From a virus: a DNA stretch of 36,337 nucleotides. Shown here piece by piece: positions 1-36,337 of this stretch. Positions within the stretch are counted from its first letter, which is position 1, and the number at the start of each line of letters is the position of its first letter. Below the pieces are notes generated by a model. The model ran no database searches and was not told the origin of the DNA. It saw only the letters and a program-made list of their open reading frames with translations. The stretch lies in the IMG/VR virus record IMGVR_UViG_3300050137_000015, positions 1 through 36,337 of that record, one strand, 5' to 3'. The position numbers and the translations under genes were made by a program.

Positions 1-435
1 TCGTCTTCTTTGCTTATGTATTTCAGTGGAAACGCCACTAAAACTCCCTTAGACCAAACAGCGACAGGGGGGAATACAGGGAACAGCACTTCGCTGACGT
101 TGACTACAGGAGGGACCGACGCCGCCGCCGGCGAGTTAGTGCTCCTAGTGCTGGGCGCGATTAGCGGTAAATCGACCGGCGCGATGGTTATCGGCTCGCA
201 AAACAACGGACTGTCCCTCACCATCACTTCGACCGTGGCCGCCGCGCAAGTCGCTCGCGGGACTACGACTGGCAACAGCGTGGCAGATTCGGTGTCCGCG
301 TACATTACTCACTCCGGCGTTGGTACGCAGGCGCAGAACGGGGTGCTGGCTTCGTTCAAACTTAGCAGCGGGGTAACGTTTACCGTCATCCCCATTTCTC
401 GTGGCCGCTGGTTCTTCGGTTCGGAGGCGGCGTGA
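1..435 (+). CDS. Partial tail/adhesin-type structural protein (5' end outside window)
   Basis: The frame is open from base 1, so the gene is truncated by the window edge; the TTG at 10 is probably internal. The visible ~144 residues are rich in Thr, Ser, Gly and Ala, with alternating hydrophobic stretches such as GELVLLVLGA, typical of beta-sandwich modules in phage tail fibres. The same style (a GD/GE-L-hydrophobic strand after a Ser/Thr-rich strand) occurs in the first ~200 residues of the large tail protein starting at 5194 and in the small protein at 4839. The gene ends in a GGAGG-containing stretch (423-427) that serves as ribosome-binding site for the ATG at 435. The virion role is inferred from composition and position; no specific family is recognised. 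Confidence 0.6.
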   Translation, partial: SSSLLMYFSGNATKTPLDQTATGGNTGNSTSLTLTTGGTDAAAGELVLLVLGAISGKSTGAMVIGSQNNGLSLTITSTVAAAQVARGTTTGNSVADSVSAYITHSGVGTQAQNGVLASFKLSSGVTFTVIPISRGRWFFGSEAA

Positions 436-839
436 TGCGCCTTCACCTCGTCGGACTCCCCCACACCGAACTAACCGATGAGTTCAGTTGGTACAGTGAA
501 TGTATGAGGACTGGCCGACCCCCTACTCCAGCGGATCAGCGGTTCTGGCTAAAGGTTCACAAGAAGGGGCTTGGGGGATGTTGGCTCTGGCTGGCCACTA
601 AAGACAGTCACGGCTACGGTGTATTTGCCATAGTCAAGGAGAAACGACATCGTTGCGTCGGCGCGCATCGGTGGGCCTACGAGAGGCTTGTCGCCCCAAT
701 TCCGCAGGGCTTAGTCATCGATCACCTGTGTCGTGTGCGCCACTGCGTAAACCCTACTCACATGGAAATAGTCTCTGTTCGCGAGAACACACTTCGCGGC
801 GTCGGCATCACGGCTCAGTACGCGCGACGCAGCCAATGA
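435..839 (+). CDS. HNH endonuclease fused to a duplicated glycosyltransferase N-terminus
   Basis: 134 residues from the ATG at 435, preceded by a good GGAGG. Residues ~1-19 (MRLHLVGLPHTE...SW) repeat the start of the glycosyltransferase at 836. The HNH protein proper begins near residue 24 (MRTGRPPTPADQRFW, ATG 504). It has the usual features: GCWLWL, AHRWAYE (H79), the IDHLCR core (D97, H98) and CVNPTH. Family knowledge: such proteins are Mg-dependent DNA nickers or nucleases and often mobile. A TACAGT hexamer 6 nt before ATG 504 may give independent leaderless expression. The stop overlaps the next start (ATGA, 836-839). The nuclease call is strong; which start is used is uncertain. Confidence 0.85.
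   Translation: MRLHLVGLPHTELTDEFSWYSECMRTGRPPTPADQRFWLKVHKKGLGGCWLWLATKDSHGYGVFAIVKEKRHRCVGAHRWAYERLVAPIPQGLVIDHLCRVRHCVNPTHMEIVSVRENTLRGVGITAQYARRSQ
492..503 (+). promoter_or_regulatory. Putative leaderless -10 element for the HNH gene
   Basis: TACAGT (492-497, fits TANNNT) lies 6 nt before ATG 504, with no Shine-Dalgarno between. Weak alone, but the same geometry precedes the HNH starts at 8380, 16964 and 20646. Confidence 0.3.
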
Positions 840-1843
840 GACTCCATCTAGTCGGGCTGCCCCACACTGAGTTCACGGATTCCTACAGCTGGTGCGCGTT
901 TACGGCCCTCGGACTTACGTTTTCTACCATGATGACCCAACAAGGGCATGAAGTCATTCTCTACGGAGGCGAGCGTACCGACGCGGAATGCTCGGAGTTC
1001 GTTGCCTGTCATGGTCCGGTCAGCACGGAGTTTCACGTACCCGAGTGGACGCAGGACTACTTCTCTAACATGAACGACCGAGTGATACACGAGATGCGCG
1101 AGCGCATTCGCCCCGGTGATTTCATTCTTCTGTCGATGGGGGTCTGTCAGCTACCAATTCAATACGCCTTCCCCAACAACGTCTGCGTCGAGTACTGCGT
1201 TGGCTACGGTGGGTCGACGGCACCGGCACGAGTCTTTCCTAGCGAGGCGTGGCGACACATCATCTACGGGCACCGGGCAGAGAACGTCATGGTCATCCGA
1301 GGAATGTGCACCGATGCGGTAATCCCGCATTTCCTGGACCCGACTAAGTTCCCCGAAGGTAAAGGCGGGGGGTACCTGTTGTTCATGGGCAGGCACGGGT
1401 CGCTGAAGGGCGAGGAGGTTGCCTTACAAGTTGCTGAAGAGACCGGCTTTGAACTTATCGACATCGGACCCGGAGGCAAGGTCGTTGGTCCGAAGGAGCG
1501 CGCGGATTTGATGGGTGGGGCCAGGGCAGTCTTAACCCCGAGTATGTTTCCCGAGCCGTTCTGCCTGGTAGCCATCGAAGCCCAGATGTGCGGGACGCCC
1601 GTGCTTACCACGGATTGGGGTGCGTTCACCGAGACCGTCTCGCAGGGAGAATCCGGCTTCAGGTGCTCCACTATTCCTGAGTTCGTGGAGTCCGCGAAGA
1701 AGATTGGCGAACTTGACAGGAACCTGGTACGCGAGCGGGCGCTCTCTCTCTACTCCACCGACGCCATTGGTCCTCAGTACGAGCGGTTTTTCCAACGTCT
1801 TAAGGTAATCTATCCGGAGAGGTTTCCAGAAGGGGTGGTGTGA
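836..1843 (+). CDS. Glycosyltransferase, GT4-like (group 1)
   Basis: 335 residues from ATG 836 (MRLHLVGLPHTEFTDSYSW). The frame stays open further upstream, but that extension is antisense-like and overlaps the HNH gene. Residues ~180-300 form the C-terminal Rossmann half of a GT-B enzyme: YLLFMGRHGSLKG, then FPEPFCLVAIEA, an intact EX7E-type motif (E240/E248), and MCGTPVLTTDWGAFTE. Family knowledge: retaining sugar transfer from a nucleotide-sugar. Substrate is unknown; virion proteins, phage DNA or host cell-wall glycans are possible. No Shine-Dalgarno precedes 836, so translation likely depends on coupling to the HNH stop (ATGA). The native ribosome-binding site seems to remain in front of the duplicated 5' end at 435. 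Confidence 0.85.
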   Translation: MRLHLVGLPHTEFTDSYSWCAFTALGLTFSTMMTQQGHEVILYGGERTDAECSEFVACHGPVSTEFHVPEWTQDYFSNMNDRVIHEMRERIRPGDFILLSMGVCQLPIQYAFPNNVCVEYCVGYGGSTAPARVFPSEAWRHIIYGHRAENVMVIRGMCTDAVIPHFLDPTKFPEGKGGGYLLFMGRHGSLKGEEVALQVAEETGFELIDIGPGGKVVGPKERADLMGGARAVLTPSMFPEPFCLVAIEAQMCGTPVLTTDWGAFTETVSQGESGFRCSTIPEFVESAKKIGELDRNLVRERALSLYSTDAIGPQYERFFQRLKVIYPERFPEGVV

Positions 1844-2163
1844 TGGTCTCCCAATATGACACGCTCAACCCGTACGATGGACTTAGCCTTTACGACACAG
1901 GCGGAGGAATAGTAATCGTGGCGAATACCGACGTAGGCTGGCAAGCGGTCCTCAATCAACTAGCGGGGACCAAGAACCTGGGCGAGAACGCGGCGGCCAA
2001 TGCCTACGCCGGGACTTCGAACCTGGGGATACTCGCAGCACTCAATACAAAAGCCGGTACGAATCACAACGACATCAACCTTGTGTGCAATGAAATTGCG
2101 GGGACCACCGGGCTTGAGGCTCTGGCAGCCCTCAATCTCAAAGCAGGCAACAGCCGCCCATGA
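1843..2163 (+). CDS. Small 15-residue-repeat structural protein
   Basis: 106 residues from ATG 1843 (TGATG overlap with the preceding stop; a GTG at 1840 is possible). Residues 41-100 are four consecutive 15-residue repeats of the pattern AGTxxLxxxAAxNxx: 41-55, 56-70, 71-85 and 86-100. The third copy is most diverged and holds the only Cys. The protein is Ala/Asn/Gly-rich with one Trp near residue 33. Similar short repeat proteins occur near tail genes in actinophage-like genomes (recollection, unsearched). The repeat suggests a solenoid or tail-decoration role. It lies between two glycosyltransferases, so it could be a glycan acceptor, but that is speculation. Confidence 0.65.
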   Translation: MVSQYDTLNPYDGLSLYDTGGGIVIVANTDVGWQAVLNQLAGTKNLGENAAANAYAGTSNLGILAALNTKAGTNHNDINLVCNEIAGTTGLEALAALNLKAGNSRP

Positions 2164-2516
2164 CCACGAGGGATATTCCAGTCGAATCAATCTACGAATC
2201 TCACACCGGTCAGCACACTGACTGTCCACCTTGTTTCGCAATCAAACTGAGAACCGTGCAATTCCAAGGGATGGAAGCTGGACAGCACCGCTTCACGGAT
2301 AAAGAACGTGACAGGGATCTCCGCGAATATAAGAAACTCAGGCAGCAGGGCTACCAGCCCCGGAATGTCTTCGGCTCCGCTGAACTCGCCGCCCAAGCCC
2401 ATTCATCCTTTGAAGTGGAACACAAGGTAGTCATGGCACCAAATATCCGCAAGGAGATGGAGTCCCAGATGAACGCTGCTAAAGAGATGTTGGGCGTTCC
2501 GGAGGGACTGAAGTAA
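2160..2516 (+). CDS. Hypothetical phage protein, charged
   Basis: 118 residues, ATGA overlap with the previous stop (2160-2163). The N-terminus has a CPPC motif around residues 22-25 in a His-containing context. The middle is highly charged (DKERDRDLREYKKLRQQGY) and probably helical, and the C-terminus looks amphipathic. The end overlaps the next start (TAATG at 2514-2518). No family recognised. Its place between a repeat protein and a glycosyltransferase in a coupled operon suggests a late, virion-associated role. Confidence 0.6.
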   Translation: MTTRDIPVESIYESHTGQHTDCPPCFAIKLRTVQFQGMEAGQHRFTDKERDRDLREYKKLRQQGYQPRNVFGSAELAAQAHSSFEVEHKVVMAPNIRKEMESQMNAAKEMLGVPEGLK

Positions 2517-3946
2517 TGGCTCGTTTAAACCTACTTTATGTTCACAATGACCAGTTAGGGTATGGACGATTAGGAGTTTGTCTTGCAGCCGCCGTGAAGC
2601 GTGCGGGTGTGGAAATCTTCGATGACCTCCCGAACCCTCAAGGCTCTGACGCTCAGAAGTTCATCCCTCACACCAACGGCAGAACTGGAGTGTGCGCTCA
2701 CGCTTCTTGGGTTTCAACTCCAGGACATTACCGAGGCAGATGGGAGGGTCAGAGCGCATCCATCCTGACGATGTGGGAATCGAACCTTTTGCCTGAACCC
2801 TTTAGGGAGTCGTTGGATGTCTTCGATACCATCGTCGTCCCCAGCCAGCAGAACCAGGAACTGTTTTCTCGCTACCACAACAACGTAAAATTCGTTCCTC
2901 TCGGCATTGACCCGACTGAATGGTTCCCGGTGGAGCGCCCGAAGTTAGACCCGGAATACTTCACCTTCCTCATCTCTGGTGGTGGCCATCGCAAAGGCTC
3001 AGACCTCGTAATCAAAGCATTCCGTAAGGTGTTCGATGGTCGTGTCCCTGATGGCCCTCGTCCACGTCTATTCCTCCACTCAGCCAAGCGAGACGAGACG
3101 CCCAACGATGACCGCATTGAACTCATCACCGGCAAGTTGGACCCGTATGAAGAGCGTGCGTTCTACGCCATGTGCCACGTCTACGTCCAGCCGTCCAGGG
3201 GTGAGGGATTTGGGCTACGTCCCTTGCAGGCCATGGCGCAGGGCATGCCAACGATTGCCACCAACGCTCACGGCCATGCCGCGTTTGGGGACCTAATTAC
3301 CTACCCGCTGGGGTTCTCACTACAGGAAACTCCGCCCCAAGCATTCCATCACGGCCCCGCAGGTTCATGGTGGGAGCCGGACTTCGATGAACTGTGTCTC
3401 GCGATGGAAGACGCCTATCTCAACTACGACAAAGCGGTATTCAGGGCACGCGTCAACGCCGAAGTCATTGGCCGAGAGTTCACCTGGGATGAGACGGCAC
3501 GGAAATACCTCGATGCAATAGGCCGAGAGAACCTAGAACTTCCTGACGTAGAACCGGTGACGTGGTTGGAACCCACACCCCGTCGTTACCTGGTGCGCTC
3601 GATTAAACCTCATTTATTTGAAGTCGGGGGATTGCAGTACAGAATTGAGCCGGGAAAGGACTACTGGGAACCTGCGGACGTGAAGCGCGTCCTCTTCGAT
3701 GCAGGATTGTTGGACCTTTCTTGCCTGCCTCAGAACATGATGGTGAACGGTGATGCGGAAGACGGTGCGCCGAACATGGTTCTCTTGGAATCCGGTCTCA
3801 CCCCGGAGCAGTTTGAACGCATACCGAACTATTCCGCTTCTCATGCTCTCTGTATCACCTGCGGGCAAAAGTTGAATACGAATAATCCCACGCTTGAAGA
3901 GGTTGAGGCAATGCCAATGCCAAGGGAGAGCGCGTGGCAACTTTAG
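2516..3946 (+). CDS. Glycosyltransferase, GT4-like, with C-terminal extension
   Basis: 476 residues. Residues ~1-130 are the N-terminal GT-B half, with a SILTMWESN segment and FVPLGIDPTEW at the interdomain link. Residues ~148-330 are the nucleotide-sugar-binding half: FLISGGGHRKGSDL, then RGEGFGLRPLQAMAQGMP. The EX7E-type motif has Gln (Q238) where the second Glu is usual, so activity or donor choice could differ. Residues ~350-476 are an extra domain without a recognised family, including a CITC pair near the end. The strand-coupled start (TAATG) places it in the tail operon. Family assignment is firm; substrate unknown. It is the second glycosyltransferase of the cluster and not a close copy of the first. 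Confidence 0.88.
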   Translation: MARLNLLYVHNDQLGYGRLGVCLAAAVKRAGVEIFDDLPNPQGSDAQKFIPHTNGRTGVCAHASWVSTPGHYRGRWEGQSASILTMWESNLLPEPFRESLDVFDTIVVPSQQNQELFSRYHNNVKFVPLGIDPTEWFPVERPKLDPEYFTFLISGGGHRKGSDLVIKAFRKVFDGRVPDGPRPRLFLHSAKRDETPNDDRIELITGKLDPYEERAFYAMCHVYVQPSRGEGFGLRPLQAMAQGMPTIATNAHGHAAFGDLITYPLGFSLQETPPQAFHHGPAGSWWEPDFDELCLAMEDAYLNYDKAVFRARVNAEVIGREFTWDETARKYLDAIGRENLELPDVEPVTWLEPTPRRYLVRSIKPHLFEVGGLQYRIEPGKDYWEPADVKRVLFDAGLLDLSCLPQNMMVNGDAEDGAPNMVLLESGLTPEQFERIPNYSASHALCITCGQKLNTNNPTLEEVEAMPMPRESAWQL

Positions 3947-4839
3947 GTTCTATGATCAGTCAAACTCTCCGCAGGGTGCAGCCGGGTCAACAGGTAGAAG
4001 CCCTGACGCTCAATGGCTCTTACACCGCTGGCGCAACGTCCTTAGTAGTCTCCGACCCCGCCGGAACCATCCTTCCCTCCCTGCGCCCTGAGACAGTCTG
4101 CGCCATCGACCTGGAACTCTTCTACGTCCAAGCCGTGAGTGGAACGACAGTCACGGTTGTACCCGGCTACCTAGGCTCAACCACCGCCAACCATTCCTCG
4201 GGGGCGATGGTCTACCTCAACCCTCGCTTCAGCGCCTTTGACATCATGCAGGCAATCAATGATGACTTGAACGACCTATGTTCACCAGAGAACAATCTCT
4301 ACCAGGTCAGTTCAGTGGAGATAACCTACAACCCCGCGACCGTGGGCTACGACCTCACCGGGGTGACGGGCTTAATCGACATCCTCAGCATCCAGCAGAA
4401 GCAGCCCTACCCCATTGGCTACTGGGTGCCCTTCCCCCGCAAGAAGTGGACCTTGACCGCGGGCGCTGATACCACCGTGTTCCCTTCCGGCTACGCCCTG
4501 CGTCTGAATGAAGGCGGCTATCCCGGTATGCCGTTCCGCGTCACGTACAAATCCCAGTTCGCGCCATTTGTCAATCTCACGGACGACGCGACGACCGTCT
4601 GCGGTCTGTCCTCCACCATGTACGACTTACCTCCGTTGGGTGCGATGGTGGCGATTGTCGCTCCGCGTGAAGTGAAGCGCAACCAGATCGACTCAGCCCC
4701 AGACTCGCGTAGGGCCACGGAAGTCCCGCCCGGTGCGGTGATGAACTCCGTCGCGCAGGTCCTTGCTTTAAGGCAGCGCCGTATCAACGCCGAAGCCTCT
4801 CGTCTGCACCAGTTGTATGGAAGTCAAGCCGGTAGATAG
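3934..4839 (+). CDS. Virion structural protein (tail/neck-type)
   Basis: 301 residues starting at GTG 3934, chosen because of the AAGGGAGAG stretch about 5 nt upstream; it overlaps the glycosyltransferase end by 13 nt. Residues ~20-95 form a beta-rich segment (GATSLVVSDP, DLELFYVQAVSGTTVTVVPGYLGST, then NPRFSAFDIMQAINDDLNDL). I associate this arrangement with conserved structural proteins of siphovirus and podovirus actinophages. The C-terminus is helical and basic (VLALRQRRINAEASRLHQ). A connector or tail-tube-adaptor role is plausible. The structural call rests on pattern memory and context. Confidence 0.65.
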   Translation: MATLGSMISQTLRRVQPGQQVEALTLNGSYTAGATSLVVSDPAGTILPSLRPETVCAIDLELFYVQAVSGTTVTVVPGYLGSTTANHSSGAMVYLNPRFSAFDIMQAINDDLNDLCSPENNLYQVSSVEITYNPATVGYDLTGVTGLIDILSIQQKQPYPIGYWVPFPRKKWTLTAGADTTVFPSGYALRLNEGGYPGMPFRVTYKSQFAPFVNLTDDATTVCGLSSTMYDLPPLGAMVAIVAPREVKRNQIDSAPDSRRATEVPPGAVMNSVAQVLALRQRRINAEASRLHQLYGSQAGR

Positions 4840-5147
4840 TGGCGATCTCTGCCGTAGGTTCGTTGGCGGTCTCTAATCAACTCACTACTCTTGCGGTCAG
4901 TCCAACAGCCACCGGTGACATTCTGGTGCTCTTGGCCAACGGCCGGTTAGGCAACAATATTACGGGTGTCTCGGGAGGCGGCGCAACGCACAACATCAAC
5001 ATCTCGCCCGGGGCCATCGTCATCAATCCCGCACCCGGGAATGACGCGGCCTCACTCGCGCAGACTCACGTCATGGTCGAGGACGCCCTAGATCAGTTGC
5101 TAAGTGAGTACCTGGCGGGCTCTACACCGTTGACGGCGGCGGGATAA
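4839..5147 (+). CDS. Small chimeric tail-associated protein
   Basis: 102 residues from GTG 4839, overlapping the preceding TAG by one base. Residues ~1-47 (SAVGSLAVSNQLTTLAVSP, then GDILVLLANG) look like the first strands of the beta module found at 5194, but the module stops at GVSGGGATH. Residues ~50-102 switch to INISPGAIVINPAPGND followed by an amphipathic helix (VMVEDALDQLLSEYL). It could be a truncated fibre module joined to an oligomerising tail. The following 15-codon ORF is coupled through TAATGA. Confidence 0.6.
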   Translation: MAISAVGSLAVSNQLTTLAVSPTATGDILVLLANGRLGNNITGVSGGGATHNINISPGAIVINPAPGNDAASLAQTHVMVEDALDQLLSEYLAGSTPLTAAG

Positions 5148-5194
5148 TGAGCGTCACGTTCGGTACTGAGCAATTAGAAAATGGTAGTGCGTAA
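5147..5194 (+). CDS. 15-residue coupled ORF (possible module remnant)
   Basis: ATG 5147 to TAA 5192-5194 encodes MSVTFGTEQLENGSA. The start overlaps the previous stop (TAATGA) and the stop overlaps the next start (TAATG). It looks like the first residues of a fibre module that lost its body, or a translational-coupling leader for the large tail gene. Too short to assign. Confidence 0.35.
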   Translation: MSVTFGTEQLENGSA

Positions 5195-8100
5195 TGTCGC
5201 TCGTTCAAAACGGCGATACCGGAACACTAATAGCTTCAGGGAGCGCCGGAACAGTTCTTCCCGCTAATACCACCATCGGCAATACTGTGGTTCTTTTGAT
5301 TGGGGCTCAATCGGCGACGGCTGGAATCGTGAGTGCGGTGTCGAGTTCTATTGGAACCTTTACCAAAGTTGTGGCCGTAGGCAACGCCACCATTGGGGGA
5401 GAGCAAGAATTCTGGGTATGTCTCGACGCGACCGGCGCGGCGAAGACGATAACAGTAACCACCACGGGTGCGGTGACATGGCGCGCGCTCGCTAGTGAGT
5501 GGCCCGGTATTGCTACCAGCGCGGTGACGGGGGGAACCAGCACCGGAACGAGCGCGGCACCGGCGATAACGGTGACACCTGTCGAAGCGGGCGACCTTAT
5601 CTTCACTGGCATGGAGACAAACCGAGTAATGAGCGCAGGCCCCGCCAGCCCGTGGACATTTTACAATGCAGGTGTCTTCAACTTTGCGAACGGCAAGGGC
5701 CTCGCGTGGCAACAGGTAAGTTCAACGACACCCATCACAGCAACGTGGGCTCAGACAAGCGACGCGTACGCCGCGATAGGGCTAATTGTCGAGGGGTTGT
5801 ACTCCGCACCATCGATACCGACCCTCACATCACCCGCCAATGCAATTTACGATGATGTAGCAGTCAGTCAGGTCTTCACTGCGACTTACAATTCGACCGA
5901 CGGAACAAGTCAGAACAAATACGCGCTGAGACTCAAACTCAGTGGTGGTTCATACGGCTACTGGAATGGTACTGACTTCAGCTCGTCAACGGCAGTGTGG
6001 AACACGATCACGACCTTGCCCGGAGCAAGTTTCAGCGTCACCGTTCCCTACGGAACGACGGTACCGAGCGGGACGTTCACCAACGGCTACACGTACGACT
6101 GGTCCTTCGCTTCGCAGGAGGCGGGTGCCAACGACCAGGGGAGTTTCGCCACTGACTTCGTGCTGAACACGCAGGCGGCTCCGACCGTCACCGTCACGGC
6201 TCCGACCGGGACAACGTCCTCGGCCTACCCAGCTGTCACGTGGACCGAGACACTCGGGAGCACGGCTCAGACGGCCTACCAGGTAATCGTGGAGTTCGGG
6301 GGCTACGGAACCATCCCCGGGGCTGGCGCGCAGGTGTGGAATAGCGGAGTGGTGGCGTCCAATGCCCTCGCCACGACGACCGCTGTCCTGCTCTCGCCGA
6401 ATACCTACCGGTTCTTCGTCCAGGTCACCGAGACCAACGGTATGACGAGCGCGTGGGGTTACAGCACGACGACGGTTTCGGGCCTCATCGCGGAAGTCCC
6501 CGGCACGTACGACGTGGCCATCGCCGGTCACGGCTACATGATCGACACCACCTTCGAGTTCGGACGTAGGGACTCCTTCAGACACTCCAGCATTCCCGCT
6601 CAGAGGGACGCGACTGATGTCACCAATCAACCCGGCGAAGCCACCATCAACCCAGCCGGACTATGGCGAAGCGAGTTCAACGACTGGTCGATGGGCTCGG
6701 GCCAGTTGTTCGTTGATCGGAAAGACTCTCAACCTAACCGCTACCACCACAGCCAGGGAACGGATGTCTTCACCAGGAAGTGGTACGCCTCGCTCTTAAA
6801 GGACACCACGCAACTCATCGCGGATACCGATACCGCCTGCCAGATTCTGGTGGTCAACAGCTACATCTTCAAGCTGAACTCCAGCGGCGTCAGCTATTCG
6901 ACCAACGGAACCAGTTATACCGCGATTACCGGACTCAGCGGGACGCCGGTGATGATGTGCAGCGATGGCTTCACGGTCTATATTGCCTGCGGGACGGGCG
7001 GGGTGTACACGGCAGTCGGTGGCACGGTCGCCGCTGTTGCGCAACTGGTGAACGTCACTTCCAACAACGTGTACTTCGTGGCCTACTGTTCTAATGTCCT
7101 CCTGGTAGCGAACGGAGCGTCGCTCTACCAGGTCACTACGTCAATCACCTCCTGGCCTACCGCGCTCATCACCCAAGCCCAAGCGACGTGGACGTGGAAT
7201 AGCGCCTGCGGAGGCAACGGGTGGATTTATATCGGGGGATTCGCTGGCGCGAGCGGGGGAAGCGCCTCCGTCTCCAGTGTCTTTAAGACCCAGTTCATGT
7301 CCGATGGGACGACGCTGACGGCTCCGACCGTCGCTACCCCGCTGCCTCCGGGGGAAATCGTCTACTCCCTCTTCGCCTTCGTGAACTACATCCTCATGGG
7401 AACGTCTCTAGGGATGAGGTTCTGTCAGACCTTGGGATTGATAGACCCCTCCGGTCAGGACACCGGGCTCTTAAAAATTGGCCCGATCATCCCTAACTTG
7501 CAGGAGACCTGCACCAAACCCGTTCGCTGCTTCACGGCGAACCAGAGGTTCGTCTACTTCGGCTGGTCGAACTACTCCGCCTCGACGGTGAACGCCACCG
7601 ATACCTGCACCGGGCTTGGATGGCTGGACATCTCTACGTTCACGGGAGAGCAGACCCCGGCCTATTCCTCCAATCTCATGGTGGGGGGAACGGGAGAGAT
7701 TACCTCACTGGACTGGTTCAACGGCGCGCCGGTCTTCACCGTCCAGGGCCAGGGCGTCTACACCGCCGCCTCGACCTACGTCTCTTCAGGGAATATCTAC
7801 TCCGGCTACATCGCCTTTAGAATCCCGGACCAGAAGATTCTCGTGGCCTACTCGGTAGACACGACCTCCACTGCTTCGAGCGTCAGCGCGACGATCAACC
7901 AGGACGACGCGAACACCTACTCACTCGGCACCGTGAACGGGACGACCAACCTGTTCTCGGTACCCCAGATATACGGTGAACTCTTCGAGACGGACCTGAC
8001 GCTTAACGCGACGAGTTCTAACACCGTGCCAACCGTCCTTCGTCGGGCCACGCTGCAAGCCTTCCCCGCCATCACCGCGGGCAAGTACATCATCACCGCC

Positions 8101-8352
8101 CTGCGCTTCTGGGATGAGGTCGAGACCAGGGCCGGGCGGCGCGGGTTCTACGTCTACCAGGAACTCGCGTTCCTAGAATCCCTGCGCCAAACGCAGACGG
8201 TCGTCACCTATCAGGAGGGAACGAACACCTGGTCCGTGGTGGTGGATAACATCGACTTCGTGGAATATATGCCGAGCGGACTACCAGCGGGAGGATTCCA
8301 GGGCATAAACACTGTGACCCTCAAGACCGCATCAAGTGGATTGCTCACGTAG
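5194..8352 (+). CDS. Large tail fibre / minor tail protein
   Basis: 1052 residues. Residues ~1-200 are a Ser/Thr/Gly-rich beta module (with TVVLLIGAQSA, ITVTPVEAGDLIFTG). Residues ~205-320 and ~328-430 resemble two fibronectin-III-like domains (PSIPTLTSPANA..., then PTVTVTAPTGTTSSAYPAVTW). Residues ~435-1052 form a long aromatic- and Gly-rich region with repeated strand patterns (TDTACQILVVNSYIFKLNSS, SDGFTVYIACGTGGVY, FVAYCSNVLLVANG) that suggest a beta-propeller or receptor-binding body. Virion tail tip or fibre is the likely location, with host-surface recognition the likely job. It is the last gene of the leftmost block and is followed by an HNH insertion. Confidence 0.8.
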   Translation: MSLVQNGDTGTLIASGSAGTVLPANTTIGNTVVLLIGAQSATAGIVSAVSSSIGTFTKVVAVGNATIGGEQEFWVCLDATGAAKTITVTTTGAVTWRALASEWPGIATSAVTGGTSTGTSAAPAITVTPVEAGDLIFTGMETNRVMSAGPASPWTFYNAGVFNFANGKGLAWQQVSSTTPITATWAQTSDAYAAIGLIVEGLYSAPSIPTLTSPANAIYDDVAVSQVFTATYNSTDGTSQNKYALRLKLSGGSYGYWNGTDFSSSTAVWNTITTLPGASFSVTVPYGTTVPSGTFTNGYTYDWSFASQEAGANDQGSFATDFVLNTQAAPTVTVTAPTGTTSSAYPAVTWTETLGSTAQTAYQVIVEFGGYGTIPGAGAQVWNSGVVASNALATTTAVLLSPNTYRFFVQVTETNGMTSAWGYSTTTVSGLIAEVPGTYDVAIAGHGYMIDTTFEFGRRDSFRHSSIPAQRDATDVTNQPGEATINPAGLWRSEFNDWSMGSGQLFVDRKDSQPNRYHHSQGTDVFTRKWYASLLKDTTQLIADTDTACQILVVNSYIFKLNSSGVSYSTNGTSYTAITGLSGTPVMMCSDGFTVYIACGTGGVYTAVGGTVAAVAQLVNVTSNNVYFVAYCSNVLLVANGASLYQVTTSITSWPTALITQAQATWTWNSACGGNGWIYIGGFAGASGGSASVSSVFKTQFMSDGTTLTAPTVATPLPPGEIVYSLFAFVNYILMGTSLGMRFCQTLGLIDPSGQDTGLLKIGPIIPNLQETCTKPVRCFTANQRFVYFGWSNYSASTVNATDTCTGLGWLDISTFTGEQTPAYSSNLMVGGTGEITSLDWFNGAPVFTVQGQGVYTAASTYVSSGNIYSGYIAFRIPDQKILVAYSVDTTSTASSVSATINQDDANTYSLGTVNGTTNLFSVPQIYGELFETDLTLNATSSNTVPTVLRRATLQAFPAITAGKYIITALRFWDEVETRAGRRGFYVYQELAFLESLRQTQTVVTYQEGTNTWSVVVDNIDFVEYMPSGLPAGGFQGINTVTLKTASSGLLT

Positions 8353-8367
8353 ACATAAGAAACCTTA

Positions 8368-8379
8368 TATAATTGTGAC
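8368..8379 (+). promoter_or_regulatory. Putative leaderless promoter -10 (TATAAT)
   Basis: A perfect TATAAT at 8368-8373 sits 6 nt before the HNH ATG at 8380, so transcription would begin at or next to the start codon. No Shine-Dalgarno is present and no clear -35 is seen. This fits leaderless expression as common in actinobacteria. Confidence 0.5.
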
Positions 8380-8925
8380 ATGTCAAAAACCCTCATACAA
8401 AGACTGGCAAACAAGTTCACAATTGGCGATGATTGTTGGGAGTGGACCGCGTGTAAGGGACGGGGATATGGAATCGTTATGTGCGAAGACAAGGTGAACC
8501 GTATCGCTCATCGGGTTATCTACCAGCTTCTCGTCGGGCCAGTCCCAAAGGAACTGCAACTAGATCACCTGTGTCGGAATCGAGGATGCGTCAAACCTTC
8601 TCATCTCGAACCAGTAACCGCGAAGGTGAATATCAATCGCGGGCGCAAGGCTAACGCCGAGAAAACCCACTGCAAGAACGGACATCCGTTTAACGACGAG
8701 AATACGCGCCGAAGTGTCAGGAAGAACGGACGCCAACGCCGGGACTGCCTTTCATGCGAACGTTCGAAGAACGTTGGACCCAAACCTCTCCCTACTCACT
8801 GCAAGAACGGCCACGAGTACATGCCTGAGAATATCTACATGACCACGGACAATGCGCGTGCATGTCGCATCTGTAGACAACAATGGATGCGTGACTTCTA
8901 TGCCAGAAAGAAAGCTCTAGCATGA
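8380..8925 (+). CDS. HNH endonuclease with tandem zinc modules
   Basis: 181 residues. Residues ~19-80 carry the HNH fold: CWEWTACKGRGYG, AHRVIYQLL, LDHLCRNRGC (D62, H63) and CVKPSHLEP. Two consecutive Cys/His modules follow, each CKNGH then a CxxC: C98, H102, C123, C126 and C141, H145, C162, C165. The related HNH gene at 20221-20646 has only one such module. Family knowledge: phage HNH enzymes are often homing nucleases, and the extra zinc modules probably bind DNA. It separates the tail protein from the lysis peptidase and overlaps the latter by ATGA, so it likely arrived as an insertion. Confidence 0.9.
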   Translation: MSKTLIQRLANKFTIGDDCWEWTACKGRGYGIVMCEDKVNRIAHRVIYQLLVGPVPKELQLDHLCRNRGCVKPSHLEPVTAKVNINRGRKANAEKTHCKNGHPFNDENTRRSVRKNGRQRRDCLSCERSKNVGPKPLPTHCKNGHEYMPENIYMTTDNARACRICRQQWMRDFYARKKALA

Positions 8926-9428
8926 CCGACCTCCCAACTGTTAGCAAGCGCAAGCCCATCCCTGATGTCAGGAATCAAATCGCTGATTGGGCCAAGTGGG
9001 GGATCAATCACCACGCCCGGTTCATCTACACCGAAGGCGCACAACGGATGAGCCACGTGGGCAAGGCCCCGCTCAAGCATTGGACTTCCAGGATCTACAG
9101 CGATTGTTCGGCGTGGGTTACCTACTGCTACGCCTGGGCCGGGGCTAGAGACCCGAACGAACTGAACTTCGATGGTGAGGGGTATACCGGCACGCTCCTA
9201 GAGCATGGTGAACGTATTGCGGTAGGCCAATGCCTGCCCGGTGACGTGGTGGTGTTCGGACCACCGCCCGGCGTTCACGCGGCCCTCATCATCGAAGCCG
9301 GTAAGGACCCGCTGACTTCGAGCATGGGCGAACAGGGCCAGCCCGCAGCGATACGGGTCTCGTCCATGACGTTCCTGGGTGAAGCCACCTACCTGAGATT
9401 CAATACCAGGAATCGACACCTCCCGTGA
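8922..9428 (+). CDS. Cys/His peptidase, probable endolysin (NlpC/P60- or CHAP-like)
   Basis: 168 residues. IYSDCSAWVTYCYAWAGA places a likely nucleophile Cys at residue 62. CLPGDVVVFGPPPGVHAALI gives the general-base His at 119, followed by a SMGEQGQP loop. Spacing and motif order match papain-like NlpC/P60 or CHAP amidase/endopeptidases that cut peptidoglycan stem peptides. No separate cell-wall-binding domain and no signal peptide are visible, so it would need a holin. It heads a run of small membrane-protein genes, as expected for an endolysin. Confidence 0.75.
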   Translation: MTDLPTVSKRKPIPDVRNQIADWAKWGINHHARFIYTEGAQRMSHVGKAPLKHWTSRIYSDCSAWVTYCYAWAGARDPNELNFDGEGYTGTLLEHGERIAVGQCLPGDVVVFGPPPGVHAALIIEAGKDPLTSSMGEQGQPAAIRVSSMTFLGEATYLRFNTRNRHLP

Positions 9429-9973
9429 TGCCAGAGACAAACGGATTAATTCATACCCCCCACACGCTCCTTGACCCGACGAGCCGAACGTTGGAGACGC
9501 TTCATCGCGAGATAGAAAACGTCTCGGACCGACTTGAGACCTTGATCATCTCCGACGCAAGGCTCGCAAAATCCAAGTTCGATGCAGTGGAACTTGAGTT
9601 CAAGTTAGTCGAAAGGCAGCGAGTAGAAACCAAACTCGACACCAAGCAGGCTGTGGACGCCGCCTTGATTGCTCAAAAAGAAGCAGCCGGTCAACAGACC
9701 ATCGCCAGTGAGAAGTCCACCACCAAATCAGAAATCGGCACGGACGCAAAAATCGCTGCGCTTGGTTCAACATTCACCCAAGCCCAAGCGGCGCTAACCA
9801 CTTCGTTCAATGACCTGAAGGATCGAATTATCACTATTGAATCAAGTTCCAATGGTCGGGTTTTCGAGCACGACCAGCACCGACTGAACGCTGGTCAGAA
9901 CACCAATGTCATCACGGCCATCGTCGTCGCGGTGGGCGCAGTCGCCTCAGTCCTCATCGCAGTACACGGCTAG
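9428..9973 (+). CDS. Coiled-coil protein with C-terminal membrane anchor, lysis-associated
   Basis: 181 residues from ATG 9428 (or one more from GTG 9425). Residues ~20-145 are long charged helices (LETLHREIENVSDRLETLI, KSKFDAVELEFKLVERQRVE), then Gln/Ala/Thr-rich helix. Residues ~160-178 (VITAIVVAVGAVASVLIAV) form one membrane segment near the C-terminus. Similar proteins sit next to endolysins in actinophages, where they are proposed holin-like or lysis-timing proteins (recollection). It overlaps the endolysin stop. Function is inferred from topology and position. Confidence 0.65.
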   Translation: MPETNGLIHTPHTLLDPTSRTLETLHREIENVSDRLETLIISDARLAKSKFDAVELEFKLVERQRVETKLDTKQAVDAALIAQKEAAGQQTIASEKSTTKSEIGTDAKIAALGSTFTQAQAALTTSFNDLKDRIITIESSSNGRVFEHDQHRLNAGQNTNVITAIVVAVGAVASVLIAVHG

Positions 9974-9988
9974 GGATAGGCTTTCCCC

Positions 9989-10129
9989 GTGGAGAACTGG
10001 GAACTTGAGGCATTGCTGAAGGAGATATTCCGGATGTTGAGAGACATCCGTGAGATACTCGAAAACCCTCCCAAGCCCAGTACGGCCACTACAATCAAAT
10101 TAATCCCTGGCCCTGTCCAGGATAACTAA
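9989..10129 (+). CDS. 46-residue small protein
   Basis: GTG 9989 to TAA 10127-10129. The sequence begins MENWELEALLKEIFRMLRDI, an amphipathic helix, and ends in a Pro/Thr-rich tail (NPPKPSTATT). No signal or membrane segment. It lies between two lysis-module genes on the same strand with short gaps. No family recognised; real-gene status rests on position and helical composition. Confidence 0.45.
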   Translation: MENWELEALLKEIFRMLRDIREILENPPKPSTATTIKLIPGPVQDN

Positions 10130-10138
10130 AGGAGCCTT

Positions 10139-10202
10139 ATGGCCGAACATCGGACTTCTGATAGTGGTAATCATCATTGTCCTTCTGGTGAAGTTGCTCT
10201 AG
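10139..10202 (+). other. Candidate 20-residue single-TM peptide, start out of frame
   Basis: An AAAGGAG (10128-10134) precedes ATG 10139, but that frame gives a polar 23-residue peptide. The +1 frame from 10140 reads PNIGLLIVVIIIVLLVKLL and stops at 10200-10202, exactly abutting the ATG of the next gene. The hydrophobic run and the abutting stop argue that this frame is the meaningful one. One G fewer after the ATG would give a clean M-P-N-I-G start. A sequence error, a recent frameshift or a programmed slip could explain this. Confidence 0.35.
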
Positions 10203-10514
10203 ATGCATGAAGTCTCGTATGTCTGGTACCACTATTTTTGGACCAGCGATATGGGCAACGGTCCCGAGGCACTCCAGCAAGTGGTTCTCGGAGCGGTGCT
10301 GCTGGCGGTCTTTGTTCCACCCATCCGGCACTGGTTCGAACGTCACATCAAATCACTTCACGACAAGTTGGACCACCAGCACCAGGAGCGAATAGACCAG
10401 GCTGCGCACCACCACAAGGAAGCCCTCGCGCTCGCTCGCAAGAATCACGCGGAGCACATGGTCGCGCTGGAGTCTAAGTCGAATCGAGACTCAAAAGGAA
10501 GGTTCATCAAATGA
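10203..10514 (+). CDS. Small membrane protein, holin-like candidate
   Basis: 103 residues. The N-terminus is aromatic (YVWYHYFW). Residues ~24-42 (QQVVLGAVLLAVFVPPI) form one membrane segment. The rest is a highly charged His-rich helix (LHDKLDHQHQERIDQAAHHHKEALALARK) ending in a basic tail. The topology, one TM plus a long charged helix, fits accessory lysis proteins or spanin-like factors. Start ATG 10203 directly follows the stop of the tiny hydrophobic frame. It overlaps the next gene by ATGA. Confidence 0.55.
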   Translation: MHEVSYVWYHYFWTSDMGNGPEALQQVVLGAVLLAVFVPPIRHWFERHIKSLHDKLDHQHQERIDQAAHHHKEALALARKNHAEHMVALESKSNRDSKGRFIK

Positions 10515-11380
10515 CCGACGAGATGCGCCAGCACGGCAAGCGGGGCGCGAAACTCCTCAAGAACGTCGTGGCCGACCCGACTGTCTCTGCCGTCATCCCC
10601 GAAGTTGACCCGACGACATTGCCCGCGACGTTCGATGCGACCAAGGGACGCGGGCTCTATCCGATGCTCGATAATGACACTCTCGGTAATTGCGCCGAAG
10701 TCGCCCTGGCCGTGGCGATGATGAACCAGGCCATGACGGGGCTCAATGACAGAAATCAGCCCGTCTACGTCGCTGGATTCACTGAGCCCGATGCGCCGAC
10801 CGTGGACGGGTGGTACCACGACATCGCGACAGCGGAGGGTGAAGGGTTCACGACCGGCGAGGGACCGGGCACGAGTCCCTACGCGCTGGCGAGTTACGCA
10901 CTCTCAAGCGGCCTCGCTTTGGCTGTTGGTGTGCTTGGACCCGTTTCGCCCGATGTCATTGCCCAGGCAATCTTCGACACGTCCGGCGGGGCGATAGTGA
11001 CGTGGGCGCTCGACGACGACTGCTTTCAAGAATTCGACGCGAAGGAATGCTGGGGAACGATGAGCGTCAAGCCCGACGCGCAGGAGGGCCACGCGACCGA
11101 TGGCCTCGGGTGGGGGTCGGACTTCGCTCCCCTCGTCGATACCTGGACCAGGATTCAGTGCACGACGCCCGCCTTCACCACCGCCTGTCAGGACGGACTC
11201 ATACTCGTTCTGACGAAGGGTTGGGTAGATCAGGGTGGCGACCTCGACGCGATGGTGAGCAAGTGGGGCCTTAGCATTGCTGAGATGAAGCCCTCGGCCG
11301 ACACCACGCCAGTAACGTGGCTGGGGAACCTAGAACGTCGCATCGAAGACCTCGAAGCGTGGATAAAGGAGAGAACATGA
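10511..11380 (+). CDS. Papain-like cysteine-peptidase-fold protein
   Basis: 289 residues. Residues ~52-70 (MLDNDTLGNCAEVALAVAMM) carry a candidate nucleophile Cys61 after the NDTLGNC turn. EGHATDGLGWG gives a candidate His194. This C-then-GHA order recalls C1/C39-like proteins seen in actinobacteria and their phages. The C-terminus (~270-289) is helical (LGNLERRIEDLEAWIKER). No signal peptide. The secreted protein encoded at 18499-19110 shows the same Cys/His arrangement. Location between holin-type genes suggests cell-wall or virion proteolysis. It could also be an inactive structural relative; the third catalytic residue is not clear. Confidence 0.55.
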   Translation: MTDEMRQHGKRGAKLLKNVVADPTVSAVIPEVDPTTLPATFDATKGRGLYPMLDNDTLGNCAEVALAVAMMNQAMTGLNDRNQPVYVAGFTEPDAPTVDGWYHDIATAEGEGFTTGEGPGTSPYALASYALSSGLALAVGVLGPVSPDVIAQAIFDTSGGAIVTWALDDDCFQEFDAKECWGTMSVKPDAQEGHATDGLGWGSDFAPLVDTWTRIQCTTPAFTTACQDGLILVLTKGWVDQGGDLDAMVSKWGLSIAEMKPSADTTPVTWLGNLERRIEDLEAWIKERT

Positions 11381-11628
11381 CCACCCCAGTACCACCCAGC
11401 TCATTTACCGGATCATTGAAAACTGCCGTCCAGGTCCTCGTGTCCTGCGGTATCGCGGTCGGACTCGCACGCCTGGTCCTGCTCGTCGGGCACCTGTCGG
11501 CTTTCGAACTGGCCGATATTTATATCCCGTTGACCGGTATCTATTACGCCGGAATCAGCGCCCTAGAGGTGAAGTATCCCAAATACGGGTGGCTTTTGTA
11601 CTTGCTGCCCAGCGAACTGCCCACCTGA
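11377..11628 (+). CDS. Two-TM holin candidate
   Basis: 83 residues from ATG 11377, supported by AAGGAGAG just upstream and an ATGA overlap with the previous stop. Residues ~14-37 (AVQVLVSCGIAVGLARLVLLV) and ~42-62 (FELADIYIPLTGIYYAGISAL) form two membrane segments. The end (EVKYPKYGWLLYLLP) resembles the YYxLxxxLExRxPxxGxLL ending I associate with actinophage holins. Family knowledge: holins make the membrane lesion that releases the endolysin. It is the last gene of the lysis block, just before the terminator hairpin. Confidence 0.65.
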   Translation: MTTPVPPSSFTGSLKTAVQVLVSCGIAVGLARLVLLVGHLSAFELADIYIPLTGIYYAGISALEVKYPKYGWLLYLLPSELPT

Positions 11629-11681
11629 TAACCTAGCCGTGGAAGTTGGTGATACTCCCATTTCATCTTCGTTCCTTTCCG

Positions 11682-11717
11682 GACTAGAGGCTCATCCTTC
11701 GGGGTGGGCCTCTAGTC
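11682..11717 (+). terminator. 16-bp stem with UUCG tetraloop
   Basis: GACTAGAGGC at 11682-11691 pairs with GCCTCTAGTC at 11708-11717. The inner CATCC/GGGTG arms and one T-G pair extend the stem to 16 bp around TTCG (11698-11701). No U-tract follows. It sits between the lysis operon and the recombination operon and probably ends or insulates transcription. Confidence 0.75.
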
Positions 11718-11749
11718 ATGTCACACCCTGTATGCTAAACTCAGGTCTA
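11713..11749 (+). promoter_or_regulatory. Probable promoter of the gam-erf operon
   Basis: TAAACT (11736-11741) is a -10-like hexamer; a weak -35-like TAGTCA (11713-11718) lies 17 nt upstream. TATGCT at 11731 is an alternative -10. The stretch TAAACTCAGGTCTA recurs in near-identical form upstream of the HNH gene at 13541 (13513-13526) and at 36322-36335, suggesting a phage-specific promoter or operator. Confidence 0.4.
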
Positions 11750-11771
11750 CACCTAAGCGGAAAGGAACAGC

Positions 11772-12320
11772 ATGGAACTAGAGGAATTTCAGTTGGAGGA
11801 TGGCGAGCCGGATGGCGCGTGGAAGCGTGACTTCGTTATCAACGACGAGGACCAGTGCTTGTGGGCCATGAGGAAACTAGCGGTTTCACAACGTCGGATT
11901 GACACCGTGAAGCGACAGGCTCAGGATGAGGAACATCGCATCGAGATGTGGGTCCAACAAGCCACTCGGAGCGATCAGGCGACGGTTTTGTACTTCACCG
12001 AGATTTTGACCTCCTACATGCTTCGTTTGCGGGCACTTAACGGGTCGAAGTCACTCAGTCTGCCAGACGGGGAGATAAAGTCCCGAGAAACGCCTTCTAG
12101 GGCCGTTGTAGAGGATTTGGACCTATTTATCAAGTGGGCCTCGGATTCCGGGCACTCCAGTTGGGTCAGGACCAAGTTCGAAGCGGATTTGAAGGCGGTA
12201 AAGCAAAGCGCTACACCCAGCGGAGAGGTCTATACCACCTCTGACGGTGAAGTGATCGAGGGGCTGGCGCTCGTCGAAGGCAGTATTTCAGTGACAATCG
12301 ACATAATCGGAAAGGAATAG
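11772..12320 (+). CDS. Gam-like host-nuclease inhibitor
   Basis: 182 residues with GGAAAGGA 5 nt before the ATG. The pattern matches the Mu Gam-like family: an N-terminal helix WAMRKLAVSQRRIDTVKRQA, an acidic helix DEEHRIEMWVQQ, a second helix YFTEILTSYMLRLR, then SKSLSLPDGEIKSRETPSR (the SLP-G-R-TP core), and DLDLFIKWA. Family knowledge: Gam binds DNA ends and protects linear phage DNA from RecBCD/AdnAB-type nucleases. The ERF annealing protein follows directly, so the pair forms a recombination module. Confidence 0.85.
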   Translation: MELEEFQLEDGEPDGAWKRDFVINDEDQCLWAMRKLAVSQRRIDTVKRQAQDEEHRIEMWVQQATRSDQATVLYFTEILTSYMLRLRALNGSKSLSLPDGEIKSRETPSRAVVEDLDLFIKWASDSGHSSWVRTKFEADLKAVKQSATPSGEVYTTSDGEVIEGLALVEGSISVTIDIIGKE

Positions 12321-12322
12321 AG

Positions 12323-13087
12323 ATGCAAAGTCCAGAAATTAACGAGTTGGCCACGGCGTTGGTGAAGGCACAGGGGGATTTCCCCACTGTCCTAAAGACC
12401 AAGACGGCCAAAATCCAAACCAAGCCGACCCCGGCTAATCCGAACGGAGGGTCGTACTCCTACGACTACGCCGACCTGGGAGATATCCGAGAGGCGGTGG
12501 TGCCGACTCTCACGCAGTATGGATTAGCAGTCACCCAGGCTCCCAGTATCTACGGGGATAGCCCGGCCTTGACCACGACCCTCATGCACACCTCTGGCCA
12601 GTGGATTGAGAGTGAAATGCTCTTGCACATTGAGAAGACCGATGCGCAGGGTCAGGGTTCAGCCATTACCTACGCTCGCCGGTACGCCTTATCAGCGATC
12701 CTGGGGATTGTGACGGAATCTGATGACGATGGGAGCGCGGCAACGAGTGCAAGACGAGAATCACCTCCCGTGAGGGAGCCTGGTGAGTACGTCAACAACC
12801 AACGTACCCAGGCCAATCATCAGTACGATCCTGAGCCCGACTTCCAAGACAATGACCCGCGAAGAGCAAATCCGAACATCGCCTATCAGCGTCCGACTCA
12901 AACCCCACACGGCTACGAACACGGTTCGGGTAACTCGGACTTCGACATCATCCTGCAAGCTGCAGTCCTAAGCGATAACGACTTCATTCATTCACTGGCC
13001 GAACAGATTGAGAAGCGCGGTTCGTTGAGTGACAAGCAGATATCCTCCGGCGTTTCTCAGGCTTACAAGATCGTGAACGGCGAATGA
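12323..13087 (+). CDS. erf: ERF-family single-strand annealing protein
   Basis: 254 residues, with GGAAAGGA upstream of the ATG. Residues ~1-145 fit the ERF superfamily: ELATALVKAQGDF, SYDYADLGDIREAVVPTL, YGLAVTQAPS, LMHTSGQWIESEM and QGQGSAITYARRYALSAILG, ending in ESDDDGSAA. Residues ~150-205 are polar, Pro/Asn/Asp-rich and probably disordered; the last ~50 residues are a helical region. Family knowledge: RecA-independent annealing of complementary strands during phage recombination and circularisation. It pairs with the preceding Gam-like gene. Confidence 0.93.
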   Translation: MQSPEINELATALVKAQGDFPTVLKTKTAKIQTKPTPANPNGGSYSYDYADLGDIREAVVPTLTQYGLAVTQAPSIYGDSPALTTTLMHTSGQWIESEMLLHIEKTDAQGQGSAITYARRYALSAILGIVTESDDDGSAATSARRESPPVREPGEYVNNQRTQANHQYDPEPDFQDNDPRRANPNIAYQRPTQTPHGYEHGSGNSDFDIILQAAVLSDNDFIHSLAEQIEKRGSLSDKQISSGVSQAYKIVNGE

Positions 13088-13242
13088 GCGCGACCAACTC
13101 AATGCTCGACATCGTGGACTTCGTGGAGGAACTCGGTGGGACTCTGGGCCAGGAGGAACGCAACCGACTCATCTGCCTTGTTCAGGACTATTCACGGGAA
13201 ATCTTCAAAGAGACTCTGGGTGAGGTTTCGCCGGGTCTCTAA
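13084..13242 (+). CDS. 52-residue acidic small protein
   Basis: ATG 13084 overlaps the ERF stop (ATGA), ending at TAA 13240-13242. It is largely helical and acidic (MLDIVDFVEELGGTLGQEE), with one Cys. No family recognised. Coupling to ERF suggests a role in, or co-expression with, the recombination module. Confidence 0.5.
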   Translation: MSATNSMLDIVDFVEELGGTLGQEERNRLICLVQDYSREIFKETLGEVSPGL

Positions 13243-13253
13243 TCTCTCCTGAT

Positions 13254-13270
13254 AGACCCTCCGGGGGTCT
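13254..13270 (+). terminator. Weak hairpin after the recombination operon
   Basis: AGACCC (13254-13259) pairs with GGGTCT (13265-13270) around a 5-nt loop, 11 nt after the preceding stop codon. No T-tract follows, so termination is only possible. Confidence 0.35.
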
Positions 13271-13320
13271 CTCCCCGGCAATGCCTCTCGCTCAGTGAAA
13301 GTTTCGCGGGCAGTGTAAAA

Positions 13321-13331
13321 AGAACAGTTCT
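13321..13331 (+). repeat. 11-bp palindrome AGAAC-A-GTTCT
   Basis: Perfect inverted repeat in the AT-rich gap upstream of the gene at 13541; a candidate operator half of the repeat array that follows. Confidence 0.4.
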
Positions 13332-13381
13332 AACACGAACTACACGGATGTAATTTTCTCCCTACATAAGAAGTCTGTTTT

Positions 13382-13456
13382 GAATATAAGAGCGAGATAA
13401 GAACCATTTCTGTTGAATGTAAGAGGAATATAAGAGCGGGATAAGAACGATTCTTA
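13382..13456 (+). repeat. Direct-repeat/dyad array in the 13243-13540 gap
   Basis: Two near-identical 25-bp repeats (13382-13406 and 13426-13450; core GAATATAAGAGCG, then GATAAGAAC) differ at two bases. A partial copy GAATGTAAGAG lies between them (13415-13425). The second copy runs into a perfect dyad TAAGAA-CGA-TTCTTA (13442-13456). The rest of the ~298-bp gap holds no gene. A repressor-binding array or iteron-type element is plausible. Confidence 0.55.
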
Positions 13457-13512
13457 GAAAAATGTCCCGTATTTTGAGGAGTCCACTACTGCTCCGAGGC
13501 TCACGTTAGGTG

Positions 13513-13526
13513 TAGACTGAGGTTCA
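13513..13526 (+). promoter_or_regulatory. TAGACTGAGGTTCA promoter-like motif
   Basis: A TANNNT -10-like hexamer followed by GAGGTTCA, 15 nt before ATG 13541. It matches the elements at 11736-11749 and 36322-36335. No convincing -35 is seen. Confidence 0.35.
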
Positions 13527-13540
13527 ACGGAAAGGATGTG

Positions 13541-13915
13541 ATGAAGCGCTCAAGTCTTAAACAAGGAAAGTCCGCTCAGCTCGCTGCGTACGACGCGGAG
13601 TTCTTGCAGGCCAAAGCCCTTATTTTGCAGCGTTCCAAGGGCGTCTGCGAGGCCGCGACGTTCGTGCTGTATCACCTGGTCCGTACTGAAGAGACCCAAA
13701 TGGCGCTCAACGATTTCCTCGATGTGGGATGTGGAATTACTGCTGTCCACATCCACCATCGCAAGTATCGGAGCAGGGGAGGGTCGAACCAAATCACCAA
13801 TCTCTTGGACATCTGCCTCGCCCATCATGAGTGGATTCACGCTCATGGAGGATTCGGGGAATCGGCCAACCTGTTAGGACTGGCCCTTAGTGCTGGAGAA
13901 CTGGAGATGCTGTGA
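13541..13915 (+). CDS. HNH endonuclease (compact type)
   Basis: 124 residues from ATG 13541 with AAAGGA 4 nt upstream (a GTG at 13538 is also possible). VHIHHRKYRSRGGSNQITNL (H72, H73, N83) and CLAHHEWIHAH (C92, H95, H96) form the HNH/beta-beta-alpha-metal core. The N-terminal ~50 residues are helical with Cys36. Unlike the other four HNH proteins here it lacks the CW.W start and has an ordinary ribosome-binding site. The type is common in actinophage replication regions and may be a resident nuclease instead of a mobile one. It overlaps the next gene (GTGA). Confidence 0.85.
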   Translation: MKRSSLKQGKSAQLAAYDAEFLQAKALILQRSKGVCEAATFVLYHLVRTEETQMALNDFLDVGCGITAVHIHHRKYRSRGGSNQITNLLDICLAHHEWIHAHGGFGESANLLGLALSAGELEML

Positions 13916-14238
13916 AAAAACGAGGACTCAACATCGCTCAACTATGGGGTGCCCCGGAACCCCTGCTCCCATTCCAGATTCACTCTCAACCATCCATCGA
14001 CGCAGCGGCCAGCGTGAAGCCCAACGCCCATACCCTGCGCGAGACCATCTTCATGGCTATTTCCAACGCTCCGACTGGTTTAACCGACGAAGAACTTTCG
14101 ATTCACACGGGGATATTGGGCAACACCGAGCGCCCGCGCCGGATTGAACTGCAACAGGCCGGGAGAATCGTCCCCGCTGGGACCAGAGCTACCAAATCAG
14201 GCCGACAGGCAACCGTGTGGACGGTCTCGCGTGGCTAG
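13912..14238 (+). CDS. Winged-helix DNA-binding protein
   Basis: 108 residues from GTG 13912, overlapping the HNH stop. Residues ~42-108 read as a winged helix: LRETIFMAISNAPTGLTDEE, LSIHTGILGNTERPRRIEL, QQAGRIVPAG and a basic wing TRATKSGRQATVW. The ERPRRIELxxxGxIV pattern is common in phage wHTH proteins. It probably controls transcription or acts in replication. The N-terminal ~40 residues are unassigned. Confidence 0.75.
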   Translation: MKKRGLNIAQLWGAPEPLLPFQIHSQPSIDAAASVKPNAHTLRETIFMAISNAPTGLTDEELSIHTGILGNTERPRRIELQQAGRIVPAGTRATKSGRQATVWTVSRG

Positions 14239-14506
14239 GTTGGAGGACCCCTCCTACGCGGTGAGACCCTTGCGGCGTAGGGACCTGCGAAACCTCGACG
14301 TTTCTGCGTCCACGCACCGGGACATCAATCGCTTGAAGGTTCTGGCAAAGATGCTGAGGAACCGTAAGACATCCACGGCTGCACTGACCCAGGAACGTCG
14401 TGACATCTTGAAGCGGCTACGCGGCGATCTAGGACTTCACGAATTAGCGGAGCTCTCCGGCGTGGATGCAAGTTTCGTCAAAAGAGAGATCGAGAGGGAA
14501 TCATGA
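14231..14506 (+). CDS. Small HTH-like protein
   Basis: 91 residues from GTG 14231, chosen because it overlaps the previous stop by 8 nt; the longer frame from 14144 lies inside the upstream gene. Very basic N-terminus (RPLRRRDLRNLDV). The C-terminal half holds LRGDLGLHELAELSGVDASF, which fits a helix-turn-helix. Probably DNA-binding; family not recognised. Confidence 0.55.
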   Translation: MARLEDPSYAVRPLRRRDLRNLDVSASTHRDINRLKVLAKMLRNRKTSTAALTQERRDILKRLRGDLGLHELAELSGVDASFVKREIERES

Positions 14507-14655
14507 GTTTCAGCAAGGAAGAACTTGAAAAAGGCCGTGAGCTGTACGAATACCGAAGGACTTTACGCATCGCCAAGGAAGTAGCCGAGGAGAGCATAGA
14601 GCGGTTGGAGAGGGAAATTGTCGAACTGAAACGAAAGTTGGCGGCCCATGAGTGA
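14503..14655 (+). CDS. 50-residue coiled-coil protein
   Basis: ATG 14503 overlaps the preceding stop (ATGA). Nearly all of it is a charged heptad-like helix (KEVAEESIERLEREIVELKR). No membrane segment. It may dimerise with the HTH protein just upstream, inferred only from the coupled position. Confidence 0.5.
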   Translation: MSFSKEELEKGRELYEYRRTLRIAKEVAEESIERLEREIVELKRKLAAHE

Positions 14656-14671
14656 CATGAAGGGCGGGAAA

Positions 14672-15316
14672 ATGGATGAGGTTCTTTACAAATGGCTCTT
14701 GGCTGATCGACGCTCACCGATTCAAAAGGAGCCGTGGCCCGTCGATGACTTGCTCTGGACGCCGAGCGTCAAGCCCGTCATCTGCAAATCCGGCTGGCAT
14801 GGGATGGTGGAGAAAGACGTTCTCGCCCACCTTCCCGGCGTCGGTGCTCTGCTCTACGAAGTGGAGATTCGTGGCGACGTAGTGAGTTCAGACAACAAGT
14901 TCGCCGCCGAATCCATGCGTATCGTTAACTTCATCGGAGAGGCGACCGAGCAGAGACTGCGGCTCTTCATGTGCGACGTTGCCGAGGATGTTCTGCCGAT
15001 CTACGAAGCCTACGCACCCAATGACGACCGCCCGCGAAAGTCAATCGAGGCAGGACGCGCCTACGCGCTTGACCCGACCAACAAGACGAGGGCTGCGGGG
15101 GCTGCGTGGGCTGCGAGGGCTGCGAGGGCTGAGGAGGCTGCGTGGGCTGCGAGGGCTGCGTGGGCTGCGAGGGCTGCGGGGGCTGCGGGGGCTGCGAGGG
15201 CTGCGGAGGCTGCGAGGGCTGCGGAGGCTGCGAGGGCTGCGGGGGCTGCGAGGGCTGCGGAGGCTGGCGAACGTTACTCCAACTGGCTCGTCGTTCGCCT
15301 TGAAAGCGACTTCTGA
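14672..15316 (+). CDS. DUF7666-like protein with Ala-Ala-X repeat tail
   Basis: 214 residues from ATG 14672, chosen for AAGGGCGGG upstream; in-frame ATGs at 14648 and 14657 have none. Residues ~1-120 match a small domain family: [33 protein letters not shown] and [13 protein letters not shown], then [16 protein letters not shown]. Residues 141-197 are 19 consecutive Ala-Ala-X triplets (X = Arg, Gly, Trp or Glu), followed by a short tail. I recall similar Ala/Trp/Arg repeat tails in actinobacterial and phage proteins of this type, function unknown. The repeat should form one long helix. Trp and Arg are placed every third residue, a geometry that could bind nucleic acid or membrane. Confidence 0.65.
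15092..15262 (+). repeat. 19-unit 9-bp minisatellite (GCTGCGNGG type)
   Basis: Nineteen in-frame 9-bp units encode Ala-Ala-X. Variation is concentrated in the third codon (agg, ggg, tgg or gag). One unit changes the second codon (gct gag gag). Length change by whole units would keep the frame. Confidence 0.9.
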
Positions 15317-15537
15317 TGGCTGACAGCAAGGGCGAAGAACTGGTGAAATGGCTTGTTGAAGTTGTTCACTACCCGATTGACTTTCGGGTCGAACCGCCAG
15401 TTCCCGAATCGTGGCGCGAGGACATCGTGACGGCGTGGTACTGGTATGACCATTTTGGGCCAGAGGGGGAGCCGATGAACGCTGAATCGCTTGAGGATTG
15501 TCGCAGAATGTGTGCGGAAGAAGGGGGCTGGACATGA
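15316..15537 (+). CDS. Small acidic hypothetical protein
   Basis: 73 residues, starting in a TGATG overlap. It begins with helix [15 protein letters not shown], has a Trp/Tyr-rich centre ([12 protein letters not shown]) and an acidic Cys-containing end. No family recognised. Part of a chain of small coupled genes between the HTH proteins and the methyltransferase. Confidence 0.55.
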
Positions 15538-15986
15538 AGGGCGAAGAAATGATTTCACGGGCGATGTTGTTACGTCGAGTCGCTGAGTATGGGGGTTGGG
15601 TTAAGGGCGCTGACGGGACGCTCGCGGCGGACCCGATGGCGTTTCTGTTCAGCACTCGAAAGACGTTGAATGAAATTGCTGACCTAATCGCCGCCCTCCC
15701 AGTCGTTTCTAGCCCCGTAACCCTGACACGAGAAAAGTTAGATGAGTTGCGGTATCGAGTGGCCGTAAGTCACGAGTCGCCCGAAGGCATGAATCCGTGG
15801 GATGCGATGGGTGCTTTAATCGATGCAATTCTTTCAGCCCGCCCCACACTACGAGAGTGCCCAACGAACCACGGGCGAGTTGAAATGTTGGCGCACGAGG
15901 ATGACTTTCCGCCCAATGGTCCCTGTCTTATGTGGAGTCCGATTTGCCGAGATTGCGGTGCTGATGTTCCGATGGCGGCACAATGA
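15534..15986 (+). CDS. Hypothetical protein with C-terminal Cys/His cluster
   Basis: 150 residues from ATG 15534 (ATGA overlap; AAGGGGG upstream). A second in-frame ATG at 15549 ([11 protein letters not shown]) is an alternative start, since AAGGGCG precedes it. The middle is helical ([15 protein letters not shown]). The C-terminus has [12 protein letters not shown] and [16 protein letters not shown], giving a likely zinc site (Cys, His, CxxC). Probable small nucleic-acid-related phage protein; not further assignable. Confidence 0.55.
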
Positions 15987-16282
15987 AAAAGTGCGAGCGC
16001 TGCAACGGCTGTGGGATGCTTCAGAGTTGGTACGGCGAGGATTGTTCCGACTGCGGCGGTACGGGAGAGGTTGACGATTTGGCCTCTCTCAATGAAGGGG
16101 TGGGGGGAATGAGCGAAGAACTGATCTCACGCGAGGAGGCGGTTGCGGCGTTGGACGTTAATCTCGCTGATTGCCGCGATTGTCAACTAGGCGTGGAGTA
16201 TTGCCCCGTGTGCGATGGAATAAGAGTCGCGAAAGAAGTTCTCAAATCTTTGTCCACCCGTCTACCCCCGGAGAGCGAATGA
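15983..16282 (+). CDS. Zinc-ribbon protein, DnaJ-type CxxCxG repeats
   Basis: 99 residues, ATGA overlap. Residues ~4-30 (CERCNGCG, CSDCGGTGEV) look like half of a DnaJ cysteine-rich domain. A second Cys cluster (CRDCQLGVEYCPVC) lies near residues 64-77. An internal ATG at 16109 with a G-rich leader could start a shorter product (MSEELISREEAVAALD), so this may be two proteins or a fusion. The 'ISR' start also occurs near ATG 15549, hinting at shared origin. Function unknown; nucleic-acid or protein binding likely. Confidence 0.55.
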   Translation: MKKCERCNGCGMLQSWYGEDCSDCGGTGEVDDLASLNEGVGGMSEELISREEAVAALDVNLADCRDCQLGVEYCPVCDGIRVAKEVLKSLSTRLPPESE

Positions 16283-17004
16283 GGATACTTGATCTGTTCT
16301 GCGGTGCCGGAGGCGCGGCGACGGGGTACTCACGCGCTGGGTTTGAAGTGTTCGGGGTGGACATCAACCCTCAGCCGAACTATCCGTTTGAGTTCGTGCA
16401 GGCTGACGCACTTACCTATTTAAGAGACTTTACAGACCACATCGGCTTCCGTTTTCACGCGATTCACGCATCTCCCCCCTGCCAGGCGTATTCAATCACA
16501 AAGCACACGCACGGAGTCCAGCACCCCGACCTGCTCGGCCCGACTCGCGAACTCCTAATCGCCGCCAACGTGCCCTACATCATCGAGAATGTGGTGGGTG
16601 CTTACATGCCAGGTTCGGTAATCTGCTGCGGGTCAGACCTTTGTAGTCATGTTAGGGACAACGATGGGGTAGACCTCTTCCTGAAACGCCACCGACAATT
16701 TGAGTCGAACATCGAACTTGAGGGCTCAGCGTGTTTCTGTATCTCGAATAAGGTCCTTGGCATGAAGATCGGGGGCGTCTACGGCGGCGGTTCGCGAGAC
16801 AGAGCATGGGCTGAGAACGTCAGGCACGGCGGCTACACACCCTCAAAAACCATTCAGGAAAAGCTAATGGGCATCGACTGGATGACGCAGAAGGAACTGA
16901 ATCAGGCCATCCCTCCCGCCTACACAGAATACATAGGGTTACAGTTGATGGCATACTTAGAGAATGGAAAAACCGCTGAGAATATGCAAGGTAGAGAACT
17001 GTGA
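16279..17004 (+). CDS. C5-cytosine DNA methyltransferase
   Basis: 241 residues from ATG 16279 (GGAGAG upstream, ATGA overlap). Motif [21 protein letters not shown] at ~3-22, motif [11 protein letters not shown] (catalytic Cys), motif [11 protein letters not shown], motif [13 protein letters not shown], then a recognition segment and [15 protein letters not shown] (motif IX/X). Shorter than bacterial Dcm-type enzymes, as usual for phage ones. It probably methylates phage DNA against host restriction. No partner restriction enzyme is seen. Its C-terminal segment after QLM ([17 protein letters not shown]) overlaps the following HNH gene, and an alternative copy of the motif X end lies beyond that gene (17343-17408). 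Confidence 0.93.
16952..16963 (+). promoter_or_regulatory. Putative leaderless -10 for the HNH gene
   Basis: CATACT (16952-16957) ends 6 nt before ATG 16964, with no Shine-Dalgarno. Weak alone, but the spacing matches the other HNH genes. Confidence 0.25.
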
Positions 17005-17350
17005 ACGAAAACATGCGGCTCACGGGCTGTGCCTCATCCACTACAAAATGCAGCGAGAGCGCGGGACCACTGAACCATTTGTCCGCACTCGAAAGGACTA
17101 CACCGACCCACGTGGCTACGTCCGGCGCTATGTGGATGGGAGACGCCAGGGGCAGCTTGTCCATCGCCTCGTCATGGAAGAACACATCGGACGCGACCTT
17201 CGACCTAGCGAAACGGTCCATCACCGCAACGGCATCAGGAACGACAACAGAATCGAGAACCTGGAACTGTGGGCGAGCGTCCAGCCGCGCGGCCAACGGA
17301 TTGAGGACTTGCTTGCCTTCGCGCATGAAGTCATCGAAATGTACGGCTGA
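16964..17350 (+). CDS. HNH endonuclease with N-terminal zinc ribbon
   Basis: 128 residues. N-terminal zinc motif [20 protein letters not shown] (C8, C13, C23, H26). HNH core [15 protein letters not shown], then [20 protein letters not shown] (H86, H87, N89, N94). Different HNH type from the CW.W group at 435, 8380 and 20646. It overlaps the methyltransferase 3' end by 41 nt. The bases after its stop re-encode a methyltransferase-like C-terminus. This placement points to an insertion at the gene end. Confidence 0.9.
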
Positions 17351-17408
17351 ATTCATCGGCACTCAACTTTTGCAGTCAGTCCTTGATTCAGCACAGGGGG
17401 ACGGGTGA
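17343..17408 (+). pseudogene. Remnant copy of the methyltransferase C-terminus
   Basis: Frame 17343-17408 reads [21 protein letters not shown]-stop. Compare the methyltransferase end [10 protein letters not shown], aromatic, I, G, x, Q, L, M/L are kept, but most codons differ silently. It has no usable start, being only the tail left downstream of the inserted HNH gene. Its last bases form the first copy of the 21-bp junction repeat. Confidence 0.6.
17388..17408 (+). repeat. 21-bp gene-junction repeat, copy 1
   Basis: Identical to 17735-17755 and containing AGCACAGGGGGACGGGTG. It encodes the C-terminal S-A-Q-G-D-G-stop of the remnant, an AGGGGG ribosome-binding site and the GTG start (17405) of the SLOG gene. 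Confidence 0.9.
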
Positions 17409-17755
17409 GACGAATTGGCGTAACAGGAGGACGGGAGTTCGAGGGGGCGGCGTCGGTCTGCCACGCTTTTACGACTTACGTTCATCTCGACGATCTAATT
17501 GTCGAAGGCGGCGCGAGGGGAGCTGACGCCATTTGTCGCGCTGAGGCACAATTGCGAGGGGTGAAAGTCGAAACTCACTCGGCTGACTGGAAGCGCCACG
17601 GTAAAGCGGCTGGGTTCATCCGCAACCAAGAAATGGTGGACTCGGGCCTCGATTTACTCATCGCATTTCCTGGCGGAAAAGGGACCGCCGACATGGTGAG
17701 ACGCGCTGAAAATGCTGGAATTACTGTGATTTTGTCAGCACAGGGGGACGGGTGA
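17405..17755 (+). CDS. SLOG/DUF2493 family protein (YAcAr-type)
   Basis: 116 residues from GTG 17405. Motifs: RIGVTGGREF at the start, LIVEGGARGADAICRAEA (nucleotide-binding loop), SADWKRHGKAAGFIRNQEMV and LLIAFPGGKGTADMVRRA. This is the standard DUF2493 series, related to the SLOG/DprA Rossmann fold. Family knowledge: binds nucleotides or nucleotide-like ligands; enzymatic role in phages unknown. The gene is bracketed by the 21-bp junction repeat, and its own C-terminus ends with the same S-A-Q-G-D-G as the remnant upstream. Likely gained as a cassette. Confidence 0.88.
   Translation: MRRIGVTGGREFEGAASVCHAFTTYVHLDDLIVEGGARGADAICRAEAQLRGVKVETHSADWKRHGKAAGFIRNQEMVDSGLDLLIAFPGGKGTADMVRRAENAGITVILSAQGDG
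17735..17755 (+). repeat. 21-bp gene-junction repeat, copy 2
   Basis: Exact second copy. It encodes the C-terminus and stop of the SLOG gene, the AGGGGG ribosome-binding site and the GTG start (17752) of the next gene. The copies are 347 bp apart. Confidence 0.9.
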
Positions 17756-18000
17756 ACCTGCACCAAGCAATTGAAAACCTGCGCCAGACGTTAAATCGAC
17801 CCTGCAACAACGCGATAGACCGCGCCGCGACCACCAGATTGCTCAAACTCCAGGCTAAACGGGTCGTTGAGGCCTTTGACAGCCTGGATGAGGTCCACCG
17901 TGCGCGCTACGGGCCCAATCTTTCGCTAGTGTCGGAGAATTACCCGATCACCCGTATTCGAGTAGTGGATTTATTCGACCAAGACGAAAGGACGGTATGA
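17752..18000 (+). CDS. Small hypothetical helical protein
   Basis: 82 residues from GTG 17752, in a GTGA overlap with the SLOG gene. Mainly helical and basic in the first half (LRQTLNRPCNNAIDRAATTR, LLKLQAKRVVEAFDSLDEV), with an acidic end. No family recognised. Confidence 0.55.
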   Translation: MNLHQAIENLRQTLNRPCNNAIDRAATTRLLKLQAKRVVEAFDSLDEVHRARYGPNLSLVSENYPITRIRVVDLFDQDERTV

Positions 18001-18045
18001 ACTTAGACCCTAAGAATGTGCCCGTCCCTCGTTCTAAGGTTTCAG

Positions 18046-18366
18046 ATGCGCCGAACCGTTTCACTGATATTCTTTTTCTTAACCATTCTGCCTGCGTCAT
18101 GGGCTTCTGCTTCAACGATCCCCAAGGCGACATTCCGAGCCTGGGTGCACGTCGCCTACTGCGAGACGCACAACGAGTGGAAGAGTCGCGGATCGATCTA
18201 TTCCGGCGGCTTAGGGATTACCAATCAAAACTGGATAGATAACGCTCCCCAGGGTTTTCCTCGTAACGCCTCGTTGGCTACGCCACGACAACAGATTGAG
18301 GTCGCAATGCTGATAAACGCTGGGTTTGGGGTTCCCGACCAAGGCGGCTGTAACGGTTCCTGGTGA
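18046..18366 (+). CDS. Secreted Rpf-like muralytic protein
   Basis: 106 residues from ATG 18046 (AAGG upstream; an ATG at 18016 in the same frame is possible). Signal peptide MRRTVSLIFFFLTILPASWA with probable cleavage after ASA. The mature ~83 residues follow the resuscitation-promoting-factor/transglycosylase-like core: WVHVAYCETHNEW (catalytic Glu after Cys), YSGGLGITNQNW, ATPRQQIEVAMLI and a closing GGC, so the two Cys could form the usual disulfide. Family knowledge: cleaves peptidoglycan glycan strands. Its place in the early region, away from the lysis cassette, suggests host-wall remodelling or superinfection effects, not lysis. Confidence 0.8.
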   Translation: MRRTVSLIFFFLTILPASWASASTIPKATFRAWVHVAYCETHNEWKSRGSIYSGGLGITNQNWIDNAPQGFPRNASLATPRQQIEVAMLINAGFGVPDQGGCNGSW

Positions 18367-18424
18367 TGCTGTGCGTCGATTCTGGGCGTTTAAATCAAAA
18401 AGTAATACTAACCCCTACCTCAAA

Positions 18425-18460
18425 ACGCAAGAAACCAGCCTGGCGGCTGGCTCTTTGCGT
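18425..18460. terminator. Bidirectional hairpin between convergent operons
   Basis: ACGCAA (18425-18430) pairs with TTGCGT (18455-18460), and CCAGCC (18435-18440) with GGCTGG (18445-18450), around TGGC. A partly mismatched 4-bp interior separates the two stems. Reading leftward, TTTT follows, so it is best as terminator of the minus-strand operon, but it serves the convergent plus-strand genes too. Confidence 0.7.
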
Positions 18461-18498
18461 GAAACGAATGAGGATTTACTTTTTAGTTGGTCTCCTTT

Positions 18499-19110
18499 CT
18501 AGTTCCAGGTGACCGCGTAGAACGTCAGCACATTGCCGTTGGGCGTGAGTTCACCATTAGTGATGCCGATCGTATAGGCCGCGTTGAGCTGGGACCACGT
18601 GTAGTGGTAGACGAATCCGTCGTCAACTTCAGTCAGTCCCTCGGCGTTGGCTTGCACTATCGCGAAGATGTGCGCCATCGTCGGTCCCAATACGGTAACC
18701 TCAACCCCTCCGTTATTCGCTGCGGTCACGGCCTGCGCCTGAGTAATCTCGGTGATGGACGATGCGTGGTGTCCGGCGAAGCCCGTGGAAATCAAGAAGT
18801 CCTGACCGGCCTCCAGCCCGTCTGGGTCCCAACCGATGCCGTAGGTGTTATAGGCACTCTCGACCTCGGCGGTCGTGATCTGAGATTTAGGCCAATAAGC
18901 CAGAATCAGGTTCGCCGCTGTCTCATACTGGCAGTCCCCAACCGTGAAGTTTCCGAAGGCTTGAAATGGTGCCGTGCGTGAGATTGCCCCAGCCTTGTTG
19001 AGCGTGGTCTTGAAGGTGTTTGCGCCAGCTGGTAGTGGATTAAACCATAGCCATATGAGCGCCGATCCCGCTACGCCAACGGCCAGCGTTTTCTTCATGT
19101 CCCGCCTCAT
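18499..19110 (-). CDS. Secreted papain-like cysteine-peptidase-fold protein
   Basis: 203 residues from ATG 19110, chosen because it overlaps the upstream gene's stop (ATGA); ATG 19098 (MKKTLAVGVAG) is an alternative. Signal peptide or anchor at ~5-30. Candidate catalytic Cys60 in FGNFTVGDCQYETAANLILA and His147 in VLGPTMAHIFAIV, as in C39-like enzymes. DGFVYHYTWSQLNAAY follows in the expected beta region. Similar in layout to the protein at 10511-11380 but with an export signal. Possible targets are cell-wall peptides or surface proteins. The last gene of the leftward operon, converging on the Rpf-like gene. Confidence 0.6.
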   Translation of the reverse strand: MRRDMKKTLAVGVAGSALIWLWFNPLPAGANTFKTTLNKAGAISRTAPFQAFGNFTVGDCQYETAANLILAYWPKSQITTAEVESAYNTYGIGWDPDGLEAGQDFLISTGFAGHHASSITEITQAQAVTAANNGGVEVTVLGPTMAHIFAIVQANAEGLTEVDDGFVYHYTWSQLNAAYTIGITNGELTPNGNVLTFYAVTWN

Positions 19111-19280
19111 ACGATCGCTTCATCACAAATAGAGCAGTGAGCCTCGCAGGAAAGGGTTACCGGCGTGAAACCGATCTCGCGCCACAAGAAGGCACCGGCC
19201 ATAACCAAACGGTTTACAGCGCATCCCAGGCACACCAGTTTCTCATACGCTCCTTTTTTAATGACAAAGGCGCTCTTCAT
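19107..19280 (-). CDS. 57-residue zinc-ribbon protein
   Basis: ATG at 19280 (overlapping the upstream stop by ATGA), TGA at 19109-19107 overlapping the next start. It reads MKSAFVIKKGAYEKLVCLGC, a hydrophobic/aromatic middle, then CEAHCSICDEAIV. C17/C20 with C45, C49 and C52 (or H48) form a probable zinc ribbon. Both overlaps and the Cys pattern support a real gene. Confidence 0.6.
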   Translation of the reverse strand: MKSAFVIKKGAYEKLVCLGCAVNRLVMAGAFLWREIGFTPVTLSCEAHCSICDEAIV

Positions 19281-19768
19281 GAGTTGTCTTTCGTTTCGGT
19301 TGAAATCGTGGCCTCTGTGGCGTTAATCTGCTCGAAAGCGCGATGGATAGTGGCAAAATCAGACGCTTTTAGACCTTCTGGTCCTGTCGTGAATCGAATA
19401 ACCCAGCGCGTTTCTTTCAAGTGGTCCGGCGCGTCCACTGAAACTCCCATTTCCGGCTCTTTTTGACGCTTCTCCGACTCGGGTATGTGGCGCAAGGGGT
19501 TTGGCGTTTCAAAAGTGTCGATCCAATTAAATTCTCGCGTTTCGCCGTTTTCCGGTGTTTCGGGTATGTGGGGGAGGGTCATGCCTGCGTCGTTCTTTAT
19601 GAAATCGAGGGCGTCTCTTACTACCTGGGCGCAACCCTCTAGATCGTAGATGTACACATCGTCACGTCCTTCATCGTCAAGAATGATGAATGACAGGACC
19701 TTACGTAGATGGCTACGCGCTGAATATAACTCTAAGCAGGCGTCATTTAGCTGATCTGACTGATCCAT
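19277..19768 (-). CDS. Hypothetical acidic protein
   Basis: 163 residues. Residues ~1-60 are helical (LNDACLELYSARSHLRKVL). A charged, Pro-rich middle (ETPENGETREF) is probably disordered. The C-terminal part (TRWVIRFTTGPEGLKASDFA, TIHRAFEQINATEATIS) may be a small alpha/beta domain. No family recognised. In a coupled leftward operon. Confidence 0.55.
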   Translation of the reverse strand: MDQSDQLNDACLELYSARSHLRKVLSFIILDDEGRDDVYIYDLEGCAQVVRDALDFIKNDAGMTLPHIPETPENGETREFNWIDTFETPNPLRHIPESEKRQKEPEMGVSVDAPDHLKETRWVIRFTTGPEGLKASDFATIHRAFEQINATEATISTETKDNS

Positions 19769-20169
19769 TATTTGCTAGCGTTTTCAGTAGTTCGCCACAC
19801 TCGGAAGTCGATTTCAACCTCTACACCGTTGTGAGCAGTGTGGTAATCGTGGTGGAATATCCACACCGCACCGGGTCGTGTTGTTCCCGTATCTGAGAAC
19901 GTGTCACCTGAAACGCCAGGGTGAAGAGCACCGCTAAAACTGACGTACCCATCTCCTAGGTACCAAGAGCCTCCGTCACTTGTCTGGATTGAGTAGATGC
20001 GCGGCCCTTCTGAATCTGCGGGAAAATCCCACACGTGAGATACCCGGCGCTCCGTCCCATCAGCGAACGTAACCCAATCTCCTTGCTGCGGTTCGGTTCG
20101 TAACCCGAGCAATTCAGCCCTCTGAGCGAGAATTTTTGCATCCCTCTCGTCAATTACGGTTGTTCCCAT
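19768..20169 (-). CDS. Conserved phage hypothetical protein
   Basis: 133 residues from ATG 20169, preceded by AAAGGAC; the frame is open to 20211 but that start lacks a ribosome site. It begins MGTTVIDERDAKILAQRAEL, then beta-rich GDWVTFADGTERRVSHVWDF, SDGGSWYLGDGYVSFSGALH, and FHHDYHTAHNGVEVEIDFRV. I remember this signature from hypothetical proteins of actinophages and plasmids, without known function. The DYHTAHNG-like segment could be a metal or active site. Confidence 0.65.
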   Translation of the reverse strand: MGTTVIDERDAKILAQRAELLGLRTEPQQGDWVTFADGTERRVSHVWDFPADSEGPRIYSIQTSDGGSWYLGDGYVSFSGALHPGVSGDTFSDTGTTRPGAVWIFHHDYHTAHNGVEVEIDFRVWRTTENASK

Positions 20170-20220
20170 TTTCTGTCCTTTCATTAGTACTGCGATAGAA
20201 GCAAGATACAACTGCTATCA

Positions 20221-20646
20221 CTACAAACTCTGTGAAACGTCTGTGAGTTGTATCAAATCGCTGACAACTTTTTGTCGTTGTCGCCAGTTTCTAACCTGGA
20301 TCACTCGACACTTTCGACACGCTGGACGACCGTTAGTCAACACGTACGTGTTTTTCTCGTCGTATGCGTGACCGTGCTTACATTCGGTTTTAAACGGTCT
20401 GCGACGCACATTGTCGCCCTGTGTCACTGGCTCTAAGTGATCTGGGTTCACACATCGTCTATTGCGACACAAATGGTCGATTGTTAAGCCTTCTGGTATT
20501 GGACCGACTAAGAGCTCATACGCAAAACGATGTGCGTAACCAACTTTGGCGTTGTAACCTATTCGACCGTATCCGGCATCATTGAGCGCACCAAGCCAAT
20601 TCCAACAGGTTTCAGTTTTTTCTACCTTGCGCCAGAATCTTTCCAT
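20221..20646 (-). CDS. HNH endonuclease with one zinc module
   Basis: 141 residues. MERFWRKVEKTETCWNWLG, AHRFAYELLVGPIPEG, TIDHLCRNRRC (D57, H58) and CVNPDHLEPVT form the HNH core. A C-terminal CKHGH ... CRKC module follows (C89, H93, C110, C113). Close in type to the HNH proteins at 435 and 8380. It heads the leftward block. No Shine-Dalgarno, but GATAAT lies just upstream. The gap to the next leftward gene is 51 bp. Confidence 0.9.
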   Translation of the reverse strand: MERFWRKVEKTETCWNWLGALNDAGYGRIGYNAKVGYAHRFAYELLVGPIPEGLTIDHLCRNRRCVNPDHLEPVTQGDNVRRRPFKTECKHGHAYDEKNTYVLTNGRPACRKCRVIQVRNWRQRQKVVSDLIQLTDVSQSL

Positions 20647-20665
20647 CCAGACACATTATCATAAT
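20647..20665 (-). promoter_or_regulatory. Putative leaderless promoter for the leftward HNH gene
   Basis: On the minus strand, GATAAT (20660-20655) lies 8 nt before ATG 20646, and TATGAT overlaps it upstream. No ribosome-binding site. It marks the left edge of the divergent intergenic region. Confidence 0.4.
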
Positions 20666-20770
20666 GGACAAACGGAGTAGACATTCCGGGCTAATCAATG
20701 ATAGAACCTTAAGGAAAAACGGCGTTGAAATCGTTCGTATTCGATGTGTACGTGATTATAAGGTCACGAA

Positions 20771-20847
20771 TGAGCAATTAATCAGTGTTCAAGGTGTCAG
20801 GTAAGGGATAAGCATACATTTCTTGCATTCCAGTGATTAAATGCTCA
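20771..20847. repeat. Imperfect 17-bp inverted repeat, 43-bp spacing
   Basis: TGAGCAATTAATCAGTG at 20771-20787 and CAGTGATTAAATGCTCA at 20831-20847 match as reverse complements at 15 of 17 positions. Confidence 0.6.
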
Positions 20848-20899
20848 ATTCCACTTGAAAGCTCATGAATCGTTCTGAATACGAGTTACAACGATGTAG

Positions 20900-20931
20900 T
20901 TGACATAACGCTGTTTATAGGCGTTTACTAT
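20900..20931 (+). promoter_or_regulatory. Promoter-like TTGACA element
   Basis: TTGACA at 20900-20905 with TTTACT at 20924-20929 (18-nt spacer) or TACTAT at 20926-20931 (20-nt spacer). The spacing is not ideal, but this is the only perfect -35 in the AT-rich region. It would drive rightward transcription to the terminase block. Confidence 0.4.
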
Positions 20932-20957
20932 ATACGTATAACACCTGATGACATTGC

Positions 20958-20986
20958 TTATCAACAGCTGAACTACTGTTATCAAC
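20958..20986 (+). repeat. Two TTATCAAC boxes 21 bp apart
   Basis: Copies at 20958-20965 and 20979-20986, two helical turns apart. One mismatch from a DnaA-box core (TTATCCAC). Candidate DnaA or repressor sites. Confidence 0.45.
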
Positions 20987-21096
20987 TACATATTCCTTGA
21001 GGTAATGAGTAATAGTGCAATGAGTACGTGTGTTTAATTAAGTCGTGTGGTGAATAATCGTTAACCGGGTATGTACCCAGAGGGTCGAGGAAAACT

Positions 21097-21144
21097 ATGT
21101 ACTCTCCCGCTTACACGCAGGTTCAATTACCTACATTCCCCTGA
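21097..21144 (+). CDS. Possible 15-residue leader ORF
   Basis: ATG 21097 preceded by GAGG, encoding MYSPAYTQVQLPTFP before TGA. It ends 12 nt before the start of the next gene. It could be a leader peptide; it may equally be chance. Confidence 0.2.
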   Translation: MYSPAYTQVQLPTFP

Positions 21145-21156
21145 TATCATGAATCA
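21145..21156 (+). promoter_or_regulatory. Putative leaderless -10 for the terminase operon
   Basis: TATCAT (21145-21150) ends 6 nt before ATG 21157 and no Shine-Dalgarno is present; a poor -35 (TTCAAT) lies 17 nt upstream. Confidence 0.4.
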
Positions 21157-21330
21157 ATGGCTCGTACCTTCGAAGATATGACCCCTGAAGAGGATGCTGC
21201 TCTGTATGAAGCCTCCGGTGCTGTTCTCGACGCCATAGAAGAAATGCTTAAAGGCAACCCGGTTATTCCTAGTGAGGCGTACTACGACGCGGTGGTGCTC
21301 TATAAGAGGTTACTCCCGAGCGACGAATGA
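21157..21330 (+). CDS. 57-residue protein before the terminase
   Basis: ATG 21157 to TGA 21328-21330, overlapping the terminase start by ATGA. Acidic and helical (MARTFEDMTPEEDAALYEAS, LDAIEEMLKG). It occupies the usual small-terminase position but is much shorter than known TerS proteins and shows no helix-turn-helix. Function unknown; coupling to the large terminase suggests a packaging link. Confidence 0.6.
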   Translation: MARTFEDMTPEEDAALYEASGAVLDAIEEMLKGNPVIPSEAYYDAVVLYKRLLPSDE

Positions 21331-23201
21331 TATCCGTCCAACAGTGGACTATCTACGAAGAGGCCAGAGCCAAGGGTCTGAACCAGTCTGCTGCGGCGAG
21401 GCTTGCTTCGATCTCCATCGGGAGTGCCAAGGCGCACGACAAGAGACATCCCGACTCCGCCCAGTACAACGCTGCGAACCGGTTGGCACGTAATCAACCC
21501 GACCCCGTACGACCCAGGGACCTTCCAGACAGGGCTAAGAGGGCCTTACGGGAGTTCAACTACTTCCAGCTGGTCTACTTAGGCCGTATCGGACTGCCGT
21601 GGCAGGAACAGGCCGCCCAGCAGGTTGTCTCTCTGCTCGAAAGCCAGGACAAGGAGTACGTCGTCATCAACGCCCCTCCCGGAAGTGGGAAGTCTTCGAC
21701 CTTCACCTACGCCATCCCCCTGTGGCTGATCTGTAGGGATAGGGCGATACGTGGGTTGGTGGGAAGTGCTACTGCACGCTTGGCCGCGAGGTATACCGCG
21801 CAAATTAGGAGGGCTTTAGAGACGACCCTACCCATCCTGGCCGACGACGAGGACAGGTTGAAGGGCATATCGGTGGACGCCGAAGCCACCATCTCCGAGG
21901 ACTTCGGAAGAATGAAGCCCGTTGATCACGAATCATGGACCAAGGACGCCTTCATCGTCCAGCAGTATGACGGGGCCTCGATAACCAATAAGGAACCGAC
22001 CATGACCGCCGTTGGCAGGGACCAGGAGTTCATCGGGGGACGGTACGACTTCTGCATCTGGGACGACCTGGTTACCAGCAACCGACTGAGGACCATCGAG
22101 ATGATCGAGAAGGACCGGGACTGGTGGGACACCTACGCCGAACGACGCTTGGAGCCTGGTGGGTTATTAATCCTCCAGGGCCAGCGGATGGGGGCGAACG
22201 ACTTATACCGATACTGCCTGGACATGGAAGTGGGTCAGGACGAGGACGAGGATGAAGCCGAGGGCGAAATTCCTCTACGCGAAGCCCAGGACGGGACCCC
22301 GAGGAAGTACCACCACATCATCTACAAGTCCCATTATGAGGAAATATGCACGGGACTGCATAAACAGTCAGCCGAGCCGTATCCGAACGGATGTCTGCTA
22401 TCACCTCGAAGAGTCACCTGGAGAGAGATAAGCGGGATGCTGAAGAACCGCGAGGACAAGTACGCCCAGGTCTACCAGCAGGAGGACATCTCTCCCAGAG
22501 ACGTATTGGTGGACCCCGCCTGGATCAACGGGTACGGGAACTTCATTGGCTGCTGGGACAAGGAACGAAGCCGTCTGGAGTATCCCTCTAATCTCGCCAG
22601 CCCGAGTTACTCCATCGTTTCGGTGGACCCCAGCCCCTCGCGGTACTGGGGGATTACCTGGTGGCTCTACAACGAACCCAGTGACCAGTGGTTCCTCATA
22701 GACCTGGAGAAACGCGGCATGGACGCCCCGGACTTCCTGCAGTGGGACCAGAACAACGGTGTCTTCTCAGGTCTCATGGATGAGTGGCAGCAGACTTCCA
22801 GGGAGATAGGCATCCCGATATCGCACTGGATCATCGAGAGAAACGGAGCCCAGAAGTACCTCTACGCCTACGAGTTCACCAAACGCTGGCAGCAGAAGAA
22901 CTCGGTGATGATCATCCCCCACGACACCCACCGGAACAAGACGGACGAGGAGTATGGGGTCCAGATGATCGCGCCCAACTTCCAGTTCGGCAGAGTCCGT
23001 TTACCGGGTAAAGGAATCTCCAGAGCAATATCCATGCGACTGGTCGATGAGGTCACCCGCTACCCGGAGTCCTCGACCACGGACTTAACGATGTCCACCT
23101 GGTTCGCCATGTTCCAGATGCAGTATTTAGCCACGCCGAAGTCCACCGCCCACGTCGCCAAGCGCCCCTCCTGGTTACGTCCGCTTTCCCGGGCTAGTTA
23201 G
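21327..23201 (+). CDS. terL: Terminase large subunit
   Basis: 624 residues. Residues ~17-45 look like a helix-turn-helix (LNQSAAARLASISIGSAKAH), an unusual addition. Walker A INAPPGSGKSS at ~114-124, Walker B DFCIWDD at ~241-247, coupling motif LILQGQRMG at ~281-289. Nuclease domain with SIVSVDPSPS (D434), HWIIERNG (E504) and TTDLTMSTWF (D586). Role: ATP-driven packaging and cleavage of phage DNA at the portal. No separate TerS is seen, so the N-terminal HTH may take part in DNA recognition. It is followed by the portal gene, the standard order. Confidence 0.96.
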   Translation: MISVQQWTIYEEARAKGLNQSAAARLASISIGSAKAHDKRHPDSAQYNAANRLARNQPDPVRPRDLPDRAKRALREFNYFQLVYLGRIGLPWQEQAAQQVVSLLESQDKEYVVINAPPGSGKSSTFTYAIPLWLICRDRAIRGLVGSATARLAARYTAQIRRALETTLPILADDEDRLKGISVDAEATISEDFGRMKPVDHESWTKDAFIVQQYDGASITNKEPTMTAVGRDQEFIGGRYDFCIWDDLVTSNRLRTIEMIEKDRDWWDTYAERRLEPGGLLILQGQRMGANDLYRYCLDMEVGQDEDEDEAEGEIPLREAQDGTPRKYHHIIYKSHYEEICTGLHKQSAEPYPNGCLLSPRRVTWREISGMLKNREDKYAQVYQQEDISPRDVLVDPAWINGYGNFIGCWDKERSRLEYPSNLASPSYSIVSVDPSPSRYWGITWWLYNEPSDQWFLIDLEKRGMDAPDFLQWDQNNGVFSGLMDEWQQTSREIGIPISHWIIERNGAQKYLYAYEFTKRWQQKNSVMIIPHDTHRNKTDEEYGVQMIAPNFQFGRVRLPGKGISRAISMRLVDEVTRYPESSTTDLTMSTWFAMFQMQYLATPKSTAHVAKRPSWLRPLSRAS

Positions 23202-23217
23202 AAAGTAGAATCCGCAC

Positions 23218-25095
23218 GTGATTGCCATCGAACAAATCGAACTGTGGTTTCGACAGCGACAGGGTGAACGCGGACCGCTCTTAGCACGTTGGAGTGAGGT
23301 AAACCGACAGGCCGACGGTGATGTCATCGTCCCGGTCTCTGAATTGGACAAGGACGAGAAGTCGATGGCGGTCAATCTCTTGGGACCTGGGTTGGATCAA
23401 CTCAGTATGAGAATTGCCAGTACGATGCCGGACATCTCCTGTGACCCCTTGAGGCCAGGGATAAAGGACTCTGAGAATAAAACGGATTCGAAACGCAAGG
23501 CTCTATTGTCCTACTGGGACATGAACCGCATGGACATGATCCTGCGAAGAAGGGCCCGTTACCTCTTGGGCTACGGGGCCTCTCCGGTCAGCATTTCCTT
23601 CTTGGCGCTAAACCCCCTGGACAAGAGAGAGATTCCCCACTGGAGGGTGTTAAATCCAATGTCGGTCTATCCCGCCCCGACGATTGATGTCAACGACATC
23701 GAACCATCGGACTGCATCAACGCCTACCTGCAACCCTTGTCCTGGCTCCAGAGCATGTACCCCAATCAAACGTCGGTCCTGTACAAGGGAAAGTCCGCGA
23801 ACCCGGCAACGATGTTCGAGATTCTGGAGTACAACGACTGCGACGAGACGGTCCTCGTGGCCTTGGGCCAAGCCAAGGAATCCGAACCCACCCGCGGCTT
23901 CACCGGAACCTCGGCGGCGTCAACTGGTACGCAGTCCTGCGTGCAGTTAGCGAGGGTCGTGAACAAGGCCGGTATCCCACTGACGGTCTATCCCGGACGT
24001 GTGACCCTCAACAAACTCTGCGGCATGTTCGACCAGTTGATGCCCCTGTTCCACAACGCTTCGAAGTTGGCGGCCTTGGAATACATCGCGATTAAGCAGA
24101 GCATCTTCGCCGACCAGTGGCTGGTTTCACACCCCAACTCACCGGGACAGGCGCAGATCATCGTTCCGGCAGATGGACTCACGGGCGTGATGGGAGAGAT
24201 ACGCAATGGCCAAATACAATCCACACAAACTCAGCCGTCGATTCAGGCTGCACAGATGCAGGACCGTTTGGAGCGAGTTGGACGATTGGCGGGAGGCTTA
24301 CCGGCGGAGTTGGGCGGCGAGTCAGCAACGAATATCCGAACGGCCCGTAGGGGTGAAGCCGTCCTAGGCGCAGCAATCGACATGCCCGTCCAAGAGCACC
24401 AGGAGATATTTGAAGACTCCATGGAGGCGGAGAATCGTAGAGCGATTGCGGTAACGAAAGGCTATTGGGGAGCCAAGCAGTTCTCCTTCTACATCCCTCG
24501 GAACGGCAAAGTAACCCAGAACGACTACGTTCCGAACGAGGTCTTCTTCAACGATCAGAACGTGGTCAAGTATGGGATGACTGGGACCGACGCGAACTCT
24601 TTTGTCATCGCGATGGGTCAACGTCTTCAGATGGAGACCATCTCTCAAGAGACATTCATGGAGATGGACCCCGTTGTGGAAGACGTGCAAGAGGAGATGG
24701 CGCGTATCAACATCGGTGGCGCACGCAGGGCAATGATGTCGAGCGTAGAAACCGGTGCGTCACAAGGCCAGATTGACCCGACGTTCATTGCCCGCTTCGC
24801 CGTTGCCTTGCAGGACGGCAAGACGAATCCTGAAGACGCGCTGATAAAAGTCCATAAAGAAATGCAGCAGGAGCAGAGCCAGCAACAAGCAGCGATGCCA
24901 CCGCCAGGACAGCCTGCGCCCCCAGGCGCTCAGCCAGGAATGACGGGCGCTCCCGGTGTGCAAGGAGGGGTTCCCATGCCACCTCCCGGCCAAGGCGCAC
25001 TCGCCTCGATATTGGGTAACTTGAGAAAGCCAGCACAACAAGGTCCATCCGAACAAGCAGCGAACGCCCCGCCGCCTAACGCCATGGCCCAGTAG
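23218..25095 (+). CDS. Portal protein
   Basis: 625 residues from GTG 23218. N-terminal helices (IELWFRQRQGERGPLLARW), then KSMAVNLLGPGLDQLSMRIA and RRRARYLLGYGASPVSISFL, typical of actinophage portals. A central wing region lies around residues 140-300, and a long helical stretch (LERVGRLAGGLPAELGGESA) belongs to the clip/stem side. Residues ~560-625 are Pro/Gln/Gly-rich, probably disordered and internal. It forms the dodecameric DNA gate. Directly downstream of the terminase and coupled to the next gene (TAGTG). Confidence 0.85.
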   Translation: MIAIEQIELWFRQRQGERGPLLARWSEVNRQADGDVIVPVSELDKDEKSMAVNLLGPGLDQLSMRIASTMPDISCDPLRPGIKDSENKTDSKRKALLSYWDMNRMDMILRRRARYLLGYGASPVSISFLALNPLDKREIPHWRVLNPMSVYPAPTIDVNDIEPSDCINAYLQPLSWLQSMYPNQTSVLYKGKSANPATMFEILEYNDCDETVLVALGQAKESEPTRGFTGTSAASTGTQSCVQLARVVNKAGIPLTVYPGRVTLNKLCGMFDQLMPLFHNASKLAALEYIAIKQSIFADQWLVSHPNSPGQAQIIVPADGLTGVMGEIRNGQIQSTQTQPSIQAAQMQDRLERVGRLAGGLPAELGGESATNIRTARRGEAVLGAAIDMPVQEHQEIFEDSMEAENRRAIAVTKGYWGAKQFSFYIPRNGKVTQNDYVPNEVFFNDQNVVKYGMTGTDANSFVIAMGQRLQMETISQETFMEMDPVVEDVQEEMARINIGGARRAMMSSVETGASQGQIDPTFIARFAVALQDGKTNPEDALIKVHKEMQQEQSQQQAAMPPPGQPAPPGAQPGMTGAPGVQGGVPMPPPGQGALASILGNLRKPAQQGPSEQAANAPPPNAMAQ

Positions 25096-25553
25096 TGCCG
25101 CACGCTCGCGCCTCTCGCCAACTGCAACCGAATCGCGCTGACCTCACGCAGCCCTCCGCGCAAGCAGTACCGAACCAGCCCTACGGTGTCGCCGCCGCGC
25201 AACGTGCCGCAGCACAAGCAATCCCCATGGGTCAACCACCTCTTGGGGCTGCGCCGACACAGACTCCTCCGCAGGCGCAGCCCCAAGCACCCCCTCAACA
25301 GCCGTTAGCGGTTCCTGGTGCCAATGGTCCCTTAACCAGACCCACCGAACGTCCCAACGAACCTGTTACTCACGGCCTACCGATGGGACCGGGTGCGGGA
25401 CCCGAAGCGTTGCAGGGCGTCGGCGCAGCCGCACGTCAGGGCGCAGTCGAGCAGGGGACGTTGGCGCATCTACTGACTTCGTTGGCGGCGCAACCGAACT
25501 CGACCGCTGCGATTAAAGACCTTGCGGCTAGGGCCCAGGGTGGCGCAGCGTAG
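25095..25553 (+). CDS. Pro/Ala/Gln-rich structural-region protein
   Basis: 152 residues from GTG 25095, overlapping the portal stop by one base. The first ~100 residues are Pro/Gln/Ala-rich and probably disordered (PTQTPPQAQPQAPPQQPLAV), with PTERPNEPVTHGLPMG in the middle. The last ~45 are helical (GTLAHLLTSLAAQPNSTAAI). Proteins with this composition and the RPTExPVTxGLP signature follow portals in actinophages (recollection). Function unknown; possibly a neck or internal head protein. Confidence 0.6.
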   Translation: MPHARASRQLQPNRADLTQPSAQAVPNQPYGVAAAQRAAAQAIPMGQPPLGAAPTQTPPQAQPQAPPQQPLAVPGANGPLTRPTERPNEPVTHGLPMGPGAGPEALQGVGAAARQGAVEQGTLAHLLTSLAAQPNSTAAIKDLAARAQGGAA

Positions 25554-25558
25554 CCAAG

Positions 25559-25630
25559 ATGAAGCCAATGAGTGAACCTCCGTACACCACGGCTATCCAG
25601 GACCACACGATGATTAAGGCCCAGTTGTGA
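25559..25630 (+). CDS. 23-residue coupled ORF
   Basis: ATG 25559 to TGA 25628-25630, overlapping the GTG start of the very large gene (GTGA). Encodes MKPMSEPPYTTAIQDHTMIK plus three residues. It may act mainly as translational coupler. Alternative start at 25568. Confidence 0.35.
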   Translation: MKPMSEPPYTTAIQDHTMIKAQL

Positions 25631-28600
25631 CCGACACTTCTACGCAAGCCCCTGCTACTCAACCTACCGACCCCTCTGCCTTTTCCACTTCACTCAACAC
25701 CGTTCTTAACACAGCCCCGGAACTGTCCAAGTCCCCCGGACTCTCAGTCGGGATTGCCAGTGCCGGTGGTGACGTGCAAGGAAACTCTCAAGCGGTAGCC
25801 AGAGGGACGAACATTCTCTCGGACACCAACGCCCACGCCGCAGTCTCCACTGCTGTTGGCGGAAGCGATACCTTGCAAACTGCCTTGGATTGGTTCGGTA
25901 ATCACGTCGTCGCCGATGTTGGCGCAGTAGGACATGACGTAGTTAAAGGCGCGTTGGACGTTGGCAGCAAAGTTCTTTCTACCATGAACAAACCCATGCA
26001 ATTAGTACAACACGAGTATCGCTACTTGCACGACGTGGAAGCCACTCATGGAATGAGTGCTGCGTTGCTAGAAGGTCTAGGCATTGCTGGAGGCGCCGCA
26101 TTAGGGGCAATGGCAACTGGTTCCTTCTATGGCGCAGACTTAGGAGCGGAGACAGCGGGGGGCATAGAAGGCCAACTCTTTTATAAGGATTCTTGGGATA
26201 GGACCGGACAGCCAAGTTATGCCGATCCCAATACCCACCAAAAGGTTTCCATTGGTAGAGACATCATGTCCGAGCTGGGCCACGTCATTCCCGGTCTTGA
26301 TAGAGGAACACCGGTCTTCAAGATTACGTCTGGTCTAATCGACGGGATATTCGACATGAACGTTGGAGGCACGGAGTTGCTTGGACTCGCTGGTAAAGCC
26401 AACTCCGCTGAGGGATTAGGCGGTGCGCTTGGCGATATGTTTCCCGGAAAGGCTCCGCAGACTACCGAAGCCTTCGACAATCTCCTCTCGGGGTTCAGTG
26501 GTGGAAATGTCCGTCGAGCGTTCAGTGACATCGCTTCCAAATCAGCCGGTGAGATTGCCGCCACGTCGGCGTACTTACCCATCGCCCAGCAGCACGATCT
26601 GCTCCAAGCGCTGGGAAAGGCCGACAGTCAAGAAGGTGTAACGGATATATTCCGCAACGTCATCCGTACCCACGAGATGGCCTACATGGACAAACTGCCA
26701 ACTCTTTCCATCACCCGCGTCCCGTTCCAAGCGGCGCATGAGGCTATGGGCAATTCAAGTATTCCCGGAGTGCAGAGATTGTTTCACGCGACCTCTCGCC
26801 TGCCAACGACCTTCGATGACGTAGCCAAGCAGTTCACCAACAAGGACTTCGACCCTACGGCTTTGGATGATGGAACCGTAGGTGTATACCGAACCGCGTT
26901 GTTCACTGAGGACCGAAGCACGGCTGCGAGCATCGCGAGTGAGTACGCCAACGCGCCTGACTTAGCAACCAAAGTACGAGTCTGGAAGAACCTGCAACTC
27001 TCGACCTTATTCAACATGGCGGGTTATCGGGGCTATTCATTAGATGAATACCTGGCGCACAACTTCGCCGAGGACCCCGAAGCCCAGAAGCAGTGGGCCT
27101 CGGCTATTGATCGGGTCATCTCCGGCAATATGATGGGCAAAGGTGCCGTCTATGGCTTAGGCGCAGACGGCGCGGATATCTCGCGGGTCTTCGATTCAAC
27201 AACCGGCATGGAGTACGCCGCGGGCATCACGCACAATCAGACCGGCCGACTTTCCTACCTGGACCTCAACACCGCTCGACGCGCAGCGGCGCAGTTGGCG
27301 GGCGCGAGGGACCTCTTCGGACGGGCCGGTGACTTTGCCTTCGACCACCTAACCCAACCCGTCTTCAAACGCTGGGTGCTGATGTCACCTTCTTACGCCA
27401 TGCACATTGCGTTAGCTGAGATGATTCCTAACGCCCTGCGCCTGGGTGTCTTTAAGATGGCTCGCGCCGCAGTTGAGGAACGGGCCGCCGATATGGGCAT
27501 GAAGGTTGACGAAGGCGAGGCGTCCGCGGTCTCAGGCTTGGTGTGGAGGATGTTCGATGGCACCAGGAACTATCTACCTGCTGGAACGAACGCGACCATC
27601 GAACGCCGACTTGGTTACATGACCGATTGGATAACCGACAACGGAGGGGACATGGTGAATCCCGCTCTGTCCTCCGGACACAACATCGCTGACGAGATAC
27701 TGCCGAGGGACGAGGGCTCGATAAATCTCCTGCGCCGCGGTTACGCTGATTCGCCCAAGAAGACTGGCGACGCCTTCGGAATCTTCGGGGTGGGACACGA
27801 GCAGTATGACAGCGCGTGGCAAGCGCGTCTACGTGAAGTATCGAATGATGAAGCAAGTCAGATTGCTGCTAGAGGGATTAGAGCAGGCACGCCACTCGAT
27901 ACCATTTACAGCGAAGTGGCGGCACATCTACGCACAATGCCTGATGAAGAGCGCGGTAACATGCTTCGCTCTCTTCCTACTACCACGACCTTCCGTCCTC
28001 CCGACATGCGCCCTCCCAACATGGACCAGTTTGACGAATGGTCTAGGGCAGTCGTAGACAACGTGCGTGGACTAACGAAAGGCGCAGACGGGACGATTCA
28101 CGCTTCGCTGTTAGATCACATCGCCAATGGTGAGATGGTCAGCGACAATGAACTCCGGACGATTGATACGGCGGCGAAGCCGGTCAATGTGTCCGGTAGA
28201 GAGATAGTCCCTAATGGTGACCCGAAACTGCAACGAATCGCCAACGCGGGATTCCGTCGAGTTCTTAACCCCATGGTCAACTTCCTCTCGCGCCAGCCCA
28301 TCGGCGCAGCGGAGTACGCCTCGCAACGCGAATTGTTACAGAAGGCCGTTGATGATGGGGTGATGACCGTTGATGAAGCCAAGGTAACTGCGTCGAGCGC
28401 AACAGTCCAGAACGTAATCAAGAATGTCCACAACCTGACCGACCGTACGCAGTGGACTGAAACATTCCGCAACTGGGCGCCGTTCTACTTCGCCCAGGAG
28501 CAGGCGTACCGCCGGATGGGCAGGTTGTTAGCCGAGGACCCTGCGGCCTTTCGCAAGTACCAACTGATGATTACCAACATGCACGACGTAGGTCAAGTGT

Positions 28601-30078
28601 TTTCGGGCAAGAACGGCGCGGGATATCTGGTGGTTCCCGGAACGGGCTGGCTAACGTCCGGCGCGGTGATGGGCGCGAACCTGCTAGGTCTGCCCGTTGA
28701 TACGGCCACTCCAGTGGGGATGGGTTGGAATCTCTCCTCTTCCAGCGTCATCTTCCCTCTCTCCGCAGGCTTCCGCCCCGACATCGGGCCTCTCGTTTCC
28801 GTTCCGGTGTCCGCGATAGCGCAGTTGTTCCCCGAGACGCTTTCGCCAGTATTAAAGGCTGATTTAAGCGCAGATGCGAGCACGATCCTGGGTCCAACTT
28901 CCACGGAGCCAATCTACGAGCAGATGGTCCCCAACACGATTCTTCAACGACTCCTTACCGCTGCGCTGCCCTCGTTCAATTCTCGCTCGTTCAACTCAAC
29001 CATGATGCAGACGCTCGCGACCTTGGACTACGAAGGTAAGATTCCCCCCGCTGGAAGTAACTACCGCGTTATGCAATCTTTCCTGGACCGGGTGCAGAAT
29101 CAAACCAGGATTCTTTACGTTGCTAAAGCCCTGGTCGGTGCGGTCACTCCAGTTAGTCCTGAGTTAACTGATGTGACCTATAACCAGTTCAGCGCCCAAG
29201 TCGCCGCTGACATCACGGCCAAGAAATCTGTTAGTGCAGGGTTGCAGGAGTTCCTTAGCAAGCATCCCGACGCTACGCCCTTCACCGTATGGCAATCCTC
29301 GGAACTCACCGGTATGTCGGTGCCCTCTTCGACAGCGGCGGAGAATTGGATCAACCAGAACTACGACCTCATCACCCGTTACCCCAATGCGGGGATACTG
29401 CTGATGCCAACTACAGGTCTATCGACCAAGTACAACGCCAGTGTGTACAACGAGCAGATCGCGCAGAGTCTCAGGGCGAAACTTAATCCTGAGCAGTGGA
29501 CCCAGAACGGCGCGGTGCCCAGCTACATCGACGCGCTTTACATCGCCGCCGGTAACTCCATCTTTTACAAGTGGCTGGCACAGTATGAGCAACAGATCAA
29601 GGGATTAGCCGGTACGGCGAAGTACAACGCCGATCAGGCATTTTGGGGCAACGGAACGCTGGGTTCTGGAACTATTGGCAAGTACGCCCAGCAGAATCCC
29701 GTCTGGGGGAACTGGTTCAACTCCAATACCCGTGAAACCGAGCGCGGTCAGGCAATAAAGCAGATGACCAAGTTGCTCAACGAGAACCCAGGGATTAAGT
29801 CCGACATCGCGGACAACACCAGAACGCTCTTGACCGGTTACGCCGCCTACCAGAATCAGATAACTACGCTTACTACTGATGGAAGTTCTAGCACCTTGCA
29901 AACCGAAGCGAAAGATTCGTGGGACAACTACTTGGCTGGCGTCGCCACGTCGGACCCTGAGATGATAAACGTCATCACCGGGTTGTTCATGTCGATACCG
30001 ACTGCTACTGCTCCGCAGGTGAACATTGCCAACCAAGCGGCCGGGGCTTTTACTGCTAAGAACTGGCGCACTCCGTAA
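25627..30078 (+). CDS. Very large virion protein, probable internal/ejection protein
   Basis: 1483 residues from GTG 25627. The N-terminal ~60 residues are low-complexity. Residues ~145-170 (LLEGLGIAGGAALGAMATG) are Gly/Ala-rich and could insert in membranes. A helical middle follows, and around residues 950-1000 RNWAPFYFAQEQAYRRMGRL, then a Gly/Pro-rich stretch with GTGWLTSGAVMGANLLGLPV. The C-terminal ~300 residues are helical with several Trp. No enzymatic motif was recognised. Size, position after the portal and membrane-active stretches suggest a DNA-ejection protein carried in the head. This is inference. Confidence 0.65.
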   Translation: MTDTSTQAPATQPTDPSAFSTSLNTVLNTAPELSKSPGLSVGIASAGGDVQGNSQAVARGTNILSDTNAHAAVSTAVGGSDTLQTALDWFGNHVVADVGAVGHDVVKGALDVGSKVLSTMNKPMQLVQHEYRYLHDVEATHGMSAALLEGLGIAGGAALGAMATGSFYGADLGAETAGGIEGQLFYKDSWDRTGQPSYADPNTHQKVSIGRDIMSELGHVIPGLDRGTPVFKITSGLIDGIFDMNVGGTELLGLAGKANSAEGLGGALGDMFPGKAPQTTEAFDNLLSGFSGGNVRRAFSDIASKSAGEIAATSAYLPIAQQHDLLQALGKADSQEGVTDIFRNVIRTHEMAYMDKLPTLSITRVPFQAAHEAMGNSSIPGVQRLFHATSRLPTTFDDVAKQFTNKDFDPTALDDGTVGVYRTALFTEDRSTAASIASEYANAPDLATKVRVWKNLQLSTLFNMAGYRGYSLDEYLAHNFAEDPEAQKQWASAIDRVISGNMMGKGAVYGLGADGADISRVFDSTTGMEYAAGITHNQTGRLSYLDLNTARRAAAQLAGARDLFGRAGDFAFDHLTQPVFKRWVLMSPSYAMHIALAEMIPNALRLGVFKMARAAVEERAADMGMKVDEGEASAVSGLVWRMFDGTRNYLPAGTNATIERRLGYMTDWITDNGGDMVNPALSSGHNIADEILPRDEGSINLLRRGYADSPKKTGDAFGIFGVGHEQYDSAWQARLREVSNDEASQIAARGIRAGTPLDTIYSEVAAHLRTMPDEERGNMLRSLPTTTTFRPPDMRPPNMDQFDEWSRAVVDNVRGLTKGADGTIHASLLDHIANGEMVSDNELRTIDTAAKPVNVSGREIVPNGDPKLQRIANAGFRRVLNPMVNFLSRQPIGAAEYASQRELLQKAVDDGVMTVDEAKVTASSATVQNVIKNVHNLTDRTQWTETFRNWAPFYFAQEQAYRRMGRLLAEDPAAFRKYQLMITNMHDVGQVFSGKNGAGYLVVPGTGWLTSGAVMGANLLGLPVDTATPVGMGWNLSSSSVIFPLSAGFRPDIGPLVSVPVSAIAQLFPETLSPVLKADLSADASTILGPTSTEPIYEQMVPNTILQRLLTAALPSFNSRSFNSTMMQTLATLDYEGKIPPAGSNYRVMQSFLDRVQNQTRILYVAKALVGAVTPVSPELTDVTYNQFSAQVAADITAKKSVSAGLQEFLSKHPDATPFTVWQSSELTGMSVPSSTAAENWINQNYDLITRYPNAGILLMPTTGLSTKYNASVYNEQIAQSLRAKLNPEQWTQNGAVPSYIDALYIAAGNSIFYKWLAQYEQQIKGLAGTAKYNADQAFWGNGTLGSGTIGKYAQQNPVWGNWFNSNTRETERGQAIKQMTKLLNENPGIKSDIADNTRTLLTGYAAYQNQITTLTTDGSSSTLQTEAKDSWDNYLAGVATSDPEMINVITGLFMSIPTATAPQVNIANQAAGAFTAKNWRTP

Positions 30079-31703
30079 TGGGCGCTGTTGCTACCTACAA
30101 TCCTTCCGGGTCAAGTACGGGGACCGCGGGGACTACTGGTTCGTTTCCCGGAGGAAGTGCCCAGAACAGTTCCTTAGCGCAAATTCAAGCGCAGCTAAAG
30201 AACCTCACACCCACTCAGTTCTTCGCCGCCTACGACATAACTTCGACTGAGCAGGGCGCGTACCTAAGCGGTACGGGACTCAACATCAATGCGGTGTATC
30301 TCGCATATTACATGTCCTTGGGACAGAGTGAACGTCAGGCCATTCAAGAGCAGATGGTCAACGTCGGTGAGTTGAGCCAGACCGAGGCCAATGGGATTAA
30401 CAACTCGAGTGCCCTAGGTGCCTTTAAGAGTCTCATTGGTTCGAGCGCAGCGATGGGAACAAATGTCCTCTCCTACTTGGACGCGAACGCCAGCGGAACA
30501 GCGGGGATCGGCAATGAGATTTCGGCCAATCTCACCAAGGCTCAGGAGAACGCCACTCAGCCCATCATCGCGACAGTCACGAATCCCACTACGCTCTCGG
30601 CGACTTTAACCAGCGCCTTCGAGAACGCTCTCGGCTACTCTCCCGACCAGGCTCAGATTCAGTCCTTCATCTCCCAAGTACAGGGACAGGACACCAGTTT
30701 CGCCGAAGCCCCTAGAGCCGAGGCCCAGGCGCAGATAAACCTGGCACATTCCGAAGATTCGGCGTTGAACAAACTCGGTCCTGAGGGGATTGATTCAGTT
30801 ATCCAGGCATACCAAGCGGCTGTTAGCGGAACGAAGATGCCCGGAGCCGGAACTGTGCAGGGGCCGGTTGACACCCAGGCGCAGTCAACTTCTCCCGTGA
30901 TGTCCTCCCCGAACACCACGGCGCCGATTACGACTCCGACCTCGCGAAATCTCCCTCCAGGGTTCAATCCGACCGGTCCCGGCATGACGAGTTCAATGCA
31001 GGAGGTTCCCGAAGGATTCCCTGAGAGTCTTCTTAAGGGCCCCGGAGGTTCTACGCCGGTCTCTCGTCAGGATGTCACCACGGTTCACGGCACGCAGACC
31101 AAGATGGAAAAGGTCGGTTCGTCGCAGATAGCGCCCACTCACTTTCAAACTCCGACCTCAACAACGCTCGGCGGCACATACGCGCTCAACCAAGCCGACT
31201 GGACCGAAGCGCAGAAACTCTACCCCGCAGCCAAGAAATTCAACAGTCCTGGTCAGGCCCCTCAGGCGGTACAACTGGGCGCATTTACCTCCCTGCTCTC
31301 CAACGCCTACGACAACAACGGCGGGAGTTGGTCCAAGGCAATTTCCTCCATCGCCTCAGGAACTCCATTGGGAACGTCCAAGGGTGCCAATCTCTCGGCC
31401 TTCGGTGATTCAGTAGCCAGTGAGGTTAATAATCAGATCACGGCCTTACAAAGCCAGGTGAACAACACTGCCGTGACGGTGAAAACCACCCAGCCCGACG
31501 CTACGGCAGAAGCGAACCTCGCGGCCAAGCAGTCCGACCCCACCGGGTACTACGCCGCGCAGGACGCCAGTTGGGGAGAGGTCTTAAACAAGATGCTCTC
31601 GGGTACATCGAGTATGTACGACCAGTCTTCTGCTGACACCTTCACCGGTCCGGTAGCGGCGGAAGCGTCAACGCCCACCACTGTTGGGGCGGGAGCGGTC
31701 TAA
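30078..31703 (+). CDS. Low-complexity virion-associated protein
   Basis: 541 residues, TAATGG overlap with the previous gene. Ser/Thr/Ala/Gln-rich. The N-terminus (GSSTGTAGTTGSFPGGSAQN) is flexible. Residues ~30-250 are helical (QIQAQLKNLTPTQFFAAYDI, SERQAIQEQMVNVGELSQTE). A Pro/Thr-rich linker spans ~265-350, then another helical part containing WTEAQKLYPAAKKFN and DPTGYYAAQDASWGEVLNKM. Probably part of the same virion complex as its neighbours. No catalytic motif seen. Confidence 0.6.
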   Translation: MGAVATYNPSGSSTGTAGTTGSFPGGSAQNSSLAQIQAQLKNLTPTQFFAAYDITSTEQGAYLSGTGLNINAVYLAYYMSLGQSERQAIQEQMVNVGELSQTEANGINNSSALGAFKSLIGSSAAMGTNVLSYLDANASGTAGIGNEISANLTKAQENATQPIIATVTNPTTLSATLTSAFENALGYSPDQAQIQSFISQVQGQDTSFAEAPRAEAQAQINLAHSEDSALNKLGPEGIDSVIQAYQAAVSGTKMPGAGTVQGPVDTQAQSTSPVMSSPNTTAPITTPTSRNLPPGFNPTGPGMTSSMQEVPEGFPESLLKGPGGSTPVSRQDVTTVHGTQTKMEKVGSSQIAPTHFQTPTSTTLGGTYALNQADWTEAQKLYPAAKKFNSPGQAPQAVQLGAFTSLLSNAYDNNGGSWSKAISSIASGTPLGTSKGANLSAFGDSVASEVNNQITALQSQVNNTAVTVKTTQPDATAEANLAAKQSDPTGYYAAQDASWGEVLNKMLSGTSSMYDQSSADTFTGPVAAEASTPTTVGAGAV

Positions 31704-33388
31704 TGGCAATCTCTACTTCCGCGACGCAGTTCATTGACGGAGTTCTAAAGGGCATCGGCGCACCGGTCAACGCTACGACCGTGCAGGCTTTCACGGACTG
31801 GCTCGCTAATGAACAGGGCGGTCCTGACCTCACTTCATTCGACGCGAACAAAGGAAATCCGCTCGGGGTGATGAACGCGGCGGGACAAGCGGCTGGTAAG
31901 AGTGGCAACGTCGCCGCTGGCATAAAAGCAACCGCCGACTTGTTGAAGACAAGCGCCGACTACACCGGCATCGTCGCAGCATTCAAGACGGCTACATCGA
32001 CCGCAGACATCGCGGATGCGGTTGTCGCCTCACCGTGGAACGGGGCTCGATACGGAGGTATTACGAACTTCACCGATGTCGCCACTGGAAATGGGGCCAC
32101 CGGAACGGGGACTCCCACGGGAGGAACCGGGGCCGTGAACATCCCTAGCCAGCCGACCGCCGCCCCGATTGCGGGTGCGAACATCAAGAACTTCTACGGC
32201 TACGACCTTTCTCCTTTCAACAACTCCACCGAACTCGGCAAGATGGAACAGACCATCAAGCAGTACGTGGAAGACCCCGGCTACGCCAAGACAATCGACA
32301 CGAAACTGGAAACGGAGTACGGCTACCAGACCAACTGGTGGAAGAACATCCCTCAGGTCAACGCGGTCATGCTCTATGCCGCAGTGAACTTGGACCCCAG
32401 CGCCACTGACGCTGCTGCCACCAACCAGTTCCAATCAATGCTCGCGCAGACTTCTTGGTGGCAGACCACGACCTCAAACGGCAGATACTGGGATGAGGCG
32501 TACGGGACGAACGGTTCTCCCGGAACCGACCCGGCGCAGGCAAATCAAGCCTTACAGAACGCTCAGGAAAAGGTCCTCGCGGACGCCAACCAAATCGGCG
32601 TCAGTCTTAGCAAGACGCAGCTCGACGCCATCGCTCTCGCGTATGCCAAGAACAACTACGTAGCATCGGGGAGTTTCGGTACGGCTTCCGGTACGGCGGC
32701 GGAGTGGCTGGACCAGGCGATTGTCGATACCTTGGAAAACATCCAGGGCCAAAATACCGGCAAGATTCCCTTGGACTTTTCCACCCTGGCCCCCGGGACG
32801 AACGACTTTACCACGGCCACGCCGACAGGGACGGCTGCCCCCACCGGACTTACCGGCATCGCGGGTCAGTTGTACTCCGCCTTCCAAAATATCGCTCAGC
32901 AGTACTTGATGTACAACCCCACCAACCCACAGGGGAGTCTGTTGACCAATCAGAGTCTGATGGATCAGGTAGAGAGTACCTTGACGAACTACACCGGCTC
33001 AGGGTCAAGTTTCGGTTCCAGCAACCTCATCTCCGGTGCGGAGGCGAGTTTCACCCAGCAGATGATTACCCAGGCTTCCCAGATGTACCCCAGTCTTGCT
33101 GCTTCCATCCAGGCCGGTACGACGCCTCAGGCGTACGTCCAGCCCTACCAATCAACTATTGGGAGCATGCTCGGCATCGACCCCGCTTCAATCAACTTCA
33201 CTACCCCACAGTGGAACTGGGTCATCGCCACCCCCAACGCCCAGGGCGTGAAAACTGCCCTTACCCTGGACCAAGTGCAGCAGAAGTTGGCGACGACGCC
33301 GCAATACGATCAATCGAATAATGCGGCGCAGACGGCTGATGCCGTGACTACTGGACTCAGTAAAATGTTCGGGTTCGGCGGAATCTGA
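31703..33388 (+). CDS. Virion protein with lysozyme-like N-terminal domain
   Basis: 561 residues. Residues ~10-115 match a small muralytic domain pattern found in actinophage virion proteins: AFTDWLANEQGG (candidate Glu37), NKGNPLGVMN, GNVAAGIKATADLL, YTGIVAAFKTA and VVASPWNGARYGG. A Gly/Thr/Pro linker follows (GNGATGTGTPTGGTGAVN). The remainder is helical and aromatic (FYGYDLSPFN, ETEYGYQTNWWKNIPQVNAV). Probable role: local peptidoglycan digestion during DNA entry, as virion-associated hydrolases do. Catalytic assignment is tentative. Confidence 0.6.
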   Translation: MAISTSATQFIDGVLKGIGAPVNATTVQAFTDWLANEQGGPDLTSFDANKGNPLGVMNAAGQAAGKSGNVAAGIKATADLLKTSADYTGIVAAFKTATSTADIADAVVASPWNGARYGGITNFTDVATGNGATGTGTPTGGTGAVNIPSQPTAAPIAGANIKNFYGYDLSPFNNSTELGKMEQTIKQYVEDPGYAKTIDTKLETEYGYQTNWWKNIPQVNAVMLYAAVNLDPSATDAAATNQFQSMLAQTSWWQTTTSNGRYWDEAYGTNGSPGTDPAQANQALQNAQEKVLADANQIGVSLSKTQLDAIALAYAKNNYVASGSFGTASGTAAEWLDQAIVDTLENIQGQNTGKIPLDFSTLAPGTNDFTTATPTGTAAPTGLTGIAGQLYSAFQNIAQQYLMYNPTNPQGSLLTNQSLMDQVESTLTNYTGSGSSFGSSNLISGAEASFTQQMITQASQMYPSLAASIQAGTTPQAYVQPYQSTIGSMLGIDPASINFTTPQWNWVIATPNAQGVKTALTLDQVQQKLATTPQYDQSNNAAQTADAVTTGLSKMFGFGGI

Positions 33389-34581
33389 TGTCCATGACTC
33401 AGACCGACGCTGAACAGAAGGGCGGCGGCAACGCCGTCATTACAAGCGATCCTTCACTGGGCGGAACCACTAGCACCACCCCCACCCCCACTCCCACTCC
33501 CACTCCCACCCCCACCCCCACGCCAACTCCCGCTGCGCCGACGGCCATTTCTACCTCTACGGACCCCAACACTGGCGTTATAACGACTACGTGGTCCGAT
33601 GGAACTACTACCACTGCTGCGGGTCCTCCAGGAAGCGGTTCTAATGCCCAGACCGCCCAATCCGCCACCGCGACGGTGGACGCCTGGGCTAGCACGGTAG
33701 GTCTTGGTTCGCTCTCCACGTGGATTAACTCACAGATTCAGACCTTGGCCGGTCAGGGTATGGCGGCGAGTGACATCCAGACCACCATTGGCGAGACCAT
33801 TAACTCCGCCCCGGGCTTCGACGCCATACTTCCGGGCTACAACCAACGCATAGCCAATGGCTACACCAACACCGATCCGAACACCGGAGCGGGGATTGCG
33901 GGTTACATGGCCTACGTCCAGCAACTCCAAGCAATGGCTGAGACGGCAGGCTTGGTCCCTGGGACGCTGACGGCGACAGACATCGGTAACGCCTGGGCCG
34001 GGGACGTATCTACTTCTGAGATGAGTGACCGAATCACTACTGAGTACACCAACGCCATCAATGCTACGCCTCAGATTCAGAGCGAATTACAAAGTTACGG
34101 CTACGTCCAAGGGCTTTCTACCGGTCAACTGGCTTCCTACTACCTCAACCCGGCCAATACGATCAACACTTTGCAGCAGCAGTTCAACTCCGCGGTCACT
34201 GGTGGCGAAGGTGTCACTACTGGATTCGGCGAAATCGGTCAGTCTCAGGCGTACGCCTTGCAAGCGTTCCTCTCTAACTCCGGGCAGAATCAACTCTCAC
34301 CCGAGCAGGCGGCCAACTTCTTCTCCAGTTCCCCCGGCTCAGGTCTGGCAAGTCTCGGCACAATGGCCCAGTCAGGATTTGAAACTGCGCAACTCGGTAC
34401 GGCGGCCAACGGACCGGGCTCGGTTTCCCAGGCCCAACTCCTCGCCGCTGGCGAAGGTAACGCCCAGGCACTACAAGCCACGCAGCGCGCCGCGCAAACC
34501 CGCGCCGCGCCGTCGGGTGGTGGTGGTGGATTCGAAGCCTCGCAGTCCGGTGTCGGTGGGGTCGGATTCGGCACTCAGTAG
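33388..34581 (+). CDS. Virion-associated protein with Thr-Pro repeat linker
   Basis: 397 residues from ATG 33388 (TGATG overlap; ATG 33394 is an alternative). Residues 31-48 are nine Thr-Pro pairs. A Thr/Ser-rich beta segment follows (GVITTTWSDGTTTTAAG). Residues ~95-300 are helical and Gln/Ala-rich (LSTWINSQIQTLAGQGMAAS). The end is Gly-rich (SGGGGGFEASQSGVGGVGFG). It resembles its two upstream neighbours in composition and is the last gene before the scaffold-capsid promoter. No enzyme motif. Confidence 0.6.
   Translation: MSMTQTDAEQKGGGNAVITSDPSLGGTTSTTPTPTPTPTPTPTPTPTPAAPTAISTSTDPNTGVITTTWSDGTTTTAAGPPGSGSNAQTAQSATATVDAWASTVGLGSLSTWINSQIQTLAGQGMAASDIQTTIGETINSAPGFDAILPGYNQRIANGYTNTDPNTGAGIAGYMAYVQQLQAMAETAGLVPGTLTATDIGNAWAGDVSTSEMSDRITTEYTNAINATPQIQSELQSYGYVQGLSTGQLASYYLNPANTINTLQQQFNSAVTGGEGVTTGFGEIGQSQAYALQAFLSNSGQNQLSPEQAANFFSSSPGSGLASLGTMAQSGFETAQLGTAANGPGSVSQAQLLAAGEGNAQALQATQRAAQTRAAPSGGGGGFEASQSGVGGVGFGTQ
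33478..33531 (+). repeat. Simple repeat (ACNCCN)9
   Basis: Nine hexanucleotide units encoding Thr-Pro pairs inside the virion protein gene; prone to slippage in steps that keep the frame. Confidence 0.9.
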
Positions 34582-34586
34582 GGTGC

Positions 34587-34615
34587 TTGACTTTTGTAAA
34601 TAACCGTGGTGTAAT
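34587..34615 (+). promoter_or_regulatory. Strong sigma70-type promoter for scaffold and capsid
   Basis: TTGACT (34587-34592), 17-nt spacer, TGTAAT (34610-34615): five of six consensus bases in each box. It lies directly after the stop of the preceding gene. The leader to the ATG at 34789 would be ~165 nt and gene-free. Expected to boost capsid expression. Confidence 0.65.
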
Positions 34616-34788
34616 TCTCCTAACGAGAAATCGCCTGTGGTGTCATAGTTTGACCTACAGAGTGACCGTTGCCTCAGCGGAGGGTCGTCCACATTCGGAC
34701 CCAATGCTTGTAGAAGTTCCATGTGTGTAGAGAAATCAATCGCTAACCGTTCATTCCCCATGGATTGACACGTGAAAAAGGAGATTCA

Positions 34789-35280
34789 ATGCCAGTTGAA
34801 GAAGAAGTACTCGATACCGAAGAACTCAAATTGCCCGCCGACGTACAGGCGCGACTTCGCATAGGCCGCAAGGCTGAAAAGAGGGCCGCTGAAGCAGAGG
34901 GTGAGTTAGCGCAGGCGAAACTCAACGCGGCAATCAGGGACGCTGGAGTACCCGATCACCCCGCACGAGATGTTGTCTTCAAGGATTACGACGGCCCGAT
35001 GGATGATGTGTCCATCAAGGCTTTTGCCGAAAGATTCGGTATTGTCGCAGTTCCTGAGCCCGCTACTACTGCTCCCACGGAGCAGGAAATCGCCGCTCAG
35101 AGGCAGATTCTCAATGCGGGAGGCGGAGCGCCAGCGGCCAACGGAGATATTGACCTCGCAGTTGCCTTTCGAAATGCCAAGTCTCAAGCAGAAGTAATGG
35201 CAATCGTGGCGCAAGTGGCGGGGAATCCGGGCTTCAAGAGTCGAGACGGATTGATTGGCGAACTACCACAACCGATTTAA
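34789..35280 (+). CDS. Scaffold-like protein
   Basis: 163 residues from ATG 34789, chosen for AAAAAGGAGA just upstream; the frame is open further but without a ribosome-binding site. Acidic N-terminus (MPVEEEVLDTEELKLPADVQ), then a charged helix (RLRIGRKAEKRAAEAEGELA), a middle domain (VVFKDYDGPMDDVSIKAFAE) and a C-terminal helix. Size, charge and place directly before the capsid gene fit a scaffolding protein. No protease was seen. Confidence 0.7.
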   Translation: MPVEEEVLDTEELKLPADVQARLRIGRKAEKRAAEAEGELAQAKLNAAIRDAGVPDHPARDVVFKDYDGPMDDVSIKAFAERFGIVAVPEPATTAPTEQEIAAQRQILNAGGGAPAANGDIDLAVAFRNAKSQAEVMAIVAQVAGNPGFKSRDGLIGELPQPI

Positions 35281-35282
35281 TC

Positions 35283-35301
35283 GGGGCTAGGAGGCCCCTA
35301 G
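35283..35301 (+). promoter_or_regulatory. Hairpin over the capsid ribosome-binding site
   Basis: The AGGAGG ribosome-binding site (35289-35294) lies inside alternative stems: GGGGC/GCCCC (35283-35287 with 35294-35298) or CTAGG/CCTAG (35287-35291 with 35297-35301). It is 10 nt before the capsid ATG. It may tune translation or stabilise the mRNA end. Confidence 0.45.
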
Positions 35302-35304
35302 AAC

Positions 35305-36315
35305 ATGGCATATACCACCACCGGGACAGTTGACTACGTACAGACTGCGTACGACATGCTGGCCTACTACGCCCTGCGGCCGGAGTTGTACTTCGACCAA
35401 GTGGCCGACATCAAACCGACAAACCAGTCAATGGCCGGTTCCAGCGTTGTGTTCAACGTCCAGAACGACCTCGCCCTGGCAACCACTTCCTTGAACGAGT
35501 CAACCGACATCACGCCGGTCGCCCTTACTTCAAGCCAAGTCACGTTGACTTTGGCTGAGTTTGGTGGTGGCACCATCACCACGGCTGACGTGCGAGCACA
35601 GTCCTTCGTCTCCATTGACGAAGTACAGGCGAACGCCGTTGGCTACTGGGCTGGTCGAACGGTTGACGAGTTGGCCAAGATTCAGCTCCAGGGCGGTAGC
35701 AACGTGAACTACTCCGCTGGTCCTGGCGTCACTGCCGGTACCGCAGGGCAGCCTCCGACCGCTCGAAACCAGATAACACCGCTGGACACGATGCGCGCCT
35801 ACGACATCCGCTACAACGTGGCGGCCCTGAAGCGCAACAACGTCCCTGGTTACGGTGGGTACTACCTCACCTTCATCCACCCGGACGTGTCCTTCGACCT
35901 CTGGCAAGAGTCTGGTAACCAGGCCCTCATCGCCCCGCACGTCTACTCGGCTCCCGAAGAGATATTCCGTGGAGAAATCGGCGCCTTCGCTGGTGCGAGG
36001 TTCATCGAGACCCCGACCGCTCCGCTGTTCGCGGACGCCGGTTCTTCGACCACCGACACCGATGTCTACGGCACCCTGTTCCTAGGCCGTCAGGCGTTGG
36101 CGAAGGTCTGGTCAATGAAGGACGGCAACGGCCCTCACCCGGTCATCGTGCTCGGTCCGATCACTGACTACCTGCGCCGCTTCCAGCCCTTGGGATTTAA
36201 ATGGATGGGAAGCTATGGCGTCTTCCGTTCTGCATCTATATGGAGGCAGGAAAGTGCCAGTTCTATCGGACAAAACACAACCGCCGGAACCGATACGCCC
36301 GCCGAGGATCTTTGA
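35305..36315 (+). CDS. Major capsid protein, N4-gp56 family
   Basis: 336 residues with AGGAGG upstream. Signature stretches: YYALRPELYFDQVADIKPTN, FGGGTITTADVRAQSFVSID, MRAYDIRYNVAALKRNNVPG, GYYLTFIHPDVSFDLWQESG, APHVYSAPEEIFRGEIGAFA and ARFIETPTAPLFADAG. These match the N4-gp56 type of HK97-fold capsid proteins. It builds the icosahedral head together with the preceding scaffold-like protein. The last complete gene in the window. Confidence 0.92.
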   Translation: MAYTTTGTVDYVQTAYDMLAYYALRPELYFDQVADIKPTNQSMAGSSVVFNVQNDLALATTSLNESTDITPVALTSSQVTLTLAEFGGGTITTADVRAQSFVSIDEVQANAVGYWAGRTVDELAKIQLQGGSNVNYSAGPGVTAGTAGQPPTARNQITPLDTMRAYDIRYNVAALKRNNVPGYGGYYLTFIHPDVSFDLWQESGNQALIAPHVYSAPEEIFRGEIGAFAGARFIETPTAPLFADAGSSTTDTDVYGTLFLGRQALAKVWSMKDGNGPHPVIVLGPITDYLRRFQPLGFKWMGSYGVFRSASIWRQESASSIGQNTTAGTDTPAEDL

Positions 36316-36321
36316 TCCAAG

Positions 36322-36337
36322 TAGACTCAGGTCTATG
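36322..36337 (+). promoter_or_regulatory. TAGAC-TCAG-GTCTA palindrome before a start codon at the window edge
   Basis: A perfect inverted repeat (36322-36335) whose last base begins an ATG (36335-36337). TAGACT lies 7 nt before that ATG, a leaderless-type spacing. The core ACTCAGGTCTA is identical to 11739-11749. The gene it would serve lies beyond the window. Confidence 0.4.

Follow-up and report, generated by a model that had tools for sequence, protein, structure and literature searches.

The window, by which we mean the whole stretch of DNA analysed here, is the 36,337-base IMG/VR virus record IMGVR_UViG_3300050137_000015. Its first features, compiled in Table 1, are an upstream open reading frame (ORF) with no match in Pfam or PHROG, an HNH endonuclease gene preceded by a short in-frame leader, and a complete glycosyltransferase (GT) gene. 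The ORF that begins at position 435 has 134 codons and encodes MRLHLVGLPHTELTDEFSWYSEC followed by the HNH protein from MRTGRPP (ATG504). The GT has 335 residues and begins MRLHLVGLPHTEFTDSYSWC, and its match to phrog_3408 runs from residue 1. The GGAGG that the first-pass annotation placed in front of the first of two copies of the GT start is retained there and is probably the original GT ribosome site. At the ATG of the intact GT, no comparable Shine-Dalgarno sequence is seen, and this start overlaps the HNH stop. Of the earlier proposal that the GT now relies on the HNH stop for its translation, the ATGA overlap and the missing ribosome site are confirmed, and the translational coupling itself is what we infer from them.

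Table 1. Features at the start of the window (positions are those of the window).
Feature	Position	Strand	Remarks
Upstream ORF	1..435	+	cut at window start; stop TGA 433-435 overlaps ATG435 of the stub
GGAGG, Shine-Dalgarno-like	423..427	+	direct reading; 7 nt before ATG435
Stub, 20-codon putative leftover of the GT start (MRLHLVGLPHTELTDEFSWY)	435..494	+	in frame with HNH
Junction codons SEC (three)	495..503	+	no match to GT
HNH endonuclease gene	504..839	+	likely own start ATG504; stop TGA 837-839
HNH_3 domain	about 660-791	+	within the HNH gene
Shortened HNH end	806..839	+	without Cys-rich tail
ATGA	836..839	+	HNH stop overlapping GT start
Second, putative replacement copy of the GT start	836..895	+	codons differ, protein little changed
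Complete GT	836..1843	+	phrog_3408; Glycos_transf_1

The endonuclease is recognised by HNH_3 (E=2e-11; 43.7 bits, cut-off 24.8) and by phrog_826 (E=1e-34), and its relatives align from about residue 22-24 of the window ORF, i.e. after the stub. A Cys-rich C-terminal tail, which is common in this group of HNH proteins rather than definitive of it (271 of 278 related ORFs), is absent from the window HNH, and for this reason the protein may be inactive or past its active life. The window contains three further HNH genes, at 8380-8925 (+), 16964-17350 (+) and 20221-20646 (-), none with a detectable stub and two with the Cys-rich tail. The start of the one at 16964 overlaps, in a different frame, the last part of ORF 16171-17004, a DNA methyltransferase-like gene.

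A search of positions 1-2400 of the window against Rfam for group I intron RNA gave only one weak, sub-threshold chance match, and intron RNA was likewise absent from eight related loci; a group I intron with an endonuclease ORF was ruled out by this absence. A split gene of the mobE/mobA type was also ruled out, since a complete GT ORF follows the HNH. Searching the DNA of positions 1-2400 against phages returned no match, and a contig that overlaps positions 400-5000 from about 3835 on, with 100% identity, ends before the GT.

Two diverged copies of the glycosyltransferase start

According to the first-pass annotation, the HNH ORF and the GT share a start pattern in which the codon differences are mostly silent, and both statements hold. 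In a codon alignment, the stub and the start of the intact GT run without gaps over 20 codons, with 42 of 60 nucleotides identical. Residues 1-19 agree at 16 of 19 positions, and the corresponding codons comprise 6 that are identical, 10 that differ silently and 3 that change the residue. The pair scores 93 with BLOSUM62, whereas 20,000 shuffles averaged -20 and reached at most 37, and an independent search with the GT recovers the short copy (E=2e-6). The stub was not detected by a DNA repeat finder, the two arms being too diverged. The similarity had also been said to stop exactly at ATG504; it ends instead at codon 20 (position 494), 9 nt earlier, and the next 9 nt contain 0 matches.

When 17 nucleotide changes were placed at random over codons 2-19, three or fewer residue differences were obtained in 0 of 20,000 trials per copy, and with a transition bias in 0-1 of 20,000. 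Such a low number of residue changes relative to the base changes indicates that most of the divergence between the stub and the GT start arose under selection at the level of the protein. The two starts would thus have diverged mostly while they were protein-coding, for example in two phage lineages, and not by decay in place. The closest GT relatives share the N-terminal motif HLxxxPHTExTxxYSW, which marks the leader as GT sequence rather than HNH sequence. In its composition, the start of the window GT shows no break (GC3 0.75 versus 0.70).

Uninterrupted GT loci, which had been anticipated in relatives, do exist, in L010, in L020/L024 (directly behind an upstream ORF) and in Synechococcus phage S-CAM7, all of them distant viruses. 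In L001 and L002, the GT is found in one ORF behind a methyltransferase-like domain, which by its appearance is of the FkbM type. The nearest GT relatives are 48-58% identical in protein, the genome collections yielded only distant GT relatives, and a close relative in which the window locus is uninvaded was not found; at this distance, the window alone cannot tell which GT start is the resident one. Two observations had been named as contrary to an insertion, namely a second GT start in relatives that lack the HNH and an HNH family that natively starts with MRLHLVG. We sought both: the 13 other GT loci have a single start, and the MRLHLVG leader occurs in none of 338 fetched HNH loci.

The empty site of Malisha and recurrence at other phage genes

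In Gordonia phage Malisha (OP434458), the HNH protein gp29 starts MRVVKLRGAGESLGGRNMLSSIAGEDLP, and lysin B, encoded by the gene that follows, starts MTRVYKLRGAGEPLDGRNMLSSIPGHEV. Many Gordonia phages have an uninterrupted lysin B at the position of the Malisha HNH. Among them is Spooky, isolated like Malisha on Gordonia terrae 3612. The two phages are identical in at least 867 nt of upstream sequence and in the first 83 nt of lysin B, beyond which Malisha passes into HNH sequence; the lysin B of Spooky is intact, so Spooky represents the empty site for the Malisha HNH. The full lysin B of Malisha is a mosaic: identity to every relative is 62-73% in codons 1-27 (64% with Spooky) but 73-85% in codons 28-170, and the shift, at codon 28, coincides with the insertion point. 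Over any 9-codon block compared with nine relatives, the maximum identity is 74% in codons 1-27 and 93-100% in codons 28-54. The deficit at the 5' end lies between -0.15 and -0.22 in 8 of the 9 Malisha pairs, with 0.00 against the distant Angelique, and between -0.08 and +0.15 in 36 other pairs. Around the 3' end, the Malisha gene regains near-identity with Spooky, as expected of a conversion tract.

Since the Malisha stub equals the Spooky start and the start of the full copy is divergent, the stub is identified as the resident start and the intact gene as the carrier of an imported one. The earlier suggestion that an endonuclease brings with it a diverged copy of the end that it invades is thereby supported. 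Malisha and Spooky thus display the sporadic occurrence, with an uninterrupted site in a relative, that is expected of a homing endonuclease; for the window, whose uninterrupted GT counterparts lie only in distant viruses, the invasion step is drawn by analogy, since no close relative of the locus was found.

To survey the recurrence of the arrangement, we took 260 distinct phage HNH loci and compared the sequence flanking each HNH with the end of the adjacent gene; 462 non-HNH ORFs of the same loci served as controls. Copies were counted if they scored at least 50, reached the gene terminus and adjoined the HNH. Such copies were found at 8 of the 260 HNH loci and at 1 of the 462 control ORFs (Fisher P=0.0016; P=0.0003 with the control paralogue pair set aside), where the P value is indicative, as the threshold and the adjacency criterion were chosen after the first cases had been seen and other matches scoring 50-54, in controls and HNH loci, were excluded by hand as off-ORF or GC-rich and out of frame. 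The single control that was counted consists of two full-length tandem paralogues in Mycobacterium phage Superphikiman (L018, 4081-4368 and 4649-4954), which encode a small Cys-containing protein that is not related to HNH. Most surveyed HNH genes have no detectable stub, and eight further HNH loci from isolates were checked and have none.

At the 5' end, the cases scoring at least 50 are the window (GT), Malisha (L015, lysin B), L297 (a BldC-type regulator) and L093, and at the 3' end they are L174, L027, L172 and L063. Further cases, of lower score or read by eye, are L316, L080 and L332. In the 3' cases, an upstream gene with its full C-terminus is followed by an HNH with an overlapping start and then by an orphan C-terminal stub, and stop/start overlaps occur at most junctions among the cases. 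L297 and L316 are two phage contigs with related HNH genes at the same site of the BldC-type regulator. The BldC genes of both have a GC3 of about 0.5 in their first 27-28 codons and of 0.90 thereafter (P=5e-4 and 1e-4), which supports independently of Malisha the presence of an imported start in the intact gene. A GC3 break is also present in the 3' case L172 (P=0.008). The copy on the side of the cassette is the lower in GC3 in 9 of 11 cases (P=0.065), a tendency that is suggestive only. Searches for an empty site found none for L297, L172 and L174. A match of Streptomyces phage Vondra that seemed to extend into the stub of the window was rejected because the similarity was only GC-rich and out of frame.

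In L332 (1378-2537), where the upstream gene ends ...SGRADSLVSAKQKAIEASR, the ending of the HNH protein itself is ...SGKADTLNEAKRAALEIAL; judging by these sequences, the HNH has apparently taken over the native tail of the gene as its own C-terminus. In L204 (Clavibacter phage CN1A, 8687-9136), a match to HNH coding sequence lies between CN1A_15 and CN1A_16, partly outside the annotated genes.

Competing explanations and a proposed mechanism

Phage mosaicism would give an identical static picture in the window if a foreign HNH-GT module had been joined to the resident GT start by illegitimate recombination, cutting by the HNH being irrelevant, and phage HNH genes have been reported at the boundaries of genetic exchange (PMC10448857). 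However, mosaicism predicts neither that the divergence of Malisha ends at the insertion point nor that the arrangement recurs at both gene ends, in several genes and with stop/start overlaps, and we regard it as an improbable account. Another possible history is that the GT start was duplicated in place, with an HNH later inserted between the copies, which then diverged. The second start would then need no donor, and at the window locus, which has no close relative, no direct comparison speaks against it. Yet mostly silent differences misfit a freely decaying duplicate, the stub of Malisha is unchanged with respect to Spooky and its other copy is divergent from all relatives, and no HNH-free GT locus with two starts was found; we consider this history very improbable.

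We find it scarcely credible that the leader instead serves the HNH, as a functional segment of its protein or as a translation leader maintained for its expression. In the window, Malisha, L297 and L316, the reading frame of the HNH does extend through the leader without a stop. The leaders nevertheless match the neighbouring gene and vary from gene to gene, L080 and L093 have theirs apart from the HNH, and where a 3' end is copied, the copy is found on the opposite side of the HNH. A secondary role of the leader for the HNH is conceivable.

In the explanation that we consider probable, the GT was invaded in its 5' end, after about codon 20, by an HNH homing cassette that brought along a differently coded substitute for the GT start. 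The HNH would cut an uninvaded GT allele near codon 20, and repair from an HNH-bearing phage would copy the HNH together with the adjoining GT start, the conversion running into the gene, as the mosaic Malisha gene supports. The resident start would be left behind as the stub, which donates its ribosome site and is read in frame with the HNH, and the substitute start would complete the GT, joined to the HNH stop by the ATGA and presumably translated from there. The in-frame fusion of the stub to the HNH and the whole GT behind it are read directly from the sequence, whereas cleavage and homing by the window HNH and by its sister cases are inferred. In general terms, the cut would fall at the inner edge of the stub, and the HNH and the replacement end would be imported during repair.

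Different coding of the substitute start would make the new junction a poor target for the HNH and would hinder recombination with the stub that deletes the HNH. This protective benefit is only plausible, because the two copies differ in codon choice no more than would be expected from codon usage: 43 of 125 codons are the same between copies against 49.9 expected, and selection for maximal codon difference is not significant (P=0.11).

Relation to known mobile elements and implications

The proposed cassette would work like the mobile ORFs of fungal mitochondria, which carry a foreign C-terminus in atp6, atp9, cox2 and nad3 of Glomus and in atp6 of Allomyces; there, the inserted and native ends are 64-81% identical in nucleotides and 94-100% in protein, with mostly silent differences, the native end matches that of relatives, and the hybrid gene stays whole (PMC3630166). 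As in those systems, an endonuclease gene adjoins a duplicated end of the host gene in the window and at the other loci. A native end that equals that of relatives beside a foreign inserted end is found in Malisha as in the fungi; the window has no close relative for this comparison. The fungal elements are mitochondrial, encode LAGLIDADG or GIY-YIG enzymes and replace C-terminal ends, whereas here the DNA is that of phages, the nuclease is an HNH and both ends are affected, the N-terminal (5') one in the window and C-terminal ones in L174, L172 and L027. We did not classify the locus as a mobile ORF of the fungal type, given the different nuclease and, for the window, the different end that is replaced. 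Introns of Tremella have N-terminal duplications (PMC7315562), and there too the element lies inside a gene and the adjacent coding part is duplicated and diverged; these are, however, introns or inserts retained in the cDNA, whereas the present HNH is a free-standing cistron and the search for intron RNA was negative.

In phages, free-standing homing endonucleases and split genes are known from mobA/gene 60 of T4 and mobE/nrdA of Aeh1 (PMC2988022). They resemble the present case in that a phage endonuclease gene lies within a coding gene and is mobile by break repair with co-conversion of the flanks, but they leave the gene in two pieces, whereas here a second copy of the lost end restores it. 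The HNH genes of lactococcal Skunavirus are variable and were tested for marker exclusion (PMC12724721). The phage reviews and surveys examined here deal with split genes, with marker exclusion and with nucleases located at boundaries of exchange (PMC2988022, PMC10448857, PMC12724721), and a term search of these three papers found no mention of duplicated or replacement gene ends. As far as we found in the open-licence literature, a replacement-end cassette is undescribed in phages, and an earlier report may have been missed.

We conclude that the arrangement in the window is real and that it is an instance of one that recurs in phages and is best explained as an end-replacing homing cassette. 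More tentatively, it is possible that phage HNHs commonly travel with a differently coded replacement for the end of the gene that they interrupt, at either end. If so, they could enter coding sequence, essential genes included, without an intron or an intein, and many seemingly intergenic, free-standing HNH genes of phages would be insertions inside genes with rewritten ends. Such a cassette would offer a selfish endonuclease a route to occupy coding sequence without destroying the gene, and would explain why phage HNH genes have puzzling leader peptides and why orphan gene tails lie behind HNHs. It would predict the cut site of each HNH from the sequence alone, at the inner edge of the stub, and would connect homing in phages with a process known until now from the mitochondria of fungi.

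What the first reader, a model, noticed from the sequence alone, without database searches (positions are those of the whole stretch)
16900..17408. Second HNH insertion, at the 3' end of the methyltransferase, again with a duplicated end
The methyltransferase ends with ...TEYIGLQLM followed by a non-family tail overlapping the HNH start. Beyond the HNH stop, an orphan frame (17343-17408) reads [17 protein letters not shown], the same motif-X end with silent codon changes. This mirrors the 435-900 case at the opposite gene end, with a different HNH type. Together they suggest endonucleases that insert at gene termini and supply a replacement end, so the host gene survives, analogous to integrases restoring tRNA genes. 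I do not know this as a described pattern for free-standing HNH genes.
Basis: partly seen in the sequence, partly recalled or inferred. Interest (0 to 1): 0.85.

Follow-up and report, generated by a model that had tools for sequence, protein, structure and literature searches.

The report
Homing gene supplying replacement gene end
In this virus of bacteria, a selfish DNA-cutting gene has inserted near the end of another gene and brought a differently spelled copy of that gene's end, so the host gene stays whole while its old end is left behind as a stub; close relatives of two other phages that carry the same kind of insert show the site before insertion.

Summary
The methyltransferase end TEYIGLQLM (16924-16950) recurs after the HNH gene as an orphan [20 protein letters not shown] (17346-17408). 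It scores 21.7 bits on a profile of 56 relatives, with 0 of 1.9 million unrelated frames as good. The HNH gene is truncated and takes its stop codon from the stub, so that junction is a non-homologous join. Gordonia phage Kabocha carries an 813-bp insert at the 3' end of terL: a recoded last 18 codons plus HNH. The old end is left as a stub identical at 56/57 bases to the intact end in HNH-free phages Gray and Chidiebere. A metagenomic terL pair shows the mirror case at the 5' end, also with empty sites. HNH-free ChisanaKitsune looks like a loss scar. Best explanation: one-sided homing; the gene-body side recombines with a related gene, the terminal side joins illegitimately, so the element brings a functional, synonymously different gene end. 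Closest known: fungal mitochondrial endonuclease ORFs replacing gene C-termini (PMC3630166). I found no report of the 5' version or the phage pattern. Homing activity is untested.

The parts
16279..17004 (+). DNA cytosine methyltransferase (host gene), now ending in the supplied C-terminus
   Evidence: PF00145 E 2e-7, phrog_363 E 4e-37
16924..17004 (+). Supplied (replacement) 3' end of the methyltransferase: TEYIGLQLM plus variable tail; its first 42 nt are AT-rich (36% GC, below every 42-nt window of the gene body)
16964..17350 (+). HNH_3 endonuclease gene, starts inside the methyltransferase tail; C-terminus cut short relative to relatives
   Evidence: PF13392 E 3e-10, phrog_20891 E 6e-25; C-terminal comparison
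17340..17350 (+). Illegitimate junction: last HNH codons run into the stub, whose gct-gaa codons give the TGA stop of the HNH gene in another frame
17346..17408 (+). Stub: ancestral 3' end of the methyltransferase ([20 protein letters not shown]), stop overlaps next start codon
   Evidence: profile score 21.7 bits
17405..17755 (+). Next gene (YspA-like SLOG family) that follows the ancestral methyltransferase end directly
   Evidence: PF10686 E 4e-11
435..494 (+). 5'-end companion case: stub of glycosyltransferase start (MRLHLVGLPHTELTDEFSWY)
504..839 (+). 5'-end companion case: HNH_3 endonuclease (open from 432 through the stub)
   Evidence: PF13392 E 2e-11, phrog_826 E 1e-34
836..1843 (+). 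Glycosyltransferase with the supplied 5' end (MRLHLVGLPHTEFTDSYSWC...), start overlaps the HNH stop (ATGA)
   Evidence: PF00534, phrog_3408; codon comparison

Best explanation
A free-standing HNH homing-type element that carries its own version of the host gene's end. Steps: (1) the HNH enzyme of an infecting phage cuts a relative's methyltransferase gene near its 3' end (inferred). (2) The gene-body side of the break recombines with the donor's homologous gene, so the donor's gene end and the overlapping HNH gene are copied in without a seam (inferred from the seamless in-frame join; shown by empty sites in other phages). (3) The short terminal side has no homology beyond the HNH gene and is joined illegitimately, which truncated the HNH gene here and left the old end as a stub (junction shown, process inferred). 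(4) The methyltransferase stays complete because the supplied end encodes the same motif with different codons. The supplied end differs from the old site at most synonymous positions, so it probably resists re-cutting and does not readily recombine with the stub (inferred). (5) Once established, stub and gene body act as flanking homology for ordinary homing into close relatives (supported by the near-identical terL element in two different phages). The glycosyltransferase case at 435-1843 is the mirror image at a 5' end.
For: Window: orphan end is homologous; its stop overlaps the next gene start as natural ends here do; HNH truncated at the join and stop donated by the stub; supplied end foreign in composition, 36% GC against 56% for the gene; mirrored 5' case. 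Empty sites: Kabocha versus Gray, terL identical over the last 250 nt before the insert, then an 813-bp insert of recoded end + HNH, then the stub, 56/57 identical to Gray's intact end, and a 250/250 identical downstream flank; 14 of 17 conserved codons recoded with no residue change after the first. L264 versus L433, upstream flank and stub 60/60 identical with the HNH absent; L263 versus L434 likewise. Mobility: the L263 and L264 elements differ at 1 base over about 630 bp while their terL bodies are roughly 70-95% identical per 40-nt block and their upstream flanks unrelated. Loss scar: ChisanaKitsune, HNH-free, matches the supplied end for 23 nt and the native end after it. Further cases L089, L333, L363. 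One-sided illegitimate repair with microhomology has been observed for T4 homing (PMC2988022). No intron by Rfam; fold not better than shuffles.
Against: No near relative of the window phage with an empty methyltransferase or glycosyltransferase site was found (best methyltransferase 55% identical), so the window case rests on homology and analogy. Only a few percent of HNH genes show the pattern. No natural donor of a supplied end was identified. Cleavage and homing were not measured.
Confidence: 0.84

Rival explanations
1. Ordinary phage mosaicism: the whole methyltransferase plus HNH came in as a module by recombination at a gene boundary, without any endonuclease-driven event.
For: Phage genes are mosaic; the window has no near relative to exclude a whole-gene swap; HNH genes sit at exchange boundaries (PMC10448857).
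Against: In Kabocha the terL body is identical to HNH-free Gray right up to the insert, and the terL elements in L263/L264 sit in native terL bodies. The composition break in the window lies at the motif.
Confidence: 0.1
2. In-place duplication of the gene end (long target-site duplication or tandem duplication), followed by drift of one copy.
For: Would give two copies flanking the HNH gene; the window also has an exact 21-bp repeat of a gene end.
Against: The stub has not drifted (56/57 and 60/60 identical to empty relatives), while the functional copy differs at most synonymous sites with residues kept. The same supplied end occurs in two different terL genes.
Confidence: 0.04
3. The HNH gene lies in a self-splicing intron and the true methyltransferase end is the orphan, joined by splicing.
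For: Phage HNH genes often lie in group I introns; the ShiLan authors considered this for a similar flank similarity.
Against: No Rfam intron in any of six loci; the fold is no better than shuffles; the unspliced gene already has a complete natural-length C-terminus.
Confidence: 0.02

Closest known systems
Fungal mitochondrial mobile endonuclease ORFs that create gene hybrids (atp6 of Allomyces; atp6, atp9, cox2, nad3 of Glomus; PMC3630166)
   Same: Endonuclease ORF next to a gene whose C-terminus is replaced by an in-frame foreign one; the native C-terminus remains downstream and matches close relatives; large synonymous divergence between copies.
   Different: LAGLIDADG or GIY-YIG enzymes, mitochondria, 3' ends only in the cases read; here HNH_3, phages, and both 3' and 5' gene ends.
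ShiLan domain in mycobacteriophage methylases (PMC11855218)
   Same: HNH endonuclease inserted in a phage DNA methylase with disjunct distribution; the first 11 residues of the insert resemble the 11 residues after the site, more alike as protein than as DNA.
   Different: Inserted in mid-gene, so host protein and HNH are read in overlapping frames; the authors weighed the similarity as an intron signal and did not recognise a supplied end. My reading of gp65 (SYEPVCVAVKP / AFEPIVVARKP) fits the same footprint.
T4 free-standing homing endonucleases (seg, mob) and intronless homing (PMC2988022)
   Same: Free-standing HEG beside its target gene; one-sided illegitimate repair with microhomology known in T4 homing.
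   Different: The passages read report no duplicated or replaced gene end; cut sites lie hundreds of bases from the HEG.
Integrative elements that restore the 3' end of a tRNA or protein gene
   Same: Element carries a functional replacement for the end of the gene it interrupts.
   Different: No integrase or attachment sites here; both gene ends are used (comparison from general knowledge).

Membership tests
Free-standing HNH homing endonuclease (intronless homing) | HNH nuclease domain with catalytic residues | tested here: met
   PF13392 above cut-off; [18 protein letters not shown] core conserved
Free-standing HNH homing endonuclease (intronless homing) | Gene present or absent at the same site in close relatives (mobile) | tested here: inconclusive
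   Window: no close relative held. Met for Kabocha/Gray and L264/L433, L263/L434
Free-standing HNH homing endonuclease (intronless homing) | Cuts the HEG-less allele and is inherited preferentially | not testable with these tools
   needs in vitro cleavage and mixed infections
Mitochondrial mORF gene-hybrid element | Foreign gene end in frame, native end left beyond the endonuclease ORF | tested here: met
Mitochondrial mORF gene-hybrid element | Native end matches HEG-free close relatives | tested here: inconclusive
   Met in Kabocha (56/57) and L264 (60/60); no close relative of the window
Mitochondrial mORF gene-hybrid element | LAGLIDADG or GIY-YIG enzyme in a mitochondrial genome | tested here: not met
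   HNH_3 enzyme in a virus record; filed as working like it, not as a member
Group I intron-encoded endonuclease | Intron RNA around the ORF | tested here: not met
   no Rfam match; fold z-score +1.1
Gene-end-restoring integrative element | Integrase and attachment sites | tested here: not met
   insert holds only the HNH ORF

The most novel reading that the evidence does not exclude
These are a distinct class of phage homing elements in which the recoded gene end is an adaptation. The element is selected to carry a synonymously rewritten terminus that restores the host protein, removes the endonuclease site and blocks recombinational loss, so it can occupy essential genes such as terL at either end without splicing.
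Probability: 0.35. Interest if true: 0.85.

Novelty: new variant of a known kind. Interest (0 to 1): 0.73.

Why it matters
It explains how a selfish nuclease gene without an intron or intein can sit at the edge of an essential gene: it brings a working gene end with it. It gives a recognisable DNA signature (a stub plus a recoded copy around an HNH gene) for finding homing events and their empty sites in any phage, and it offers a reading of the unexplained flank similarity of the ShiLan element. It also warns that gene starts and ends next to HNH genes may be foreign, which affects annotation. Cultured phages with and without the element (Kabocha, Gray, Chidiebere, ChisanaKitsune) make the mechanism directly testable.

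Tried and rejected
Blind BLOSUM flank comparison for the methyltransferase case: too weak for this short end (score 28-30), replaced by a family profile. A blind 3'-end survey of 159 loci gave no excess over controls; its sensitivity is too low for short ends. High-scoring survey hits dropped on inspection: low-complexity translations (L339, L357 and others), paralogous tail genes beside HNH genes (L302, L298, L291, L290, L317, L311, L309, L086), tandem HNH genes (L163). StenR_269 (L563; score 45) set aside because the upstream segment may be the HNH protein's own N-terminal helix-turn-helix. The window's other HNH_3 genes at 8380-8925 and 20221-20646 show no duplicated end. A search for the donor of the terL supplied end found nothing close at DNA level among 78 relatives, nor did GMA6 resemble the Kabocha supplied end (34/57 to either copy). 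The short-peptide tblastn returned nothing. Intron reading rejected.

Full report
WHAT IS THERE. The methyltransferase gene (16279-17004; PF00145, phrog_363) ends [30 protein letters not shown]. The HNH_3 gene (16964-17350) begins inside its tail. Directly after the HNH stop, a frame with no start of its own reads [20 protein letters not shown] and stops at 17408, overlapping the GTG of a SLOG-family gene. Among about 60 relatives whose ends were read, the conserved PPAYTE(F/Y)IGxQLL motif is followed by 0-25 variable residues and then the stop, so both copies look like natural ends. A 9-column profile gives 23.3 and 21.7 bits to the two copies; the third best window in the 36-kb record has 12.9, and none of 1.9 million windows in the other loci reaches 21.7.

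THE JUNCTIONS TELL DIRECTION. The upstream copy is joined in frame to the gene body, and its first 42 nt have 36% GC, lower than every window of that size in the gene body. The downstream copy is joined to the HNH gene by a break. Most HNH relatives continue 2-15 or more residues past the ...EMYG point (e.g. EIIEMYGDLELPCDSS*), whereas here the protein stops at once, with a TGA formed by the stub's gct-gaa codons in another frame. So the stub side is an illegitimate join and the gene-body side is seamless.

MIRROR CASE. At 435-494 the start of the glycosyltransferase (MRLHLVGLPHTELTDEFSWY) precedes an HNH gene. The complete glycosyltransferase begins again at 836, overlapping the HNH stop, with MRLHLVGLPHTEFTDSYSWC: 10 codons changed silently, 4 with a changed residue, 6 identical. 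The window has two more HNH_3 genes without such repeats.

RELATIVES PROVE THE ARRANGEMENT. (a) Gordonia phage Kabocha (OP867022): terL ends LSGAFAEAAFARRGRLLA*, HNH gp17 follows, then ISGAFAEAAFARRGRLLA* again. Against HNH-free Gray, the terL sequence is identical up to the insert; 813 bp of recoded end + HNH follow; then the stub, 56/57 identical to Gray's real end, and an identical downstream flank (250/250). Of 17 conserved residues, 14 have another codon in the supplied end. Chidiebere and Schomber are also empty with the native end. ChisanaKitsune, without HNH, carries the supplied-end codons for 23 nt and native codons after them, which is what recombination between the two copies would leave. 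(b) Metagenomic terL: L264 and L263 have a native 5' stub, an HNH gene, and a recoded 5' end joined to terL. L433 and L434 are their empty counterparts (stub plus flank 60/60 identical for L433; the same native start is continuous with the body in both). The element differs at 1 base over about 630 bp between L263 and L264, although the terL bodies are clearly diverged and the upstream genes differ, so it has moved recently. (c) L089 (prohead protease start; all 16 codons keep the residue, 10 recoded), L333 (DUF5675 start) and L363 (short zinc-ribbon-like start) are further 5' cases without empty sites.

HOW COMMON. In 199 HNH genes from viral and bacterial contigs, 6 have flank similarity >=55 against 2 of 1592 mismatched pairs (Fisher P 4e-5). 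Four survive inspection (L089, L263/L264 counted once, L333, L363); P 0.002 against uninspected controls. Among 15 cultured-phage loci found with this HNH, Kabocha is clear and StenR_269 doubtful. So it is a minority pattern but far above chance. Short 3' ends are probably under-detected.

RECODING. Over eight duplicated ends (StenR_269 included), 69 of 93 degenerate codons for conserved residues differ. That is at or slightly beyond what random codon choice would give (expected identical about 37%, from Kabocha codon usage; P about 0.015, rough). Saturated divergence from a distant donor explains this. Selection for a rewritten end is possible: Kabocha's supplied end keeps 17/18 residues while the more distant GMA6 differs at several residues. 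No donor was found.

MECHANISM. I infer one-sided homing: break near the gene end, homologous repair on the gene-body side copying the donor's gene end and HNH gene, illegitimate joining on the other side. T4 one-sided homing with microhomology junctions is documented (PMC2988022). Afterwards stub and body supply two-sided homology for ordinary homing, as L263/L264 suggest. Cleavage, homing and protection of the recoded end are not shown here.

KNOWN OR NEW. The same logic is established in fungal mitochondria, where mobile endonuclease ORFs bring a foreign C-terminus and leave the native one downstream, with mostly synonymous differences (PMC3630166; PMC4019555). For phages, the searches found no account of it. 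The ShiLan paper records the flank similarity without this explanation (PMC11855218). The library holds open-access papers only, so absence there is weak evidence. I therefore rate it a new variant of a known kind, with the 5'-end version the most distinctive part.

Noticed in passing
window 17388-17408 and 17735-17755: Exact 21-bp direct repeat TCAGCACAGGGGGACGGGTGA: the last codons (SAQGDG*) of the methyltransferase stub recur, in frame, as the last codons of the SLOG gene, so that gene is also flanked by a duplicated gene end, here exact and without a nuclease (0 expected in shuffles).
   Followed up: partly
window 15087-15275: About 20 tandem 9-bp units in the 14648-15316 ORF encode an Ala-Ala-Arg/Glu/Trp/Gly repeat.
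   Followed up: no
L580 (Gordonia phage ChisanaKitsune): HNH-free terL end is a mosaic of Kabocha's supplied codons (23 nt) and the native end: a possible scar of element loss.
   Followed up: yes
L086, L290, L291, L298, L302, L303, L309, L311, L317: HNH genes of the same family repeatedly sit between or next to paralogous tail-type genes (..LGSAAASITFSSIPATYTDL..), perhaps whole-gene versions of the same event.
   Followed up: no
IMGVR_UViG_3300003465_000004 (L254, L265, L275, L280, L328) and G048: Single phage records with at least five related HNH genes, and one with eight HNH_3 genes.
   Followed up: no
L560 4786-7668 (ShiLan gp65): Insert begins SYEPVCVAVKP and the site resumes AFEPIVVARKP, consistent with a supplied end in mid-gene.
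   Followed up: partly
L133 2717-3813: HNH gene flanked by several repeats (42, 37, 47 nt and others, mostly 90-97% identical) about 730-910 bp apart, resembling duplicated intron-like flanks.
   Followed up: no
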